A stretch of 64,000 nucleotides of DNA from Nostoc sp. TH1S01. GTDB lineage: Bacteria; Cyanobacteriota; Cyanobacteriia; Cyanobacteriales; Nostocaceae. The notes beneath the pieces are model-generated. The model worked only from the letters and a program-made list of their open reading frames with translations. It ran no database searches and had not been told where the DNA came from. The DNA lies in assembly GCA_018993265.1 (NCBI GenBank), contig JAGKSW010000095.1:1-64000 (forward strand), given 5' to 3'. Below are positions 1-64,000 of this stretch, in pieces (within the stretch, counting starts at the first letter, position 1; the number at the start of each line of letters is the position of its first letter). A program made the translations under genes and the position numbers.

Positions 1-110
1 GAATTCCCCTGGGGGTATTTTAAACAAACTTTGTACATTTTTGAAAGTCAAGTTTGCCTGTTTAAAACTCTATAAATCAGGAAAACTTGACAAATAGTCA
101 AACATTTCGT

Positions 111-698
111 TTATGCTAACTGTTCTACGCGCTGGTAGATTGCTAAAAGATTTAGCTGTAGATCGTTACTCAGACGACGTTCAATAATAGTCACTGGCAT
201 AGTTAATTTGGGCCAGACTTGGATGGTGTAGCAAAGGTTAGTTCCCATAGTTCCATCAAGGGAAGTAGGTTCTAGGCTCCAACTACCAGAAAAGCCTTTG
301 AAATCTCCCTCAACCATAGAAAAACTAATTTCTTTGGGAAAATGTTCTTGCAAGTCCAAAACGACACGGGCGCAAAAGTTGAAATTCAATAAACGCTGAG
401 AGCCTACTTGCTCAAGTCGAATACCACCGTTAGGATGCTCCAGTAAACGACTTTTAGCGAGATTAGGGATAAAGTCAACTAAGGCTTCATAATCTGTCAA
501 CACTTGCCATATACATTCCACAGGATGAGGAATGTGGATTTTGGCTGAAATTTGTCGTTGTCGTTCTGCTATTTTCTCGATTTGGACAACTACAGGCGGC
601 AAATTAGCTGCATCAACAGCCAAATTGTCTTCTAGGCTAGTGTCATCAATAGCAGCGGTGAAATCAAGGTTAGCTGTAAGGTTTTGTTGTTCAGTCAC
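111..698 (-). CDS. SRPBCC/START-like cyclase-dehydrase family protein
   Basis: A 195-residue protein with one SRPBCC (polyketide cyclase/COQ10-like) fold from about residue 48 to the end. The typical opening is visible (HIPHPVECIWQVLTDYEALVDFIPN), followed by alternating strands and a C-terminal helix. The first 45 residues are acidic and probably disordered. Such proteins bind hydrophobic ligands in a helix-grip cavity; the ligand here is unknown. It starts with GTG at 698, only 9 bases after the stop of the upstream kinase gene, so the two are probably co-transcribed. No Shine-Dalgarno is obvious at the GTG, which makes translational coupling likely. The family is clear, the role is not. 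Confidence 0.8.
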   Translation of the reverse strand: MTEQQNLTANLDFTAAIDDTSLEDNLAVDAANLPPVVVQIEKIAERQRQISAKIHIPHPVECIWQVLTDYEALVDFIPNLAKSRLLEHPNGGIRLEQVGSQRLLNFNFCARVVLDLQEHFPKEISFSMVEGDFKGFSGSWSLEPTSLDGTMGTNLCYTIQVWPKLTMPVTIIERRLSNDLQLNLLAIYQRVEQLA

Positions 699-707
699 GG
701 TCAGAAT

Positions 708-2762
708 TTATAATTCGCTTTCGTCCGAAAATTGTGGCAGTGTAAGAGTAAAACAAACTTGGCTTTTTTCAGAATCGGGGATGGGAGTACTTTCAACGGC
801 GATCGCTCCATTTAAATGCTGTACCAAAGATTTTACTAAAGCCAGTCCTAAACCTGTTCCTGGAGTCCATCGTCCACCTTTACCACGACGGAACCGATCA
901 AAGATGTAGGTTGCTTCTTCTTCAGAAATTCCCCGTCCTGTATTAGTCACTTTAATAATAACTTGATCGATTAATTGTTCAACTTGGTGATAAGCTCGCA
1001 CATGAATTACCGTTTCCGCCTCCGAGTATGTACAGGCATTCGTGAATAATTCTTGCAAGATCCGGTTAAAACTTTCTAATTCGGTCTGTATTTTTAAGGA
1101 ATCCTGGGGTAAATCTAGATTTATAGTTAAAGCTTTAGCTGATAGTGTTGAACTCAGATTGCTGGTTAATGCTTGAACTCTGGTATTTAAATCTATTGTT
1201 TCAAATTGCGGACGTTCTTGCTGAGACTCTAATTTTTGGAGTGTCAACAGATCGTTGATTAAGTTAATTTCTTTCGTACATTCTTGCTCTAGAATATCCA
1301 TGTATCTGGCTTGACGTTCTGGTTGAATTCCAGGCAAGCGCAAATTCTTGATCGACATTTGCATGTTTGTTAGTGGATACCGCAAGCGATCGCTCATGTT
1401 ACTCAAAAATTCATCTTTAAGATGATTGAGTTCCCGTAGTTGATCAACATACTGCCGTGTTTTTTCATGCAATTTTGCTTGCAGTTCCAGGCTGCTTTGG
1501 AGTTTGGCTGTGCGCTCATCTACCAAAGTCTGTACCTGCCGCAATGTTTGTGATTGAATAATGGCGTTGCTCATCTGGGCGCAGACCATTTCCACCAAAT
1601 TTAATTCTGAAGGTTGCCAACTACGGGCTGTTTTTTGTTGTAGGACAATAAATCCTAAAATTTTGCCTTGATTTTCTAATGGCACTAACAGTAAAGATGG
1701 CAAAACACCCACTGTAAACAATGAAGCAACTGTCACCGTATCTTGCAGGTCTGTGTAGTCTTCAATTACTACTGCTTTGCCTGAGTCTGTAAACACACGT
1801 TGACACAAGCCACACTCAGAAATCAGAAATGACTGCGGCTCAGTATCTGATTTATTAGTGGCACAACTAGGTGGATTATGGTTCCACTCGGCAACTACAG
1901 TGGCTTTTGCTTTGGGAATTTGTTTTTTAGGTTGAGTTCTAAATAAAGGATCTGTATATTTAAGCAATATGAGCAAGCCTCGGTCTGCCTGTAAAGATTC
2001 CGCAGTCGAGGCAATTCCTAACTGGAGCATTTGATTTAGCTCCAAATTGCTCCGACTTAATATAGTTAATTGCTTGATTAAGCTTTGATGTTGCTCGCTT
2101 TTTTGCAAATGCTGTTGTTGTGAAGCGATTAATTGAACTTGAGCAACTTGAGAAAAAGCGATCGCACAAGATGATTCAACAAAATTTAACAGTTGTTTTT
2201 CTGACTCGCTCCAATCATAGGGCTGAAATTTGATCAGACTAATCACGCCATTAATTTGTCCAGCAAACCTGGTAGGAATGGCCAAAACTGATCTGATTGG
2301 TACTTGGAGGTGTTGTCCTCCTATTACCAGACTATCTTGGATAGTAGAAATATCCTCAATCGTGAAGGGTTCTGCTGCACATTGAACTATGGGCGAGTCC
2401 ATTAACAAATGTTCTGTGGAAAATAATTGACCGGGATACGGCATTGCCAAATACTCATCAGAACACCAATTGACAGCAATAGATTCTTTGGATGCTGTAC
2501 TGGCAGATACTGTGACTAAACAGCAGCAATCGACTTTGAAGGCATTGCCTAGCAATCGAGCAATTTCTTGCAGCATCAATGCAGTTGCTGAGTTATTGGC
2601 GATAATGTGATTGATTTTTTGTACCAACTGAAGAGTTGGTTCGTTCTGATGCTGCATCAGCTTGAGTGGGTATGATTGTAGTCTATCTAGGTCATCTGGG
2701 CACTGTGGCGGCAATGATAAATGTTTTTTCATTCCTGGCACGCTTTTGGATAATGACCTCAT
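708..2762 (-). CDS. GAF-GAF histidine kinase-like protein lacking the phospho-acceptor His
   Basis: About 684 residues from the ATG at 2762; a TTG lies 15 bases upstream. Two GAF domains (about 60-205 and 235-400) are followed by a coiled coil (about 405-450), a dimerisation helix pair (about 450-520) and an HATPase domain (about 555-675) with a good N box (ELFTNA) and G boxes (NTGRGIS, GTGLGLALV). The H box should read SHELRTPL but reads SDRLRYPL, so the acceptor His is Asp458 (codon at 1389-1391). It is soluble, with no membrane segment. No response regulator gene is adjacent; the SRPBCC gene follows by 9 bases. It may be a pseudo-kinase that signals by dimerisation or acts on another kinase; that is inference. 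Confidence 0.85.
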   Translation of the reverse strand: MRSLSKSVPGMKKHLSLPPQCPDDLDRLQSYPLKLMQHQNEPTLQLVQKINHIIANNSATALMLQEIARLLGNAFKVDCCCLVTVSASTASKESIAVNWCSDEYLAMPYPGQLFSTEHLLMDSPIVQCAAEPFTIEDISTIQDSLVIGGQHLQVPIRSVLAIPTRFAGQINGVISLIKFQPYDWSESEKQLLNFVESSCAIAFSQVAQVQLIASQQQHLQKSEQHQSLIKQLTILSRSNLELNQMLQLGIASTAESLQADRGLLILLKYTDPLFRTQPKKQIPKAKATVVAEWNHNPPSCATNKSDTEPQSFLISECGLCQRVFTDSGKAVVIEDYTDLQDTVTVASLFTVGVLPSLLLVPLENQGKILGFIVLQQKTARSWQPSELNLVEMVCAQMSNAIIQSQTLRQVQTLVDERTAKLQSSLELQAKLHEKTRQYVDQLRELNHLKDEFLSNMSDRLRYPLTNMQMSIKNLRLPGIQPERQARYMDILEQECTKEINLINDLLTLQKLESQQERPQFETIDLNTRVQALTSNLSSTLSAKALTINLDLPQDSLKIQTELESFNRILQELFTNACTYSEAETVIHVRAYHQVEQLIDQVIIKVTNTGRGISEEEATYIFDRFRRGKGGRWTPGTGLGLALVKSLVQHLNGAIAVESTPIPDSEKSQVCFTLTLPQFSDESEL

Positions 2763-3440
2763 ATTGTATGCACCCAATTTCTTGGCATATTATTTTCATT
2801 TAGTTATGTCTCTGCACCCTAGTCAGTGGCAAATCTTTTATCAAGAGTTTATCTCACCTGTTATAGCCCCTTTCTCTGGCAGATGAATAAGTAACTGGTA
2901 TATTAAACTAATTTATACATGGGTAGATAAAAATCTCTAAAATATATTAAGTGCTGCTTACAGAGGATTTGGGGCTTTTAGGGAGACCTAAACTACTAGA
3001 CTTTGGCCTAGGATAGCTTGTCCGTAACTATACATAAACCGTAATTTCTCTAGAATTAAGATAAAAACTCTCAAAATCATTACCGCATTAATACTGCTAA
3101 TCAGATTAAATTTAGTAATATTTATTGCTAAATCTTTTTCTTGTGCTAAGTACATTTCTGTGGGTTTGCCAAAAATTAAATTCTATTATGACAGAACCTC
3201 TGAAAAAAGTATGTGAGTGCTTTTGTTCTCTGTGAAAGATTTATAAAGGTTAATACCGAGTTTTTGGCTAGATTTGTTAAGTAATGATAAAACTTTGCAT
3301 TTAATGTATGAAGTTTCATTGCCTAGCTGTGACTCAAAGTCCAGTTTGCTCGTGATCTGGAATTTTGTGTTTGCAGCTTAACAAATAGATATAAATATTT
3401 TAGATAAAAAATATTGATCAAGTGCAGCAGCTAAAAATTG
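2763..3440. other. Intergenic region, no gene seen
   Basis: AT-rich stretch between two minus-strand genes. I see no coding frame with plausible composition and no recognisable RNA. It ends at the terminator at 3441-3480. A promoter for the kinase gene should lie at its left edge but I cannot place it. Confidence 0.5.
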
Positions 3441-3480
3441 AAAGCAGCTTAGTTACCCGAATGAATAACTAAGCTGCTTT
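3441..3480 (-). terminator. Perfect 15-bp hairpin, terminator of the RHH gene
   Basis: Arms 3441-3455 and 3466-3480 are perfectly complementary (AAAGCAGCTTAGTTA and its complement) around a 10-base loop. It sits 15 bases past the stop of the minus-strand RHH gene, and the minus-strand 3' side is T-rich. Confidence 0.7.
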
Positions 3481-3495
3481 CTAGAGAATTTAAAA

Positions 3496-3831
3496 TTATC
3501 CAGCCAAACTTTCGACGCTGAGAGGAACCATATCCCCGTTTCTTGTGAGTCCTAATAACATAGGCTGTTGAGGTTGAATTAATTGACCTGTAAGTACACA
3601 ACGTTCTTCCTGCTGAGCGGTGGCGGCTATGCTAGCTCGAATATCGGCTCGTGAAAATCGCGGTTTCCATTCACCGGATTTTTGCTGGACATAATTCCAG
3701 AGAATATCGCGGATTAAGGCTTGATAGCCTTGATTGCCAGCTATTTCTTTGAGTTTGTCTTTGAGTTCTCGCTCCAGACGAATGCTAGTAACTTCCATAT
3801 CGGTAGTTGGAGTGCGAGTAATCGTATGCAT
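3496..3831 (-). CDS. Ribbon-helix-helix (CopG-like) regulator
   Basis: A 111-residue protein. Residues 12-50 fit a ribbon-helix-helix DNA-binding fold: a strand (MEVTSIRLERELKDKL), then two helices (KEIAGNQGYQALIRDILWNYVQQ). The C-terminal half (RCVLTGQLIQPQQPMLLGL) is a small beta-rich segment I do not recognise. The ATG at 3831 is preceded by AAGGAG eight bases upstream, which fixes the start. It stands alone with its own terminator, and no toxin gene is adjacent, so a role as a stand-alone cyanobacterial regulator is more likely than an antitoxin role. The gene at 27555 has a similar layout. Confidence 0.75.
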   Translation of the reverse strand: MHTITRTPTTDMEVTSIRLERELKDKLKEIAGNQGYQALIRDILWNYVQQKSGEWKPRFSRADIRASIAATAQQEERCVLTGQLIQPQQPMLLGLTRNGDMVPLSVESLAG

Positions 3832-3902
3832 GACTTTTTCTCCTTGAAGGTATAGACAGGATAGTAATACAAGTGTAGTATGTTTAAAGGAATGTTCAAT
3901 AG

Positions 3903-4216
3903 GTGAAATTTTCTGTGAAATCCATTTACCCCATCTCTACTTCCTTGCGTGCGACCAACTGCCGATCTAGTTGGGAATCAGCCGCTGCGGGAGTGGAGTA
4001 TTTATTTATGGGCGATGGTAGCCATATTCATGGGCTAATCACAGAGGGGAATTATGATTTTAGATATCTCGGCATAGGCGTGCTGAATGCAAAACCACAA
4101 CTGCAACAAATAAGCGGGAGGTACAGACAAGAGAATGCTGTACCGATATAACACCAGAGAAGTTTTTGGTAAATTTCTAACCCCCGCTTCACTTAGACCA
4201 GAAGCGGGGGTTTTTT
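3903..4216 (+). ncRNA. Candidate structured RNA or leader upstream of the HNH gene
   Basis: This stretch has no convincing protein frame; an 82-codon frame at 3903-4151 has un-protein-like composition. It carries a hairpin (GGTACAG at 4120-4126 with CTGTACC at 4138-4144) and ends in a near-ideal intrinsic terminator at 4179-4216, only 17 bases before the next start codon. Either a small RNA ends here or this is an attenuated leader of the HNH operon. I could not match it to 6S RNA, tmRNA, RNase P RNA or Yfr1. The 5' boundary is a guess. Confidence 0.3.
4179..4216 (+). terminator. Strong intrinsic terminator or attenuator
   Basis: Stem AACCCCCGCTTC (4179-4190) with GAAGCGGGGGTT (4201-4212), a 10-base loop and a T run to 4216. 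It lies directly in front of the HNH gene's ribosome binding site, so readthrough control is possible. Confidence 0.85.
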
Positions 4217-4232
4217 AATAAGGAGTGAAGCT

Positions 4233-4751
4233 GTGACGAGCGTAATGCAAGTGTTAGAGCAATCCGTAGTGGTATTGTCGCAAAATTACTTGCCTCTGTG
4301 TCGCGTAAATATCAAGCGAGCGATTGTGCTGTTAGTAACAAACAAAGCAGAACCACTTGATTTTGCTACTGAAGGCGGATGGCGAGTTCATTCACCCAGT
4401 TTAGTAATTGACGTACCAAAACACATTCGGTTGAAAATTGGCTCTAATGAAGGGACATGGAAAGTACCACCAGTAAATCGGCGAGAAGTTTTGCGGCGAG
4501 ACCATCACACTTGTCAATATTGCGGTAGCAGCAAACGTCTGACCTTAGATCACGTCATACCCCGATCCAAAGGTGGCTTACATACCTGGGATAACGTAGT
4601 CACAGCTTGTGAAAGATGTAACTCCCGAAAAGGTGATCGCACTTTGTCTGAGACTGGAATGCGGCTACGGAAAATACCAAAAGCACCCATTCATCCCGCG
4701 ATCGCTTTTGCAGAACAATTTTGGACAAATGTGCAAGCAAACCTGGAATAG
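4233..4751 (+). CDS. HNH endonuclease family protein
   Basis: 172 residues from a GTG start. AAGGAG seven bases upstream supports the GTG at 4233 over the ATG at 4245. Residues 80-135 form a complete HNH/beta-beta-alpha-metal module with zinc-binding Cys94, Cys97, Cys126 and Cys129, the DH pair at 106-107 in LTLDHVIPRSKGG, and the closing Asn in CERCNSRKG. The first 75 residues are a conserved N-terminal domain of this cyanobacterial group, often seen on stand-alone HNH proteins. There is no intein, intron or RuvC partner nearby, so it does not look like a homing or IscB-type enzyme. The DNA target is unknown. It forms a probable operon with the gene 16 bases downstream. Confidence 0.85.
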   Translation: MTSVMQVLEQSVVVLSQNYLPLCRVNIKRAIVLLVTNKAEPLDFATEGGWRVHSPSLVIDVPKHIRLKIGSNEGTWKVPPVNRREVLRRDHHTCQYCGSSKRLTLDHVIPRSKGGLHTWDNVVTACERCNSRKGDRTLSETGMRLRKIPKAPIHPAIAFAEQFWTNVQANLE

Positions 4752-4767
4752 CAGGAGAGCATAAGGA

Positions 4768-5157
4768 ATGCTGAAATTAACTTACACCGAAAGGAGCTTT
4801 TGTTTAGAGTGTATTCCTCAGTCACTAGAGGAGTGGGTAGCACAGCGTGTAATCTTCGCTATGCGAGTTGGACAAAATCTGTGTGTTGAACCCAGTACTG
4901 CTTCCTTTTTGCTACCTGTTGATCTGCCAGGGGTAGAAGCACTCAAGGCGGAGGTGAAACGAGATGATCGGGAAGTCATAGCCTTGTGTGTCTGCGATAG
5001 CGAATATGTGGAAGTCTCCCTACGCGGTTCTTGGCTATCAAACAGTGCTGAAGATTCTGTGGGTGTGTTCATCACCACAATGAGCGATCGCACTGAGTTC
5101 TTTCTGCACAAATTGTGGCAAGAAGCGCAAGCTTGTGCTTCTGTGATGAGCGAGTAA
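4768..5157 (+). CDS. Conserved hypothetical protein, HNH gene partner
   Basis: A soluble alpha/beta protein of 129 residues with no signal peptide or membrane segment. I do not recognise a named domain. It starts 16 bases after the HNH stop, with GGAGAGCATAAGG before the ATG, so the two genes are very likely one transcript. It contains several cysteines (Cys12, Cys14 and a CVC near residue 75) in no obvious metal-binding spacing. The function may relate to the nuclease but nothing in the sequence proves that. Confidence 0.7.
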   Translation: MLKLTYTERSFCLECIPQSLEEWVAQRVIFAMRVGQNLCVEPSTASFLLPVDLPGVEALKAEVKRDDREVIALCVCDSEYVEVSLRGSWLSNSAEDSVGVFITTMSDRTEFFLHKLWQEAQACASVMSE

Positions 5158-5162
5158 CAAAA

Positions 5163-5216
5163 GTATCAAGTGTGAAGTGTGAAGTATGAAGTATGAAGTA
5201 TGAAATTTCATACTTC
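5163..5216. repeat. Short tandem heptamer repeat (GAAGTRT-type STRR)
   Basis: Five to six consecutive heptamers of the type TGAAGTG/TGAAGTA lie between convergent genes. They run into the last codons of the deacetylase gene at 5216. The same family recurs at 11365, 15355, 26761, 43250 and 62255. Confidence 0.8.
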
Positions 5217-6058
5217 TACTTTCCACTTCCTTCTAACAGTTCGGGTATTGTCACGAATCGGTAGCCTTGCTGTTTCAGCCCGGTGATGATTTGTGGCAGT
5301 GCTTGTACTGTTCTTTTGCGATCACCACCACCATCGTGCATTAAAACAATAGCTCCTGATTTTGCACCTTTCAACACATTATTTACAAACGCTTGGGGTT
5401 TAGCACGGGGGTCAGTATCGGCGGAAGTCAAAGACCACATAACTACAGAATATTTCTGGCTTTTGGCGTAAGCAGCTAATCCATTATTTAAAAAGCCCCC
5501 AGGAGGTCGAAACAAAGTTGTTTTGACTCCTGTTGTTTTGTAAATCAGGTCAGAGGTGCGATCAATTTCCTTTTTGGCTGTGGCTGCATCCATGTTTTTA
5601 TACCAGTGATGCCAAGTATGGTTGCCGATGGCGTGTCCCTCAGCTACAACTTGCTTGGCAAGTTCAGGATTTGCTTGTAAAGCACTCCCTACCCAAAAAA
5701 ATGTCACCTTGACGTTATTTGCTTTGAAGATATCCAGCATTTGTAAGGTTGTTTTTGGCCAAGGGCCATCATCAACAGTCAAGGCAATAACTTTCTCTTT
5801 ATTACTAGGGTCTACTTTATATAAGGTTTTTCCTTGAAATTTTGCCGGAACCTCGAAATTAAGGTTTTCTGGCTGAGTTGATGGCTGTGAATTACCATCT
5901 CTTGGGTTGGTGACTGGTTGATTTGGTGCTTGTGCTGCATGAACTTTGTTAATTGGTTGGGTATTTTCCAATTTTGCAGACGTGCTACAGCTTGTTACAC
6001 AAAAGGCGATCGCAACACCACCAAATATTCTGTATAACTTCAGGTCTTTTTCTTTCAC
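5216..6058 (-). CDS. Polysaccharide deacetylase (NodB/CE4) lipoprotein
   Basis: 280 residues. A lipoprotein signal ends in VTSC (Cys24), so the enzyme should sit on a membrane facing the periplasm. A low-complexity linker to about residue 75 precedes the NodB domain (88-275). The CE4 motifs are present: VDDGP with the catalytic Asp96/97, HTWHH with metal ligands His147 and His151, RPPGG, the AD.DP region and LMHDGG. It should remove N-acetyl groups from peptidoglycan or an exopolysaccharide; which one cannot be told. The start is a GTG at 6058 preceded by AGGAA. The gene is single, facing away from the tRNA array. Confidence 0.9.
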   Translation of the reverse strand: MKEKDLKLYRIFGGVAIAFCVTSCSTSAKLENTQPINKVHAAQAPNQPVTNPRDGNSQPSTQPENLNFEVPAKFQGKTLYKVDPSNKEKVIALTVDDGPWPKTTLQMLDIFKANNVKVTFFWVGSALQANPELAKQVVAEGHAIGNHTWHHWYKNMDAATAKKEIDRTSDLIYKTTGVKTTLFRPPGGFLNNGLAAYAKSQKYSVVMWSLTSADTDPRAKPQAFVNNVLKGAKSGAIVLMHDGGGDRKRTVQALPQIITGLKQQGYRFVTIPELLEGSGK

Positions 6059-6183
6059 ATTAGGTTCCTAAAAATATTCAGCCCATCATAAGCTTGTAGT
6101 TTTACTTTTTAGAGAGGTTAATAAGTCAAAAGCTTGGCAATATAGGGGTTTTCAGCAATTTTCAAAAATTTTTCCTCAACCCC

Positions 6184-6213
6184 TTGACATCTTTTGTAGT
6201 ATTTATGTAGTAT
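6184..6213 (+). promoter_or_regulatory. Candidate sigma70-type promoter ahead of the tRNA array
   Basis: TTGACA at 6184-6189, an 18-base spacer, then TAGTAT at 6208-6213 with AAAT following. It points to the small frame at 6258 and the tRNA array from 6571, with no terminator obvious in between except the hairpin at 6527-6561. Confidence 0.45.
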
Positions 6214-6257
6214 AAATGTAGTGAGGCGAAAGACAAAGCCTCCAAACAGTAAAAGTC

Positions 6258-6452
6258 ATGTTCTACACAAACATACAGAACAGGCACTGGAATCAACGAA
6301 AGCTTCCAGTCAACCAAGCCTCTCTCACTTCTAAACAACCAGAAGTAGAGGATATCAAAGCCAAAAATTCTCAATTGGCTCAAGCGAAAACCGCCGAATA
6401 CATCAGTAATACACAACAGGTTTATTACTTAGAGCGTCGGTTATTTGGTTAA
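6258..6452 (+). CDS. Possible 64-residue protein ahead of the tRNA array
   Basis: A small polar frame ending in a distinctive VYYLERRLFG tail. It begins about 45 bases after a good promoter, but there is no ribosome binding site before the ATG. The composition (Gln, Lys, Ala rich) is plausible for a real soluble protein. An opposing 84-codon frame covers the same DNA and looks less protein-like. It could be a leader peptide or an untranslated leader of the tRNA transcript. Confidence 0.35.
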   Translation: MFYTNIQNRHWNQRKLPVNQASLTSKQPEVEDIKAKNSQLAQAKTAEYISNTQQVYYLERRLFG

Positions 6453-6526
6453 AAGTTTTTCTCAAGCAAAGTAATTTTTCCGAACCTTGAAAACTTAATA
6501 AGGAATGGGCAAGTTCACCAAAAATT

Positions 6527-6561
6527 ATCTGTGCCTATGAGCCTAAAAATTAGGCACAGAT
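6527..6561 (+). promoter_or_regulatory. Perfect 11-bp hairpin just before the tRNA array
   Basis: ATCTGTGCCTA (6527-6537) and TAGGCACAGAT (6551-6561) pair perfectly around a 13-base loop and end 9 bases before the first tRNA. No T run follows, so it is not a standard terminator. It may be a processing signal or part of the control of the array. Confidence 0.5.
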
Positions 6562-6570
6562 ACCAAACAT

Positions 6571-6647
6571 GGGGGTATAGCTCAAATGGTGAGAGCGATC
6601 GCCTGTTAAGCGAAAGGTCGCAGGTTCAAACCCTGCCGAGGCAGCCA
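6571..6647 (+). tRNA. tRNA-Asn(GTT)-like, acceptor stem broken
   Basis: Anticodon GTT at 6605-6607. The D, anticodon and T arms are recognisable, and the 3' part (CGAGGCA G CCA) fits tRNA-Asn. The 5' strand GGGGGTA does not pair with it, so the acceptor stem is disrupted. A HIP1 site (6595-6602) forms part of the D and anticodon stems. Probably a chimeric or dead gene. CCA is encoded. Confidence 0.6.
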
Positions 6648-6652
6648 TTCAT

Positions 6653-6725
6653 TGCCGGGTGGACGAATTGGAAAGTCGCATCGCTCTGAACGATGAGGTT
6701 GCAGGTTCAAACCCTGCCCTGGCAA
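6653..6725 (+). tRNA. tRNA-Gln(CTG)
   Basis: Acceptor TGCCGGG pairs with CCTGGCA, with one G-T pair. The 5-bp anticodon stem is CATCG/CGATG, the anticodon CTG is at 6686-6688, the T arm is GCAGG-TTCAAAC-CCTGC, and the discriminator is A. CCA is not encoded. Confidence 0.85.
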
Positions 6726-6728
6726 TAA

Positions 6729-6804
6729 AGCCCTGTGGTGTAATTGGCAACATCCCGCCCTTTGAAGGCGAAGATTCCAGGTTCGACCCCTGGCAGGGCT
6801 GCCA
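6729..6804 (+). tRNA. tRNA-Gln(TTG)
   Basis: Perfect acceptor AGCCCTG/CAGGGCT, anticodon TTG at 6762-6764, T arm CCAGG-TTCGACC-CCTGG, discriminator G, CCA encoded. The outer anticodon-stem pair is mismatched. Confidence 0.85.
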
Positions 6805-6810
6805 AATTTT

Positions 6811-6887
6811 GCTCTTGTAGCCCAATTGGAAGAGGCTGCCGTCTCAAAAACGGTATGTTGTGGGTTCAAATCCCACCAAGAGTACCA
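6811..6887 (+). tRNA. tRNA with Leu anticodon CAA, class I body
   Basis: Acceptor GCTCTTG/CAAGAGT, anticodon CAA at 6845-6847, T arm GTGGG-TTCAAAT-CCCAC, discriminator A, CCA encoded. The variable loop is only five bases (ATGTT), whereas bacterial tRNA-Leu normally has a long variable arm. Confidence 0.8.
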
Positions 6888-6893
6888 AAACTA

Positions 6894-6972
6894 GCTCCTG
6901 TAGCCCAACTGGAAGAGGCGGCAGACTTAAAATCTGTTAGTTGTGTGGGTTCAACTCCCACCAGGAGTACCA
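6894..6972 (+). tRNA. tRNA with Leu anticodon TAA, class I body
   Basis: Acceptor GCTCCTG/CAGGAGT, anticodon TAA at 6928-6930, T arm GTGGG-TTCAACT-CCCAC, discriminator A, CCA encoded. The variable loop is about seven bases with no arm. Close sister of the preceding gene. Confidence 0.8.
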
Positions 6973-6973
6973 A

Positions 6974-7047
6974 CGGGATGTGGCGCAACTTGGTAGCGCG
7001 GCAGCTTTGGGAGCTGAAGGTTGCAGGTTCAAATCCTGCCATCCCGA
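6974..7047 (+). tRNA. tRNA-Pro(TGG)
   Basis: Perfect acceptor CGGGATG/CATCCCG, D stem GCGC/GCGC, anticodon TGG at 7008-7010, T arm GCAGG-TTCAAAT-CCTGC, discriminator A. CCA is not encoded. Confidence 0.9.
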
Positions 7048-7050
7048 TAT

Positions 7051-7149
7051 GCCCCTGTGACGGAACGGCATACGTGCTGGAATCAGAGTCCAGATTTTGC
7101 AGCTACCCTTCGGGAAGCCGCTTCGCGTCTACGACTCCTGTCAGGGGTA
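7051..7149 (+). tRNA. tRNA with Leu anticodon CAG, T arm interrupted by a repeat
   Basis: Acceptor GCCCCTG/CAGGGGT, anticodon stem CTGGA/TCCAG, anticodon CAG at 7084-7086. After GCAG the T arm is broken by a 30-base insert (7103-7132), then resumes as GACTCCTGT. Comparison with the next tRNA shows what is missing. Probably a pseudogene unless the insert folds into a tolerated T-arm extension. Confidence 0.75.
7103..7132. repeat. Small dispersed palindromic repeat inside a tRNA gene
   Basis: The 30-base element opens CTACCCTTCGGGAAGCCGC and closes GCGTCTAC. It contains two mini-hairpins (CCC-TTC-GGG and GAAG-CCG-CTTC). A second copy lies at 15398-15431 and a related piece at 40207-40243. It matches the style of the very small mobile repeats known from Nostoc genomes. 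Confidence 0.8.
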
Positions 7150-7153
7150 CTAA

Positions 7154-7230
<77 letters not shown>

Positions 7231-7242
7231 AAATCAAAGTAT

Positions 7243-7316
7243 GCCCTTGTAGCCCAACCGGAAGAGGCGCTTCGCTTAGAACGAGGAGGTTACTGGTTCA
7301 AATCCAGTCAGGGGCA
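7243..7316 (+). tRNA. tRNA with Leu anticodon TAG, class I body
   Basis: Acceptor GCCCTTG/CAGGGGC with one T-G pair, anticodon TAG at 7277-7279, variable loop AGGTT, T arm ACTGG-TTCAAAT-CCAGT, discriminator A. CCA is not encoded. Confidence 0.8.
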
Positions 7317-7325
7317 TTGGTGAAA

Positions 7326-7402
7326 TGCGGGGATGGAGCAAGAGTGGCTTAGAGGTCTCATAAGCCTCATATCAGCAGGTGCAACTCCTGCCCCCGTCAC
7401 CA
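7326..7402 (+). tRNA. tRNA-Met(CAT), initiator-like
   Basis: TGCGGGG...CCCCGTC leaves the first acceptor pair (T-C) unpaired, as in bacterial initiators, and TGGAGC follows as in fMet tRNA. Anticodon CAT at 7359-7361, discriminator A, CCA encoded. There is an extra base after the acceptor strand and the T loop reads TGCAACT, so function is uncertain. The three G-C pairs typical of initiator anticodon stems are only partly kept. Confidence 0.65.
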
Positions 7403-7471
7403 AATAAGGCAAAAGTAAAAAGTTAAAAGGCAAAAGAAAGAAAAGGAAAATTTTTTTACTTTTTAACAAGT
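7403..7471. repeat. A-rich tandem heptamer spacer within the array
   Basis: Repeats of the AAAAGTA/AAAGGCA type. The same kind of sequence fills 7786-7871 and recurs at 61400-61480. Confidence 0.6.
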
Positions 7472-7544
7472 GCTGGTGTAGCTCAACTGGCAGAGCAACT
7501 GATTTGTAATCAGTAGGTTGCAGGTTCAATTCCTGTCACCAGCT
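7472..7544 (+). tRNA. tRNA-Thr(TGT)
   Basis: Perfect acceptor GCTGGTG/CACCAGC, D stem GCTC/GAGC, anticodon TGT at 7505-7507, T arm GCAGG-TTCAATT-CCTGT, discriminator T. CCA is not encoded. Confidence 0.92.
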
Positions 7545-7553
7545 TGACTAATT

Positions 7554-7625
7554 GCGGGTGTGATGTAATCGGTAGCATCTGAGTGCGCCACATTCAGCGT
7601 GCGAGTTCAAATCTCGCCACTCGCT
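7554..7625 (+). tRNA. tRNA-Gly(GCC)-like with C33
   Basis: Acceptor GCGGGTG/CACTCGC, T arm GCGAG-TTCAAAT-CTCGC, discriminator T, anticodon GCC at 7587-7589. The anticodon loop is GCGCCAC, so C replaces T33. Variable loop of four bases. CCA is not encoded. Confidence 0.65.
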
Positions 7626-7630
7626 TACGT

Positions 7631-7705
7631 AGTCCTGTAGTTCAACGGTAGAGCAATTGCCTTACAAGCAATAAGTTGCGGGTTCGATTCCTGCCAGGAC
7701 TACCA
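7631..7705 (+). tRNA. tRNA-Val(TAC)
   Basis: Perfect acceptor AGTCCTG/CAGGACT, anticodon stem ATTGC/GCAAT, anticodon TAC at 7663-7665, T arm GCGGG-TTCGATT-CCTGC, discriminator A, CCA encoded. Confidence 0.92.
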
Positions 7706-7711
7706 ATTATT

Positions 7712-7785
7712 GGGAGTGTAGCTCAATCGAAGAGAGCATCGAGCTTCTAACTCGAAGGTTGTAGGTTTGAGTCCTACCACTCTCG
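7712..7785 (+). tRNA. tRNA-Arg(TCT)
   Basis: Acceptor GGGAGTG/CACTCTC, anticodon stem TCGAG/CTCGA, anticodon TCT at 7746-7748, T arm GTAGG-TTTGAGT-CCTAC, discriminator G. The T loop has TTTGA in place of TTCGA. Confidence 0.85.
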
Positions 7786-7871
7786 CCTGAACAAGTCAAA
7801 AGTTGAAAATCAAAAGGCAAAACAAAAAATTCAATTTTTACTTTTTACTTTACACTTTTTACTTTCTTCAT

Positions 7872-7945
7872 GGGGTCATAGCTCAAATGGCTAGAGCGCC
7901 TGCCTTGCAAGCAGGAGGTTATGGGTTCAATTCCCATTGATTCCA
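7872..7945 (+). tRNA. tRNA-Ala(TGC)
   Basis: Acceptor GGGGTCA/TGATTCC with two G-T pairs, D stem GCTC/GAGC, anticodon TGC at 7906-7908 on a perfect CCTGC/GCAGG stem, T arm ATGGG-TTCAATT-CCCAT, discriminator A. The G3-T70 pair needed by alanyl-tRNA synthetase is present. Confidence 0.9.
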
Positions 7946-7950
7946 CTGAT

Positions 7951-8025
7951 GGTGTCTGAAGCCAAAGCGGTCGAGGCGCTGGTTTGTGGAACCAGTCATA
8001 GCGAGTTCAAGTCTCGTCGGACACC
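7951..8025 (+). tRNA. tRNA-His(GTG)
   Basis: Extra 5' G at 7951 opposite discriminator C at 8025, the hallmark of tRNA-His. Acceptor GTGTCTG/CGGACAC, anticodon GTG at 7986-7988, T arm GCGAG-TTCAAGT-CTCGT. Confidence 0.92.
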
Positions 8026-8032
8026 CCTGAAT

Positions 8033-8115
8033 GGAAGATGCCGCTAAATGGTTGGCAACCGGTCTTGAAAACCGGGGTGGGGTAACACCCAGGGGTTCGA
8101 TTCCTCCATCTTCCG
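8033..8115 (+). tRNA. tRNA-Ser(TGA), class II
   Basis: Perfect acceptor GGAAGAT/ATCTTCC, anticodon TGA at 8066-8068, long variable arm (GGTG-CACC), T arm AGGGG-TTCGATT-CCTCC with one mismatch, discriminator G. The only class II tRNA in the array. Confidence 0.88.
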
Positions 8116-8119
8116 CCTT

Positions 8120-8191
8120 CCACCTGAAGCCGAAAAGTGAGGCGCTGTGCTGATAACACAGTTATAGGAGGGGCAGTACCTCCCTGGTGGA
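8120..8191 (+). tRNA. tRNA-Ile(GAT)-like with divergent T loop
   Basis: Acceptor CCACCTG/CTGGTGG with one T-T mismatch, anticodon stem CTGTG/CACAG, anticodon GAT at 8152-8154. The T stem GGAGG/CCTCC is intact but its loop is GGCAGTA, lacking the TTC core. May be a pseudogene. Confidence 0.6.
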
Positions 8192-8270
8192 TTGTGATTT
8201 GGGGAATAGGGAGTACGTCTCCTTTTCCCCCTGTACCTTGTCTTCCTTGTCTCCCTTATCTTTTCTTTAT

Positions 8271-8342
8271 GGGTGGTTGGCATAGCGGCTGTGCAACGGG
8301 CTTTTAATCCGTCATAGAGAGGTTCGACTCCTCTACCACCCA
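8271..8342 (+). tRNA. tRNA-Lys(TTT)
   Basis: Perfect acceptor GGGTGGT/ACCACCC, anticodon TTT at 8303-8305, T arm AGAGG-TTCGACT-CCTCT, discriminator A. Last gene of the array, ending 15 bases before the stop of the convergent TPR gene. A pyrimidine-rich spacer (8192-8270) precedes it. Confidence 0.92.
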
Positions 8343-8356
8343 TTTTCAATCAGCCT

Positions 8357-9379
8357 CTATAGAGAGTCTATGTGCTGCTGTACTTTCTGTAAGAGTGGCT
8401 GAGACTCGATTTGCTGAGATAATTCATGGGCATTTTGGTAGCAAGATAGGGCTTTTCTTTTGCGTTTAGTTGATGCGTACAAGCTGCCCATATTTAGTAA
8501 AGTCGAAATTTCTCCCAAGCGATCGCCTAATTCTTGATAAATTGCGATCGCTTGTTTATAAAATTTCATTGCCTGCCAGTTATTACCTAAAATGCTGTAG
8601 GTATAACCAATATTATTCAAGGTTGTGGCTTCACCTGAAATGTCTTTGAGGGCGCGACGAGATAAAAGCACTTGATAGTAAATTAGCAGTGCTTGTTTAG
8701 GTTGACCTAAATCACTGTAAACAGAAGCAATATTATTCATAGTGGTTGCTTCACCCACCAAATTTTTCACGGCTCGTTGAATAGAAAGTGCTTCTTGCAA
8801 ATATTCTAGAGCTTGTCCATGTTTGCCTAAAATACTGTAAGCAAACCCAAGACCATTTAACGTTGTGGCTTCACCAGAAAAATCGCCTAGGAATCGCCGC
8901 ATTGAAAGAATTTGGTGTTGTAGCAACAGTGCGCGTTTAGGTTCTCCCAATTTGGTGTAAATTAGTGCCACATCATTGAGAGTGGAAACTTCACCCTGGC
9001 TATCTTGCAATCTTCTAAAGATATCTACGGCTTGATCTAAATATTTCAGTGCTTGTGAAAACTTTCCTAGACGGCTGTAGGTAGAACCAAGATTACTGAG
9101 GGCAGTGGCTTCTGCCCTGGCGTTACCTATCTCTTGAGCAACCAAAAGCGCCTGCTCAAAACACTCTAATGCTTTTTGAGGTTGCCAGCAACCAAGGTGC
9201 GCTAAACCGAGGTCGTTTAATGTGTAACCTTCTTTGGCTCGATCAGAAATTGCTCTAGCTAATTCTAGATTCTTGGTTGCCAGAGCGAGTGATTCTTGAA
9301 GTTTCCCTTCCTGGTAGTAGCGAGTTGCTTGATCTCTACGTTGTTGCCACTCTTGGACTGGATTGAATGATTGCGTCAT
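8357..9379 (-). CDS. Tetratricopeptide repeat protein
   Basis: A 340-residue soluble protein made almost wholly of TPR units spaced 40 residues apart (kinesin-light-chain style). At least seven units run from about residue 15 to 330, with recurring cores such as LNNIGYTYSILGNNWQAMKFYKQAI. There is no signal peptide, no membrane segment and no enzymatic domain, so it is a protein-protein interaction scaffold with unknown partner. The repeat-to-repeat similarity is high (SGEATTLN occurs twice), suggesting recent internal duplication. It converges on the tRNA array. Confidence 0.85.
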   Translation of the reverse strand: MTQSFNPVQEWQQRRDQATRYYQEGKLQESLALATKNLELARAISDRAKEGYTLNDLGLAHLGCWQPQKALECFEQALLVAQEIGNARAEATALSNLGSTYSRLGKFSQALKYLDQAVDIFRRLQDSQGEVSTLNDVALIYTKLGEPKRALLLQHQILSMRRFLGDFSGEATTLNGLGFAYSILGKHGQALEYLQEALSIQRAVKNLVGEATTMNNIASVYSDLGQPKQALLIYYQVLLSRRALKDISGEATTLNNIGYTYSILGNNWQAMKFYKQAIAIYQELGDRLGEISTLLNMGSLYASTKRKRKALSCYQNAHELSQQIESQPLLQKVQQHIDSL

Positions 9380-9832
9380 TTGACCTCAGTTGCGCCGGAG
9401 AAAAATTAAGCAGGCTGATTTTGAGCAAACATCCCTAAGACATAAATTTGCTTGGGTTGCTCAAAATAATGTTAAACATTATTTTCTACCTTGAGATATA
9501 GGATGTAAATAGGAAATTATGTTATGTTTTTCGACTAAACTAACTAATTGCTATAAATTTATAAGATAATCGGTTAAGTTTTATAGCTTATTCTTGTAAA
9601 GTCATAACCTTAGTAAGTGAATCAGTTTTTTTGGCGTAAATATAAAAAATTAGGGAATTTTTAGTTAATTTAAGACGTGTCTCTTTCAGGTTGTGTGTAA
9701 AGTATATTTTGTAGTTTTGTTAAGAGGTATGACAATTTTAGGATGAGTTAAAATCTTAGCTATGCTCAAAAAAATGCGACTAAGACTAAGCGAAGCGATC
9801 GCAGAAAATATAACTTGATTTTTATCTGATAT
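9380..9832. other. Intergenic region with one hairpin, no gene seen
   Basis: AT-rich. ATTTTGAGCAA at 9418-9428 pairs perfectly with TTGCTCAAAAT at 9457-9467, upstream of the TPR gene, and may be regulatory. A HIP1 site lies near 9795. No plausible coding frame. Confidence 0.5.
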
Positions 9833-11083
9833 TTAAGTCTTTAAATAACGTTGTGCTGCTTGCAATATCTTCAATTGCAATAGTTTTTCATCTCCTAGCT
9901 GCTGTGGAAACTTGGGTTTGATGGGGATGAGGTTTAAACTGCGGATAATCTCAGTTGCGACAGCTTTGGCTAATAGTGGTGGTACAGAATTACCGACTTG
10001 GCGAAAACCATGCCATTTAGTGACGTGAAATCGAAACCAGTCTGGGTAAGAATGGAGTCGTGCTGCTTCTCTGACTGTGATGCAACGGGGTGTCACAGGA
10101 TGAATTGGTCGCGGAGAAGTGAAAGAACCCCTGTATCTATCTGTTCCGGCGCGTAAGGTATTGCAGACACCAGCCGGATGGAGTTTATGAAAACGGCTAA
10201 TTGGTTCTCGCTCTCCTTGAGGAGTATCTTGAAAACGTTGAATAGTTGTTGGTGAGTGTTTTGTTCTAAAACTAGAAGAAAGAATCCGGGCATCGAATTG
10301 GCGATCGCAGCTATAATCATCTGCTAGATTACTAATGCCGCGCAGTATCAAGGCATAATCACTAGGTTTGCCATAATCAGCAAATACCCAATCTTTTTCT
10401 AATAACTCTGCATAATTTTCCACTTCTGGGAGATCACCAATTGCATCCCACACTGTCGGACTCAGTGGTAAAGCATTTTTTGATGTTGAGTGATTTGGCT
10501 TGGCTATTTGGGTAATTGGCTGGGGATACTTAGGTAAGTTGACATCTCCTCTCGCGCCTAGCAGAAATAATCGCTCACGTGATTGTGGTACACCATAATG
10601 AGCAGCATTCAGAATTTGATAATTTTCTTCTACTTGATAACCGTGAGTTTGAAACTCACTAATTAAACTTTTCAGAATTTGTTTGTGTTCGCCAACGGTT
10701 ATACCGCGAACATTTTCCATTACAAAGTATTTCGGTTGTAGTTCTAACACCAACCGATGAAAGTGAAATACTAAAGAGTTGCGCGGGTCATCAAAAACCC
10801 GTTTACCCATAAGGGAAAAGCCTTGACAGGGGCTACCACAAATAACCGCATCAATTTCGCGATCGCCAATTTTGGAACGTTTGCGAATTTCTTTTCCTGT
10901 GGTGTCTTCTACACTTTTACAAAAAACTGTACAACCAGGAAAGTTAAATTCGTGAGTGGCGCAGTGGATAGGATCAATTTCAACGGCGGCCAATACATCA
11001 AAGCCTGCTTGTTCAAAGCCAAGGGTCATACCACCTGCGCCTGCGAACAAATCAACTGCGATTGGTCGTCGTCGTTTTCTCAT
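9833..11083 (-). CDS. DNA (cytosine-5) methyltransferase, orphan
   Basis: 416 residues from the ATG at 11083. The frame stays open upstream, but that extension translates heptamer repeats and is not protein-like. All key m5C motifs are present: motif I DLFAGAGGMTLGFEQAG at 11, motif IV GSPCQGFS with catalytic Cys86, motif VI ENVRG at 123, motif VIII QSRERLFLLG, and motif X RQVGNSVPPLLAKAVA near the end. A target-recognition domain lies between VIII and X. No restriction endonuclease gene is adjacent, so it is a solitary enzyme. A CGATCG (HIP1 core) specificity like that of the solitary Synechocystis enzyme is possible but not shown. Confidence 0.93.
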   Translation of the reverse strand: MRKRRRPIAVDLFAGAGGMTLGFEQAGFDVLAAVEIDPIHCATHEFNFPGCTVFCKSVEDTTGKEIRKRSKIGDREIDAVICGSPCQGFSLMGKRVFDDPRNSLVFHFHRLVLELQPKYFVMENVRGITVGEHKQILKSLISEFQTHGYQVEENYQILNAAHYGVPQSRERLFLLGARGDVNLPKYPQPITQIAKPNHSTSKNALPLSPTVWDAIGDLPEVENYAELLEKDWVFADYGKPSDYALILRGISNLADDYSCDRQFDARILSSSFRTKHSPTTIQRFQDTPQGEREPISRFHKLHPAGVCNTLRAGTDRYRGSFTSPRPIHPVTPRCITVREAARLHSYPDWFRFHVTKWHGFRQVGNSVPPLLAKAVATEIIRSLNLIPIKPKFPQQLGDEKLLQLKILQAAQRYLKT

Positions 11084-11416
11084 TGAGTGCTGAGTTAAAA
11101 GTGCTGAGTGCTGAGTGCTGAGTAAAAAATAGTTTGCTCGAAAATTTGCTGTATGAAATCGCATCCTGCCTTGAACTAAAGTTCCAGGCTCATAGCCAAA
11201 GTCCACAAAGCGTGAACTGAAATGAACTTGTGGTTGAGTCCTCCCAAGAGGACTTGCGCTATGAGACTCGGAATAAATTGCGAGGCGGGATAGATGCACT
11301 CAACCCGGATTTGTGTGTACACCGTAGCGCCTTTTAGGAGAGGGAGAGGTCTGTCGAATTCATATCTTCAAACTTCAAACTTCACACTTCACACCTCATA
11401 ATTTATACTTCATACT
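11084..11416. other. Repeat-filled intergenic region
   Basis: Tandem AGTGCTG heptamers occupy 11085-11125. The middle (about 11160-11300) holds a fold-back sequence with AGTCCTC-CCAA-GAGGACT and flanking complementary pieces, in the style of dispersed cyanobacterial repeats. TTCACAC-type heptamers fill 11365-11416. No gene seen. Confidence 0.5.
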
Positions 11417-11425
11417 TCACACTTC
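11365..11425. repeat. ACTTCAY heptamer tract reaching into lpxB
   Basis: Seven or more ACTTCAN/ACTTCAC units continue into the last codons of lpxB, whose stop is at 11417. Same family as 5163 and 15355. Confidence 0.75.
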
Positions 11426-12580
11426 AGTTAGCATTTGCAAAATTTCTTGAGCCGCGCGATCGCATACGCCAGTATCTCCTAAACATTGTCGCATTTGAGC
11501 ATAATCTGTCAATGTCTGCCGTCTGCGTTCAGGATTAAGCAGTATTTCCATTGCGGCTTGGGTAATATTCTCTGGTGTAGCTTGTTCTTGTAACAACTCT
11601 GGCACAATTTCCCGCATCACCACCAAGTTGACTGGGGAAGCAAAAGGAATGGAACCTTTGAGGATTTTCCGCGCAATCCAAACTGTAATGGCGTTGAGGC
11701 GATAAACTACCACTTGCGGCACGTTAAACAACGCCAGTTCTAAATTGACTGTGCCAGATTTAGTAATGGCGAAATCAGCCGCAGCAAACACTTCCTTTTG
11801 TTGACCAGAGACAATTGTGGCTCGCAAACCGTAACTTTGAATAGCTGACTCTATTGGTTGTTTAAAGCTTTCTAACGATAAGGGAATCCAAAAGTGAGCT
11901 TCTGGTAACTTGGCTTGAATTGTCTGCGCCGCTTGAAAAATGACTGGTAAAAGATACTGTAGTTCTTGCTTACGAGAAGCAGGGAGAAGTGCGATCGCAA
12001 TTTGTTCTGGTGTAATTCCTAATTCAGCACGCGCCGCCTGACGATTAGGTACATCCTGCATCCGATCAATTAACGGATGTCCTACCCAACTGACATTTCC
12101 GCCATTTTCTTGATAATATCTTGCTTCTTCGGGGAATATCGCTAAAAGTTTGTCTGTAAAACCAACAATGCGAGATGTATTTCGCAAACTCATTGACCAA
12201 ACCCACTCTTGCGGGGCAATGTAATAAACCACAGGCACATCCGGCAGATTTTGCTGCATATAAGTACCTATGCCGAGGTTTGGCCCCATATAATCAATCA
12301 GCACTACTAAGTCTGGCGGGTTTTGCTTGAGGTAGGCGATCGCTTTTCGTTGTACTAATAAAGTGGGTACAACGTAAGGCAAAGATTCTAAAAGACCCAT
12401 TGAGCCAATCCCACTGGTATTGCCCAAAATATTTGCCCCTGCCTTTGCCATTTTTTCGCCACCGAGGGCGACAATTTCTAACGCCAACCCAGCAGCAGCA
12501 GCTTGGCGTTGCATTGCTGCAATTAACAGCGAGCCTTGCAAATCGCCAGACACTTCGCCAGTGCTGATAAATATCCGCAT
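11417..12580 (-). CDS. lpxB: Lipid-A-disaccharide synthase
   Basis: 387 residues, the usual length. It joins UDP-2,3-diacylglucosamine and lipid X to make the lipid A disaccharide, a peripheral inner-membrane step. The glycosyltransferase family 19 signatures are present: MRIFISTGEVSGDLQG at the N terminus, IDYMGPNLGI, YYIAPQEWVW, ALLPASRKQE and the donor-site region AITKSGTVNLELALFNVPQVVVYR. It is the last gene of the minus-strand lpx cluster, 213 bases after lpxA. The gap holds dispersed repeats, so it may have its own promoter. Lipid A genes are kept in most cyanobacteria. Confidence 0.96.
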   Translation of the reverse strand: MRIFISTGEVSGDLQGSLLIAAMQRQAAAAGLALEIVALGGEKMAKAGANILGNTSGIGSMGLLESLPYVVPTLLVQRKAIAYLKQNPPDLVVLIDYMGPNLGIGTYMQQNLPDVPVVYYIAPQEWVWSMSLRNTSRIVGFTDKLLAIFPEEARYYQENGGNVSWVGHPLIDRMQDVPNRQAARAELGITPEQIAIALLPASRKQELQYLLPVIFQAAQTIQAKLPEAHFWIPLSLESFKQPIESAIQSYGLRATIVSGQQKEVFAAADFAITKSGTVNLELALFNVPQVVVYRLNAITVWIARKILKGSIPFASPVNLVVMREIVPELLQEQATPENITQAAMEILLNPERRRQTLTDYAQMRQCLGDTGVCDRAAQEILQMLTEV

Positions 12581-12706
12581 TTTAATTAAAAATTACTAAA
12601 AATTTTGCCATGAAAAATTAGAAGTTATGGCTGTATTTCAGACGGATGAGGGTATTTTGGCAGCGTGAATTTTAGGAACATCCTAACTCCTGCCTTCTGG
12701 AGACAG

Positions 12707-12740
12707 CGCATTGCGGGGGTTCCCCCCGTTGTAGCGACTG
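12707..12740. repeat. Small dispersed repeat (GGGGGTTCCCCCC type)
   Basis: A palindromic core TGCGGGGGTTCCCCCC followed by GTTGTAGCGACTG, between lpxB and lpxA. Related copies: 32703-32740, 35085-35128 and 47333-47375. Confidence 0.55.
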
Positions 12741-12793
12741 TCGTCCTCCTGCCTCCTGCCATACATTCACCCCTAATTTCTCAGATATAAAAC

Positions 12794-13612
12794 TTAAGAA
12801 TCATCACTTGTGCTTGCTTTACCTCTACCTGGAATCAAGCCACGTCTTCCTGGCATTTGAGACAGGAGTATAAAGCGACGCAAATGTTGTAGTTCTTCTG
12901 TATCTCCTAGCTGTTCTAACTGTTCTAATGCTTCTTTAAAAGTCAAGTTAGAACGGTAGAGAATGCGGAAGGCTTTTTTGAGGTTTTGCAGGTCACTGGC
13001 TGACATTCCAGAACGTTTCAGCCCCACCAAATTCAGGGTTCTGACGCGTACCGGATTACCTTCTACTAGCATATATGGCGGCACGTCCCGGTCAATGCGA
13101 GACATACCACCTACCATTGAATGTCTACCAATATGAACAAATTGATGAACTCCCAAAACTCCACCGAGTCTGGCACGAGACTCGATATGGACATGGCCTG
13201 CTAAAGCCACCGAGTTGGGAATTACTACATGGTCTTCAATTACGCAGTTATGCGCCACATGGACATAAGCCATCAGCAAATTATTACTGCCGATGATGGT
13301 AGCTTCTCCTTCTCCTGTGGCGCGGTTAATGGTGACATATTCCCGAATTAAATTATCGTCACCAATTCTTACCCAGGTAGGTTCTCCTACAAATTTGAGA
13401 TCCTGGGGTTCCATACCGATAGCTGCACCTGGAAAAATCTGATTTCGCGCCCCAATTTCACAAGGCCCTTCTAGCACTACATGAGCGCCAATAATTGTTT
13501 CAGGGCCAACTTTGACATGTGCGCCAATCACAGCATAGGCACCGACTTGCACTGTAGGATGGAGTTCCGCTTTAGGATGAACTACAGCCGTTGGATGAAT
13601 AAGAGTCTTCAA
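12794..13612 (-). CDS. lpxA: UDP-N-acetylglucosamine acyltransferase
   Basis: 272 residues of left-handed beta-helix hexapeptide repeats (IHPTAVVHPKAELHPTVQVGAYAVIG onward) to about residue 190, then a helical C-terminal domain. It performs the first lipid A step, adding a 3-hydroxyacyl group to UDP-GlcNAc. The catalytic His lies in AYVHVAHNCVI (near residue 118), and the YVTINR segment is also conserved. The start is a TTG at 13612, supported by GGAG eight bases upstream; no ATG fits the family's beginning. It lies 228 bases downstream of fabZ in the same direction. Confidence 0.95.
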   Translation of the reverse strand: MKTLIHPTAVVHPKAELHPTVQVGAYAVIGAHVKVGPETIIGAHVVLEGPCEIGARNQIFPGAAIGMEPQDLKFVGEPTWVRIGDDNLIREYVTINRATGEGEATIIGSNNLLMAYVHVAHNCVIEDHVVIPNSVALAGHVHIESRARLGGVLGVHQFVHIGRHSMVGGMSRIDRDVPPYMLVEGNPVRVRTLNLVGLKRSGMSASDLQNLKKAFRILYRSNLTFKEALEQLEQLGDTEELQHLRRFILLSQMPGRRGLIPGRGKASTSDDS

Positions 13613-13795
13613 GGGTGAATCTCCAGAACTGTCTTGAGAAGCCAGTGCGTTGATAGCAGCTGGCGTTGCTGAGTTGTCATAACTTCAGCAATCGAAAGTG
13701 TCGGGCAAAGCAAGTTAAGTGTGAGGGCAGCGAAAATCCAGAAATTTTCAAATACTGTGTGGACAGTTGTTAACCTGTGATGCTTGTTTAGGTTT

Positions 13796-13828
13796 GTGTC
13801 TCGGTACATCACGGCTGTACCAAGACAC
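13796..13828 (-). promoter_or_regulatory. Intercistronic hairpin between fabZ and lpxA
   Basis: GTGTCTCGGTAC (13796-13807) faces GTACCAAGACAC (13817-13828), an 11-of-12 pairing. No T run follows, so it is more likely an RNA processing or stability element than a terminator. Confidence 0.45.
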
Positions 13829-13840
13829 TCAAACAAGTTG

Positions 13841-14365
13841 TTAACCAACCAGAGAAAACATCAATTCGCCTTCAGCAGCGAGTTGTCCGTCAACTTCGGC
13901 CCGAGCTTGCATCTTCCCAAACCGACGCTGTTTGATACATAACAGTTCCACTGTCATAATTAGTTGATCTCCAGGGACAACTTGCCGACGGAAACGGGCT
14001 TTATCAATACCAGCAAAGACAAACAGTCCACCTGCATTGTATTCTGGTAGTTGTGTTAACACAATTCCACCGACTTGTGCCATTGCCTCGACAATTAGCA
14101 CACCTGGCATGAGTGGTCTACCGGGGAAGTGTCCTTGAAATTGAGGTTCGTTAATAGTAACATTTTTAACGCCTACAGCCACTTTTCCTGGTACATAGTC
14201 AATAATTTTGTCTACCAGTAGAAATGGATAGCGATGGGGAAGCAACTGCTGAATTTCTTCAGATGTGAAGGTTTTTTTCACTTCCGGTGCAGTTGGAGTT
14301 TGTATGGTATCAGATGAGGATGCGATCGCATCGCTACTATTTACTTCTGCAAGAATTGACGACAT
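13841..14365 (-). CDS. fabZ: 3-hydroxyacyl-ACP dehydratase
   Basis: 174 residues including a Ser/Thr-rich N-terminal extension of about 33 residues not found in short FabZ proteins. The hot-dog fold carries the active site: [11 protein letters not shown] (catalytic His near residue 46) and [19 protein letters not shown] (catalytic Glu). It dehydrates 3-hydroxyacyl-ACP in fatty acid synthesis and competes with LpxA for the hydroxyacyl-ACP pool, which explains its place between lpxC and lpxA. It is 56 bases downstream of lpxC. Confidence 0.95.
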
Positions 14366-14421
14366 TGGTAGTTTGTGTGACTTTGACTGTGGAAATTTAA
14401 GTGGAATGGCGTTGAAACCCC

Positions 14422-15291
14422 TCAGATTTTGTCAGTGGGATTTTGCTGTGCCGCTAAAATCCTTTGAGCGAGTTGAATATGTAAATTGTGGCTGGCTTTA
14501 TATGCTAAGAAATGAGCTTGGGGAAAAATTCCCAATAAACTCAAATCTCCTACTAAGTCCAACATCTTATGACGGACTGGCTCATTTGCAAATCTTAATG
14601 GCGGATTTAACCATCCGTCAGAGCCGCAAACGAGTGCATTGTCTAAGCTGCCACCTTTAATTAATCCAGCCTTTTGTAAGTATTCTATTTGATGTAATAA
14701 ACCAAAAGTCCGAGCAGGCGCAATTTCCGCCGCAAAGCTAGCCGCAGCATCACTAACATCAGCAGCTAATAACCAACTGTGCCATTGATTGCCAATTGCA
14801 GGTAAATCAAAATCAATTCCATAGCTAAAGCGGGTTTCGGCGGCTGGAATGGCGCAGACAAAGGCATCATTTTGATAAATCCAGATTGGTTCTGCAAGAA
14901 CCCATTTATTTGAGTTGTCATCTGCTGTTTGCGGTTGTAAGCCAACTTGAGCAACACTAGCTGCCCAAATTTGGGCTGAACCATCCAACAACGGCACTTC
15001 TGGCCCATCAATTTCAATCCGGGCATTATTCACACCCATACTGGCTAATGTTGCCAATAAATGCTCGACTGTCCGAACAGATACTTCACCCTTACCCAAT
15101 TGAGTTGACAGTACAGTTTCATTGACTGCGGCAATTTGGGCAGGAATGATTGGCGAATCTGGTAAATCTACCCGCACAAAATAACGCCCACTATTGGCTG
15201 GGGCTGGTAATATCCGCACATTAGTAGTAATACCGCTATGCAGCCCAACTCCGGTTTGGCAGATTTCCCCTGCGATGGTGTGCTGTTGCAT
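14422..15291 (-). CDS. lpxC: UDP-3-O-acyl-N-acetylglucosamine deacetylase
   Basis: 289 residues from the ATG at 15291; the frame extends to a TTG at 15333 but the family begins near MQQHTIAGE. It is the zinc-dependent committed step of lipid A synthesis. Zinc ligands are visible in [11 protein letters not shown] and in [17 protein letters not shown] (His-x3-Asp), and the C-terminal [12 protein letters not shown] contains the catalytic His region. It follows omp85 on the minus strand across a repeat-bearing gap (15292-15445). Confidence 0.95.
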
Positions 15292-15354
15292 CGGCGAAAA
15301 TTTAATACACCTTAATAAATAGTCAAGGTTCAAGGGTCAAAGAGTCAAGAGAAA

Positions 15355-15445
15355 GTCTGAAGTATGAAGTGTGAAAAAGCTAATTTCATACTTCATACTA
15401 CCCTTCGGGAAGCCGCGCAGATCGCGTCTACACACTTCATACTTT
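15355..15445. repeat. Heptamer repeats split by a small palindromic element
   Basis: GAAGTRT/ACTTCAY heptamers on both sides of the element at 15398-15431 (CTACCCTTCGGGAAGCCGC ... GCGTCTAC), which matches the insert in the tRNA at 7103-7132 except for a few central bases. It lies between omp85 and lpxC. Confidence 0.75.
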
Positions 15446-17953
15446 TTAAAATCTTTCCCCGATGCCGAAGTTGATGCGGCTATCACCATCATCGTTAATA
15501 CCGTAGTCGATGCGAATTGGCCCCAATGGTGATTGCACGCGCACACCCAAACCATAACCGTAGCCAGTACCATTTTTGTTGAGAACTTCTGCGGCTCTGG
15601 TGCTGCTGCCTAAGTCACTGCCAAAATCAACAAAGACTGCTCCACTCACAATAGAAAATACAGGGAAGCGATATTCAACGGATGCTTGCACGTAACTGCG
15701 TCCACTGGCTAATGTACCTTCTTCATAACCGCGCACAGAGTTACTACCGCCTAAAGTAAAGGCTTCATAAGGAGGCAAATCACCGAGGATAGTTCCACCT
15801 TGAATGTTAAAGGCGAGAGTTTGTGGGCCTTTGGAAAAGTTAGTGAGTTTTACGGGGATGTATTGGCTGTAGCTACCCCGTAGCCTGGTGAGTAAAATAT
15901 TACCTTCACCTAATGGTAATGACTGGTCAAGTCCGAAGCGGAGAAAAGAACCACTGGTAGGTTGCAGGGCATTGTTGCGGCGATCGCGCTGTGTACCTAG
16001 TTGTAATAACACCAAGTCGTCTTGACCTGTACCAGAGAAGCTTAAGGGAATTAATTCTCCAGGTTGGCCATTGTCGTCGTAAACTGTACCAAATCTTCTG
16101 AGATTACCGTCAGCGTCGCGGGTGGAAACGCGTTGATATTGCAATCCGGCTGAGGCTGTCCATTCGGCGCGTTCGTAGGGATTAGCCGACAAGGGACGGG
16201 TAAAGGTAACACCACCACCTAAACGTAACACACGGGGGCGATCGCCATCGTCATCGCCGGCTCTAAAGGTTTCCACGTTGTCCTCGTCTCCTTCAAACAC
16301 CAAGGAAATGGAACTGCGGCGGAAAATATTGGCTGTGTAGGAAGTGCGGTAAGGATCTCCGGCAATCCAGGGGTCAGTGTAACGCAAATCAAATAGCAAT
16401 TCCCGCGTTCCTACCTGGACTTCTGCACCTAATTTTTGGTTTCTGCCGTTGAGGTTTTGCTGTTGATAGCTGACTGTACCAAATAATCCACTGGCAGAAC
16501 TAATACCCGCACCGGCTGCGATCGAGCCACTACTACGTTCAGCAACATTAATTACCACATCTACTTTACTGGGATCAGTACCAGGATCTAGCGAAACATT
16601 CACATCTTCAAATAATCCTAGTCCATATACCCGTTGCAAGTCTTTTTGTACTGTATTGCGATTAAATACTTGTCCTGGCTTTAATTCTACTTCTCGTGTA
16701 ATAATATACTCTTGTGTCCGTCCGCGAATTGGTCTACCTTGGTCGTCTGTTTCTTGACCTTCTTTGTTACGGAACCGGACTTTAATATTTTCAACTACGC
16801 CTTCTGCTATTTGCAGCGTGACAACTCCATTTTCCGAAACTTGGGGCGCACCAATTACGTTGGCTAAAACATAACCTTGGTCTTGATAGCGTTTGGTTAA
16901 GGTTTTAATCCCTTCTTGTAAGTCGCGCAAGTTGAGGATTTTGCCATACTGATCTTTAAAAACTTCATCCGCAGTGTTAGCAGGGAGGACAGAAGCAACA
17001 CCAGTACCAGGATTAGCTTCGATTTGCACTTTTGTCAGTACGGGGTTGGGCTGCACAATAAAGCTGACTCGCACGCCCAAGGGTGTATCTTCTGGTAAAG
17101 CTTGGACGTTGGAAAAGAAACCTGTACCAAAAATAGAATTAATGTCTTCTTGTAACTGGGTGCGGGTGGTTGTCCGCCCTGGTTGAGTCCGAATAACTTG
17201 ATAAACTTTCTCTTCTAGTTCTGGCGCTAATTGTCCTGTTTGGGGTCTGACTACTACTTCTGACACCAATACCCTTGGTTCCGTTGATTCGGTAGCACCA
17301 TTTGGTTGAGTATTCCCTGGAGATGAAGGGAATGCAGGTTCTATTGTTGGTGGAGGAGTATTCTCTGGTTGGGTGTTATTCGGTTGAGTATTTTCTGGAG
17401 ATATGGGAACTGCGGGTTGTATTGTTGGTGGATTAGTATTTTCTGGTTGGGTGTTATTCGGTTGAGTATTTTCTGGAGATATGGGAACTGCGGGTTGTAT
17501 TGTTGGTGGATTAGTATTTTCTGGAGATGTAGGTTCCGTTGTCGGTTGGTTGGTATTTTCTGGCGCAGGTGTTGGTTGCGTAGCCGGAGTTGAACTATCA
17601 GGAACAGTATTGGGCTGTTGATTGTCAAGATTGGGAATTGTTTCTGGCGTTTGGGCAATTGTTGGTACTATCACCTGTGGTTGTAGTTTTGTGCCTAACT
17701 GCGTTGGCAAAACTTTCACAGATTGGGGTTGAGTATTTTCTAGTACCTTAGCCTCTGTAGAGTTAAGCGCAGATTTTAAATTTTCCCTAGCTAAACTTTG
17801 GCCTGCGTCCTTCTCTTGTGGCTGCTTTGTGGTGGGTTTTAAAATTTTAGCTGTTTGTTCTAACCCTTCCGCAGTTTGGGCATTTGCTCTGATAGAGCCA
17901 CTTAATGGCGCTGCAATTGCTACAGCTGCTACTAATATAGGAGATAAACGCAT
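15446..17953 (-). CDS. bamA: Omp85/BamA outer-membrane assembly protein
   Basis: 835 residues. A signal peptide (MRLSPILVAAVAIAAPLSGSIRANA) precedes a Pro/Gln/Asn/Thr-rich region (about 40-220), three POTRA domains (about 225-460, the cyanobacterial number) and a 16-strand barrel ending in RINFGIGERF with a terminal aromatic. The barrel carries the conserved loop region VRGYEEGTLASGRSYVQASVEYRFP (VRGY motif). It inserts beta-barrel proteins into the outer membrane and is the relative of plastid Toc75. GAGGAA precedes the ATG. The Pro-rich linker has a 26-residue unit repeated about three times, encoded by 78-base repeats. Confidence 0.95.
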   Translation of the reverse strand: MRLSPILVAAVAIAAPLSGSIRANAQTAEGLEQTAKILKPTTKQPQEKDAGQSLARENLKSALNSTEAKVLENTQPQSVKVLPTQLGTKLQPQVIVPTIAQTPETIPNLDNQQPNTVPDSSTPATQPTPAPENTNQPTTEPTSPENTNPPTIQPAVPISPENTQPNNTQPENTNPPTIQPAVPISPENTQPNNTQPENTPPPTIEPAFPSSPGNTQPNGATESTEPRVLVSEVVVRPQTGQLAPELEEKVYQVIRTQPGRTTTRTQLQEDINSIFGTGFFSNVQALPEDTPLGVRVSFIVQPNPVLTKVQIEANPGTGVASVLPANTADEVFKDQYGKILNLRDLQEGIKTLTKRYQDQGYVLANVIGAPQVSENGVVTLQIAEGVVENIKVRFRNKEGQETDDQGRPIRGRTQEYIITREVELKPGQVFNRNTVQKDLQRVYGLGLFEDVNVSLDPGTDPSKVDVVINVAERSSGSIAAGAGISSASGLFGTVSYQQQNLNGRNQKLGAEVQVGTRELLFDLRYTDPWIAGDPYRTSYTANIFRRSSISLVFEGDEDNVETFRAGDDDGDRPRVLRLGGGVTFTRPLSANPYERAEWTASAGLQYQRVSTRDADGNLRRFGTVYDDNGQPGELIPLSFSGTGQDDLVLLQLGTQRDRRNNALQPTSGSFLRFGLDQSLPLGEGNILLTRLRGSYSQYIPVKLTNFSKGPQTLAFNIQGGTILGDLPPYEAFTLGGSNSVRGYEEGTLASGRSYVQASVEYRFPVFSIVSGAVFVDFGSDLGSSTRAAEVLNKNGTGYGYGLGVRVQSPLGPIRIDYGINDDGDSRINFGIGERF
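17283..17520. repeat. 78-bp tandem repeat inside bamA
   Basis: Two almost identical 78-base units (17361-17438 and 17439-17516) with a diverged third to the left (17283-17360). The period is a multiple of three, so it adds 26-residue units (NTNPPTIQPAVPISPENTQ type) to the linker before the POTRA domains. Confidence 0.85.
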
Positions 17954-17999
17954 TTTCTATTCCTCTTCACTTCCGCACACAATCACACACTAGTTATTA

Positions 18000-18042
18000 G
18001 TCATTGGTCATTTGTCTTTTGTCAATATAAATGACCAATGAC
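18000..18042. repeat. 14-bp inverted repeat of the TCATTGG family between purC and bamA
   Basis: GTCATTGGTCATTT (18000-18013) and its exact complement (18029-18042) around a 15-base loop. It could end the purC transcript, though no T run follows. TCATTGG heptamers recur at 26703-26730. Confidence 0.6.
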
Positions 18043-18055
18043 AAGTTACATCAGT

Positions 18056-18793
18056 TTAATTTTGACTGTCTACTTTTTGTAGTACTCGTTGTAACACCTC
18101 TTGGTAAGCATCTTCTACATTTCCTAAATCTCGGCGGAAGCGGTCTTTATCCATGACTCGGCGGTTCGGATCAGTTTCTGCTGTATCCCACAAACGGCAA
18201 GTGTCTGGGCTAATTTCATCTGCCAGGAGTATCTGCTGTTGTGAATCTAAGCCGAATTCTAGTTTGAAGTCTACTAGGGTAATGCCACATTGCTGCCAAA
18301 AGCTCCGCAGAAACTCGTTGATTTGCAATGCTAGATTCTTAATTTGCTCTACTTGTTCCTCTGTCGCTAATTCCATTAAAAGTAGGCGATCGCGCGTCAA
18401 CAACGGGTCTCCTAATTGATCATTTTTGTAATAAAACTCTACTAACGGCTGTTTTAAAACTGTACCTACTGGTAAACCTGTTTGTTGACTAAGGCTACCA
18501 GCAGCAATATTTCTCACAACTACTTCTAAGGGTAAAATTTTTACGGCTTTTACCCGCATTTGATTTGGGGCTGGGCTGTCAATAAAGTGGGTTTTAATCC
18601 CGTTTGCTTCCAATTGTTTAAATAACTGGCTAGAAATACTACAGTTAATTCTTCCCTTGCCGATGATACTGCCACGCTTTTGGGCGTTAAACGCAGTTGC
18701 ATCATCTTTAAAATCTGCCAGCAAGATTTCTGGATTATCTGTTGTATAGAGTATCTTTGCTTTGCCTTCGTACAGCTTGGAATGAACAGACAT
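18056..18793 (-). CDS. purC: SAICAR synthase (purine biosynthesis)
   Basis: About 245 residues from the ATG at 18793; a TTG eight codons upstream is possible but less like the family. It ligates aspartate to CAIR using ATP in purine synthesis. Signatures: KLYEGKAKILYTTDNPEILLADFKDDATAFNAQKRG, EVVVRNIAAGSL, LVDFKLEFG and LADEISPDTCRLWD. Minus strand, upstream of bamA with a 102-base gap, so possibly co-transcribed. Confidence 0.96.
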   Translation of the reverse strand: MSVHSKLYEGKAKILYTTDNPEILLADFKDDATAFNAQKRGSIIGKGRINCSISSQLFKQLEANGIKTHFIDSPAPNQMRVKAVKILPLEVVVRNIAAGSLSQQTGLPVGTVLKQPLVEFYYKNDQLGDPLLTRDRLLLMELATEEQVEQIKNLALQINEFLRSFWQQCGITLVDFKLEFGLDSQQQILLADEISPDTCRLWDTAETDPNRRVMDKDRFRRDLGNVEDAYQEVLQRVLQKVDSQN

Positions 18794-18817
18794 GGTAGGA
18801 GGTAAACTTTTCAGCAA

Positions 18818-19608
18818 TGAGAAACTTGTGTCCTTTCGGGCTTAACCATTTTATCTTTAGTTAACAAAGATTAGTCAATCAATCGTCAGTGAATGATCAA
18901 AAGATTAAACATCAGGCAGGATGCAGGAGGTAGAAGGCAAAATGTCAAAACATTACTATTCCTAAATTTTACTTGTTTAAAATGTCTTCACCTATATTCT
19001 CTTGCTTGTAACTTGTTAAATAATAGTTCAGCATTTTCTCCGGTAGCTTGAGATAAATATTCCTGAGTATTTACTCGTAAATCTTTTTACTATCTCTATC
19101 AATCAATTTATTTTTTTAAAAGCTTGTTGATTTATACATCCTTAAAAGTAAAAATGCTGCATAACATTGCTTTATGCCTTGTGTTGCGCCTGACAAAAGC
19201 TGCTTTTGCAAATGCAGTTTTACTACCCAGTTGCCTCAAATTTTTGGTAAAGATTAATTACCTAATGCTGATCTCAGAGATATAATATATAACCTCTAGT
19301 AGAGGTTAGTTTTCTCGGAAAATATTATACTCTGAATGTAGATTTTTTTACCCACCAATCTAATTTTATTTGATCAAATAAAATTAGAGTATAAATTATG
19401 ACTAAGTGAATAACCGTTTAAAATTTGATTAGTATTTAATTTGAGAAAATGTCAATTAGCAATTGGCAGAAGGGTACACTAATGGCAATTACTGCACAAC
19501 TCTTGTTTCAAGATAAATACTTATCACACACTTTTGCCTTTAGACCCAGGATATATGCATAAGTGATGGCTTCAATTCAGATATTGAAAAAATAACGGAG
19601 TTTAACAA
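18818..19608. other. Long AT-rich intergenic region with a perfect palindrome
   Basis: Divergent promoter region between purC (-) and the small gene at 19609 (+). No plausible gene. It holds a 30-base perfect palindrome at 19359-19388 and a small AACCTCT-AGT-AGAGGTT hairpin near 19290. Confidence 0.5.
19359..19388. repeat. Perfect 30-bp AT-rich palindrome
   Basis: Fifteen bases (TCTAATTTTATTTGA) followed directly by their exact complement with no loop. It may be a dimeric operator or a cruciform. It lies about 220 bases before the GTG of the 91-residue gene. Confidence 0.8.
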
Positions 19609-19884
19609 GTGGAGCAACGAATAGTGAATAAAGATGATTTTCTTTACCCTCATGGCCGCTATTATGGCCAAGTCAAACCAGAAAACTTAGTATTTAATGC
19701 TAATCTTCAGGAATTTGCTCAGAAAGTTAGTTATGTTTGTAGCTTAGAGACAGGTGGAAAAATCCCGCCAGAAAATGCTTACGAACAAATTAAAGCTTTG
19801 TGGAAACAGTTAAAGCAGAGTAAAAAACAGCTAAAAATTGGCGAAAGTCCTTTTAGAAATGAAGGTGGAGAAGCAGAAGAGTGA
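19609..19884 (+). CDS. Conserved cyanobacterial small protein
   Basis: 91 residues from GTG, with CGGAG nine bases upstream. The DDFLYPHGRYYGQVKPENLVFNANLQEFAQ segment is of a type I recall as conserved among cyanobacteria, but I cannot name a function. It is helical and charged, with no membrane segment. The TnpB element begins within a few bases of its stop codon, so the insertion landed just behind this gene and may have replaced its terminator. Confidence 0.75.
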   Translation: MEQRIVNKDDFLYPHGRYYGQVKPENLVFNANLQEFAQKVSYVCSLETGGKIPPENAYEQIKALWKQLKQSKKQLKIGESPFRNEGGEAEE

Positions 19885-19888
19885 AGTA

Positions 19889-19917
19889 CCACAGGTGTAG
19901 CTACGCTGCACCTGTGG
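19889..19917 (-). ncRNA. Right-end hairpin of the TnpB element, likely guide-RNA 3' scaffold
   Basis: CCACAGGTG (19889-19897) and CACCTGTGG (19909-19917) form a perfect 9-bp stem overlapping the tnpB stop. In TnpB elements the guide RNA covers the 3' part of tnpB and the right end, with the guide taken from flanking DNA. Here that flank would be 19873-19888 read on the minus strand. This is inference from position and fold. Confidence 0.45.
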
Positions 19918-21079
19918 CTTCCTGTCCTGAACCAGTATCCCGGTTCATCCCTAGTCTTGCAACTAGCTGATCAGGCGTATATTTCCCTTCTTCCAAGGGT
20001 ATTTTTAATTCCGAGAACAGCATCAGGTTCAAGGCAGCATTTATATCTCTGTCCCAGAATTTACGGCACTCTGGACACTCCCACTCACGAATAGCAAGTG
20101 TTAAGTCTTGTTTGATGTAACCGCAGTTGGAGCATCTTTTAGAACTAGGGAAAAATCTATCTACATAGTGAACTTCGCAACCGTAGATATCCCCTTTGTA
20201 TTCCAACATCGTGAGGAAGTTACCCCATCCTACATCACTTATTTGTTTGGCTAATTTGCGGTTTTTTACCATCCCTTTGATGTTTAGACTTTCTGCTGAT
20301 ATTCTTTGGTTCTCGGATACCAGTTTCAGACTAATTTTGTGCTGGTAATCTTGCCGTTGATTAGTCACTTTTTCATGAATCTTAGCTACAACTAATCTAG
20401 CTTTACTGCGATTACTAGAAGCTTTCTGTTTTCTGCTTAATCTCCTCTGTCTTATCTTGAGTCGGCGTAAAGACTTCTGAAAATATCTAGGGTTCTCAAA
20501 CTTCTCACCTTTTGAAGTAATCACAAACTCCTTAAGTCCAAGGTCAAGACCTATCTTGTCTCCATTTAAGGGAGCATAGGGAATGTCTTGTTCCGTTACT
20601 ATTGATGCGTAATATTTACCAGATGGTGTTTTAGATATAGTGACATTTTTTGGTGTTCCCAGTATCTCCCGATGAATCACAATCTTAATTGGTGTCATCT
20701 TAGGAAGCCTAAGAAACCCATCATTGTCTATTAAAAAGTGCTGCGGCACTCTAAAAGATTGCCGATTACTTTTCTTTTTAAAGTTTGGGAATCCTCCTAA
20801 CTTTTTAAAAAATCTCACAAATGCAGACTCTAAATCTTTGAGAGTTTGCTGCAATGCTTGGGAATTAACTTCCTTAAGCCATTCAAATTCTGACTTTAAA
20901 CCTGTTAAAAGCTTTGCCCATTCTTTGTAACGTAGAGATTTTTTCGCCTGGGCGTAGATATCTGTTGTAAGCCTTAAAAAATGGTTGTACACAAACCTGG
21001 AGCAACCAAAACATTTTGCCAGGAATGCGGATTGCTCTTTATTTGGATATAGTCTAAATTTGTAAGCTTTGTTTCCCAT
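19901..21079 (-). CDS. tnpB: TnpB, RNA-guided nuclease of an IS200/IS605-type element
   Basis: 392 residues from the ATG at 21079; five codons more are possible. N-terminal helix-turn-helix (YKFRLYPNKEQSAFLAKCFGCSRFVYNHFL), wedge region, then a split RuvC domain with all three acidic residues: Asp179 in GLDLG, Glu263 in AESLNIKGM and Asp345 in DRDINAALNL. A zinc finger is formed by Cys316, Cys319, Cys335 and Cys338. It is therefore apparently intact and active. No TnpA (Y1 transposase) gene is present, so movement would need TnpA in trans. Confidence 0.93.
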   Translation of the reverse strand: MGNKAYKFRLYPNKEQSAFLAKCFGCSRFVYNHFLRLTTDIYAQAKKSLRYKEWAKLLTGLKSEFEWLKEVNSQALQQTLKDLESAFVRFFKKLGGFPNFKKKSNRQSFRVPQHFLIDNDGFLRLPKMTPIKIVIHREILGTPKNVTISKTPSGKYYASIVTEQDIPYAPLNGDKIGLDLGLKEFVITSKGEKFENPRYFQKSLRRLKIRQRRLSRKQKASSNRSKARLVVAKIHEKVTNQRQDYQHKISLKLVSENQRISAESLNIKGMVKNRKLAKQISDVGWGNFLTMLEYKGDIYGCEVHYVDRFFPSSKRCSNCGYIKQDLTLAIREWECPECRKFWDRDINAALNLMLFSELKIPLEEGKYTPDQLVARLGMNRDTGSGQEATGAA

Positions 21080-21213
21080 GTGCCTACTATACAACGCTTA
21101 TCCAATTCAATTCAATTAGTTAAGCATCTTAGAAACTGACTTTGCTCTCATCCCAAATCGCCCACTACGTTTCGCATAGGGTCTTCCCGCAAAGAGGATA
21201 AAAATTGAGGTCT

Positions 21214-23841
21214 TCATTTGCTGACAATTGTCCAAACACCATCCCAGGAATCTGGCGGTGGTGTTTTGTAATAATTGTATGCACGTTCTAAATGAATTTC
21301 TACGGCTTGGTCTTTGGGACGAATATTTTTAGCCGCAGTAAAACAAGCGATCGCCCCAGCAAAATCCCTAGCTAAATAAGCAGCCCGACCATTATGATAG
21401 TGAAACAAAAACTCCTGAGTATCAGCATCTAAAGGCGTGTTGCGATCGCCAATTAACTCATAAATATTCACAGCTTGGTGTTTACCTTTAACCCGAATTT
21501 TATCTAACTGCCGTACCCAAATGCGATCGCTGCAAAGTTGGTAGGTAAATTCGCTCAAAATAATATCACAGCCATATTCTTTAGTGACGGCTTCTAAACG
21601 GGCGCTTAAGTTTACACTATCACCAATCACGGTGTAATCCATGCGTTTATGAGAGCCAATATTACCAGAAACAACTTCTCCAGAACTAATTCCAATCCCG
21701 ATGCGAATTTGGGGTTGTTCCTCAATAATTCGCCGTTGGTTAAATTCTTCGAGACGTTGGCGCATATCTAAAGCTGATTGTACTGCTTGCCAAGCATGGT
21801 TTTCTGTGAGTGGTAGGGGCGCACCAAACACAGCCATTAAAGCATCGCCAATAAATTTATCTAAAGTACCTTCGTAATTAAAAACCGCCTCCACCATTGT
21901 TTCAAAATACTGGTTCAACAGCGATACAACTTCTGCTGCGCCCAAATTTTCCGTCAAAGTGGTGTAGCCACGAATATCAGAAAATAAGATAGTCACATCC
22001 TTCCGTTCACCCACCATCAAAGCATCTTCACCCAAAGCCATCACTTGTTCTGCGACATGGGGAGTCAGGTAACGATACATTGTAGTCTTCAGGCGTTTTT
22101 CTTGGCTAATGTCTTCTAAAACTACCAAACCGCCTCTGACTCCGCCTTCTGGGTTGGTGAGGGGATTAACAGTCAAATTAATACTGCGTTCTAACTGTTC
22201 TACTTGATTAGCGGGGATTAATTGGGATGGGGGAGTTAACAGTAAATTCCAGGGAATGAAAAAATCCGGGTTGTTGCGATCGCGGACTGTTAAAATCAAC
22301 TGGTGAGTTGTGCTTGTTTGCCCAGAGGGAAACCCTGATTGTAAAGCTGAGTCTTGATTGTCACTATTCACTCGCCCGTCTAAAGTCAGTGCTTGATATA
22401 GCCCCACCATTAAACTTTGTTCTGGAACATAATGTCTAGCGCCCGATGTTAAACTGTCTTCTAAGCGCATTTGTAAATTGTCAATTGGTACTACTTCCCA
22501 TACAAAGCGACCGATTAAATTTTGTTCCCACAATAATTTATTGCTTTTGTTATTAGCATCAGCCAAAGGACAACCTAATAACTCTAAAGCAGCATCATTA
22601 ATTGTGACAATTCTACCAATCATATCTGTAGAAATTACAGCATCAGATAGACTTTGCAAAATGTCTTTTTGATACTGTTTTTCTAACAGGACATTTTCAA
22701 ACAACCGCGCATTTTCTAATGCTATTCCTGCCTGAATATTAAAAGCTCGCATAAATTCTTCATCAGAAGCAGTAAAACTGCCTTTTTGCTTATTAATTAG
22801 CTGCGTTACCCCAATTAATTCATTAGCAGAATTAAACACTGGCAAACACAAAATATTCCGTGTTACATAGCCAGTTTTTCTATCTGTACTAGGGTCAAAG
22901 CGCGGGTCTTTATAAGCATCAGGAATATTTAATGCGTCCCCTGTCGAGGCTACATAACCAGCAATCCCACGATTTGCCGGCATCCGAATTTCGATAGAGT
23001 CTGTTGTAGATGCTGCGGCTGCAACCTTTGTCCAAAGTTCGCCCATTTCTTTGCGATACAAAAACAGTGTACTGCGGTCTGCTTGCATCAAAATTCGGGC
23101 TTGTTCCATAACTATTTGCAAAGTTGCTTCTAAATCTAAACTTTGCCCTAATGTTTGAGTTGCGCGTAATAATGCTGTTGCGCCCCGTTGGTTGCGGGCT
23201 GCAACATAAAAAGATTGACAAGTTTCTAAAATAATCCCAATGGAAGCCGCAAAATCTCGAAAACAGTTTTCATCTTCATGATTAAAAGGAATATTACCTT
23301 CTTTATTTGCCAGTTGGACAACAGCGACAGTTTGACTTTTACTACTCACAACAGGCATACATAAAATATTCCGAATTTTGTAGCCCATTTGTTTTTCTAA
23401 ATCTGGACTAAATAAAGGATGAGTTGCAGTTTCCGCAATATTCAAGTATTGGCCTGTACTCGCCACATGACCTGGAATACCTACATTAATCGGTGTTCTA
23501 ATTTCTAAGAACTTTTGACTATTATCTTGAGGAACTTTTGACCAGAGTTGACCTTTATCATAGTCAACTAAAAAAATTGCTGTGTGTTCGGCTTGGAGAA
23601 TTTGACCAATTTTGAGGGTAATTGCTTCTAATACTTTCTCCAACATTGTTTCTAGAGCTTCATTATTAATTAATTCAATCGCTCTGAGAAATTGTTGGAA
23701 CTCAGCAGTTATAAAATCAAGTAGACAAACAAATTCGTTAACAGAAAGGTCTTTGACACGACGTAGTAAGGCGTGGGTGCGATTAACTTGTGTAAGTTCA
23801 GTTAATGTAGCCAAGACGCTACCAGGATTGGGAAGAGTCAT
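21214..23841 (-). CDS. cyaB1: Adenylate cyclase with tandem GAF, PAS and TPR (CyaB1 type)
   Basis: 875 residues, close to Anabaena CyaB1. GAF-A (about 55-205) and GAF-B (about 225-385) both keep the NKFDE signature (NK...F...DE), the cyclic-nucleotide GAF hallmark. A PAS domain (about 390-510) follows, then a class III cyclase domain (about 640-800) with metal Asp in LFSDIRGYT and in KFIGDALMAVFG. The adenine-specifying Lys in LDKFIGD and the Thr in DYTVIGDSVN match the CyaB1 Lys/Thr pair. The C-terminal 70 residues resemble one or two TPR units. It makes cAMP and is expected to be activated by cAMP on its GAF pair. Soluble. The cyaB1 versus cyaB2 assignment is by layout only. Confidence 0.9.
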   Translation of the reverse strand: MTLPNPGSVLATLTELTQVNRTHALLRRVKDLSVNEFVCLLDFITAEFQQFLRAIELINNEALETMLEKVLEAITLKIGQILQAEHTAIFLVDYDKGQLWSKVPQDNSQKFLEIRTPINVGIPGHVASTGQYLNIAETATHPLFSPDLEKQMGYKIRNILCMPVVSSKSQTVAVVQLANKEGNIPFNHEDENCFRDFAASIGIILETCQSFYVAARNQRGATALLRATQTLGQSLDLEATLQIVMEQARILMQADRSTLFLYRKEMGELWTKVAAAASTTDSIEIRMPANRGIAGYVASTGDALNIPDAYKDPRFDPSTDRKTGYVTRNILCLPVFNSANELIGVTQLINKQKGSFTASDEEFMRAFNIQAGIALENARLFENVLLEKQYQKDILQSLSDAVISTDMIGRIVTINDAALELLGCPLADANNKSNKLLWEQNLIGRFVWEVVPIDNLQMRLEDSLTSGARHYVPEQSLMVGLYQALTLDGRVNSDNQDSALQSGFPSGQTSTTHQLILTVRDRNNPDFFIPWNLLLTPPSQLIPANQVEQLERSINLTVNPLTNPEGGVRGGLVVLEDISQEKRLKTTMYRYLTPHVAEQVMALGEDALMVGERKDVTILFSDIRGYTTLTENLGAAEVVSLLNQYFETMVEAVFNYEGTLDKFIGDALMAVFGAPLPLTENHAWQAVQSALDMRQRLEEFNQRRIIEEQPQIRIGIGISSGEVVSGNIGSHKRMDYTVIGDSVNLSARLEAVTKEYGCDIILSEFTYQLCSDRIWVRQLDKIRVKGKHQAVNIYELIGDRNTPLDADTQEFLFHYHNGRAAYLARDFAGAIACFTAAKNIRPKDQAVEIHLERAYNYYKTPPPDSWDGVWTIVSK

Positions 23842-23959
23842 GGTAATTTGAGATTTTAAATTTTAAATTTTAGATTTAAAGCTGAGATTGTGCTTTTATC
23901 TATCGTTAATCGTTCTGAAAATTGTGGAGCAGAACTGCCCCACAATTCCCATCCTTAAT

Positions 23960-25096
23960 TTAAACTGCTACTGTTGGCTGTTTTGTCGAGACTATTTTTT
24001 GATAGTAATCTTGCAGCTGGCGTGTGGCAGCTGCCCATCCCCATTTTTCTGCTTCTTTACGAGCGTTTTGACGAATGATATCTCGTTCTTGTTGATTTTC
24101 CAAGAGGCGAATTGTGGCAGAAATAGCATCTTGAATATCTGCTTTGGGATCAAAAAGATATCCATTCACACCATCTGTGACTATATCAGGGATGCCGCCA
24201 GAACGGGCGGCGACTACTGGACAACCAGCGGCCATCGCTTCTAATAAGACTAACCCTAAAGTTTCTGTACGGGAAGGAAAAATAAAAGCATCAGCACTTG
24301 CAAAGGCAGAACCTAACTCACGTCCCATAAGATAGCCAACAAAATGTGTGTTGGTTCCAGCAAAGTGTTTTTCTAGTGCTTGGCGATGGGGGCCATCGCC
24401 AACTAAGGCTAATCGCGCTTGGGGAATTGCTTCTAAAATTGGCTTAATGCGTTCAATTTCTTTTTCGGCAGACAAGCGACCAACATAAAGCAGCAAGGGA
24501 CTTTCAGGATTGTTTTGTGAAAGGTGCGATCTCATCTCTAAACTGGCTAAATCAGGATGAAATAATTCTGTATCTACGCCCCTTTGCCACAAGTCTACTC
24601 GTTCAATGCCATGTGATGATAGTTCCTCCATCATGGCTGTCGAAGTACAAAGATTTAACAATGCCTGATTATGAGCGCCTTTGAGCAATTCCCACAACAA
24701 GCCTTCTAACATTCCTAAACCGTAATGCTGGAGATATTGAGGTAAATGGGTATGGTAAGAAGCTACTAAAGGAATTTTCAGAACTTTGCTATAAAAAATG
24801 CCTGATAATCCTAACACAGCAGGGTTTACAACATGAATAATATCTGGCTGGAATTCTTCTAAGGTGTAACCAATGGCTGGGCGGGGTAGTGCCATTTTCA
24901 ACTCTGGATACAGAGGCAAGGGAAAGCCACTAACGCCGTAAACTTTCGCTCCTTTGTGTTCCGTGATTCCACCCTCTGGGGCAATCACTAAAACTTGATT
25001 TCCATTACGCTGTAGATGGTCAACGGTATGGCGTAGGCGTGTGACTATGCCATCTACTTTCGGCAAAAAGGTTTCGGTGAATAGGGCTATTCTCAT
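23960..25096 (-). CDS. sqdX: Sulfolipid sulfoquinovosyltransferase, GT4 family
   Basis: 378 residues, GT-B fold. N-terminal MRIALFTETFLPKVDGIVTRL, acceptor region YHTHLPQYLQHYGLG, donor-site motifs LYVGRLSAEKEIE and FPSRTETLGLVLLEAMAAGCPVVAARSGGIPDIV (E-x7-E). It transfers sulfoquinovose from UDP-sulfoquinovose to diacylglycerol, making the thylakoid lipid SQDG. The identification rests on the family pattern and on sqdB lying upstream on the same strand. A 376-base gap with a gene remnant separates the two. Confidence 0.88.
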   Translation of the reverse strand: MRIALFTETFLPKVDGIVTRLRHTVDHLQRNGNQVLVIAPEGGITEHKGAKVYGVSGFPLPLYPELKMALPRPAIGYTLEEFQPDIIHVVNPAVLGLSGIFYSKVLKIPLVASYHTHLPQYLQHYGLGMLEGLLWELLKGAHNQALLNLCTSTAMMEELSSHGIERVDLWQRGVDTELFHPDLASLEMRSHLSQNNPESPLLLYVGRLSAEKEIERIKPILEAIPQARLALVGDGPHRQALEKHFAGTNTHFVGYLMGRELGSAFASADAFIFPSRTETLGLVLLEAMAAGCPVVAARSGGIPDIVTDGVNGYLFDPKADIQDAISATIRLLENQQERDIIRQNARKEAEKWGWAAATRQLQDYYQKIVSTKQPTVAV

Positions 25097-25103
25097 ACAA
25101 AAA

Positions 25104-25283
25104 TTATTCAGTCCACGCAGGTAATCTCAACTGATGTTGAATTTCGGGTTCCACAACAGAGTAAACTGTCTCCCGTGGCAGAATCAATTGTGTATGGTCA
25201 GAAATATTGAGTGCTGAGTAATGGCGTAGCGACTTTTGGGTTTTCTCTGGGAAGCCAATTACAAGATCAGGCGATCGCCCAAG
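25104..25283 (-). pseudogene. Possible gene remnant between sqdB and sqdX
   Basis: An open stretch of 59 codons on the minus strand, beginning right after a stop and with no start codon, reads as plausible protein (DLVIGFPEKTQKSLRHYSAL ... LILPRETVYSVVEPEIQHQL ... LPAWTE, stop). An AGTGCTG-like repeat and a HIP1 site lie in it. It looks like the C-terminal end of a lost gene; I cannot name the family. Confidence 0.3.
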
Positions 25284-25374
25284 TTATGTTGCGTTCTTTT
25301 TGGTGATAATGGTTTTACAGAAATCTATCGTCGCATTAATTTTTGAGCATTTCTAGACCATAAACTACAACTGT

Positions 25375-25409
25375 CTGGTCGTCATATACTAGCGCAGTAT
25401 GACGACCAG
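25375..25409. repeat. Perfect 12-bp inverted repeat downstream of sqdB
   Basis: CTGGTCGTCATA (25375-25386) and TATGACGACCAG (25398-25409) around an 11-base loop. No T run on the minus side, so a simple terminator is doubtful. Confidence 0.6.
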
Positions 25410-25472
25410 TTTGAGGCCTGCGAGTGATTTGATTGAAATAAAACTCTGTCACCAGCCTCATACAGTTTTGAC

Positions 25473-26639
<1,167 letters not shown>

Positions 26640-26702
26640 TTACTCGCTGATAGCTAAATCTATCAGGTTTGTGTACCCCCTCAACCATCAAAAGTAGTGA
26701 TT

Positions 26703-26785
26703 GTCATTGGTCATTGGTCATTGGTCAATAGTCATCTGTCAAAAGGCACAACCTTTCAGGATTTCACACTTCACACTTCATACTT
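26703..26785. repeat. Two heptamer tracts (TCATTGG and ACTTCAC types)
   Basis: Four TCATTGG-like units at 26703-26730, then ACTTCAC units at 26764-26783 reaching the stop of the lipoprotein gene. Confidence 0.7.
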
Positions 26786-27284
26786 TTATTCGATATTGCT
26801 GGGCTATGTAATAAAACAACGGGTAATAGTTGGAAAATTCTTGGCTGGGGCTTTTTCCTTGCCAGTAATAGGTAACTTTACCTTGAGTTAAGGTCAGTTT
26901 CATCGCACCTTCTTGCTGACCAACTTCTACTAACAAAACTCCAGATACTCCTTGAGTGGTCTGAAAGTTAGGCTGGATGACATTTTTGGTATCTGGTGAA
27001 AGATTGCTTGCCCAAGCTCTCATTTCCACATTTTGACTCCGTGGTGAAACTAAGACAATACCATCATCATTTTCGGGAACTGCTAACACAGTCCAATTAC
27101 TGGGGTAAGGAAATTCAAATCCGTAACGAGAATTGCTATAAGTTTGCCATTGAGTGTCAGAAACCCGAAAAGGTTGGCTGCATCCCGATAACAGCAGCAA
27201 GAAAGCGATCGCACTCTTTATATTTTGATATTTAGTATAATTTTTTTGTTTATAACTACAAGTTTTTACTGAATTATCAGTCAT
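26778..27284 (-). CDS. PsbP-like/exported lipoprotein of unknown function
   Basis: 168 residues. A long basic N terminus, then a hydrophobic segment ending in the lipobox LLSGC (Cys35). The mature part begins with YGFEFPYPSNWTVLAVPENDDGIVLVSPR, the typical opening of the PsbP-like fold seen in many small cyanobacterial lipoproteins. It probably sits in the thylakoid lumen or periplasm, anchored by lipid. Alone on its strand between sqdB and the divergent RHH gene. Confidence 0.75.
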   Translation of the reverse strand: MTDNSVKTCSYKQKNYTKYQNIKSAIAFLLLLSGCSQPFRVSDTQWQTYSNSRYGFEFPYPSNWTVLAVPENDDGIVLVSPRSQNVEMRAWASNLSPDTKNVIQPNFQTTQGVSGVLLVEVGQQEGAMKLTLTQGKVTYYWQGKSPSQEFSNYYPLFYYIAQQYRIKV

Positions 27285-27489
27285 GATTACATCTTCATCT
27301 TTTATCTTACTAGGTTTGTTTAAGTGTATTGAATATTAGGATTTTTCAAGATTTTGTCAGTTTTTTTTGTTGATTCACTAGGATTTACTTAAATTAGCTT
27401 AATGTTTGAAAGATAACTTAACCAATTTTATTGGTCGAAAAAATATGTAAATAAATGTAACAAAACTGCCGTCAAAACGTTTTACCAGC

Positions 27490-27518
27490 TTGACAACCGA
27501 CAAAGGAGCCGATAACGT
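27490..27518 (+). promoter_or_regulatory. Candidate promoter of the RHH-ycf46 transcript
   Basis: TTGACA at 27490-27495, a 17-base spacer, then a weak TAACGT at 27513-27518, 37 bases before the ATG at 27555. The -10 match is poor. Confidence 0.3.
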
Positions 27519-27554
27519 GATATACATACCCGGGTAAGACCGCCAAAGAGTTAT

Positions 27555-27908
27555 ATGCAAACGCAAACTAAGCAAAAGGTTACTTTTTATATATCGCCAG
27601 AACTGCACAAAAGGTTGAAGATACGTTCAGCAATTGATTCTGAGCCAATGTCAGAGCTTGCCGAACGCGCCCTCTACTTTTACTTGGCGAACTCAGAATT
27701 AGTAGAGGAATTAGAAGCTTCTGCTTATGGGAGAACTCATAGAGTTTATTCCTGTCCGACTTGCGAAAGTCCACTCGTATTACGTGATGGGGAACTAGTT
27801 GCTTTAGGTAATCAGCCAGGATTGATTGGTCAAGAGCCTCTTTCCATTGATGAAATCGAAGAAGCACAAACCCATCCCAAGAGTGAGGAAGAGCTAGTCC
27901 CTTGCTAG
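27555..27908 (+). CDS. RHH-type protein with a Cys pair, upstream of ycf46
   Basis: 117 residues. Residues 6-48 fit a ribbon-helix-helix domain (KVTFYISPELHKRLKIRSAIDSEPMSELAERALYFYL). The middle has a CPTCESPLVLRDGE knuckle, half of a zinc ribbon, and the C-terminal 40 residues are acidic. It lies 91 bases upstream of ycf46 on the same strand. It may regulate that operon or act with it; neither is shown by the sequence. The protein at 3496 has a similar RHH-plus-small-domain layout. Confidence 0.75.
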   Translation: MQTQTKQKVTFYISPELHKRLKIRSAIDSEPMSELAERALYFYLANSELVEELEASAYGRTHRVYSCPTCESPLVLRDGELVALGNQPGLIGQEPLSIDEIEEAQTHPKSEEELVPC

Positions 27909-27999
27909 ATAAGAATTATGAATGAGTGATTCATAATTTAGCCATCGTTACAAACGAAGTCTGTTCTTTACTGTATTAGGTCTCAAGTAGGTCGATTGT

Positions 28000-29514
28000 A
28001 TGAAAGAAGAGCTCAACATCTTAATTCAAGCTCAATACCCTCTAATCTACCTTGTGACCTCCGAGGAAGAGCGGGCTGAGCAAGCAATTTCCACAATCGC
28101 TCAAGTGTTAAAGCCCCAGCGCCGAGTTTATGTATGGACAGTAACTCATGGCATCGTGGAATATGGTCAACCCCGAAATGTGAGCCAACACAACACAGTT
28201 TCCCCAGAGGCGGCAATTGATTGGATAATTCGGCAAAGAGAACCAGGTATATTTATTCTTAAAGATTTACATCCATTTATTGATGCGCCTGCCACAACAA
28301 GATCGTTGCGAGATGCGATCGCCAGTTTTAAAGGGCAGCAAAAAAATATTATTTTAATGTCACCAATGCATCAAGTCCCCATAGAACTGGAGAAGGAAGT
28401 GGTTGTTTTAGACTTCCAACTGCCAGATATGGCGGAGTTGAATAAAGTTTTAAGCTCTCATTTAGATCATTATCGTGGGCGACGTTTAACAACAGAAGCA
28501 CGGGAAAAGCTGCTCAGAGCTGCTTTAGGTTTAACTAAAGATGAAGCTGAGAAAGTATATCGCAAAGCCCAAGTTACTACTGGGCGGCTCACGGAAGAAG
28601 AAGTTGATATAGTTTTATCTGAGAAAAAACAGCTAATCCGCCGCAATGGTATATTAGAATACATTGAAGAAGATGAAACCATTGATGCTGTAGGTGGTTT
28701 AGAAGAATTAAAGAAATGGCTGAAGCAACGCTCTAATGCTTTTACCGAAAGAGCAAGAGAGTATGGTTTACCCCAACCCAAAGGGATGCTAATTTTAGGA
28801 GTTCCTGGGTGCGGTAAGTCATTGATAGCCAAAACAACATCCCGGCTTTGGGGTTTACCGCTGTTGCGCTTAGATATGGGACGCGTATACGACGGCTCAA
28901 TGGTGGGACGAAGTGAGGCAAATCTGCGTAACGCCCTCAAAACAGCAGAATCTATCTCTCCAGCGATTCTGTTTATTGACGAGTTAGACAAATCCTTTGC
29001 AGGTAGTGCTGGTTCTGGTGATTCCGATGGCGGCACATCAAGCAGGATCTTTGGGTCTTTCCTCACATGGATGCAAGAGAAAAAATCTCCAGTGTTTGTC
29101 ATGGCTACAGCTAACCGAGTCGAACGTTTACCTGGGGAATTCTTGAGGAAAGGTCGATTTGATGAAATTTTCTTTGTGGATCTGCCTACACCTGAAGAAC
29201 GGAGTGATATTTTCAATATTCACTTAAGCAAACGCCGTCGTGAGGACATCACTCGCTTTGATTTAGAGCAATTAGCCAAGATGTCTGATGGCTTTTCTGG
29301 GGCAGAAATTGAACAAGCGATCGTTGCGGCAATGTATGAAGCCTTTGCCCAAGACCGTGAGTTCACCCAACTAGATATTATTGCGGCACTGAAAGCAACC
29401 TTGCCACTGTCTCGCACGATGCAAGAACAGGTAACAGCCCTCAGAGACTGGGCTAGACAGCGAGCAAGACCAGCCGCAGCCTCCGTTGCTGAATATCAGC
29501 GAATGGAGTTCTAA
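28000..29514 (+). CDS. ycf46: Ycf46-type AAA ATPase
   Basis: 504 residues. The N-terminal 230 residues form a conserved domain of their own (LNILIQAQYPLIYLVTSEEERAE), followed by one AAA module (about 235-490): Walker A GVPGCGKS, Walker B AILFIDELDKS, sensor TANRVERLP, arginine finger region LRKGRFDEIF and the lid domain. It lacks the membrane segments and zinc site of FtsH. Ycf46 is encoded in many red-algal plastids and cyanobacteria; its exact job is not settled. Two hairpins lie just past the stop (29517-29547 and 29574-29599) before ycf35, possibly modulating readthrough. Confidence 0.92.
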   Translation: MKEELNILIQAQYPLIYLVTSEEERAEQAISTIAQVLKPQRRVYVWTVTHGIVEYGQPRNVSQHNTVSPEAAIDWIIRQREPGIFILKDLHPFIDAPATTRSLRDAIASFKGQQKNIILMSPMHQVPIELEKEVVVLDFQLPDMAELNKVLSSHLDHYRGRRLTTEAREKLLRAALGLTKDEAEKVYRKAQVTTGRLTEEEVDIVLSEKKQLIRRNGILEYIEEDETIDAVGGLEELKKWLKQRSNAFTERAREYGLPQPKGMLILGVPGCGKSLIAKTTSRLWGLPLLRLDMGRVYDGSMVGRSEANLRNALKTAESISPAILFIDELDKSFAGSAGSGDSDGGTSSRIFGSFLTWMQEKKSPVFVMATANRVERLPGEFLRKGRFDEIFFVDLPTPEERSDIFNIHLSKRRREDITRFDLEQLAKMSDGFSGAEIEQAIVAAMYEAFAQDREFTQLDIIAALKATLPLSRTMQEQVTALRDWARQRARPAAASVAEYQRMEF

Positions 29515-29652
29515 AAGCTTTCCCTGCTAACCCAGGGGAAAGGCTAGTTGAACAAACTAGCAGTTAAAAGAAAAAGCCGCCTCCTGATAAGCGCGGCTTG
29601 CCGATGATAAACCGTTGTTCTTTTCTCAATCTTCTCATTGGAGGAAACCCAA

Positions 29653-30003
29653 ATGTCTCACTTTAGCACTCTTCGCACCAAAATCACCGATGCAGAAATC
29701 CTCAAAGCTTCTTTACGCGACTTGGGTATTACCGTAAAGACAGAAGCAGATGTACGCGGTTATAACGGTCAGCGTGTACGTTCCGACATCGTTGCTGTTT
29801 TGGAAGGCGAATATGATCTCGGCTGGTCTCGCAATAGCGATGGTTCCTTCGACCTCATCGCTGACCTGTGGGGCGTTGCTAAAAAGCACAACCAAACCGA
29901 GTTAATCAACTCCATTAATCAAAAATATGCAGTCAACAAGACTTTGGCTGAAGTAAAACAGCGCGGTCTGCAAAACGCTAACGTTAAGTTGGTATTGCAA
30001 TAG
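29653..30003 (+). CDS. ycf35: Ycf35 (DUF1257) protein
   Basis: 116 residues from the ATG at 29653, fixed by GGAGGAAA at 29639-29646. The DUF1257 signature runs through the whole protein (MSHFSTLRTKITDAEILKAS ... YDLGWSRNSDGSFDLIADLWG). Conserved in cyanobacteria and algal plastids, function unknown. It follows ycf46 by 138 bases, and a strong terminator lies at 30033. Confidence 0.93.
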   Translation: MSHFSTLRTKITDAEILKASLRDLGITVKTEADVRGYNGQRVRSDIVAVLEGEYDLGWSRNSDGSFDLIADLWGVAKKHNQTELINSINQKYAVNKTLAEVKQRGLQNANVKLVLQ

Positions 30004-30032
30004 TAATTTCTCTGCGCGTTCCCAAAGCTGCA

Positions 30033-30071
30033 CGGGTTAACCACAATATAGCGGTTAGCCCGCTTTTTTTT
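30033..30071 (+). terminator. Intrinsic terminator after ycf35
   Basis: CGGGTTAACC (30033-30042) pairs with GGTTAGCCCG (30053-30062) with one G-T pair, followed by eight Ts. Confidence 0.9.
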
Positions 30072-30122
30072 ACCTTATTTCGGGGCTGGGTTGATTCTCA
30101 GTCCCAAATTTTTTATGGATGA

Positions 30123-30151
30123 TTTCACGCAGAGGCGCAAAGACGCAGAGG
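30123..30151. repeat. Dispersed repeat (ACGCAGAGGCGCAAAGACG type)
   Basis: TTTCACGCAGAGGCGCAAAG followed by ACGCAGAGG. This is a very common interspersed sequence in cyanobacterial genomes. Confidence 0.6.
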
Positions 30152-30183
30152 GGATAGTGGGTTTTCTTTGCGTCCTTATATAA

Positions 30184-30270
30184 CAATACAGTTCAGATAA
30201 GCTTTTTTATCTTTTACTGTTCCCTGTTCCCTTGTCTCCACTGGAAAACTTTCTTAACTGAACCGTATTG
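30184..30270. mobile_element. 87-bp MITE-like element with 18-bp terminal inverted repeats
   Basis: CAATACAGTTCAGATAAG (30184-30201) and CTTAACTGAACCGTATTG (30253-30270) match in 16 of 18 positions when inverted. The internal part is T/C-rich with no coding frame. No clear target duplication. With the repeat at 30123 it fills the gap before the hemerythrin gene. Confidence 0.6.
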
Positions 30271-30408
30271 CCTGATATAAATCATCCGATGGTACACATA
30301 TACTTAAATACGTTTATACCTCAAGAAAGAGGTTTCACTATTTTTAATTAGTAAAAATTTAAACAGTATTTCTATTAGGAATTAACTCAAAACAATAAGG
30401 TGAGCAAG

Positions 30409-30882
30409 ATGACTAAAACTAAAGCAAAGGATATCCTTTCATTAATTGAAGCAGAACATCGTCAAGTTGAAAAACTATTTACCGAGGCAGAAAAAGCAAA
30501 TAAAAATAAACTCTACGAAATATTTGATCAGATTTATCTAGCTTTAAATTTACACGCTAGAACTGAAGAATTAGTTTTCTACCCAGCATTACGTGAATAT
30601 GAAAAAACTGCACAATACATAGAAGAAGCGGAAGAAGAACACGAAGAAGCTGAGGTTCTTCTAGAAGAAATTAAAGCACTACAACCAAGCGATGCTGAGT
30701 TTAAATCTAAATTGACTGATTTAAAAGAAGCAGTTCAGCATCATGTGGAAGAAGAAGAAAGTGAAATTTTTGAGGCTGTACGTGGGTGTATCAGTGAAGA
30801 GGAATTAATTGAATTAGGACAAGAATTTCAAGAAGCTAAAGTGAAATTAGAAGCTGATGTTAAAGCAGCGATGGCGCAGTAA
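30409..30882 (+). CDS. Hemerythrin HHE-domain protein
   Basis: 157 residues from the ATG at 30409. AAGG eight bases upstream favours it over the in-frame GTG at 30400. Four-helix hemerythrin-like fold with the iron ligands spaced as expected: EAEHRQVEKLF, LHARTEELVFYP, EEEHEEAEV and VQHHVEEEESEIF. Such proteins bind a di-iron centre and sense or store oxygen, NO or iron. The high Glu content is normal for the family. A bidirectional terminator follows. Confidence 0.9.
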   Translation: MTKTKAKDILSLIEAEHRQVEKLFTEAEKANKNKLYEIFDQIYLALNLHARTEELVFYPALREYEKTAQYIEEAEEEHEEAEVLLEEIKALQPSDAEFKSKLTDLKEAVQHHVEEEESEIFEAVRGCISEEELIELGQEFQEAKVKLEADVKAAMAQ

Positions 30883-30929
30883 AGCCAAATAATAAGATGT
30901 TAAGTGCGCTAGTCAATGTAACTAAAAAA

Positions 30930-30959
30930 CCCTACACAAAAATTTGTGCAGGGCTTTTA
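30930..30959. terminator. Shared terminator between convergent genes
   Basis: CCCTACACAAA (30930-30940) pairs with TTTGTGCAGGG (30943-30953) with one mismatch. A run lies before it and Ts after, so it can work for both strands. Confidence 0.75.
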
Positions 30960-30974
30960 TTTTTTTGGAACTCA

Positions 30975-31802
30975 TTAATCTTTTTGCTGAGAAAATTTAT
31001 AACTACCCCACAAGGATAAAGCGATCGCCACTACTAATAAAATCGGTATACTGTACCAAGGAAACTCTGATAAAGGTGAGTAAACGGCAGCCCGTAAACC
31101 AGTGCTGGCGTAAGTTAAAGGTAATAAGTAAACTACACATTTCAACGCTACTGGTAAGGTGCTGGGGTCAAAAAAAGTTGCACCGAGGAAAGACATAGGG
31201 ACAATGACGAAGTTGTTATATAGTCCCACAGATTCGAGCGATCGCACACTTAAACCAATAATTACCCCCAACCCAGCAAATACCGCACAATTCAGCACCA
31301 GCAACAGCAAAAATAACGGATTCAGAAAATTCCAGTTTCCGGTAAACAGTAGTGCTACCAAAATTACCGAACCGGATGTCATCAAACCCCGCAAAATTCC
31401 CGCCAGCATTTTGCCAATATGCAAAGCTATAGGATGGATGGGAGTCAGTAACGTCTCTTCAAAGGTTTTGCTAAACAGCCTTTCGCCACAAAGAGAAAAT
31501 GTTGTACCGCCAAAACTAATCGTCATCGACGATAAAGCTACCATCCCCGGCAGAATAAATTCTAAATAGTTATCATAATTCCCAGTAACACTTGAGCCTG
31601 GCCTAATTGAGCTACCCAGTCCCAAACCAAAAGCCAAAATATATATTAGTGGTGATACTAACCCAGTGGCGGCAACTTGGGTGATTCTTGCCCGCAATTT
31701 TAACCACTCTCCCCAAAAAATTGTTAGGCTATCGGCTAGTAAAAGTTGAAACTGTGTAGTTTTAAAGTTTTTTTCCCAGAGAAACGCTTTTTGAGATGTC
31801 AC
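30975..31802 (-). CDS. ABC-2 type transporter permease
   Basis: 275 residues with six hydrophobic segments, the standard layout of the ABC-2 family: TM1 near 45-65, a conserved LEFILPGMVALSSM stretch, ETLLTPIHPIALHIGKMLAG, and a final TM near 245-265. It exports lipids, polysaccharides or drugs with a separate ATPase; no ATP-binding partner gene is adjacent in this window. The start is a GTG at 31802 without a clear ribosome binding site. Confidence 0.88.
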   Translation of the reverse strand: MTSQKAFLWEKNFKTTQFQLLLADSLTIFWGEWLKLRARITQVAATGLVSPLIYILAFGLGLGSSIRPGSSVTGNYDNYLEFILPGMVALSSMTISFGGTTFSLCGERLFSKTFEETLLTPIHPIALHIGKMLAGILRGLMTSGSVILVALLFTGNWNFLNPLFLLLLVLNCAVFAGLGVIIGLSVRSLESVGLYNNFVIVPMSFLGATFFDPSTLPVALKCVVYLLPLTYASTGLRAAVYSPLSEFPWYSIPILLVVAIALSLWGSYKFSQQKD

Positions 31803-32066
31803 TTGCTTTCAGTTATTGATCAAAGTTTTTGTAAGAATACTTTACAATTTTAGTTGACTTAATTAATACATATAATCAAAAATACTTATTTTGCAATTTA
31901 TGTATTACTAATCACTAAATATCTGGAGAAAATACTATTTAAACTTCTAAAAGTCATTGGGCTGCTAAATTTTGCAGACAATCATCGTCAAGAATCGGCA
32001 TACTGAAATAGGGAGAGCAGTTCAGAAAGCTCCCTGCTTTCCAAAACGTGAAGGTGTAAAGTAAAA

Positions 32067-32606
32067 ATGAGACGTAAATCTACTGGTAGATCAGCCACAA
32101 CATCTAAACCACCGGCTTTTCAGCCTTCTCTGTTCAACCTCACCACGATCGCTATTTTGGGAGGGGTGCTAGTTTTAGGTATTGGGATTGGCATTGCTTT
32201 TAGCTCGACAACTACATTAACACCCGCCAACGTCGCTTCGCGGGAGTTTATTGATACAAAAGCACCCAACCCAGAGATTTGCGTACAATACGGCGCTAGT
32301 GCAATGGTGATGGATGCAAGATTATTTGTCACACTCAACCCATTTAACGTTTATGTTGCTCAACCAAGTATGCGTCCTGGGTGTGTGTTACGGCAAAATA
32401 ACTGGGCAATTTTAGAACAACGCAAACTTGTCACATCTGAACAAGTCCGGGAATGTAAAAATCGTCTGAATACCTTTGGTTTTACGGGTAGTTTAGATAG
32501 CGACAAACCTGATATTAGATGTATTTATCAAAACGAAGCAGCACAAAACTTCTTCACATCTCAACCAGGAGCAGTTACAGCACCTCAAGAAACCGATAGA
32601 TTTTAG
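32067..32606 (+). CDS. DUF3172-like membrane-anchored protein
   Basis: 179 residues with a basic N terminus and one membrane segment (FNLTTIAILGGVLVLGIGIGIAF, about 23-45). The rest is exposed: EICVQYGASAMVMDARLFVTLNPFNVYV and PGCVLRQNNWAILEQRKLV. Three or four conserved cysteines lie in the exposed part. The pattern fits DUF3172, a family restricted to cyanobacteria and plastid-bearing lineages, with no known function. The family name is from memory. Confidence 0.7.
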   Translation: MRRKSTGRSATTSKPPAFQPSLFNLTTIAILGGVLVLGIGIGIAFSSTTTLTPANVASREFIDTKAPNPEICVQYGASAMVMDARLFVTLNPFNVYVAQPSMRPGCVLRQNNWAILEQRKLVTSEQVRECKNRLNTFGFTGSLDSDKPDIRCIYQNEAAQNFFTSQPGAVTAPQETDRF

Positions 32607-32620
32607 TGTGGGGAGAAAGA

Positions 32621-32740
32621 GAGGTTAGACGCTAGGGATTAGAGGCTAGAGGCTAGTATTTTTACTCAGCACTCAGCACTCAGCACTCAGCACTCAGCGA
32701 GAACTTGCGTGCGCGGGTTCCCCGCGTTGAGCAAAGTTCG
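32621..32740. repeat. Heptamer tracts followed by a small dispersed repeat
   Basis: GCTAGAG-like units (32628-32656), then five CACTCAG units (32664-32699), then a palindromic element with core GCGCGGGTTCCCCGCG (32703-32740) of the same family as 12707 and 47333. Between convergent genes. Confidence 0.75.
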
Positions 32741-32759
32741 GTGACTCAGCACTTTTAAC

Positions 32760-33593
32760 TTATGGCTTGGGAAGAGGTTGTCCAAACTCAATCACTGGGA
32801 TTTGGACTTCATTAGATTGATAGTTGGGTGTGCTTTGTGCTGTGGGAATGGGAAAATTAGGACTGGCTAGGGGCGGAATATTATTCAAGTTACTAGGTTG
32901 ATTAGGGAAGTTTGGTGGAGGAAGAACCGAGCCTTGGATTTGATATGGGTTACTGGGGGTGAGGGGAGGTACTGTGATGTAAGGTTGTTGTTGGTTAGTA
33001 GTGATGGGCGGTAAAGTATTAGGTAACTCTAGATAGTTAGGATTTGGATTTAAGTTAGTAGGTGTTTGAGGATAGTAGTTATCAGAAGTTGGCGGTAGGT
33101 TATTAAAAGTAGGCTGTATGTTTGTAGGTTGAATAGAAAGATTTGTACTAGAAGTAAAAGGACGTAATACCCAGCGTGTAGGGTTGTGTCTAGACACAGG
33201 TTGTAGTTTTACCTGGTTGATGTCGATATAATTTCCGGCTGCTAAATCTAGAACAATCCGAGTTATGGTGGCGTTCAATTGAGAAACTCGGACTCGTTGA
33301 ATTGCGCCAGGATAACTTTGCTTGGTAACAACATAACCCAATTTAGTATCTGGCAGGTCAATAACTAAACGTGGAGGTTGGGCAAGATAAAAGTAATGCG
33401 GAGTTGTACCTGCTGACAGTGTAAATTCAAGTTGTGCCGCTTCTGGATAAAATCGCCAATCATTCAATTTAGCGATTGGTGCGGCATTAGTACTACCAGC
33501 TTCTAAAGAAATTGCTGTGTAAAATCCCAGTAAACTAATACTAAACAAACGCTGGCTCCATGAAAACCATTTAGGTTTTGGGCTGGTATACAT
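32760..33593 (-). CDS. AMIN-domain exported protein
   Basis: 277 residues from the ATG at 33593, with AAGG upstream; the frame extends 23 codons further but without support. An N-terminal signal anchor (LFSISLLGFYTAISLEAGSTNA) precedes an AMIN domain (about 38-145: WRFYPEAAQLEFTLSAG, LAQPPRLVIDLPDTKLG, RVRVSQLNATITRIVLDL). The second half is a Pro/Asn/Gln-rich linker. AMIN domains target amidases and secretins to septal peptidoglycan, but no amidase domain is attached. It may be a stand-alone peptidoglycan-binding protein. Confidence 0.85.
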   Translation of the reverse strand: MYTSPKPKWFSWSQRLFSISLLGFYTAISLEAGSTNAAPIAKLNDWRFYPEAAQLEFTLSAGTTPHYFYLAQPPRLVIDLPDTKLGYVVTKQSYPGAIQRVRVSQLNATITRIVLDLAAGNYIDINQVKLQPVSRHNPTRWVLRPFTSSTNLSIQPTNIQPTFNNLPPTSDNYYPQTPTNLNPNPNYLELPNTLPPITTNQQQPYITVPPLTPSNPYQIQGSVLPPPNFPNQPSNLNNIPPLASPNFPIPTAQSTPNYQSNEVQIPVIEFGQPLPKP

Positions 33594-33838
33594 TATTTTG
33601 ATTCCTTGTAGATTTAGACATGAGGAAGTTTTGCAGAATTGGTCAAAAGTCTGAAGCAACAAGAATATTGATTTTGGGAGGGTGTCAGGGTTTTGAAAAT
33701 ATCTACCCTTTCACCAGCCAAACCCTTAATTTTCTTCACCAAATTCCTGACTTCCATAATTTGCCCATATTTCAACTAAACCCGCAAGGAGTCCCACACC
33801 GTAATCTCTGATTCGGTGTCGGGAGGAATTGCATTTAT

Positions 33839-34981
33839 CTATATCGCTACGCATAATCTTGAACTCCGTTGAATTAACTTGACACTGTGAGGATTAAACT
33901 GCCCAGTACGCAACCAATTGTGGTCATAAACTGAGATATTTTTTGTTTTACCAGAATTAGTAAAACCACCAACCCACCCACGTATTACTTCACCCTTTTT
34001 TTGAATTTGAACATAGTCTCCTGACCGAAAGCAAAATGGTGTTATAGTTCCACCTTGTCTTTTTAAAACGCCACCCTTTAAATAATTTTCTTGATGCAAT
34101 TTACGTCTAAATAATTTAGGACGAGTTACGACAATGAATGGTGCTTTGGTTACTTTACATTCTCCTATCCAATGATGTCCGTGACTCGATGCGGTATGAA
34201 ACTTTTTGTACTCAATAAATGCTGTTGATGCTAATGCTATTGCATCATTCGCATGAGTCTCTGCACTTTGTTCTGACTTATCTTTTTTGTTTTTTACAAG
34301 TCCTAAATGGTCACGATATTTGCCTGTATCGAGAGAATCTATCTCTACAACTACCGCTATTTTTGATGCTTGCAATCTAAACCATTCCTGACCAACTGTT
34401 ACCGGAGATATACCAAATCCATTTTTCTTATAATTACCGCCACAAGACTCGTCTCTAATCTCAGTTAAGGGAAGTATTTTTGACATCTCAGTTAAGATGC
34501 GTAATTCCATTTCTCTATTGGCTCTCACACTAGGAGGTAACTTATTTTGACGACGATTAGAAAATCTTTTCTGGCGATGATTCCTTAGATTGAATGGCAC
34601 TTTGCGGTTAATACGCTGTCCTCTGCGAATATGTCTTAACTCAGCCCGTTTTGCCATCTTTCCTGTTACCGACTGCCTGTCCTTGCTTATTTTCTTTGAT
34701 TTATAAAATCCAGGCAAACAAGCATGAAATAACGCAATTGTTGCTAGTTTGGTTTGAAACGCAATTCCTGTAAATGCCTTGCCTCTATCTGTGCCAACTA
34801 CTATTTCTTGTGTTTCATATCCTGATGGTTCACACAATAATTGGACGTAAAATACGCCAACTTTATTGCGCTTTCCTACCGCTTTACCCGCTTTTATCCA
34901 CTTCTTTACCCGCGCTGGTGTAGTCGGCATAAGCGGGTTGCCATTTAGCGACAATACTGGTACTCGTGTTACTTGATTCAT
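33839..34981 (-). CDS. isrB: IsrB-type protein: IscB relative with RuvC but no HNH domain
   Basis: 380 residues from the ATG at 34981 (MNQVTRVPVL); twenty more codons upstream lack support. It opens with the PLMP domain (NPLMPTTPARVKKWIKAG, residues 15-32). RuvC-I carries Asp65 in VGTDRGKAFTGIA, and an Arg-rich bridge helix spans about 111-147. RuvC-II is VVVEIDSLDTG with Glu213; RuvC-III is ETHANDAIALAS with His243 and Asp246. Only about 30 residues separate RuvC-II and RuvC-III, so the HNH domain of IscB is absent. The C-terminal domain (GDYVQIQKKGEVIRGWVGGF) matches the IscB target-interacting part. It should be an RNA-guided nickase. No TnpA is nearby. Confidence 0.88.
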   Translation of the reverse strand: MNQVTRVPVLSLNGNPLMPTTPARVKKWIKAGKAVGKRNKVGVFYVQLLCEPSGYETQEIVVGTDRGKAFTGIAFQTKLATIALFHACLPGFYKSKKISKDRQSVTGKMAKRAELRHIRRGQRINRKVPFNLRNHRQKRFSNRRQNKLPPSVRANREMELRILTEMSKILPLTEIRDESCGGNYKKNGFGISPVTVGQEWFRLQASKIAVVVEIDSLDTGKYRDHLGLVKNKKDKSEQSAETHANDAIALASTAFIEYKKFHTASSHGHHWIGECKVTKAPFIVVTRPKLFRRKLHQENYLKGGVLKRQGGTITPFCFRSGDYVQIQKKGEVIRGWVGGFTNSGKTKNISVYDHNWLRTGQFNPHSVKLIQRSSRLCVAI

Positions 34982-35040
34982 AGGGATAACCCAAACTATT
35001 GCTAATTTGTATTTAGAGTAAAACTCCGTCCCTTCGGGCA

Positions 35041-35171
35041 ATTTGGTAAGCGTATCTTCTATTCACGACTAGACCATAAAGAGGAGCCAGTTGCGGTGGA
35101 CGGGTTCCCCGGCATAAGCAAACTGGCGTGTACAAACTAGGGAAATATTTGTACGTTTAGCCTTACCAAAT
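35041..35171 (-). ncRNA. Candidate guide RNA (omega RNA) upstream of isrB
   Basis: A 131-base element in the position where IscB/IsrB loci encode their RNA. It is closed by a perfect 10-bp pairing (ATTTGGTAAG at 35041-35050 with CTTACCAAAT at 35162-35171). Inside are GTACAAA/TTTGTAC (35130-35136 with 35148-35154), CCAGTTGC with GCAAACTGG (35087-35094 with 35118-35126, one bulge) and a small CGGG/CCCG loop. Read on the minus strand, the guide would lie just 5' of the closing stem, around 35172-35190. The fold is seen; the role is inferred from family knowledge. Confidence 0.55.
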
Positions 35172-35219
35172 CTCGATGCCCTAACCAACTCTTGCGTTGC
35201 ATACCGTGATCCTAATTTC

Positions 35220-35783
35220 TTAGGGATTTTGCAAGCCTACACGCTCACCTGTACTCAGGTCAGTGTAGGTAGTTGACTGTCTATTTAACTTTTGTGATTT
35301 TTCTGGGGTTGATTGTTTAGCAGCAGTGAATCTCAGAGTTTGAGGAATCCCATTGACTGTTAATTGACCTGTGATTTTATCTTGATCTATCAGCTGCATT
35401 TGCATAGCGATCGCTTGACTTGAGTTAATCTGAGAGTTGGAATCAAGACAAAGAATTTTTGGATCAATTTTGCCAGAGAAACTGATCTGTTGATTTTTCA
35501 ATATACCTGTCAGGGAAGGCTGTTGTTCAGTCTTTGCATTGGAATTATCTGGTACTAAAGAGGCATTCAAGTAAATACCTGATTGTTGCATATTTAATAC
35601 CAAAGAATTTGCTGTTTCACAACTGGGTAATTTCGTCGCCAGAGTCAGAAGGTAGCGGCCATCAACTACAGGAGGCGCTTTGAGATTGTTTTCTCCATAG
35701 GCGGTGACAGTTTTAAACAACAGTAACACTGAACCTATGGCTACTCCATAGAAGGTTAAAGATTTAACATTCAAATGATTCAT
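35220..35783 (-). CDS. Exported hypothetical protein
   Basis: 187 residues from the ATG at 35783; the longer frame begins 22 codons upstream. A signal peptide (FYGVAIGSVLLLFKTVTAYG) is followed by a beta-rich region (VDGRYLLTLATKLPSCETANSLVLNMQQSGIYLNASLV) and ends GERVGLQNP. No named family recognised. It lies 75 bases downstream of the antiporter on the same strand, so it may be co-transcribed and act at the same membrane. The IsrB element is inserted directly behind its stop. Confidence 0.65.
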   Translation of the reverse strand: MNHLNVKSLTFYGVAIGSVLLLFKTVTAYGENNLKAPPVVDGRYLLTLATKLPSCETANSLVLNMQQSGIYLNASLVPDNSNAKTEQQPSLTGILKNQQISFSGKIDPKILCLDSNSQINSSQAIAMQMQLIDQDKITGQLTVNGIPQTLRFTAAKQSTPEKSQKLNRQSTTYTDLSTGERVGLQNP

Positions 35784-35858
35784 CGTTTTAACTTGATAGT
35801 ACAAGCTCTCAGATAAATCTGAGAGGTCAATCAAAAATCCAAAATCCAAAATCTCAAA

Positions 35859-38045
35859 TTATTTGACTGTTGATTCTTGGTTGGTAATTTCTGGGAGTAC
35901 AGAAGCCAGATGAGATGTAACTTGGCTGTAACGGCGGGTAATGAGTAGCGAGGAACGACATTGAATAGCCAAAGCATCTGTGTATCTGCCTAGGGTTTGG
36001 CGCTCAATTCCCCAAACGCGGCTGGTGCCAGCAATTGTGAGATCAACTGCTTCGGAAGCTGCTACTACAGCTTGAATTGGCTCTGGAGATTCGACAGTTT
36101 TAATTTCAATGCGATCGCGTACACTAGCTGGTAATTGCTCCATCATTTTGTGCAGTTCATAGCTCAACTCCTCTTGCTGCTGGTTATCTCCCAGTACTTG
36201 TAAAATCTGCAACATACAGGTGTCACGGTTCAGCAATAGCCTCAAAGCTAAAATCAAGGCTAAATCATCATGGATATTTGCTGAGTAAGGCACCAATAAA
36301 TTTTCTAAGCGTTCGGAACCACGGTCTACAAACACAGCAACATCCACTGGTGCAGTACTCAGAATTTGACCAACTCGACCACCTAAGCGATTATTACTAA
36401 AAGCTGGACGGTGCCATCCGACTAGAATTAAATCAGGTTGCTCAATTTTGGCTATTTGAGCAGTTTCCCGCGCTACATTACTTGATATGCGAATGATGGG
36501 ATGTATATGAGAACGAGCTATTGGCGGTTCTAAGGTATTAATCAATTCTTCTAGTTCCTGGCGACGCTGAAGAATTAATCGTTCTGCTTCGACTGGGGTA
36601 CTCTCAAAAGCATAATCTTCTTGCAACTCAATTAAGCTGAGAGGATTGACAACCGCCGGTTGTTTGTAATTGAGCGCCAATGCTACTGCCAATTGCACCA
36701 AACCTTTTTGCGTGCTAGGATTCGCCACTGGGACTAAAATCCGGTAGCTAGGGGCAGATTCAATCACAGTAGCGGTTTCAGCAGTTGTTTCTGCTTCTAA
36801 GTCGGGTTCAACGACATCTAACTTAATCAGGCGTTTTGGATATGTCCACTCCAGTAACGGAGAGGTCATAAATGTTGTTACCAATGCCATAATTACCAGC
36901 ATGGTAAAGACTAAGGGCGAAATTACTCCTAACTCCAAACCAATATTCAGAACAATTAGTTCAGTTAAACCGCGGGTATTCATTAACCAACCAAGGGCTG
37001 AGGCTTCTCGTTGATTAATGCCACTGAAACGAGCTGCAATATAAGTACCAATATACTTGCCTGCGATCGCCACTAACAGCACCAAGCCACACAATAACCA
37101 CAAATCAGGACGATTTAATAAACCAATCTGCGTTCGCAAACCACTGTAGGCAAAAAATATTGGCAACAGAAATATCAAAACAAAATCTTCGGTTTTCACC
37201 GCTAATTCTCGAACTAAATCTGCATTCTTGGGCATTGCCGCTCCTAACAAAAATGCACCAAAAATCAAGTGAATACCTATTAGTTCGGTGATGAGTGCAG
37301 AACCAACTACCGCTATGTAAATTACAGCTAAAAGTAACTGACTCAAGCGTCCAGTACGTCGGTAGTAAGTTGCTAAACGTCCAAGAAACCAGCGTCCCAC
37401 TGTTAGCATAAAGCCAATGTAGACTATGCTTTCAATAATTGTGGGTATAGCACCAAAAAAGTTACCAGTGCGGGCGACAGCGATCGCTACTGCTAAAACA
37501 CACCATGCTGTGACATCATCTACAGCGGCACAAGTGAGTGCTAGGGTTCCTAAACGTGTTCCCTGCAAGTTATTTTCTGTAATAATCCGTGCCAATACTG
37601 GAAAAGCAGTAATTGACATTGCTGCCCCTAAAAATAGTGCAAAAGCAGTAAAAGAAACACTAGCATTAGACACTAAAGGATACAGCAGTACTGCCAGCAA
37701 AGTTCCCAAAGAAAAGGGTACTAAAATGCTGACATGGGAAGTTAAAACTGCTACTTCTAACTGACCACTCAGATATTTGGGATTAAGTTCTAGCCCAATC
37801 AAAAACATGAAAAATATTAATCCCACCTGCGACAAAACATTGAGAAACGGAATCGTTTCTGGTGGGAATAAACTAGCTGCTAGATGGGGAGCAACCAATC
37901 CAAATAAAGATGGGCCAAGCATAATCCCGGCAACAATCTCACCAATTACTAAAGGTTGCTTAATTGATTTGAATGCCAGACCTATGAGCCGGGACAGCCC
38001 AATAACAATCAGCACCTCGATCAGAACGAGAATAACTGTGTGCAT
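35859..38045 (-). CDS. Cation:proton antiporter (CPA2) with C-terminal USP-like domain
   Basis: 728 residues. The first 400 hold about 12-13 membrane segments of the CPA2/KefB type, including the CAAVDDVTAWCVLA segment with the paired Asp needed for ion exchange and the re-entrant LIFGAFLLGAAMP. After a linker (about 410-435) comes a cytosolic part with two universal-stress-like modules (YRILVPVANPSTQKGLVQLA and NLLVPYSANIHDDLAL; LILVGWHRPAF). It exchanges Na+ or K+ for protons, and the cytosolic part probably binds a nucleotide to gate it. Ion preference is unknown. Confidence 0.92.
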   Translation of the reverse strand: MHTVILVLIEVLIVIGLSRLIGLAFKSIKQPLVIGEIVAGIMLGPSLFGLVAPHLAASLFPPETIPFLNVLSQVGLIFFMFLIGLELNPKYLSGQLEVAVLTSHVSILVPFSLGTLLAVLLYPLVSNASVSFTAFALFLGAAMSITAFPVLARIITENNLQGTRLGTLALTCAAVDDVTAWCVLAVAIAVARTGNFFGAIPTIIESIVYIGFMLTVGRWFLGRLATYYRRTGRLSQLLLAVIYIAVVGSALITELIGIHLIFGAFLLGAAMPKNADLVRELAVKTEDFVLIFLLPIFFAYSGLRTQIGLLNRPDLWLLCGLVLLVAIAGKYIGTYIAARFSGINQREASALGWLMNTRGLTELIVLNIGLELGVISPLVFTMLVIMALVTTFMTSPLLEWTYPKRLIKLDVVEPDLEAETTAETATVIESAPSYRILVPVANPSTQKGLVQLAVALALNYKQPAVVNPLSLIELQEDYAFESTPVEAERLILQRRQELEELINTLEPPIARSHIHPIIRISSNVARETAQIAKIEQPDLILVGWHRPAFSNNRLGGRVGQILSTAPVDVAVFVDRGSERLENLLVPYSANIHDDLALILALRLLLNRDTCMLQILQVLGDNQQQEELSYELHKMMEQLPASVRDRIEIKTVESPEPIQAVVAASEAVDLTIAGTSRVWGIERQTLGRYTDALAIQCRSSLLITRRYSQVTSHLASVLPEITNQESTVK

Positions 38046-38676
38046 GGTTTCCTCTGAATGACTATCTGGTTTCCCTAAGATGATTCTTTAAACAATGGGA
38101 AATTGTCAACCTAATTCATCATATTCCATGTACATTTATCCTCTATTTTGATGTTAATTGTTGTTACAACACAGTCATACAAATCAATAGTGAATTGGTT
38201 AAAATTAAGAGATATTCAGAGAATATTTAATAAAATAGCGGTATAAACATTAATTAATAATTAACAATTACCAGTTATATCTTTTGGGTTAACGTCTAAG
38301 CGTTAATAAACGTAATTAACAATTTACAATTAAATTTTCTATGGAGAATTACTTAACACCAATGTGTTTTGGATAGTGTAAATTCCTGGCAATTACTGCT
38401 TTATCAGATTACTATTTGTTTTTTAAACATAGAAAATTTCAGATTTCCGACTTCTTCAAGAAGTCGGAAATCTGGTTGTTATTGACGAATTTATTGATAA
38501 AAATTGGCGTGAGTCAAACAATTTTGGATTTTAGATTGACTCCGCTGATACATTTATCAGATTTACACAAGCAAACAAATAATTAAAGTTTGAAATAAGG
38601 ATGTATGGGTATAGGTGTAAAAAACCCTTACACCCCTACACCCGGTTTTAACAGACAATCTTGATGTGTAACTGTC
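38046..38676. other. Intergenic region with a perfect fold-back repeat
   Basis: AT-rich upstream region of the antiporter gene. It holds the 35-base fold-back at 38440-38474 and a GGGTATAGGTGTAAAAAACC / TTACACCCCTACACCC near-inverted pair at 38606-38643. No gene seen. Confidence 0.5.
38440..38474. repeat. 35-base fold-back repeat
   Basis: CAGATTTCCGACTTCTT (38440-38456) and its exact complement (38458-38474) separated by a single C. This fold-back is familiar as an interspersed cyanobacterial repeat. Confidence 0.75.
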
Positions 38677-39396
38677 TTATCTGAGTTGGTATGCTGGTTG
38701 AGCATGATAGGGTGCTAAAGCATCCCATTTCAACACATCATCTAACAAAGCCTGGTAGCCTAATGTATTAGGATGTAAACCATCAGCATTCATCCGTTGG
38801 CTTAACCAAGTTTCACCACGCCCCATCCATTGGTCAAAAATATCCAAGTAAGGAATTTGACGTTGTTGACAAGCTAGGCGCGTAGCTTCATTGTAAAGGT
38901 GTTGGTCAGTATGATTGAAATAAAAACAATCCAGAAATGGCATTTTAGTTTCATCTACGGGTGTCATACCCACAAATAAAACGGGACAGAGTTGTTGCGC
39001 CAAATCTAGCAAATGGGCGATATCTGATTCAAAAACCGCAAAATCTGTGTAATTTTTGCCATTGGGGCGGCCTAACCGCGCTGAATCATTCACCCCGACT
39101 GAAAGAATAATTAAATCAGGAACACGATTGCGGAGTTCGCCACGATGACGAAATTCTACTTCTAGTCTTTGGGCTACTTGTTGTGTGCGATCGCCTCTGA
39201 CACCTAAATTATATAAAACGTGACCAGCACTACCAGGCAACATCCACCATCGCCGCAGTTGTTCTACCCAACCACCGCGTTCAGGATCACCAAAACCGTA
39301 AACTATGCTGTCTCCAAGAGCGACAATCTTCAAAGACTGACATTGATTCGGAGCTAAAGACAGTTGCATTGAAGAAAGAGCTTGTAATGTTTGCAT
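38677..39396 (-). CDS. SGNH/GDSL-type esterase
   Basis: 239 residues with all four SGNH blocks: LGDSIVYGFGD (nucleophile Ser), LGVRGD (Gly), LSVGVND (Asn in GVND) and ADGLHPNTLGYQ (Asp-x2-His). No signal peptide is apparent, so it is probably cytosolic. Relatives hydrolyse acyl, thioester or acetyl groups; the substrate is unknown. It stands alone between the antiporter and endonuclease V genes, on the same strand. Confidence 0.9.
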   Translation of the reverse strand: MQTLQALSSMQLSLAPNQCQSLKIVALGDSIVYGFGDPERGGWVEQLRRWWMLPGSAGHVLYNLGVRGDRTQQVAQRLEVEFRHRGELRNRVPDLIILSVGVNDSARLGRPNGKNYTDFAVFESDIAHLLDLAQQLCPVLFVGMTPVDETKMPFLDCFYFNHTDQHLYNEATRLACQQRQIPYLDIFDQWMGRGETWLSQRMNADGLHPNTLGYQALLDDVLKWDALAPYHAQPAYQLR

Positions 39397-39511
39397 CTTA
39401 AAAAAGACTATATTTTATATCTTTACAAGATTCTATACATTTCTACACTATTCCAGCGTATCTTTTTTGTCATTCATGCTGCAATGTTGGCTTTTGTGAA
39501 TGTTTCAGTGA

Positions 39512-40177
39512 TTATCTGTTAGAAGCTAACTTATCAGCGACACGGGTCGTTTCTGGTAGTCTATATTTTGGTGTACAGCGTAATACATAATCAATTGCTG
39601 TGTTTAAGCTAATTTTATGACCACTAGAAATATACAAAGGTTTAACCCCAACACGCGTCCGTAACACTGCACCAATAGTTTCACCTTTATGTACGAGTGG
39701 TTGCCAACTACCTCTAGTTTCTGGCAATTCTTGGTGTTTGCCAATTAACAGTGATTTAGCCACACCAATTGTCGGCATATCTAAAATTACCCCTAGATGG
39801 CTGGCTATACCAAATCTGCGCGGATGGGCAATACCTTGTCCATCACAGAGAATAATATCTGGTACTGTTTGAATTTTTGCTAAAGCATCAAGTACAGCCG
39901 GAATTTCTCGAAAGGAAAGGAACCCAGGTATGTAGGGAAATGAAGTCGGACGATGCGCCAGGGCTGTTTCTACAACTTTTAAATCAGGAAAACTCAGTAC
40001 TGCTACAGCGGCGCGGCTAATTGTTCCATCAGCTGCAAAACCCATATCGACACCAGCAACATAACTGATAGGTTCTGGGAGTTGATCTTCTGTAGTCACT
40101 TGTTCGCGCAAACTTTCTTGAATGGTGATAGCTTCCTCTAGGGTTTGCGGCCAAGGATGATGTTGATAAATTTTCAT
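39512..40177 (-). CDS. nfi: Endonuclease V
   Basis: 221 residues from the ATG at 40177. It cuts DNA near deoxyinosine and so repairs deaminated adenine. The family motifs are complete: AGVDMGFAADG (metal Asp), RPTSFPYIPGFLSFREIP (metal Glu and lesion-site Tyr), LCDGQGIAHPRRFGIASHLG (metal Asp) and GVAKSLLIG. The C-terminal KPLYISSGHKIS is also typical. Single gene. Confidence 0.95.
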   Translation of the reverse strand: MKIYQHHPWPQTLEEAITIQESLREQVTTEDQLPEPISYVAGVDMGFAADGTISRAAVAVLSFPDLKVVETALAHRPTSFPYIPGFLSFREIPAVLDALAKIQTVPDIILCDGQGIAHPRRFGIASHLGVILDMPTIGVAKSLLIGKHQELPETRGSWQPLVHKGETIGAVLRTRVGVKPLYISSGHKISLNTAIDYVLRCTPKYRLPETTRVADKLASNR

Positions 40178-40794
40178 AATATCTGGAGAGAAATATATAT
40201 TTAAATGGGTGCGTAGACGCAAAGCGGCTTGTCGTTAGACATCGCTAATTTTTGGACAGTTATTTAATTTTTTAGCAAAAGTATTGTCGGATAAATCTTG
40301 TCTATTTATTCTCTTTGCTGTTCCCTGTTCTCCCTCTACACAGCAATTAAACCAGATTCCCATATAAATACCACAAGCTAATCGATTACCAGCCAGGCAC
40401 TAACTCCAGATAAAAGCAATAAATAGCCAAATTTCCTGATATTCAGCCACTCTACCTACAGGTTGATATTGTCTCTAACTCAGAAGCGATAAACTTCACT
40501 CTACAGGTCGATCCCAAAGTAGGATGATTCCAAGTAAATATAAGTTAGGTGAAATTCGCTAGAAAAATGATTGTGAAAACAGTATACAACTGGATGGCTA
40601 TATGAGCTTTCATCCAGCAACAGTACAAGTAATTCACAATTAAACTGTTCTGCAAATATCTACCTAAAAATAACTTGCTAGTTAAGCATTTCTTAATAAT
40701 TTATTCGCCAACATTTAACCTAATGATGGCTAAGATTTGCTGCGCTAGAAAAATATAACTTATGTGTTGTTAACGTTGTTTTTGAGGAATTCAC
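40178..40794. other. Intergenic region, one small dispersed repeat
   Basis: At 40207-40243 a piece reading GCGTAGACGCAAAGCGGCTT then GTCGTTAGACATCGC, related to the elements at 7103 and 15398. The rest is AT-rich leader DNA of the gene at 40795; no gene seen. Confidence 0.5.
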
Positions 40795-41154
40795 ATGAAA
40801 AATATGACTTCTGTTCTATCTCTATTGCGTCCAGTACGTTTCCTAATTGTAGCTTTTACCTGTGCATTAGTTTTATTTTCTAATGCTTTTCCTGCTTTTG
40901 CGATTGAAAGCTATAAAAGCGACCCTACAGAAGCTACCACACAACTACTAGAAACTCAAAAGAAAACTGACGAAATTGGTCGGTCTGCTCCTCCTGGATT
41001 GAATAAAGTACAAGAAGAATCCAATAAAGGACTCAACGAAGTTCAAGGTGATGCTGACATTGATAAAATGAAGCGTCCAGAAAATTCTCAAGCTGCAACC
41101 TCAGTTGAAGATGAAGTAGAAAATCTGTTGGAAAAAGTAACAGGTAAAAAGTAA
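40795..41154 (+). CDS. Small exported protein of unknown function
   Basis: 119 residues. A signal peptide with an AFA cleavage site (LIVAFTCALVLFSNAFPAFA, about 17-36) is followed by an 80-residue polar, helical, Lys/Glu-rich mature part (GLNKVQEESNKGLNEVQGDADIDKMKRPE). It resembles the small exported stress or low-temperature-induced proteins of cyanobacteria, but I would not assign it firmly. GAGGA lies before the ATG. A terminator is present at 41326. The next genes encode Dps and a ChaB-domain protein, which fits a stress setting. Confidence 0.75.
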   Translation: MKNMTSVLSLLRPVRFLIVAFTCALVLFSNAFPAFAIESYKSDPTEATTQLLETQKKTDEIGRSAPPGLNKVQEESNKGLNEVQGDADIDKMKRPENSQAATSVEDEVENLLEKVTGKK

Positions 41155-41325
41155 AAATTTCTGAGACTAATTAGCAGCTTCACAAGTAATCTAAGTAATA
41201 ATATTTGGTAATTCTGCGTAATACTTGAATGATAATTATTTACCAACCGAATACTGTGACTGCTAATTAGTAGAAATATTCCTCATCCTTTTTTCCTCCC
41301 TTCTATATACTGTTTATTTAATTTA

Positions 41326-41365
41326 GATACCTTGATTGATTCATTTTATCAAGGTGTCTATTTTT
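41326..41365 (+). terminator. Terminator-like hairpin
   Basis: GATACCTTGAT (41326-41336) with ATCAAGGTGTC (41348-41358), one G-T pair, then TATTTTTA. Confidence 0.65.
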
Positions 41366-41529
41366 ATAGATGAAGATTAATGCTATTAACCATATTTCTA
41401 TTCTAAGTCATAAATCACTCTCACCTTAAGTGGTAAATAATTATGCAATTCCAATCTTTCCTATGGTTGATGTAAATAGACCTTGATTTTTGTGAACTTA
41501 TAAATAAGTTTATTTAGGAATTAGAATCA

Positions 41530-42069
41530 ATGCGTGCGATCAACATTGGTTTGACAGAAGAACAGCGTCAAGGTGTGGCTAATCTGTTAAATCAAGATTT
41601 AGCAGATGCCTATTTACTGTTAGTCAAAACCAAAAAGTATCATTGGGATGTAGTCGGCCCTCAGTTCCGTAGCCTGCACCAACTTTGGGAAGAACATTAC
41701 GAAAAACTGACTGAAAATATTGATGCTTTAGCTGAAAGAGTTCGTGCTTTGGGTTGTTACCCTATTGGCACAATGGAAGGATTTCTCCAAATTGCTACTC
41801 TCAAAGAACATTCAGGTGATGTTCCCACAGCCACAGGAATGGTAGCCAACCTTGTTGAAGATCATGAACAGATTATTCGCAATCTCAGAGAACATATAGA
41901 TCAATCCAGTGAAGAGTTCCATGATGAAGGAACTGCTGACTTTTTAACTGGACTGATGGAAGAGCATGAAGAAATGGCTTGGATGCTGCGCTCATTTATT
42001 GAAGGACAAGAATTGCAGCCAGATGGAAGCAAGCCAGAAACAGGCACAAAAACTCCTGTGGGCGTGTAG
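41530..42069 (+). CDS. dps: Dps family DNA-protection/ferritin-like protein
   Basis: 179 residues, ferritin-like four-helix fold. The inter-subunit di-iron site is seen in KKYHWDVVGPQFRSLHQLWEEHYEKL (His and Glu/Asp ligands) and in the Dps signature region ALAERVRALG. The C-terminal tail (PDGSKPETGTKTPVGV) is unstructured. It oxidises Fe2+ with hydrogen peroxide, stores iron and shields DNA. Cyanobacteria carry several Dps paralogues; which one this is cannot be fixed. A hairpin terminator follows at 42120. Confidence 0.92.
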   Translation: MRAINIGLTEEQRQGVANLLNQDLADAYLLLVKTKKYHWDVVGPQFRSLHQLWEEHYEKLTENIDALAERVRALGCYPIGTMEGFLQIATLKEHSGDVPTATGMVANLVEDHEQIIRNLREHIDQSSEEFHDEGTADFLTGLMEEHEEMAWMLRSFIEGQELQPDGSKPETGTKTPVGV

Positions 42070-42119
42070 TTAAACGCAGATTGATCTCTAAACATAGGAT
42101 CTGACTGAACATACTAGGC

Positions 42120-42143
42120 TGCGGGAAGAAATTATCTCCCGCA
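42120..42143 (+). terminator. Hairpin after dps
   Basis: TGCGGGA (42120-42126) with TCCCGCA (42137-42143) around a 10-base loop, then a weak T-rich tail. It lies between dps and the ChaB-domain gene, so it may only partly stop transcription. Confidence 0.6.
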
Positions 42144-42194
42144 TTTGCCTATTTGTCAGTCAACTATAAAAAACAGATTTTAAGGAGTATTCAA

Positions 42195-42962
42195 GTGCCA
42201 GAAGTCTATCAAGCAGAGCGTACTATCTCCGCTGTATTTAAAGAACAGAAGCAAGTTGATGATGTAATTCGACGTTTACTCGACCGAGGTGTACCGAGAG
42301 ATCATATTTCTGTGATGGGACGGAATTTCCAGTCAGAAACTAGAATTGCAGGCTTCATTACTAAAAAAGATGTAATTTTAGGCGGGTTGCGAACAGGGGC
42401 GATTTTTGGTTCGCTGTTTGGCTCTTTCCTAAGTTTGCTCACAGGTGTAGGTGTACTGTTCATTCCCTTTGTCGGCCCGATTGTGGCCGCTGGGCCAATC
42501 AGTGCATTACTGTTAGGGGCTGCAAGTGGTGCGATCGCAGGTAGTGCTGGTGCTGGTTTAGTTTCGGTGTTCACTGCTTGGGGAATGCCTGAAGATAAGG
42601 CCGCCATATACCAAACTCGCTTACAAGCTGGCGAATTCTTATTAATGGCAGAAGTTCCCGCTAATCGCGTCGGCGAATTTCAACTACTTTTAGAAAGTGC
42701 TGGTGCTGAAGAACTGAGTACAATGGATAAAACGTTAGCCCATCCTTGTCCTGGGCCATGTAATAGCCCAGAGGATTTATCTCCTGAAGTTCGCGCTCAT
42801 CTGTCTGAAAAAGCTCAAAGAGTCTTCATCGAGCGTTACAATGCTGTGTTGAATGAAACCAGTGATGAATTTAATGCAGAACAAGCTGCTTGGGAAGCTG
42901 TACATCAGCGGTTTGATGAAGATCAGAACGGTGTGTGGTCAAAACAAAAAGTCGGTGTTTAA
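42195..42962 (+). CDS. Membrane-spanning stress protein with ChaB domain
   Basis: 255 residues from the GTG at 42195, chosen because AAGGAG lies eight bases upstream; the frame remains open 14 codons further. Residues 7-50 resemble the general-stress 17M/YflT fold ([30 protein letters not shown]). A Gly/Ala-rich hydrophobic region with two or three segments (about 62-130) follows, then the YflT-type end, and finally a ChaB domain (about 205-245: [38 protein letters not shown]). Next to dps, it is likely a stress gene. The exact function is unknown. Confidence 0.82.
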
Positions 42963-43006
42963 GCGATCGCTTATCTTGGTTTGTTAGTCGGAAATCAATA
43001 AATATC

Positions 43007-43052
43007 AAAGGGTGAAAGGGGAGATTTGAAGAATTCCTTTCACCCTTTGTTT
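43007..43052 (+). terminator. Terminator of the ChaB-domain gene
   Basis: AAAGGGTGAAAGG (43007-43019) and CCTTTCACCCTTT (43036-43048) pair perfectly over 13 bp, with TTTGTTTG after. Confidence 0.85.
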
Positions 43053-43074
43053 GTGCAATTTTTGGCTTTCAACA

Positions 43075-43320
43075 GAGGCTAGAGACTAGAAGATTAGGGG
43101 CTAGAAAGAAGTTTTTTATATTAGTTATGCTTTTTTTGATGATTAGCTAACTGATCAAAGCTTGTACTGAGTCAAAAACACTAGTACAGTACGGCGGAAA
43201 TAAAGCACCCATTATAAATTGCTGAAAAGCTCACTCTAAGGGTTTCTTCATTTCATACTTCAGACTTCATACTTCAGCCTTTTTGTACTAGTCTCTAGCC
43301 TCTAGCCCCTAGTCTCTTTC
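43075..43320. repeat. Heptamer repeats in opposite orientation on both sides of an intergenic gap
   Basis: GAGGCTAGAGACTAGAAG at 43076-43093 and the inverted form (CTAGTCTCTAGCCTCTAGC) at about 43288-43306, plus ACTTCAK units at 43255-43278. The two tracts can pair over long range. No gene seen in 42963-43330. Confidence 0.6.
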
Positions 43321-43330
43321 TTTACACATT

Positions 43331-44224
43331 TTATGACTCTTCTCCAAATTCAAGAATATGCTTGGCTGTAATTTGTGGTTGCTCTAAATGGGGGATATGG
43401 CCGGAATCTTGAATCCAAATAAGTTTACTATTGGGAATTGCCCGTTTAAATCTTTTTGCATCTGTAGTGCCTAAGATTTTATCTGAGTCACCCCAAAGAA
43501 TTAATGTTGGTTGCAGAATTTGTCCTAGTTGCTTAAATCTAAAAGCACTGTAACCACCACTTTTGGTAAAAGCAATTAAAGCTAGATGCCAACTTGGCAT
43601 TTCTAGATGCAATCCGCCACAACATGTAGCATCTAGAGTAATTAAACTGGGATTTTTATAAGCAGTCCGAGAAATGCGATCGCGGACTTTGGGATTACGT
43701 AAAAATTGCGTCGCCCAATTATCTAATGGCGGAAACATGAATTTCGCCAAAGGTGAACCTGCTTTTAACCCAGCACTATCAATCAACACCAGTTTTTTGA
43801 CTACTTCTGGGTAAGTCAGGGTAAAGTCAATGGCGGCTGCACCTCCCATTGATGCACCGACCAAAATTACAGGCTCTTTAATTAAGGTTTTCCAGAAATA
43901 ATATAGATGGGTTTTAATGGCCACTGGGCTAAATGCTATGCCTTGGAGTCTGTCGGTAAAGCCAAAACCTAGTAAATCCACTGCCCAGGTTTGATTATTT
44001 TCTGCTAGCAGTGGCAACAGCCGCCGAAATTCTAATATAGAACTATCAAAGCCGTGAATTAGTAAAATTGGTGTACCACCACTGCTTTGTTTCACATAGG
44101 TTGTGGTAATTGCTTGATCAGATAAAGGAGTTGCGATCGCTTGAGTTTGAATACTTTTAGCTAGTGCGATCGAGTTTGGTTCGGTTAATTGCCCAACGGC
44201 GGCAGGTAAAAAACTTGGAAACAT
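43331..44224 (-). CDS. Alpha/beta hydrolase
   Basis: 297 residues with a complete alpha/beta-hydrolase triad: nucleophile elbow VGASMGGAAA (Ser), acid in LWGDSDKILG (Asp) and His in DSGHIPHLEQP. The oxyanion region is ILLIHGFDSSILEFR. A short cap domain contains ATCCGGLHLEMP. No signal peptide is convincing. The substrate is unknown; cyanobacterial relatives are often annotated as esterases or haloalkane-dehalogenase-like enzymes. Single gene, divergent from ccmK3. Confidence 0.88.
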   Translation of the reverse strand: MFPSFLPAAVGQLTEPNSIALAKSIQTQAIATPLSDQAITTTYVKQSSGGTPILLIHGFDSSILEFRRLLPLLAENNQTWAVDLLGFGFTDRLQGIAFSPVAIKTHLYYFWKTLIKEPVILVGASMGGAAAIDFTLTYPEVVKKLVLIDSAGLKAGSPLAKFMFPPLDNWATQFLRNPKVRDRISRTAYKNPSLITLDATCCGGLHLEMPSWHLALIAFTKSGGYSAFRFKQLGQILQPTLILWGDSDKILGTTDAKRFKRAIPNSKLIWIQDSGHIPHLEQPQITAKHILEFGEES

Positions 44225-44377
44225 AACTTATAGTTTACAGCACCCCATTACCAAAATAGTGCTGATTGGCCAGCCGATGACTCGGTGTACTGAAAAAAAC
44301 AATCCTGAATGTCACCATTGGAGCAAAAGCCGCGTAAAATAAAGATCACTTAATTTATTGTCTCAGGAGCTAATGCC

Positions 44378-44689
44378 ATGCCAATGGCTGTTGGCGTAAT
44401 CGAAACTTTAGGTTTTCCATCTGTGTTAGCCGCGGCAGATGCAATGGTGAAATCTGCCGCAGTCACGCTGGTGTATTATGGCCTAGCGGAAAGTGGCCGC
44501 TTTGTTGTTGCTGTTCGAGGACAAGTTGCGGAAGTAAACAGAGCTGTTGAACAAGGTATAAATGCTGGGGAGCAAGTAAAGGCTGAAACAGTAATCACCC
44601 ATTATATAGTTCCGAATCCCCCGGAAAATGTGGAAACAGTTCTGCCCATCCACTTCACCCAAAAATCGGAGCCTTTCCGGATCTTCTAA
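44378..44689 (+). CDS. ccmK3: Carboxysome shell protein CcmK3
   Basis: 103 residues, one BMC shell domain ([58 protein letters not shown]). The YHIVPNPPENVETVLPI-like ending is shared with Synechocystis CcmK3. The pore loop region differs from CcmK1/K2. CAGGAG lies before the ATG. It pairs with ccmK4 90 bases downstream, away from the main ccmKLMN operon, as in other cyanobacteria. Family studies suggest CcmK3 does not form hexamers alone and joins CcmK4 in mixed hexamers. Confidence 0.93.
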   Translation: MPMAVGVIETLGFPSVLAAADAMVKSAAVTLVYYGLAESGRFVVAVRGQVAEVNRAVEQGINAGEQVKAETVITHYIVPNPPENVETVLPIHFTQKSEPFRIF

Positions 44690-44779
44690 ACAGTTTCGCT
44701 ATTAAAATTTGTAACGAAGCTGCCTACAATTAATCTTGTAGCGTTACCACATACATTTATTTATATCAGGAGATTGCTA

Positions 44780-45130
44780 ATGTCACTACAGGCAGTTGGT
44801 TCGCTGGAAACTAAAGGTTTTCCTGCTGTGTTAGCCGCAGCAGACGCGATGGTGAAAGCTGGGCGAGTTACCCTTGTGGGTTATATCCGAGTTGGTAGCG
44901 CACGTTTTACAGTCAATATTCGCGGAGATGTTTCGGAAGTGAAAACTGCGATGGCTGCCGGTGTGGAAGCAGCAGAAAATGTTTATGGAGGCACATTAGA
45001 ATCTTGGGTCATTATCCCTCGTCCTCATGAAAACGTGGAGGCTGTTTTACCGATTGCTTATACCACAGAGGTACAACAGTATCGTGACTCCGTAGAAAAT
45101 CCCATCATCAGGTCTAGTAACGGCAGATAA
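44780..45130 (+). CDS. ccmK4: Carboxysome shell protein CcmK4
   Basis: 116 residues from the ATG at 44780, with AGGAGA before it; a TTG two codons upstream is not needed. One BMC domain: [61 protein letters not shown], pore-side loop GYIRVGSAR, and [17 protein letters not shown] polar C-terminal tail follows. It forms hexamers, and with CcmK3 tunes shell permeability under changing CO2 or light. The pair is probably one transcript. Confidence 0.94.
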
Positions 45131-45973
45131 AGTTAGATTTATTAGCATATTCATCAAACAGCTAAAGTCAAAAGTCCCCAGCCCAATTGCTAATCAATGA
45201 TTAATAATTGAGGCTAGACTATTGACTTTTTGCTAAATATGTTGTTTAAATTTAAAACTATTTAATTGAGAATATATCTGAGCCACAACCATCACCTCCA
45301 GTGCTTGACAAGCAACTCTTAAGAGAAACAAATTACTTGTATGACTGGTTGTCAAATTTGCATATAATTAAAAAAAATTTCATTACTAACAGCATTAGAT
45401 TTTAAGAAAATCATAGTGTTGGCGATCGCTACACTATCTCAAAAACTTCACCATAGCCAAAAAAATTAAGGAGTTAACTGTCAGAAATAGCTTTCAGCCG
45501 TGAAAGCTATAGACAAGCTGGTCGAGATTAATAAGAAAAATTACATATTACCCAATATCTAAAAAAAGACTTTATTGAGTGAAACTTATCTAACTCAAAT
45601 AACGTCTGGGATAGGGGTAAATCCCGCTAGTTCTTTTGCAGAAGTATCAACCTTCTAGCTTTTACTACATCAAGAACCCAATTGCAATTTATCCTGAGCA
45701 GATTGGTTTTGGATAAGTGTGCTTGTTCTGTCTCTTGATAATATGTTTACAAAAATTAAACCTGCTCAGAAATGGAAATAAACTGTTCAATCCTGGAATT
45801 TATCTTGTTCACAAAATAAAAGTCAAAACCGTAATGTGAAAACTTCTGCATAAAGTTTGGGAATCAAAACGTAATAAGAATAGAATCGCTGAAATGTCTT
45901 CATGAAAGCGACCGATTCATGGACAACTGCCAGCCAAAATGTTAAGAGTGAGTGACCACAAACGGGGGTTGTA
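45131..45973. other. Long intergenic region upstream of the HetZ-related gene
   Basis: About 840 bases without a plausible gene. It holds a perfect 10-bp hairpin (ATAGCTTTCA-GCCG-TGAAAGCTAT, 45487-45510) and a HIP1 site near 45423. The length suggests a long leader or complex promoter for the gene at 45974. I could not identify NtcA or HetR sites with confidence. Confidence 0.5.
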
Positions 45974-47158
45974 ATGCAAACTTTACGGCAAGGTTTTGAA
46001 GAAAACAATCTCACTATGGCAAGAGATGCAGACAAACTAGCACAGTATTGGCGTAAACGCCTAGCTGTAGAGATTCCAGAACAAAGTGGATGTGTGAGGG
46101 AGAGTATCGTTTTATGGCTTTTAGGAAAAGACTTAAAACGATTTGAACTATTAGACCCCAAAGAACTGGAAATTGCCAAACAAGCGATGGAATATCGCTG
46201 GAAAATTTTAAATCAACGCTACTTAGGCATTGGCAGAGAAAGGGCTTATCGCAACTTAATCACACGCTTGGGGAGTTTAGTTAGCTTACGCCATAAAATT
46301 CAAACTTGGGTAGCACTCAGCCGCGATCGCCAACGCAGTGTCATGGATGTTTTACAAGAAGTTATCCAAGAACTACTGCAAAGCGATACTTATATGCAGC
46401 AGCAAATGGCTTGCATTGCTGAATTTACCAACGACAGACGGCTGCAAGATACACTACTGTTTGCCAGCATCGAAGAGTATGCTTTGCGGCCAGTCCGCAA
46501 TCAACCTCTACTTGTTTACAGATTTGTGAATTACTTGCGTCGGACTCAGCGCGGTGGTTTAACTCAAGTACCAGGTAGCGATATGGTGAGACTCGTTTCC
46601 GAAGAAATTCTCACCGATGACAGTGATAATCGCGTCAACTTGGTAGATACGCAAGCGATCGCGGAATATCAAGAAGCACAACAACTAGAAGAACAACAAT
46701 CACTGCGCCAATCCGTCCAAACAGAATTTGCCAACTACTTACAAGAAAATCTCGGACAAGATGCAGTAGATTGGCTGCGGCTATATCTTCAAGGCAAATC
46801 TCAAGATGAAATTGCCAAACAACTGCAAAAGCCAATTCGGGAAATCTATCGCCTGCGAGAAAAAATCAGTTATCATGCAGTCCGGGTTTTTGCGCTCAAA
46901 GGAAAACCAGAACTTGTCAATAGCTGGCTATCAATTTCCTTAGAAGAACATAACTTAGGACTCACACCTAGCCAATGGCAGCAACTTTATCAAAAATTAA
47001 CGCCGTTGGGGCAGCAGGTGCTAGATTTACGCAAAGCAGGCAATTCTCTGGAAATGGTAGCCCAAAAGTTAAGTCTCAAAAGCCATCAGGCAATGGGAGA
47101 ATGGACAAAAATTTATCTCACAGCCCAATCTTTGAGAACTGAAGAATCAGGAGCATAA
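45974..47158 (+). CDS. HetZ-related protein
   Basis: 394 residues, helical and soluble. The C-terminal half has two sigma-region-4-like helix-turn-helix parts: YLQGKSQDEIAKQLQKPIREIYRLREKISYHAVRVFALKG and LDLRKAGNSLEMVAQKLSLKSHQAMGEWTKIYL. The connecting segment NSWLSISLEEHNLGLTPSQWQQLY matches the layout of HetZ, the DNA-binding regulator of early heterocyst differentiation. It is not HetZ itself as far as I can tell, since patU-type neighbours are absent; it fits the HetZ-related paralogues of filamentous cyanobacteria. A regulatory role is inferred. Confidence 0.7.
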   Translation: MQTLRQGFEENNLTMARDADKLAQYWRKRLAVEIPEQSGCVRESIVLWLLGKDLKRFELLDPKELEIAKQAMEYRWKILNQRYLGIGRERAYRNLITRLGSLVSLRHKIQTWVALSRDRQRSVMDVLQEVIQELLQSDTYMQQQMACIAEFTNDRRLQDTLLFASIEEYALRPVRNQPLLVYRFVNYLRRTQRGGLTQVPGSDMVRLVSEEILTDDSDNRVNLVDTQAIAEYQEAQQLEEQQSLRQSVQTEFANYLQENLGQDAVDWLRLYLQGKSQDEIAKQLQKPIREIYRLREKISYHAVRVFALKGKPELVNSWLSISLEEHNLGLTPSQWQQLYQKLTPLGQQVLDLRKAGNSLEMVAQKLSLKSHQAMGEWTKIYLTAQSLRTEESGA

Positions 47159-47617
47159 GCAGCGATCGCCGCCATCCATACCCATAATATTGATGGGGGA
47201 TTTTGCGGGATGCTTTTGGGAGGGTTTTCCCATCTAGCAACCTTTCCCCTGCTCCCCTGCTATCTCAATGAGCAAATTAGGTGTTCAACAGCTTATACCA
47301 TTTTGGATTTTAGATTTTGCGAAAAGTTGAGCCAGTGCGTTGGGCGGTTTCCCCAACTTGAGCAAACTTTTCAAGACGGATTTTGGATTGATCAAGGGTG
47401 TCTTGGTAAGCTTTTCAACCATCCATCTGTCGCAATCATTTTTCAATTTGGTATTACCAAGCATCTCTAGTATCAAAAACGCTATATCTATCAAACTCAG
47501 CATAATTTTACTGAGAGTAATTAATTTAATTTTTACCAAGATAACAAAGTATCTTTATTTACTGGCAACTAGCTTAGAGCAAAATAAAATATAAGGAAAC
47601 TTTAAATAATTAAACCT
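47159..47617. other. Intergenic region with a small dispersed repeat
   Basis: A HIP1 site at about 47162 and a repeat at 47333-47375 (GCCAGTGCGTTGGGCGGTTT then CCCCAACTTGAGCAAAC), related to 32703 and to part of the putative RNA at 35085. No gene with plausible composition. Confidence 0.5.
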
Positions 47618-48802
47618 ATGTTGTCTTCAGAGGACAAACCAAATGATACCGAAGCCAGTGAGCAGCAGGTACTATCCAACATATCGATCAACTTAGAGCA
47701 AGAAAGCGATCGTCAACACATCTTTCAGCTAATTGATCATCTCCTGTCCTTTGAAGCTTGCCTGTACCACCAAATTTTGCCCTTTAGATTAGAAAGTAAC
47801 AAATTACTCCTGGGCATGGTGCATCCGCAAGACAGCAGCGCATTAGATTATGTAAATCGCATCTTAGCTTATATCAACTGTACAATGGTGGCTCAAGAAA
47901 TTGCCAGTGACAGCCACCGTCACATCCTATCAGCCTACCTCAACCATAAAAATACGTTTAGCTCCAGTATCAAAGCAGTCAGCAATCCCGAAAAATTCAA
48001 TCACTCTGACATCAAATCATCTCAACATCAGCAGCAACCACCAGCATCAATGGTGGCAAATATAGAAACTTCTGAAAATACTCAAAAATTAACGGACTTT
48101 CCCTCACTCCCAGAACCTAACCTTTCAGCTTTAGCGCAAAAACTCAAAGAAGAAATCACCGAAGCAGCATTAACAACTAATTTAACTATCCTGCCAGTCC
48201 CTACCCCAGAACTATCCACTCCTGTAGAAGTGCTAGCATTACTCCCACCCAAGAAACTACTAGAAGAATTACTAGGTAGAGTTCTAGGTGGTGGAATTGG
48301 TCGCTTGTATTTAGAAAGACAACCTTACCAAGGTAGGATACTCTGGAGTGATAATGGTGTTGTGCAGTCCGTATTAGACAATTTACCTCTGTCAGTTTTT
48401 CAAGGCGTACTTAATGAATTAAAGCGATTTGCCAGCTTACCGATAGCCACAATTAAAGAACCAAAACAAATAGAAAAAGAATGTTTATATCAACAAAACC
48501 GTTTGTTATTACGCCTGCGAGTCATGCCAGGAATTTACGGTGAAGAAGCTACACTACAAGTATTGCGGGGAGCAGCTTTAAAGTTTTATCAACAACAACA
48601 ATTAGCTCGTCTCAGCCGTGATGTTTTGGGTATTTCTCAACAACTTAGCTATAAATTACAGGAACTACATCAACGACTCATACTCAACTCTAGTCTCACA
48701 TCAGAGCAAGCAGATGCCTTAGATATTTTGAATCGCTTAGTCGAAAATTTAGACCAACAAGTCAAAATACTCACAGCAAATAGCGATGTAATGAGCAAAT
48801 AA
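47618..48802 (+). CDS. PilB-like protein without ATPase core
   Basis: 394 residues. Residues 30-115 resemble the GspE/PilB N1 domain (LLSFEACLYHQILPFRLESNKLLLGMVHPQDSSALDYVNRILAY). After a variable, Gln/Ser-rich linker (about 120-195), residues 200-320 resemble the PilB region before the Walker A motif (IGRLYLERQPYQGRILWSDNGVVQSV, LLLRLRVMPGIYGEEATLQVLRG). The protein then ends in a coiled coil. No Walker A, Walker B or His box is present. It may be a regulator of type IV pilus motors or of hormogonium motility; that is inference. It follows the HetZ-related gene by 459 bases on the same strand. Confidence 0.7.
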   Translation: MLSSEDKPNDTEASEQQVLSNISINLEQESDRQHIFQLIDHLLSFEACLYHQILPFRLESNKLLLGMVHPQDSSALDYVNRILAYINCTMVAQEIASDSHRHILSAYLNHKNTFSSSIKAVSNPEKFNHSDIKSSQHQQQPPASMVANIETSENTQKLTDFPSLPEPNLSALAQKLKEEITEAALTTNLTILPVPTPELSTPVEVLALLPPKKLLEELLGRVLGGGIGRLYLERQPYQGRILWSDNGVVQSVLDNLPLSVFQGVLNELKRFASLPIATIKEPKQIEKECLYQQNRLLLRLRVMPGIYGEEATLQVLRGAALKFYQQQQLARLSRDVLGISQQLSYKLQELHQRLILNSSLTSEQADALDILNRLVENLDQQVKILTANSDVMSK

Positions 48803-49007
48803 TAAATCGCAATTCTGTCAGTAAAACCGCTGATTTCGATCCCTGACATAATTGCTATGTTGTAAATGAATATTAGACCGATAAACCATAAGTTATTAGT
48901 CTTTATTATTACATTTTATTTATGTATTAATACTATGGTGACTGGTTTAAAATTGATAGCAGTTAACTTAATTTTCCATTATTGAATTCATTTTTTACAG
49001 ATATTTC

Positions 49008-49691
49008 ATGCAGACTGAGGTTTTTAGTGAACTTTTTCCCTTGCTGAGTACAGCCAACCCACAAACTTTAGAATGGCTGCTCAATGTTGCAGTTGATCAC
49101 GAATATCCTGTAGGACGAGCCGTATTGATGGAAGATGCCTGGGGTAACGCAGTTTACTTTGTGGTATCTGGTTGGGTAAAAGTCCGCCGTACCTCAGGCG
49201 AAGACTCTGTAGCTATAGCGATTTTAGGTCGGGGTGATTTTTTTGGAGAAATGGCAATTTTAGATGAATCTCCACGTTCCACTGATGTAATTGCCCTTTC
49301 ACCTGTAAAATTACTTAGTATTTCTAGAGAGCGTTTTATTCAAATCTTGTTTAAAGATCCACAATTACATCATCGGATGCTGCAACTGATGGTGCGAAGA
49401 ATCCGCCAATTTAACCAGCGTTTACAAATTCGCTCTTCGCCACCGGCTGTCAAACTAGCTCACACCTTAGTTAGTTTAGGTGAGAGCTATGGGCAAGAAT
49501 CAGAGCATGGTAAAGAAATTTTTAATATTCCCTTTAAAGATTTGGCGGAAGTAACAGAAATAGGTGTCGAGGAAACCACCAAAATCATGGAAAAACTACA
49601 TGAAAAAGGATGGATCACAATTGATAATGTTAATAACATCATTTACTTGGTTAACTTCAAGCAATTGATGAATTTGGCAGGCAAAGTCTAA
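49008..49691 (+). CDS. Crp/Fnr family regulator, cAMP-binding type
   Basis: 227 residues. Cyclic nucleotide-binding domain (about 5-120) with an intact phosphate-binding cassette: FFGEMAILDESPRSTDVIAL, including Glu81 and Arg90, which contact the ribose and phosphate of cAMP in Crp. A dimer helix (about 115-145) and a C-terminal winged helix (FNIPFKDLAEVTEIGVEETTKIMEKLHEKGWITI) follow. Layout and size match SYCRP1 and the Anabaena AnCrp proteins. It probably couples cAMP from cyclases such as the one at 21214 to gene control. The recognition helix is less conserved than in Crp, so target sites are unknown. Confidence 0.87.
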   Translation: MQTEVFSELFPLLSTANPQTLEWLLNVAVDHEYPVGRAVLMEDAWGNAVYFVVSGWVKVRRTSGEDSVAIAILGRGDFFGEMAILDESPRSTDVIALSPVKLLSISRERFIQILFKDPQLHHRMLQLMVRRIRQFNQRLQIRSSPPAVKLAHTLVSLGESYGQESEHGKEIFNIPFKDLAEVTEIGVEETTKIMEKLHEKGWITIDNVNNIIYLVNFKQLMNLAGKV

Positions 49692-50164
49692 TTTTGCGTT
49701 GAGTATAGAGTCGTCGAAATTCAGCTGCTACGAAAACTAATGTATCTCATTTCTCCAAGTCAGAGACTCGCTAATGTTAGCTCTAAAGGCTGATGCTTGT
49801 GTCAGGAAATCTTTACGAAGATATCAATGGCAGAGGCCGCAGATGCAAATTTTGGTGATGGTGTAGAGCATGACGAGTTGAGTGAGAAGTTTTGAAATCA
49901 GCTCTACTGACTATTTTTGGTGAACAAAGCCTGAGCATCCAGAATTCTGAACACACATGCTTGGTAGAAAAAATTAATTAATTATGGAGAAAAAGACCTG
50001 AAGCTTTGATCTCAACTATAAAATATTAATTAATTATAAATTTTTGCCAAATCTCACTTTCACTATGTTTTTTTCCTAGTTCTTTACAAAGTCCCTCCAT
50101 TGACTATTAATTATTGACTAATAACTATAAACTCATAACTTATCACTCCTGTCTACTACTACAA
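49692..50164. other. Intergenic region, nothing recognised
   Basis: AT-rich. Near 50101-50140 there are TATTAATTATTGACTAATAACTATAA-like imperfect repeats. No terminator with a clear T run and no gene seen. Confidence 0.45.
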
Positions 50165-51949
50165 ATGACTGAAGCAACAGCACCTCGTCTCGAAATTGGC
50201 GTTAAGGAAACCGTACCGGCGATTCATTACCTGGTAGCAATGCCCCAACCAGAAACCCATCTGTTTGAAGTGAGCTTGCGGCTAGTTAATCACTCATCCC
50301 CAACACTGGACTTGAAGATGCCTGTCTGGACACCAGGTTCCTACTTAGTGCGGGAATACGCCAAGAATTTGCAAGATTTTGCAGCGTTTGCTGGGGATCA
50401 GCCCTTGCCGTGGCGTAAAATCAGTAAAAACCATTGGCAGATTAACACAAACGGTATTTCTGAATTAACGGTACGTTACCGCATATTTGCCAATGAGCTA
50501 TCGGTACGGACAAACCACTTGGATAGCACTCACGGTTATTTTAACGGTGCAGCTTTGTTTTTTAGAGTAAGAGGCTGTGAAGGGTTGCCTATTCAAGTAA
50601 CTATTGTACCGCCGCATCCTGAATGGCGAGTGACGACTGCCTTGCCTTCAGTCGATGCACAGTCTTCTACCTTTTATGCAGCCGATTTTGATACTCTCGT
50701 CGATAGTCCCTTTGAAATTGGTTATCACGACTTATATCACTTTGAGGTTTTGGGGAAACCTCATGAACTGGCTATTTGGGGTCAAGGAAATTACCAAGCA
50801 CAACGAATAATTGCTGATATTCAAAAAATTATTCATGTAGAAGCACAGATGTTTGGCGGTTTGCCTTACGACAGATATGTGTTTTTACTGCATTTGTTTG
50901 CCCAAGCTTATGGTGGTTTGGAGCATAAAAACTGCTGCTCCTTAATCTATCAGCGTTTTGGGTTTAGCTCACCCGATAAATACGATCGCTTCATCCAATT
51001 GGTGGCGCATGAGTTCTTTCATTTGTGGAATGTGAAACGGATTCGCCCAAAAGCTTTAGAAGTTTTTGATTACGACCAGGAAAACTATACTTCGTCTTTG
51101 TGGTTCTGTGAAGGAACAACCAGTTACTACGATTTGTTGATTCCGTTGCGGGCAGGAATTTATGATGCTAAATCATATTTTCATAATTGGAGTAAGGAAA
51201 TTTCCAGATTCTTAACTACCCCAGGACGTAAAGTGCAATCACTGGCTGAGTCCAGTTTTGATGCTTGGATTAAGCTTTATCGCCCAGATGCTAATAGCAA
51301 TAATTCTCAAGTTTCCTACTATTTAAAAGGCGAAATGGTTTCTTTATTGCTAGATTTGCTGATTAGAGAGCGATCAGCAAATCAGCGTTCTCTGGATGAT
51401 GTGATGCGGCTGATGTGGCGCAAATTTGGCAAACCAGAAATTGGCTATACACCCGAAGAATTGCAGGCAGTTATTGAATCTGTCGCAGAGGTGAATTTGA
51501 CGGACTTCTTTAATCGCTACATTAATGGCACTGAGGAATTGCCTTTTAATCAGTACCTACAACCTTTTGGCTTAGAGGTAATTGCCGATAAAGAAGAAGA
51601 ACCTTACTTTGGGTTGAGGTTAAACACCGAGAATGGCCGGGAAATTGTGAAGTTTGTGGAATTTGGTTCGCCTGCACAATTGGCAGGAATTGATGCAGGT
51701 GATGAGTTGCTGGCTATTGCTGGTATCCGTGTGACATCTCATCAACTTAGCGATCGCTTAAAAGATTACCAAGCAAACGACATTATTCAAGTAACAGTTT
51801 TTCATCAAGATGAACTACGTACCTGTTCTGTAACTCTTGCTGCTCCACGTGCTAGTAAATATCAGGTAGTGCCAGTGAAAAATCCTAATAGTCAGCAAAA
51901 AGAAAATTTTGCAGGCTGGTTAGGTGTACCACTGGCTAGCCTGCTGTAA
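50165..51949 (+). CDS. M61 family metallopeptidase (glycyl aminopeptidase-like)
   Basis: 594 residues from the ATG at 50165 (MTEATAPRLEIGV); the upstream frame translates AT-rich leader. N-terminal beta domain (about 10-180) including GSYLVREYAKNLQDF, then a catalytic domain with HEFFHLWNVKRIRP (zinc ligands His282 and His286, catalytic Glu283) and the third ligand in WFCEGTTSYY (Glu). A PDZ domain (about 480-570) carries FGSPAQLAGIDAGDELLAIAGI. The family cleaves N-terminal Gly/Ala. No signal peptide is visible, so it is likely cytosolic. Confidence 0.93.
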   Translation: MTEATAPRLEIGVKETVPAIHYLVAMPQPETHLFEVSLRLVNHSSPTLDLKMPVWTPGSYLVREYAKNLQDFAAFAGDQPLPWRKISKNHWQINTNGISELTVRYRIFANELSVRTNHLDSTHGYFNGAALFFRVRGCEGLPIQVTIVPPHPEWRVTTALPSVDAQSSTFYAADFDTLVDSPFEIGYHDLYHFEVLGKPHELAIWGQGNYQAQRIIADIQKIIHVEAQMFGGLPYDRYVFLLHLFAQAYGGLEHKNCCSLIYQRFGFSSPDKYDRFIQLVAHEFFHLWNVKRIRPKALEVFDYDQENYTSSLWFCEGTTSYYDLLIPLRAGIYDAKSYFHNWSKEISRFLTTPGRKVQSLAESSFDAWIKLYRPDANSNNSQVSYYLKGEMVSLLLDLLIRERSANQRSLDDVMRLMWRKFGKPEIGYTPEELQAVIESVAEVNLTDFFNRYINGTEELPFNQYLQPFGLEVIADKEEEPYFGLRLNTENGREIVKFVEFGSPAQLAGIDAGDELLAIAGIRVTSHQLSDRLKDYQANDIIQVTVFHQDELRTCSVTLAAPRASKYQVVPVKNPNSQQKENFAGWLGVPLASLL

Positions 51950-52439
51950 TACTGCTAGGTTTTTGAGTTCGGAGTCACAACTAATAGGGGCGCAATATAT
52001 ATTGCGCCCCTAAGCATTTGTACTAATAAATATCAACAAAAGTCATACCAAGTTGCACTCGAAGATAGTAACCTGGGGTGGTAGTGGAGAGTGGGGAGTA
52101 GGAATACTATTTCTGAAAGCAACTTAGTATCAACCATCAATCTTCATGCATAAAAGTAAATGGAATTTATTCAGTCTATCTCTAGCTTGAGCATAGCTGC
52201 TTTATACTTGAGCCAGATAATAAAAAATATTTATTACTACTTAAAATATCTACAAAAAGAGAGATGTATAACGATTATTTAATTAATTGACATGATTAGT
52301 TATTAATTTTATTAATTTACTCGTCACTTTTATTTTAAATTTTGACCAATGGAGTATGCTCTTGTTTGATAAGTTAGTACCAAGCAGAATCAATTAGTGA
52401 TGAGTAAATTTTAGCTTCTACACAAAGCTAGGAATAATT
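51950..52439. other. Intergenic region with terminator palindrome
   Basis: Holds the palindrome at 51985-52012 that ends the peptidase transcript. The rest is AT-rich leader for the transporter gene at 52440; no gene seen. Confidence 0.5.
51985..52012 (+). terminator. Perfect 28-bp palindrome, probable terminator
   Basis: TAGGGGCGCAATAT followed directly by its exact complement. It is strong in G-C at the arms and lies 36 bases past the M61 gene stop. No long T run, so it may instead be an interspersed repeat of the same look found in cyanobacteria. Confidence 0.6.
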
Positions 52440-53543
52440 ATGAATATAAATTTATCAGTTAATCGACTAATAAAATGGCTAATTTTAACATTGCTATTTC
52501 CGCTATTATTTCTTAATGGATGGTTATTGTTAAGGTTTTTTCAATATTTTCAACCTTTAGTAACTATTCTTGTCTTAGCATCTTTATTTGCTTTTATTTT
52601 AAACTACCCTGTTTCTTTACTGGAGCGACAAGGAGTTAAACGCAACTATGGAGTTACACTCGTTTTTATCTTAGCAACGCTTATCTTAGTAACTTTAGGA
52701 ATTACATTATTGCCTATAGTTTCTGAGCAATTTAATGAAATGGTTAAATTACTGCCTCAATGGATTGATTCTAGTGAAGCCAAATTACAACGTTTAAATG
52801 ATTGGGTTTTTAGCCAGAGGATTAGAATAGATTTTAGTCAAATTTTTACTAAAATTACTGATAAAATTCCTGATGAAGTAGAGTATCTTTCAGATAAGCT
52901 TTTAAGCATTATTATAGATACGATTGATAGTGTTTCTGGGGCATTAATTATAGTAGTATTAAGTTTTTACTTGTTATTAGATGGGGCAAGATTGTGGCAG
53001 GGAATATTTAAGAAGTTTCCTGGGCAGAATGCCCACAAAATTAGTGAATCAATACAACAAAACTTTCAAAATTACTTGATTGGTCAAGGCACATTAGCTG
53101 TGTTGATGGGACTTGCTCAAACATTCATGTTTTTGTTGTTTCATGTCCAGTTTGGGCTGCTGTTTGGTTTAGGAGTAGGAATTTTAAGCTTAATTCCCTT
53201 CGGAGATGTTTTTAGTTTGATTGTCATCACTTTAATTATAGCTACTCATGATTTTTGGTTAGCAGTCAAAGTGTTAGCAGTGGCTGTGATTATTGATCAA
53301 CTCATTGACCAAGCGATCGCTCCGCGACTGTTAGGAAGTTTCACGGGACTAAGACCAATCTGGGTGTTAATTTCTTTATTGGTGGGAACTTACATTGGTG
53401 GCGTGTTGGGATTAATTATTGCTGTACCAGTGGCTGGTTTTATTAAAGATGTTGCAGACGGCTTTGCTTTAGCGAGTGATTCTGATCCTGTGGTGACAGG
53501 TGAAGATACAGAAATGTTAACCCAAGAATCTACATCTGCATAA
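52440..53543 (+). CDS. AI-2E family (UPF0118/PerM) transporter
   Basis: 367 residues with eight hydrophobic segments in the family's pattern: two at the N terminus (LILTLLFPLLFLNGWLLLRFF, VTILVLASLFAFILNY), one at about 75-95, a polar amphipathic middle region (VSEQFNEMVKLLPQWIDSSEAKLQRL), then five more. The signature LLDGARLW, IGQGTLAVLMGLAQ and GLRPIWVLISLLVGTYIGGVLGLIIAVPVAG are typical. Members export small molecules or act as Na+/H+ antiporters; the substrate is unknown. Convergent with the DMT gene, 10 bases apart. Confidence 0.92.
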   Translation: MNINLSVNRLIKWLILTLLFPLLFLNGWLLLRFFQYFQPLVTILVLASLFAFILNYPVSLLERQGVKRNYGVTLVFILATLILVTLGITLLPIVSEQFNEMVKLLPQWIDSSEAKLQRLNDWVFSQRIRIDFSQIFTKITDKIPDEVEYLSDKLLSIIIDTIDSVSGALIIVVLSFYLLLDGARLWQGIFKKFPGQNAHKISESIQQNFQNYLIGQGTLAVLMGLAQTFMFLLFHVQFGLLFGLGVGILSLIPFGDVFSLIVITLIIATHDFWLAVKVLAVAVIIDQLIDQAIAPRLLGSFTGLRPIWVLISLLVGTYIGGVLGLIIAVPVAGFIKDVADGFALASDSDPVVTGEDTEMLTQESTSA

Positions 53544-53553
53544 ATTCAGAATC

Positions 53554-54609
53554 TTAAATGCCTTTAAATCCCATTTCCGATTCTACTTCTTGTACTTGGT
53601 TAGAGTTAATCTGCTCAACAGTAGCAGCTCTACAAGTTTGGCGCATAACTCCCAGTTGACTGATAAATATCCCAATTACAATCAAACTACCACCTATATA
53701 TTGAGGCAGAGTCGGGGCTTCATCGAGGATGAAATAAGCCGCCAAAATACCGGCAATGGGAGTAAATGAGCCAACTAAGGAAGCTACAGATACGGTAGAA
53801 GCTTTCAAACCTTTAAACCACAGAGTTTGACCTAAAACTACAATTACCGCACTATAAAGCAACATCCACCGCCACAAAAAAGGCGAGAATACTTCTACAA
53901 AATGATGTTGACCGTATAGCCGTAAAGCTAGAAAGAAAAATACTACAGTCCCCAAGGCAGTCCGATAAATTGTAAAAATTCCTAAAGGAACATGAGAGAC
54001 TGATTTTTTCCCAATTACTGTAGCCACCGCTGCTGCAACTGCTCCCACTGCTGCTAAGATTTCGCCTGCACCCAAATGAAATCCTGGCATATTCATCATG
54101 GGATTTCCTGGTGGCTGAAGTAAGACAGTTAGTGTAACACCCACAAAAGCCGCGATCGCACCGATAATTTCCCAAAAATTTACTCGTTCTTTTAATAACC
54201 AAATTGATAAAGCTAAAGCCAGAGGTGGTTCTAATCTGCCAACTAAAATCACATTGTTCACATTGGTAAGTGCCAGCGCCTGAAAAATTAAACCTGGAGT
54301 CAAAGCTCCTGATAGGATAGAGACTAGGGACAACACTAACCAATTCTTCACAGATATTTGCTTTAATGCTGTTTTGTTCCACTGTCGCCCATAGATGATG
54401 ATCAGAACTAATAAGGCACAGATATTACCAACAAACAAAACATTACATAGAGAAATCGGGTTTCTCCCATTTATTAAGTTTTGCGAACCAATTTCTGTTA
54501 ATTTGCGCGTAACTGCACCAGATGCGCCAAAAATGATGATGGCTAGCCAGAGATAGGCTTGATTAGGAATTCTGTCAATGAAACGATGCCATCTTCTCAG
54601 GCTAGTCAC
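53554..54609 (-). CDS. EamA/DMT family transporter
   Basis: 351 residues, ten membrane segments in two EamA halves (about 15-160 and 185-325). Recognisable motifs: LFQALALTNVNNVILVGRLEPPLALALSIWLLKERVNFWEIIGAIAAFVGV and LWFKGLKASTVSVASLVGSFTPIAGILAAYFILDEAPTLPQYIGGSLIVIGI. It is a drug/metabolite exporter of unknown substrate. The start is a GTG at 54609 with no clear ribosome binding site. Confidence 0.9.
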   Translation of the reverse strand: MTSLRRWHRFIDRIPNQAYLWLAIIIFGASGAVTRKLTEIGSQNLINGRNPISLCNVLFVGNICALLVLIIIYGRQWNKTALKQISVKNWLVLSLVSILSGALTPGLIFQALALTNVNNVILVGRLEPPLALALSIWLLKERVNFWEIIGAIAAFVGVTLTVLLQPPGNPMMNMPGFHLGAGEILAAVGAVAAAVATVIGKKSVSHVPLGIFTIYRTALGTVVFFFLALRLYGQHHFVEVFSPFLWRWMLLYSAVIVVLGQTLWFKGLKASTVSVASLVGSFTPIAGILAAYFILDEAPTLPQYIGGSLIVIGIFISQLGVMRQTCRAATVEQINSNQVQEVESEMGFKGI

Positions 54610-54876
54610 AATGATACCACTTGCAGTTGCAATACAAATAACATCAACAATATTAGAAATACTAGCTTAAATCTTGGTGAGAACAGACTGAAATACCCTT
54701 AAAAATTACCTAAGATTTTTTGACATCACATTTACCTGAGAAAATGCTGAGTTTAAACTGAATTTTCTCAAGGAATAAACTCAGACAATTTATGGCTAAG
54801 TTTCAGATGAGCTTCAGTAGCATCTGAGATGCTCTGGATAGCTGCTATAAAGCTCAAACATAAGGAATATTTACCA

Positions 54877-55254
54877 ATGAAATTCGCCCCTTCCTTACTA
54901 ACAGGTGTTGCCATAGCTGGTTTGTTGACAGTTGGGAATGTTTCATTTCAGGCTACAAAGCCTTCAATTTCAATCCTTCCAGCCTCGGCTGCTGATGCTA
55001 CAGGTTTGTCTGCTCAACAAAAAATTGACTTGATCATCAAGAATAAGGGTGTATTTGGTGGTGGTGATCAATTGCGTCGTTTCTTCTTTGGCGACCTTGA
55101 GCCTATCGGAATTCAACCTGGTGGTGCAGGTCATGTAGTTAATCTTTACAACAAAGCTAACGATACTACATTTTCTTACTGTTCTACTTTTGATGTAGTT
55201 GTCGCAGTGAAAAAAGGTAGAGTCGAGAAGTTTCCCGCTAATGAAGTTAAGTAA
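54877..55254 (+). CDS. Small exported protein of unknown function
   Basis: 125 residues from the ATG at 54877 (AAGGAA upstream); the frame opens 16 codons earlier without a site. A signal peptide (LLTGVAIAGLLTVGNVSFQA) then a mature part with the charged, Gly-rich GVFGGGDQLRRFFFGDLEPIGIQPGGAGHVVNLYNK and ending RVEKFPANEVK. I do not recognise a family. It is probably periplasmic or lumenal. A terminator lies at 55288. Confidence 0.7.
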   Translation: MKFAPSLLTGVAIAGLLTVGNVSFQATKPSISILPASAADATGLSAQQKIDLIIKNKGVFGGGDQLRRFFFGDLEPIGIQPGGAGHVVNLYNKANDTTFSYCSTFDVVVAVKKGRVEKFPANEVK

Positions 55255-55287
55255 TTGTTTGTAGCAATTAAGTAATATAAATACGTT

Positions 55288-55330
55288 TTAGGGTGGTGAA
55301 CATGATACTTGTTACTACCCTAATCTTTTT
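55288..55330 (+). terminator. Terminator after the small exported gene
   Basis: TTAGGGTGGT (55288-55297) pairs with ACTACCCTAA (55314-55323) with one G-T pair, followed by TCTTTTT. Confidence 0.85.
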
Positions 55331-55352
55331 ATTAGCGAGTTTTTGATAACAA

Positions 55353-55437
55353 CGGAGAGGGGGAGATTCGAACTCCCGGAACCTTTCGGTTCATCCGATT
55401 TCAAGTCGGACGCAATCGACCACTCTGCCACCTCTCC
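55353..55437 (-). tRNA. tRNA-Ser(TGA), housekeeping copy
   Basis: On the minus strand: perfect acceptor GGAGAGG/CCTCTCC, anticodon TGA at 55401-55403 (loop CTTGAAA), long variable arm (GAACC-GAAA-GGTTC), T loop TTCGAAT, discriminator G. CCA is not encoded. Typical class II serine tRNA, unlike the divergent array copies. Confidence 0.96.
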
Positions 55438-55546
55438 AGTAAAACTGTCTAGCTACTGCTTACCCTATATTCTTTGGTGAGCAACAAAGCTGACAGATAA
55501 TACTATATCTTACATCTACGCAGGTTGCACTACTAAAAGTGAATGT

Positions 55547-56467
55547 CTACAATTCACTGGGTGAATTCTCATATAAAATTTCCTCTGAGATCACCTGAAA
55601 ATCTTTGCCTACCCAAACTCTAGCCGCTTCTGTGACTACTCCCGCTTCTAAGTGGACAATAGAAAAATTACGTTGCTTTTGTCCGTCATTTTCGACAATT
55701 CTGGGGACGCTGGCTGCATTTAAGTAAATTGTGCCTTCTGGACTTTTAAACACTGATTTGCGTTGCACTGTTTTGGAGTGGCGCAGATTGTGGTGCATGT
55801 GTCCAAAGGTAACTAGGGGAATGGTTTTCCCAGTGGTGAGAGTCTGAGAAATGGCTGCGGCAAAATCTGGATCGCCAAAGTCACCACCGATGGGATGCCA
55901 ATCTTTACCACAAGGGTCTTCGGGGCGATCGCCTAATCCACTCGGCCCGTTGTGACCCAGAAAAATAATTGCTTCACCAGCAGCACTTTTAACCGCAGCC
56001 ATGATTTTAGCTGCTGATTCTTCGAGATTTGTCACACCGTAACGTTCTTTGCAGATATCTGCAAATCTCCATTCTGGCCCTCCCCAAGTAAAAGGACGAC
56101 CACCAACTACTGTTAAATTCCATTGAAGAAATTCAAGCTTGCTGTATCCCACATGGGCTGCACCCAATAAATCAAGTTGTTCTTGCACCCAGTCTTCTTT
56201 CGTGCGATCGTAGGGACATTTTTTCCGTCCCCATTCTGTAGCTGTGTACCAAGCATCGTGGTTGCCCATAACTGCTGCTTTGGGGATATCCAGAGAAGCG
56301 ATCGCTCTCACCACTTCCACTGATTCATTGCCAAAATCTCCCACAAATAGCACCAAATCCACACCCAAATGCTTGAGTGCAATGGCATCATCCACTTCCC
56401 ATTGGTCGTGAATATCTCCAACTACAGCAATTTTGAGAGTTTTTGATGATTTTTTCTGACTGGTCAT
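55547..56467 (-). CDS. Metallophosphoesterase (TIGR04168-like)
   Basis: 306 residues from the ATG at 56467, with AAGGAAAG upstream; longer starts are less supported. Calcineurin-like phosphoesterase motifs: VVGDIHDQW (Asp-x-His), VGDFGNE (Gly-Asp), MGNHDAW (Gly-Asn-His-Asp), LGHNGPSGLGD and TFGHMHHNLRH (Gly-His-x-His). This domain layout, with WGRKKCPYDRTKEDWVQEQLDLLGAAHVGY in the middle, fits a plant and cyanobacterial subfamily of unknown substrate. Cytosolic. Confidence 0.88.
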   Translation of the reverse strand: MTSQKKSSKTLKIAVVGDIHDQWEVDDAIALKHLGVDLVLFVGDFGNESVEVVRAIASLDIPKAAVMGNHDAWYTATEWGRKKCPYDRTKEDWVQEQLDLLGAAHVGYSKLEFLQWNLTVVGGRPFTWGGPEWRFADICKERYGVTNLEESAAKIMAAVKSAAGEAIIFLGHNGPSGLGDRPEDPCGKDWHPIGGDFGDPDFAAAISQTLTTGKTIPLVTFGHMHHNLRHSKTVQRKSVFKSPEGTIYLNAASVPRIVENDGQKQRNFSIVHLEAGVVTEAARVWVGKDFQVISEEILYENSPSEL

Positions 56468-57057
56468 GCCGCTTTCCTTGCTGTCTATCTCCAGCATAGG
56501 AAACTCAGCGAAATTTTGACACAATCTTCAGCAGAGTGTCGAAAAGAACAATATTGAAGAAGAATTCAGAAGTCAAAACTCAGGAGCGATGTTCTGAGCT
56601 TGTCGAAGGGCCAGAATGCAATCAGTGGGGTAAAAATACCCGCCACCTAGAAGCACCACCAAATTGAAAATTTGCTGGGTGTCTTAAACCAATTTATTTA
56701 TCCGCAAATCGCACAGAATTCAGCTTGGTAATTCTGCCTCCTGACTCCTAACTTCTTGCTTGATAAAACCTAACTATTCACGAATGAATTTTATTTAGAA
56801 TGAGCATTAATTGTTATTTTTTCATTAATTGATAGTTTGATTAAAGCCTCTAGCTTTATTAAATTAATCTTGAATTTTATCAATTTCATATAAGTTATTA
56901 TTTGGTGACTTAAGTAGGATAACCGTACAGAATTGGGGCGCAATCTCTACCTGATAGATATGTGTTTGGGTGGATACAATCTATGTGTGGCTTAAGTAAT
57001 GCTGTGATTGAGAAAAGCTGAAAAAATTCATACAGCATTAATAGGAGAGCATAAATT
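56468..57057. other. Intergenic region upstream of htpX
   Basis: Contains TTCTGAGCTTGTCGAAGGGC at 56591-56610, a widespread interspersed repeat, and an AT-rich part near 56780-56900. No gene seen. Confidence 0.5.
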
Positions 57058-57924
57058 ATGGGAAATCAATTTAAAACAGTTGCTTTGCTAGGTGCGCTCA
57101 GTGGCTTATTAATTGCTATATGTTACTGGGTAATTGGTGGCACTAGCGGCTTAATTATAGGTATTGGTTTAGCAGCAGTAACTAATTTAATTTCTTGGTA
57201 TCAGTCAGATAAGATTGCATTAGCAGCATATCGCGCCCAGCCAGTTAGTGCAGCAGAAGCACCAGGACTATATCGGATGGTGGAGAAATTAGCCGCACGC
57301 GCTCATATTCCGATGCCTGGAGTTTATATTGTTCCCAGTCAAACGGCTAACGCCTTTGCCACAGGACGCGATCCCGAACACGCGGCTGTTGCTGTGACTG
57401 AAGGTATTTTACGTATTTTGCCAGAAGACGAATTAGAAGGTGTGATTGCCCACGAACTGACACACATTATTAATCGTGACACCTTAACCCAAGCAGTAGC
57501 CGCAACGATCGCAGGTGCTATTTCTTTCCTCGCACAAATGGTAAGTTACAGTTTGTGGTTTAGCGGTGGTTCCCGCGATGATGATAGAGGCGGTAATCCG
57601 TTAGGAATATTGTTAACTGTATTGTTAGCACCAATAGCCGCAACAGTCATTCAACTAGGCATTTCTCGCACTCGCGAATTTTCTGCTGATGCTGGTTCTG
57701 CGAGATTAACAGGTAATCCCCGTGCATTAGCCCACGCTTTGCAAAGATTAGAAGCCACAGCACGACAATTACCTTTAGATGCGAATCCAGCTTTTGAACC
57801 TTTATTAATTATCAATCCTATCTCTGGCAAGTTTTTGGGTAACTTGTTCTCTAGTCACCCTGACACAGAATCACGAGTTGAACAATTACTGAAATTAGAA
57901 CAACAACTGTCTACAAAATATTAA
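57058..57924 (+). CDS. htpX: Zinc metalloprotease HtpX homologue
   Basis: 288 residues, M48 family. Two N-terminal membrane segments (VALLGALSGLLIAICYWVIGG and SGLIIGIGLAAVTNLISWY), the active site HELTH at 132-136 with a preceding GVIA, further hydrophobic segments (about 145-195), and the third zinc ligand Glu in TREFSADAGSARL. It degrades damaged inner-membrane proteins, with the active site in the cytosol. AGGAGAGC lies before the ATG. It is followed 46 bases later by a coiled-coil gene in the same direction, and a terminator closes the pair. Confidence 0.93.
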   Translation: MGNQFKTVALLGALSGLLIAICYWVIGGTSGLIIGIGLAAVTNLISWYQSDKIALAAYRAQPVSAAEAPGLYRMVEKLAARAHIPMPGVYIVPSQTANAFATGRDPEHAAVAVTEGILRILPEDELEGVIAHELTHIINRDTLTQAVAATIAGAISFLAQMVSYSLWFSGGSRDDDRGGNPLGILLTVLLAPIAATVIQLGISRTREFSADAGSARLTGNPRALAHALQRLEATARQLPLDANPAFEPLLIINPISGKFLGNLFSSHPDTESRVEQLLKLEQQLSTKY

Positions 57925-57970
57925 TCATTCATCCTTTGTTCGGAAACTTAATTAAGAGGATATTGTCACT

Positions 57971-58375
57971 ATGACTGGTAATAATTTTGAATCAATTGAA
58001 TCTACTGTAGTTGTAGAAATCAGTTCTCAAACCAATGAAATGGTAGAAACAGAAATGGCTGGGGAGACTGATGAAGTGAAGAACGAAACCAAAGCTTTAA
58101 TTGAAGCACTCAAAAGACGCGCCCAAGCTGAAGCAGAATCAGCCGGAACTCTTACCCGTGAAACTTATTTAAATGCTGTGCGCCAAGCACGCCAAGCCAT
58201 TGAAGGTGAGAAACTCATTGAACGCGCTCGCCTAGAAAATGCTTGGGCTGTGATTCAAGAAGAAGCTGAGAAAAATTGGCACTTACTTTGGAAAGAATTT
58301 GCTGATTTTGGCGATCGTCTCCAAAGTGCAGCCAAAGCCGCCTGGGAAGCTTTCAACGCCCCTCGTACTCACTAA
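57971..58375 (+). CDS. Helical coiled-coil protein downstream of htpX
   Basis: 134 residues. An acidic N terminus (about 1-45), then a long amphipathic helix rich in Ala, Glu and Arg (ALIEALKRRAQAEAESAGTL ... VRQARQAIEGEKLIERARLENAWAVIQEEAEKNW), ending in a second amphipathic segment. No membrane segment or known motif. GAGG lies before the ATG. Shares the transcript with htpX, so a membrane-stress role is possible; that is guesswork. Confidence 0.65.
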   Translation: MTGNNFESIESTVVVEISSQTNEMVETEMAGETDEVKNETKALIEALKRRAQAEAESAGTLTRETYLNAVRQARQAIEGEKLIERARLENAWAVIQEEAEKNWHLLWKEFADFGDRLQSAAKAAWEAFNAPRTH

Positions 58376-58405
58376 TTAGGTAAATTTTTTCATAAAACTC
58401 TTGTG

Positions 58406-58434
58406 GGGTAGGCCGGAAGCCTGCCCATTTTTTT
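58406..58434 (+). terminator. Terminator of the htpX transcript
   Basis: GGGTAGGC (58406-58413) with GCCTGCCC (58419-58426), one G-T pair, then a run of seven Ts. Confidence 0.85.
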
Positions 58435-58556
58435 AACCCAAACCCAAAAAATTTAGAAATCAACGGCAACAATTTACTACCTGCCTCAACCAGTGTAGCT
58501 GTAGTGGGTAAACTAGCGATCGTTCCTTAATATCGAGGATAAAAGAATGAAACCAG

Positions 58557-58744
58557 AATATTAGGACTTACGCACTGTACAAAATAACTATCTTGTGTAT
58601 CAACGTAAATACGTTGTTTCAGGCTTTTATCAATCACCTTGAATTGAGTGCGATCGCTAAAATCTCATTGAAAAATCTAGCTATCAGCCTTGAAAACTCT
58701 ACCTGTTATTTTGGCTGTTCTGTCAATGCGTAAGTCCTAAATAT
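58557..58744. mobile_element. 178-bp MITE with 13-bp inverted ends and a 5-bp target duplication
   Basis: TAGGACTTACGCA at the left end (58562-58574) and its exact complement at the right end (58727-58739). Direct repeats AATAT flank it (58557-58561 and 58740-58744). The interior has no coding frame and a HIP1 site near 58650. TAGGACTTACGCA ends are typical of cyanobacterial insertion sequences, so a full-length relative elsewhere could mobilise it. Confidence 0.85.
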
Positions 58745-58756
58745 GACCTTGCTAAT

Positions 58757-58936
58757 ATGAAAATTCGTCCTAATCCTTATGCTAAACAGCTAAAGTAACT
58801 TGTTGCTTTAGCTTTGGGAATTGAGGTAATTGAATTTTTTCAAAAGAAGGCAGAATAAAAAGGTATTTCTTATCAAGAATTAATTAATTTATACCTTCAA
58901 GATTGTGTACTTAGTCCGCGCGAGCTATCTTTTTAA
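58757..58936 (+). pseudogene. Decayed BrnA/CopG-like antitoxin
   Basis: Reading from ATG at 58757: MKIRPNPYAKQLK, stop, LVALALGIEVIEFFQKKAE, stop, KGISYQELINLYLQDCVLSP ... LSF, stop. Both internal stops are TAA and would revert by one base change to the expected CAA (Gln) and GAA (Glu). The pattern (PNPYAKQLK, ISYQELINLYLQDC) is that of BrnA-type antitoxins. The MITE ends 12 bases upstream. No BrnT toxin is present. Confidence 0.75.
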
Positions 58937-58983
58937 TCAGTATAGTCTTTTAGCCTTTGGTGTAATACCAATTTGAAAAAATA

Positions 58984-59229
58984 ATGTTAGAGAGGAGAAT
59001 GAATTATCGCTACAGTATGGTGATTCAATGGTCAGATGAAGACAACTGCTATTTAGTTCACTTACCGGAATTTCCGTGGCAACAATACCATACTCACGGC
59101 AAAACCTACGAAGAAGCGGCTAAACATGGGCAAGAGGTGATTGAATCCCTGATTGAATGGTATCAAGAACAAGGTAAAACTTTACCTGAAGCGATCGCAT
59201 TACCAGAAAAGCCATTAAACGTAGCTTAG
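58984..59229 (+). CDS. HicB family antitoxin-like protein
   Basis: 81 residues from the ATG at 58984 (or 76 from 58999). The HicB beta-alpha fold is evident: YSMVIQWSDEDNCYLVHLPEFPWQQYHTHGKTYEEAAKHGQEVIESLIEWYQEQG. In toxin-antitoxin pairs HicB binds the RNase HicA and represses the operon, but no HicA gene lies beside it. Cyanobacteria have many such solitary HicB proteins. A second, shorter HicB follows 45 bases downstream. There is GAGAGGAG near the starts. Confidence 0.8.
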   Translation: MLERRMNYRYSMVIQWSDEDNCYLVHLPEFPWQQYHTHGKTYEEAAKHGQEVIESLIEWYQEQGKTLPEAIALPEKPLNVA

Positions 59230-59274
59230 ACTTAGGCATAATTTAAAATTACATTACTAAATCATAATTTCCAA

Positions 59275-59439
59275 ATGACCAGAGAATTTAGCGTGATTAT
59301 AGAACGAGACTCTGACGGCTATTTTGTTGCCTCCGTGCCGAGTCTGGCTGGATGTCATACCCAAGCTAAATCTTTAGGTGAACTGATGGAACGTATAAAA
59401 GAAGCGATTAAACTGTGCTTAGAGGTTGGGCAAGCTTAA
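59275..59439 (+). CDS. Short HicB family antitoxin-like protein
   Basis: 54 residues, below the usual size cut-off: TREFSVIIERDSDGYFVASVPSLAGCHTQAKSLGELMERIKEAIKLCLEVGQA. This is a textbook HicB N-terminal fold (IIERDSDGYFVASVPSLAGCHTQ). It lacks the C-terminal DNA-binding domain. It lies 45 bases after the first HicB gene and has no HicA partner within view. It may be a relic or may act as a partner of a HicA elsewhere. Confidence 0.8.
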   Translation: MTREFSVIIERDSDGYFVASVPSLAGCHTQAKSLGELMERIKEAIKLCLEVGQA

Positions 59440-59450
59440 AAATCGATTAT

Positions 59451-59486
59451 CCTCCTGCCTGCTGCCTGCTGCCTGCTGCCTGCTGC
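59451..59486. repeat. CTGCCTG tandem heptamers
   Basis: Five units of CTGCCTG/CTGCTGC type in a row, between the short HicB gene and aspS. Confidence 0.8.
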
Positions 59487-59593
59487 TAAGATATTATGCC
59501 ATCGGTTCTTCAATCAGATACTATTGATGCTAGATAATGGGAAAGCTTTGACTTTTATTGCCCCATCTAGCCCAGAAGAACAGATTAACTACT

Positions 59594-61381
59594 ATGCGAA
59601 CTCACTATTGCGGCGAACTCCGAAAAGAAGATATTGGAGAAACTGTTACCTTGTACGGATGGGTAGACCGTCGCCGCGATCATGGGGGCGTGATATTTTT
59701 AGATTTACGCGATCGCTCTGGCACAGTCCAAATTGTCAGCGATCCGCAGCGCACCCCCGATTCCTACGAGCAAGCCAATGCTTTGCGGAATGAATACGTC
59801 GTCGAAATCACCGGCAGAGTAACGCAACGTCCCGAAGAATCACTGAATAACCGCATTCCTACAGGTGAAGTAGAAATTTACGCGGATAAAATTACATTGT
59901 TGAATGCAGTCCGTAAGCAGCTACCATTCCAGGTTTCTAGTGCTGACACCGAATCGGTGCGGGAAGACTTAAGACTAAAATACCGTTATTTGGATTTACG
60001 GCGCGATCGCATGGCGCAAAATATGCAGCTGCGTCATCAAGTTGTCAAAGCCATGCGGCGCTACTTGGAAGACACAGAAAATTTTATCGAAGTTGAAACC
60101 CCAGTTCTGACTCGTTCCACCCCCGAAGGTGCGCGGGACTATGTTTTACCCAGCCGTGTCAACCCTGGTGAATGGTTTGCTTTACCCCAATCACCGCAAC
60201 TATTTAAACAAATTTTGATGGTATCTGGTATGGACAGATACTATCAGATTGCTCGTTGCTTCCGGGATGAAGATTTACGCGCCGACAGACAGCCAGAGTT
60301 CACCCAATTAGACATGGAAATGAGTTTCATGTCTCAAGAAGAAATTATTGAACTCAACGAAAAGCTAGTTTGTCATATCTTCAAAACCGTCAAAGGAATT
60401 GAGTTACCCCATCCTTTCCCGCGCTTAACCTATGCTGATGCGATCGCGCGTTATGGTAGCGATAAGCCCGACACCCGTTATGATTTAGAATTAGTTGATG
60501 TTTCTGATATCCTCAAAGACTCTGGTTTCAAAGTCTTTAAGGATGCTGTCGCCCACGGTGGTATTGTCAAAATTCTTCCCATCCCCGACGGTAACGACAA
60601 AATTTCTAACGTCCGCATTAAACCAGGCGGCGACATCTTCAAAGAAGCCAGCGAAGCCGGCGCGAAAGGTTTAGCCTACATCCGTGTCAGGGAAGATGGG
60701 GAAATTGACACCATCGGCGCTATTAAAGACAACCTCACCGCCGAACAAAAAGCTGAACTTCTCCGCCGCACAGGTGCAGAAGCTGGACATTTGTTATTGT
60801 TTGCGGCTGGTGATGTTAGTACTGTGAACAAAACTTTAGACAGATTGCGGCAATTTGTTGCTAGAGAATTTGGGTTAATCGACCCTGAAAAACTCAATTT
60901 GTTATGGATTGTTGATTTTCCGATGTTCGAGTGGAATGCTGACGAAAAACGTTTGGAAGCATTACACCACCCATTTACTGCACCCCATCCCGATGACTTG
61001 CACGACTTAAAAACAGCCCGCGCTCAAGCTTACGACTTGGTATTTAATGGCTTTGAAGTTGGCGGTGGTAGTTTGCGGATTTATCAGCGAGAAATTCAAG
61101 AACAGGTGTTTGAAACCATTGGCTTGTCACCGGAAGAAGCGCAAAGTAAATTCGGTTTCCTCTTAGAAGCTTTTGAATACGGTACACCACCGCATGGTGG
61201 TATCGCCTACGGTTTAGATCGTTTAGTGATGTTACTTGCTAACGAAGAATCGATCCGCGATGTGATTGCTTTTCCGAAGACACAACAAGCCCGTTGCTTG
61301 TTAACAGATGCACCTTCTGGGGTGGATGCGAAGCAATTAAAAGAACTGCACGTTGCTTCCACATACAAGCCCAAGACATAA
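59594..61381 (+). CDS. aspS: Aspartyl-tRNA synthetase
   Basis: 595 residues from the ATG at 59594 ([16 protein letters not shown]); twelve more codons are open upstream but do not fit the family. N-terminal OB-fold anticodon-binding domain (about 1-110), class II catalytic core with motif 2 [23 protein letters not shown], the bacterial GAD insertion domain (about 290-420), and motif 3 [13 protein letters not shown] near the C terminus. It charges tRNA-Asp. In cyanobacteria it may also mischarge tRNA-Asn for the amidotransferase route; not visible here. Single gene. Confidence 0.97.
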
Positions 61382-61399
61382 CAAAGCTCAAGGCTATTT

Positions 61400-61480
61400 A
61401 ATAAGTAAAAAGGTAAAAGTAAAAAGTAAAAAAATTAGTATTTCCTTTGACTTTTTACCTTTAACTTTTGCCTTGTTTGA
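61400..61480. repeat. A/T-rich heptamer repeats forming a fold-back
   Basis: AAGTAAAAAGGTAAAAGT at 61404-61421 and the opposing GACTTTTTACCTTTAACTTT at 61450-61469, which can pair over most of their length. Same family as the tRNA-array spacers at 7403 and 7786. It may end the aspS transcript. Confidence 0.6.
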
Positions 61481-61525
61481 TGATGCTGTCAAAATATAAT
61501 TAAGGCTATATATATATAGTTTCTT

Positions 61526-62254
61526 ATGAGTGAATCTATTATCTTGACAGAGGCTGGCTTATTACCAGATGATGTGTTACCAGATGTCAGTCAATTGGTG
61601 ACAGAAGACGACGCAGCAGTGGATAATCTACCATCGGAAAAACAACAACGGCTATTAACAGAAACCCTTTACAGTTCTTGGAGAGGTGCAAATAATTCCC
61701 AAGGGTTTCTTGTGGCTGCTAATGTGGGGTTGTTTGCTAGTAGTCATCAACCAGCAATTGTACCTGATGTCTTCTTGAGCCTGGATGTACAAGTAGCTGA
61801 AAACTGGTGGGAAAAAAGACATCGTTCTTATTTCTTTTGGGAATTTGGTAAACCACCAGAAGTAGTGATTGAAATTGTCTCAAATCGGGAAGGGAATGAA
61901 ACAGGGCGTAAATTCTTAGAATATGCCCGGATGCGGATTTTATACTACATTATTTTCGACCCGTCTCAGCAACTTGCTGGTGAAGTCCTGCAAATGTATG
62001 AATTGCAAGGACGGCAATATGTATCCATGAGCGAACAATGGTTGACAGAAGTTGAGCTAGGGTTATGTTTGTGGGAGGGCGTGTATGAAGGCAAACGCGA
62101 TATTTGGCTGAGGTGGTGTGATGCGGAAGGGAATGTGATTCCTACTGGTGCAGAACGGGCTGAACAAGAACGAGAGGCTAAAGAAGTTGCCCTGCAACGC
62201 GCTGAACGTTTGGCAGCACAATTACGGGCTTTGGGGGTAGAACCGGAAGGGTGA
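61526..62254 (+). CDS. Uma2 family (DUF820) putative endonuclease
   Basis: 242 residues. The PD-(D/E)XK-like core is recognisable: IVPDVFLSLD (Asp), a catalytic GKPPEVVIEIVSNREGNETGRK stretch (Glu) and YARMRILYYIIFDP. The C-terminal 40 residues form a charged helix (AERAEQEREAKEVALQRAERLAAQLRALG), a common tail in this family. Such proteins are greatly expanded in cyanobacteria and their role is unknown, possibly DNA repair, transposition or nuclease activity. No operon partner. Heptamer repeats follow the stop codon. Confidence 0.9.
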   Translation: MSESIILTEAGLLPDDVLPDVSQLVTEDDAAVDNLPSEKQQRLLTETLYSSWRGANNSQGFLVAANVGLFASSHQPAIVPDVFLSLDVQVAENWWEKRHRSYFFWEFGKPPEVVIEIVSNREGNETGRKFLEYARMRILYYIIFDPSQQLAGEVLQMYELQGRQYVSMSEQWLTEVELGLCLWEGVYEGKRDIWLRWCDAEGNVIPTGAERAEQEREAKEVALQRAERLAAQLRALGVEPEG

Positions 62255-62430
62255 AGTGTGAAGTCTGAAGTATGAGCCGGAGGGACAAAGGGCAGGAGGT
62301 AGAAGAAAATTCTTCCCCTATTCCCAACTCCCTACTCCCCATTCCCCACTCAGAACTCAACAAAAAACCCGCCGAAGCGGGAGTTTCCACACAACAAAAC
62401 TATAAACAATCAACTCTTGCTTTCACTGCC
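62255..62430. repeat. Repeat-rich gap
   Basis: GAAGTGT-type heptamers at 62253-62274, then CTCCCTACTCCCCATTCCCC-type pyrimidine repeats at about 62327-62349. AACCCGCCGAAGCGGGAGTT at 62366-62385 is a hairpin. No gene. Confidence 0.55.
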
Positions 62431-62586
62431 TTAGCCGATATATCTCATTTCGGCTTCTAGTTGATGAATTAGCTTTTCGTTACCTTGAGCTTTGGCTACT
62501 TCTAAGCGGTGTTCCAAGCTTTTTCTCAGGTTTTGTCTGTGGACTTCTTTAGCTTGTCTCATAGCCTGTAGTCTATTTTGATTCAT
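62431..62586 (-). CDS. 51-residue conserved-looking small protein
   Basis: A short minus-strand gene: MNQNRLQAMRQAKEVHRQNL ... RLEVAKAQGNEKLIHQLEAE, ending MRYIG. The ATG at 62586 has GAGGG ten bases upstream. The protein is a single charged helix, rich in Gln, Arg, Lys and Glu. It reads with good codon composition and fits neatly in a gap between repeats and the next gene. Small helical proteins of this kind are common in cyanobacteria. Function unknown. Confidence 0.6.
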   Translation of the reverse strand: MNQNRLQAMRQAKEVHRQNLRKSLEHRLEVAKAQGNEKLIHQLEAEMRYIG

Positions 62587-62697
62587 AGTTATTTCCCTCT
62601 TTATGCTTTTTTATGTTTAGTATTGCTAATATAGCACATATTTTGTAGCTGTTGCTACAGAAATTTATATCTTAATATATGTGATGATTGTTTGTTT

Positions 62698-63501
62698 ATG
62701 GCAGAAAAGACAATAAATACTCGATCGCTCCTGACATTACTCAGCGATTTTGGCGATCGCGATGTTTATGTCGGGGTGATGAAAGGTATAATTGCTCAAA
62801 TAAACCCAGAAAGCAGGGTTATAGACTTGACGCACCAAATTCCGCCACAAAATATTGCTGCTGCTAGATTTTGCTTGATGAATGCTTATCCCTACTTTCC
62901 CGATGGAACAGTACATATAGCAGTGGTAGATCCAGGGGTAGGTGGTAAAAGACGAGCGATCGCAGTAGAATTTGCTGGTGGCTTTTTAGTCGGCCCCGAT
63001 AACGGCATATTTAGCGGTGTACTCAGTCAAACTCCCGCAGTCGCAGCAGTGGAACTAACAAACCCAAACTATTGGCGCACATCCCAACCTAGCCGCACTT
63101 TTCATGGTAGAGATATTTTTGCACCTGTGGGAGCCAACCTTGCTAGTGGTGTTCCCTTGAAACAGCTAGGAAAAGAAATAAATCCCACAACTTTGGTACC
63201 GCTAGATATAAGCGAATGTCAAACAACTAGCCGTGGTGTCTTGGGACATATTCAATATATAGATCATTTTGGTAATTTAATCAGCAATATTCCTCAAAGT
63301 TACGTGCAAGGTAAAACTTGGTACGTGCAGATTGCTGGGTTTACAATACCAGGGTGTGAAACTTACAGTAATGGCGAAGTTGGTGAAGCTGTCGCCTTAA
63401 TTGGGAGTCATGGCTGGGTAGAAATTGCCATCAATGGCGGTAATGCACATTCACAGTTGCAGATTAACTACCAAGATACTTTAGAGCTAATTAATTATTA
63501 G
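62698..63501 (+). CDS. SAM hydroxide adenosyltransferase family protein (DUF62)
   Basis: 267 residues from the ATG at 62698; the frame opens two codons earlier at a TTG. Family signatures: LTLLSDFGDRDVYVGVMKG, VIDLTHQIPPQNIAAA, HIAVVDPGVGGKRR, LVGPDNGIFS and FHGRDIFAPVGA. These proteins hydrolyse S-adenosylmethionine to adenosine and methionine using hydroxide, and are related to fluorinases and chlorinases. The Asp-His-Arg set in DFGD, VDPGVGG and HGRD is present. Upstream of a membrane-protein gene by 41 bases. Confidence 0.92.
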   Translation: MAEKTINTRSLLTLLSDFGDRDVYVGVMKGIIAQINPESRVIDLTHQIPPQNIAAARFCLMNAYPYFPDGTVHIAVVDPGVGGKRRAIAVEFAGGFLVGPDNGIFSGVLSQTPAVAAVELTNPNYWRTSQPSRTFHGRDIFAPVGANLASGVPLKQLGKEINPTTLVPLDISECQTTSRGVLGHIQYIDHFGNLISNIPQSYVQGKTWYVQIAGFTIPGCETYSNGEVGEAVALIGSHGWVEIAINGGNAHSQLQINYQDTLELINY

Positions 63502-63542
63502 ACTAGAAACTGAGATTACTGCTCACTCATCACTGTTGTTCT

Positions 63543-64000
63543 ATGACTACGCAAACCGTATCTCCATCACAAGTGTATCAAGGCCAATTTGGCGAATTCA
63601 CTATTGAGCAAAGCGATCGCACTGGTGTAATTATCTATCGTACTGCGTTAATGGTAGCTGCACTCAGCTTTGCTGCGGGGACTGTTTTGGCATTGTTTTA
63701 CAATAACCCCACTACCATCCAAGCAATTACCCCTTTGTATACCTGCTTTAGTTTAGCTCTCGGTGTCAGTTTGCTGACCATTCATATATACATGGCTTTG
63801 CTGCACCGAATTTTACAAGTTTTTTGGTTAATTGGGAGTGTTTCTGGGTTTATCTTTGCCCATGTTGATAGTCAACCTTTTGCTTTGACTGTCTACACAA
63901 ACCCATTAACTATCTTAGGAGTAGGTTTTACTTTTGCAGCATTGACAGGCATTTATTTTAAAGAAGCATTTTGCTTTAACCGTCTGGAAACTAAAGTTTT
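63543..64000 (+). CDS. DUF2301-like integral membrane protein, cut by the window end
   Basis: The first 152 codons of a gene that continues past the window. It starts MTTQTVSPSQVYQGQFGEFT at 63543. Several hydrophobic segments follow (LMVAALSFAAGTVLALF, TCFSLALGVSLLTIHIYMALL, VFWLIGSVSGFIFAHV, LTILGVGFTFAALTGIYF), then KEAFCFNRLETK. The pattern (YRTALMVAAL ..., EAFCFNRLE) fits DUF2301, a cyanobacterial and plant family of unknown function. It lies 41 bases after the SAM-hydrolase-type gene, so probably one transcript. Confidence 0.75.
   Translation, partial: MTTQTVSPSQVYQGQFGEFTIEQSDRTGVIIYRTALMVAALSFAAGTVLALFYNNPTTIQAITPLYTCFSLALGVSLLTIHIYMALLHRILQVFWLIGSVSGFIFAHVDSQPFALTVYTNPLTILGVGFTFAALTGIYFKEAFCFNRLETKV

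What the first reader, a model, noticed from the sequence alone, without database searches (positions are those of the whole stretch)
33839..35171. IsrB-type HNH-less IscB relative with its own upstream RNA element
The 380-residue protein has the PLMP domain, Arg-rich bridge helix, RuvC-I Asp65, RuvC-II Glu213, RuvC-III His243/Asp246 and the IscB-like C-terminal domain. Only about 30 residues separate RuvC-II from RuvC-III, so the HNH nuclease is missing. By family knowledge that is IsrB, a rare RNA-guided nickase lineage at the root of Cas9. Both the protein and the upstream region look intact.
Basis: partly seen in the sequence, partly recalled or inferred. Interest (0 to 1): 0.85.

Follow-up and report, generated by a model that had tools for sequence, protein, structure and literature searches.

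The report
Cyanobacterial IsrB nickase mobile element
This is an intact small jumping element of a cyanobacterium that carries IsrB, an RNA-guided DNA-nicking type of protein related to the ancestors of Cas9, together with the gene for its guide RNA; it is a well-delimited new example of a known kind, not a new kind.

Summary
Window 34981-33839 (-) encodes a 380-aa IsrB: best solved match DtIsrB (8dmb, E 3e-44), no HNH, RuvC residues D65/E178/H243/D246 in 68 of 68 aligned relatives. Corrections: RuvC-II is E178, not E213; the RNA is larger than 35041-35200 (scaffold 35277-34982, guide 35297-35278); IsrB is common here, not rare (matches in 93 of 217 genomes of the family). The RNA is real: 19 relatives support 75 pairs including both IsrB pseudoknots (96.3% of cells paired; 140 double changes against 38 in shuffles). 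The unit is a 1502-bp element, 33776-35277; the congeners' uninterrupted site shows it landed just before a host gene's stop codon, directly 5' of TTGA, DtIsrB's TAM. Most likely a non-autonomous IS200/IS605-type element whose IsrB-omegaRNA nicks the uninterrupted allele; movement, transcription and nicking are inferred. Cyanobacterial IsrBs were assayed before (PMC9581776): new member of a known kind. Side result: palindromic mini-repeats are over-represented inside these omegaRNAs.

The parts
33776..35277 (-). Whole mobile element, 1502 bp, left end GTCAACTACC..., right end ...GGGTTTAG
   Evidence: Uninterrupted site in congeners: left flank matched in 10 of 10, right flank by BLAST in 9 of 10; left end conserved in relatives with unrelated flanks
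33839..34981 (-). isrB, 380 aa: PLMP, RuvC with bridge helix, TAM-interacting domain, no HNH; D65, E178, H243, D246
34982..35277 (-). omegaRNA scaffold, 296 nt, ending at the start codon
   Evidence: Alignment A1 of 19 sequences, RNAalifold 32 of 58 pairs with compensatory changes; 75-pair structure with two pseudoknots, 96.3% of cells paired; single-sequence fold z -2.26
35278..35297 (-). Predicted 20-nt guide, in the 3' end of the interrupted host gene (TCACAAAAGTTAAATAGACA)
   Evidence: Position directly 5' of the scaffold and 20-nt length taken from DtIsrB (PMC9581776); 1 mismatch to the uninterrupted allele in 4 of 10 congeners, 3-5 in the other six
33772..33775 (-). TTGA at the right flank = predicted TAM of the uninterrupted target; its TGA is the host gene's stop codon at the uninterrupted site
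   Evidence: TTGA follows the right end in 18 of 18 group A and 14 of 15 group B copies with a recognisable right end; control windows 1-2 of 33; at the congeners' site TTGA in 6 of 10, TTAA in 4
35236..35269 (-). Left-end hairpin (also first stem-loop of the omegaRNA)
   Evidence: Helix 2, 6 of 9 pairs with changes on both sides; the first 45 nt of the left end are 91% identical to an end of a TnpB element on contig C7 of the same genome
33796..33820 (-). Right-end hairpin GACACCGAATC...GATTACGGTGT
   Evidence: Read directly; conserved in many relatives
35084..35129 (-). 46-nt palindromic interspersed repeat nested in the omegaRNA; its core is in 5 of 19 aligned omegaRNAs
   Evidence: 15 copies of its 22-nt core (2 mismatches allowed) in the genome
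35220..35849 (-). Host gene (no Pfam match up to E 0.01) whose stop codon was displaced: C-terminus now ...KLNRQSTTYTDLSTGERVGLQNP instead of ...KLNSH as in congener L078; its last 58 nt (stop included) lie in the element

Best explanation
A complete, recently inserted IS200/IS605-type element without its own transposase, carrying isrB and an IsrB-type (Hirano group B) omegaRNA. Shown by sequence: exact ends, the uninterrupted target in congeners, TTGA at the TAM position, structured RNA with both pseudoknots, intact RuvC active-site residues, no HNH. Inferred: a TnpA made elsewhere in the genome moves it; a transcript entering from the host gene yields an omegaRNA whose 5' guide is the end of the host gene's coding sequence; IsrB binds it and nicks the non-target strand of the uninterrupted allele (guide match followed by TTGA), favouring retention or copying of the element; the occupied allele is spared because the element separates guide match from TAM.
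For: DtIsrB match over 3-374, E 3.1e-44; Foldseek top hit 8dmb; catalytic residues 68/68, TAM-reading R358 68/68 and Q361 67/68; omegaRNA covariation incl. the adaptor pseudoknot (helix 5: 100% paired, 3 of 6 pairs with double changes) and the nexus pseudoknot in the more distant group C (3 of 5 pairs with double changes, 100% paired); uninterrupted site in congeners; TTGA flank statistics; cyanobacterial CwIsrB and DsIsrB nick DNA in vitro with NTG TAMs, DtIsrB prefers TTGA (PMC9581776, passages and two parts of the text read). A 415-bp element with the same ends and an omegaRNA but no isrB in G194 fits mobility in trans.
Against: No TnpA on the window's contig (10 Y1_Tnp matches elsewhere in the genome), and the element has no room for one, so the mover is unidentified. 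The guide differs by at least one base from every congener's allele, so a perfect natural target was not seen; four of ten congeners have TTAA, not TTGA, at the site. The 46-nt repeat in the RNA could weaken it. No excess of promoter-like sites over shuffles. No second uninterrupted site was found. No transcript or activity data.
Confidence: 0.9

Rival explanations
1. The locus is an IsrB element that is sequence-intact but functionally dead: the 46-nt repeat inserted between SL4 and SL5 breaks the omegaRNA, and the element now only persists as a passenger.
For: The repeat is absent at this place from 17 of 19 aligned omegaRNAs; the window copy also lacks the ~76-nt palindrome between stop codon and right end that many relatives carry; single copy in this genome.
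Against: The window sequence keeps the conserved helices and both pseudoknots in the alignment; the repeat folds as its own hairpin; L007 carries the repeat at the same place beside a gene without internal stops; the window ORF is open and keeps every catalytic residue.
Confidence: 0.2
2. An IscB (double-strand cutter) that lost its HNH domain recently, rather than a member of the old IsrB lineage.
For: Shared RRXRR/PLMP and RuvC parts; the NCBIfam IscB model matches the N-terminal half (73 bits).
Against: Far closer to DtIsrB (154.9 bits, end to end) than to any IscB chain (at most 32.8 bits); the adaptor pseudoknot, which Hirano et al. describe as degenerated in IscB RNAs, is conserved; 68 of 68 relatives have only 61-77 residues between RuvC-II and RuvC-III. 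No tree with IscBs was built.
Confidence: 0.04
3. A domesticated IsrB used by the host (regulation or defence) instead of a mobile element.
For: No TnpA beside it; single copy.
Against: Absent at this site from 10 of 10 congeners, with clean ends and an uninterrupted site; nearest relatives (82-85% identity) are in other genera; broken copies exist in relatives, as for ordinary mobile genes.
Confidence: 0.04

Closest known systems
DtIsrB of Desulfovirgula thermocuniculi (PDB 8dmb, PMC9581776)
   Same: Domain order, catalytic residues, HNH linker instead of HNH, R323/Q326 equivalents, two pseudoknots (SL2-SL5 and SL4-linker), TTGA TAM
   Different: 31% identity; insertions before the bridge helix and after RuvC-III (380 against about 350 aa); extra 46-nt repeat in the RNA
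DsIsrB (Dolichospermum) and CwIsrB (Crocosphaera) of the same paper
   Same: Cyanobacterial IsrBs with group B omegaRNA and NTG TAM, shown to nick in vitro (read in the paper)
   Different: Their sequences were not at hand; the Dolichospermum DET69 copy fetched here (L047) is 46% identical to the window protein and has ATGA at the right flank; whether it is DsIsrB is not known
IscB
   Same: PLMP/RRXRR, RuvC; omegaRNA upstream of the gene (recalled)
   Different: HNH domain absent here; below the NCBIfam IscB cut-off
TnpB element of the same genome (L133, contig C7)
   Same: Nearly the same terminal hairpin (91% over 45 nt); its frame also reads through the element end
   Different: TnpB-type nuclease (Pfam Cas12f1-like TNB and OrfB_IS605), hairpin at the other side of the gene

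Membership tests
IsrB | End-to-end homology to IsrB, about 350 aa | tested here: met
   8dmb E 3.1e-44 over 3-374 of 380; Foldseek rank 1
IsrB | RuvC I-III catalytic residues | tested here: met
   D65, E178, H243, D246 in 68 of 68
IsrB | No HNH between RuvC-II and RuvC-III | tested here: met
   64 residues between E178 and H243; no HNH in Pfam up to E 10
IsrB | PLMP domain and Arg-rich bridge helix | tested here: met
   PLMP at 16-19; R112, R116, R119, R120, R123 conserved in 66-68 of 68; RRXRR Pfam 4.5e-34
IsrB | omegaRNA of about 300 nt with adaptor and nexus pseudoknots | tested here: met
   group A: adaptor covaries, nexus invariant; nexus covaries in group C; sequence evidence, no transcript seen
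IsrB | 5' guide at the element's left end and NTG(A) TAM at the right flank | tested here: met
   by position and flank statistics, not by assay
IsrB | RNA-guided nicking of the non-target strand | not testable with these tools
   Needs purified protein and RNA
IsrB | IS200/IS605 superfamily membership (Y1 TnpA) | tested here: inconclusive
   Hairpin ends and clean insertion fit, but no TnpA in the element; 10 Y1_Tnp matches elsewhere
IscB | HNH domain inserted in RuvC | tested here: not met
IscB | NCBIfam NF040563 cut-off (175 bits) | tested here: not met
   73.2 bits

The most novel reading that the evidence does not exclude
The element is a homing nickase: its guide is the end of a host coding sequence and its TAM contains that gene's stop codon, so IsrB would single out the uninterrupted alleles on the other chromosome copies of a polyploid cyanobacterium (polyploidy recalled, not tested), and a nick, not a break, would drive the insertion to fixation while the host protein gains a 20-residue tail; meanwhile the omegaRNA serves as a preferred landing pad for palindromic mini-repeats that become extra RNA stem-loops.
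Probability: 0.2. Interest if true: 0.6.

Novelty: new member of a known kind. Interest (0 to 1): 0.33.

Why it matters
IsrB is a very small Cas9-like RNA-guided protein, and what it does for its element is, as far as I know, open. Here ends, target, TAM, guide and uninterrupted allele are all defined in a family of cyanobacteria with dozens of relatives, so the nick-and-retain idea can be tested in its natural setting. The alignments also give a covariation model of cyanobacterial IsrB RNAs; no Rfam family reaches its threshold at this locus.

Tried and rejected
Rfam on the window and, at loose threshold, on 33640-35400: nothing at the locus above gathering score, four sub-threshold matches to unrelated families. 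The search for related loci in genome contigs with the single protein: 59 stretches matched a peptide pattern, none encoded a relative; replaced by the genome search. A second uninterrupted site was sought with the right flanks of L011 and L006 in 53 genomes each and not found: only parts of the right flank, never the left flank, matched (11 loci each). So the uninterrupted site rests on the window's own locus. Promoter/terminator scan: no excess over shuffles. A regex count of the nexus pseudoknot over all loci was discarded because its landmarks were too loose: of 67 rows 18 showed 4 pairs, 10 showed 3, 38 showed 2 and 1 showed 1; it was replaced by alignment A4, from which L047, L056 (intron) and L064, L066, L067, L068 (extra inserts) were left out beforehand (24 of 30 group C loci; 23 distinct rows counted). 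By eye L067 fits only 3 of 4 inner nexus pairs. The group A RNA alignment used 19 of 22 copies (L004, L013, L036 lack a recognisable left end). Group B alignment A2 (16 of 18 copies) was made but not scored. Proteins: 68 of 70 loci (split L018 and partial L036 left out). In one search four group A and three group B copies had no right-end landmark (L038 in fact ends in TTGA by eye), L042 missed; for group C 25 of 30 fitted the ATGA patterns, two more (L046, L058) by eye. The group C patterns were written after seeing the ends.

Full report
THE PROTEIN. The minus-strand frame at 33839-35041 is best read from ATG 34981 (380 aa). Pfam gives only RRXRR (E 4.5e-34); the NCBIfam IscB model reaches 73.2 bits against a cut-off of 175. 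Against all PDB sequences the best hit is DtIsrB (8dmb, E 3.1e-44, 154.9 bits, residues 3-374); IscB chains reach at most 32.8 bits and only over the N-terminal part. An AlphaFold2 model from 24 sequences (mean pLDDT 71.5, pTM 0.52, poor in bridge helix and linkers) has 8dmb as first Foldseek hit (E 7.2e-26, TM 0.46 by query length, 31% identity), followed by IscBs and RuvC resolvases. In an alignment of 68 cyanobacterial proteins plus DtIsrB the RuvC residues are D65, E178, H243 and D246, each in 68 of 68; the II-III spacing is 64 residues here, 66 in DtIsrB and 61-77 in the 68 (genes of 364-418 aa). R358 and Q361 line up with DtIsrB R323 and Q326, which read G3 and A4 of the TAM (PMC9581776, passages read).

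THE RNA. Nineteen sequences (the window and 18 relatives, 71-100% protein identity) share a block from GTCAACTACC to the start codon (alignment A1). RNAalifold finds 58 pairs, 32 with compensatory changes. With the S2 stem, an SL2-SL5 pseudoknot and an SL4-linker pseudoknot added by hand, 96.3% of 1424 cells pair, 38 pairs and 140 cells have changes on both sides (shuffles 19.7 and 38.0; 0 of 500 reach either), and sliding by one to three columns drops pairing to 32-47%. The structure was drawn from these sequences, which favours it in the sliding control. The adaptor pseudoknot covaries in group A. The nexus pseudoknot is invariant there but covaries in group C (23 distinct sequences, 3 of 5 pairs with double changes). 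One pair in S2 (columns 102-285) is unpaired in 17 of 19. The topology is Hirano's group B (that part of the paper read).

THE ELEMENT. The upstream gene is found in all 10 other genomes of the genus that were searched. Its left flank aligns in 10 of 10, and the right flank follows directly by BLAST in 9 of 10 (the tenth, L083, is diverged but recognisable), with no element between. Example...TCACAAAAGTTAAATAGCCA|TTGAAATATGGG (L078) against ...TCACAAAAGTTAAATAGACA|GTCAAC...TTTAG|TTGAAATATGGG. The element is therefore 33776-35277, 1502 bp. The right flank begins TTGA; six congeners have TTGA, four TTAA. In relatives at unrelated places the right end is followed by TTGA in 18 of 18 (group A) and 14 of 15 (group B) copies with a landmark, against 1-2 of 33 in control windows; group C ends in ATGA (25 of 30 by pattern). 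The insertion displaced the host gene's stop: KLNSH* (L078) became KLNRQSTTYTDLSTGERVGLQNP*.

DISTRIBUTION. One copy in the own genome. In 217 genomes of the family 93 match at E 0.001 or better; by my count of that listing 64 have a best match of 1e-70 or better. Groups: A (72-85% identity), B (50-54%), C (42-50%), and a more distant set near 35% that I did not study. G119 is evidently Nostoc sp. ATCC 53789 (same 325,114-bp record and coordinates) and G056 Dolichospermum sp. DET69 (same 200,795-bp record). Group A also holds damaged copies: L012 and L016 with internal stops, L018 in two frames and L036 partial. G194 holds a 415-bp element with the same ends and an RNA but no isrB.

MOBILITY. 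No TnpA lies on the window's contig; the genome has ten Y1_Tnp matches elsewhere. The first 45 nt of the left end are 91% identical to an end of a TnpB element on contig C7 (TnpB by Pfam), which suggests a shared transposase in trans; this is inference.

NESTED REPEATS. The window RNA carries a 46-nt palindromic repeat (35084-35129) whose 22-nt core occurs 15 times in the genome. In the 19 group A RNAs the core occurs 5 times, in 5 genomes, at three different places (window and L007; L002 and L010; L009), in 4,933 nt, against 0 in 21,642 nt of ORFs and 0 in 41,191 nt of flanks, which are partly coding. With 251 copies in 133.75 Mb over the 16 genomes, 0.008 would be expected, or 0.04 if only a fifth of the genome (an assumed figure) is open to them; if the shared places are counted as single events, three events have P of about 9e-8 or 1e-5. 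The test was made after seeing the pattern. REP doublets tied to IS200-related transposases are known, also in Nostoc punctiforme (PMC3116915, passages read); whether this repeat belongs there was not tested.

MECHANISM AND NOVELTY. A preprint reports that TnpB acts as a drive for IS elements in multicopy plasmids (PMC11870625, abstract and outline read); for IsrB I know of no such test. Searches for papers holding IsrB with Nostoc, or IsrB, IscB and cyanobacteria, gave none in this open-licence library, but cyanobacterial IsrBs were assayed in PMC9581776. So: new member of a known kind, unusually well delimited.

Noticed in passing
window 35084-35129; L002, L007, L009, L010, L020, L025, L037, L039, L041: Palindromic interspersed mini-repeats sit inside IsrB omegaRNAs at several different places, above expectation in group A (5 cores in 4,933 nt; 0 in 62.8 kb of ORFs and flanks); in L002 one repeat appears nested inside another (by eye).
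   Followed up: partly
L032:1729-1806 and 3912-3989, L056:918-995, L013:48-125: Group II introns (Rfam RF00029) next to IsrB genes: in L013 inside the omegaRNA, in L032 (Dolichospermum DET69 plasmid, two in tandem) and L056 ending just before the isrB start. Splicing might restore the RNA, as proposed for IStrons; the sequence upstream of the introns was not examined.
   Followed up: partly
L131 (G194:C50), oriented 1084-1498: A 415-bp element with IsrB-type ends and an omegaRNA but no isrB gene: a standalone omegaRNA in a genome with three full-length group A IsrB copies.
   Followed up: partly
L133 (own genome C7:16000-18800): A TnpB element with nearly the same terminal hairpin, whose frame also runs on past the element end.
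   Followed up: partly
relatives at about 34-37% identity (e.g. G181:C154:140964-141899): A distant family of ~350-aa frames matching only about residues 7-350 of the query; possibly another HNH-less clade.
   Followed up: no
downstream of isrB in many group A and B copies: A ~76-nt palindrome (arms ending in CTGTCCTCC.../...GGACGCAAC-like sequence) between stop codon and right end, missing in the window copy.
   Followed up: no
G160:C53:35082-35396 (same genus): A short, 70% identical IsrB remnant with a stop codon: an older, decayed insertion in a congener.
   Followed up: no
window 6652-8343: Cluster of 14 tRNA genes, a tRNA array as reported from some cyanobacteria (recalled).
   Followed up: no
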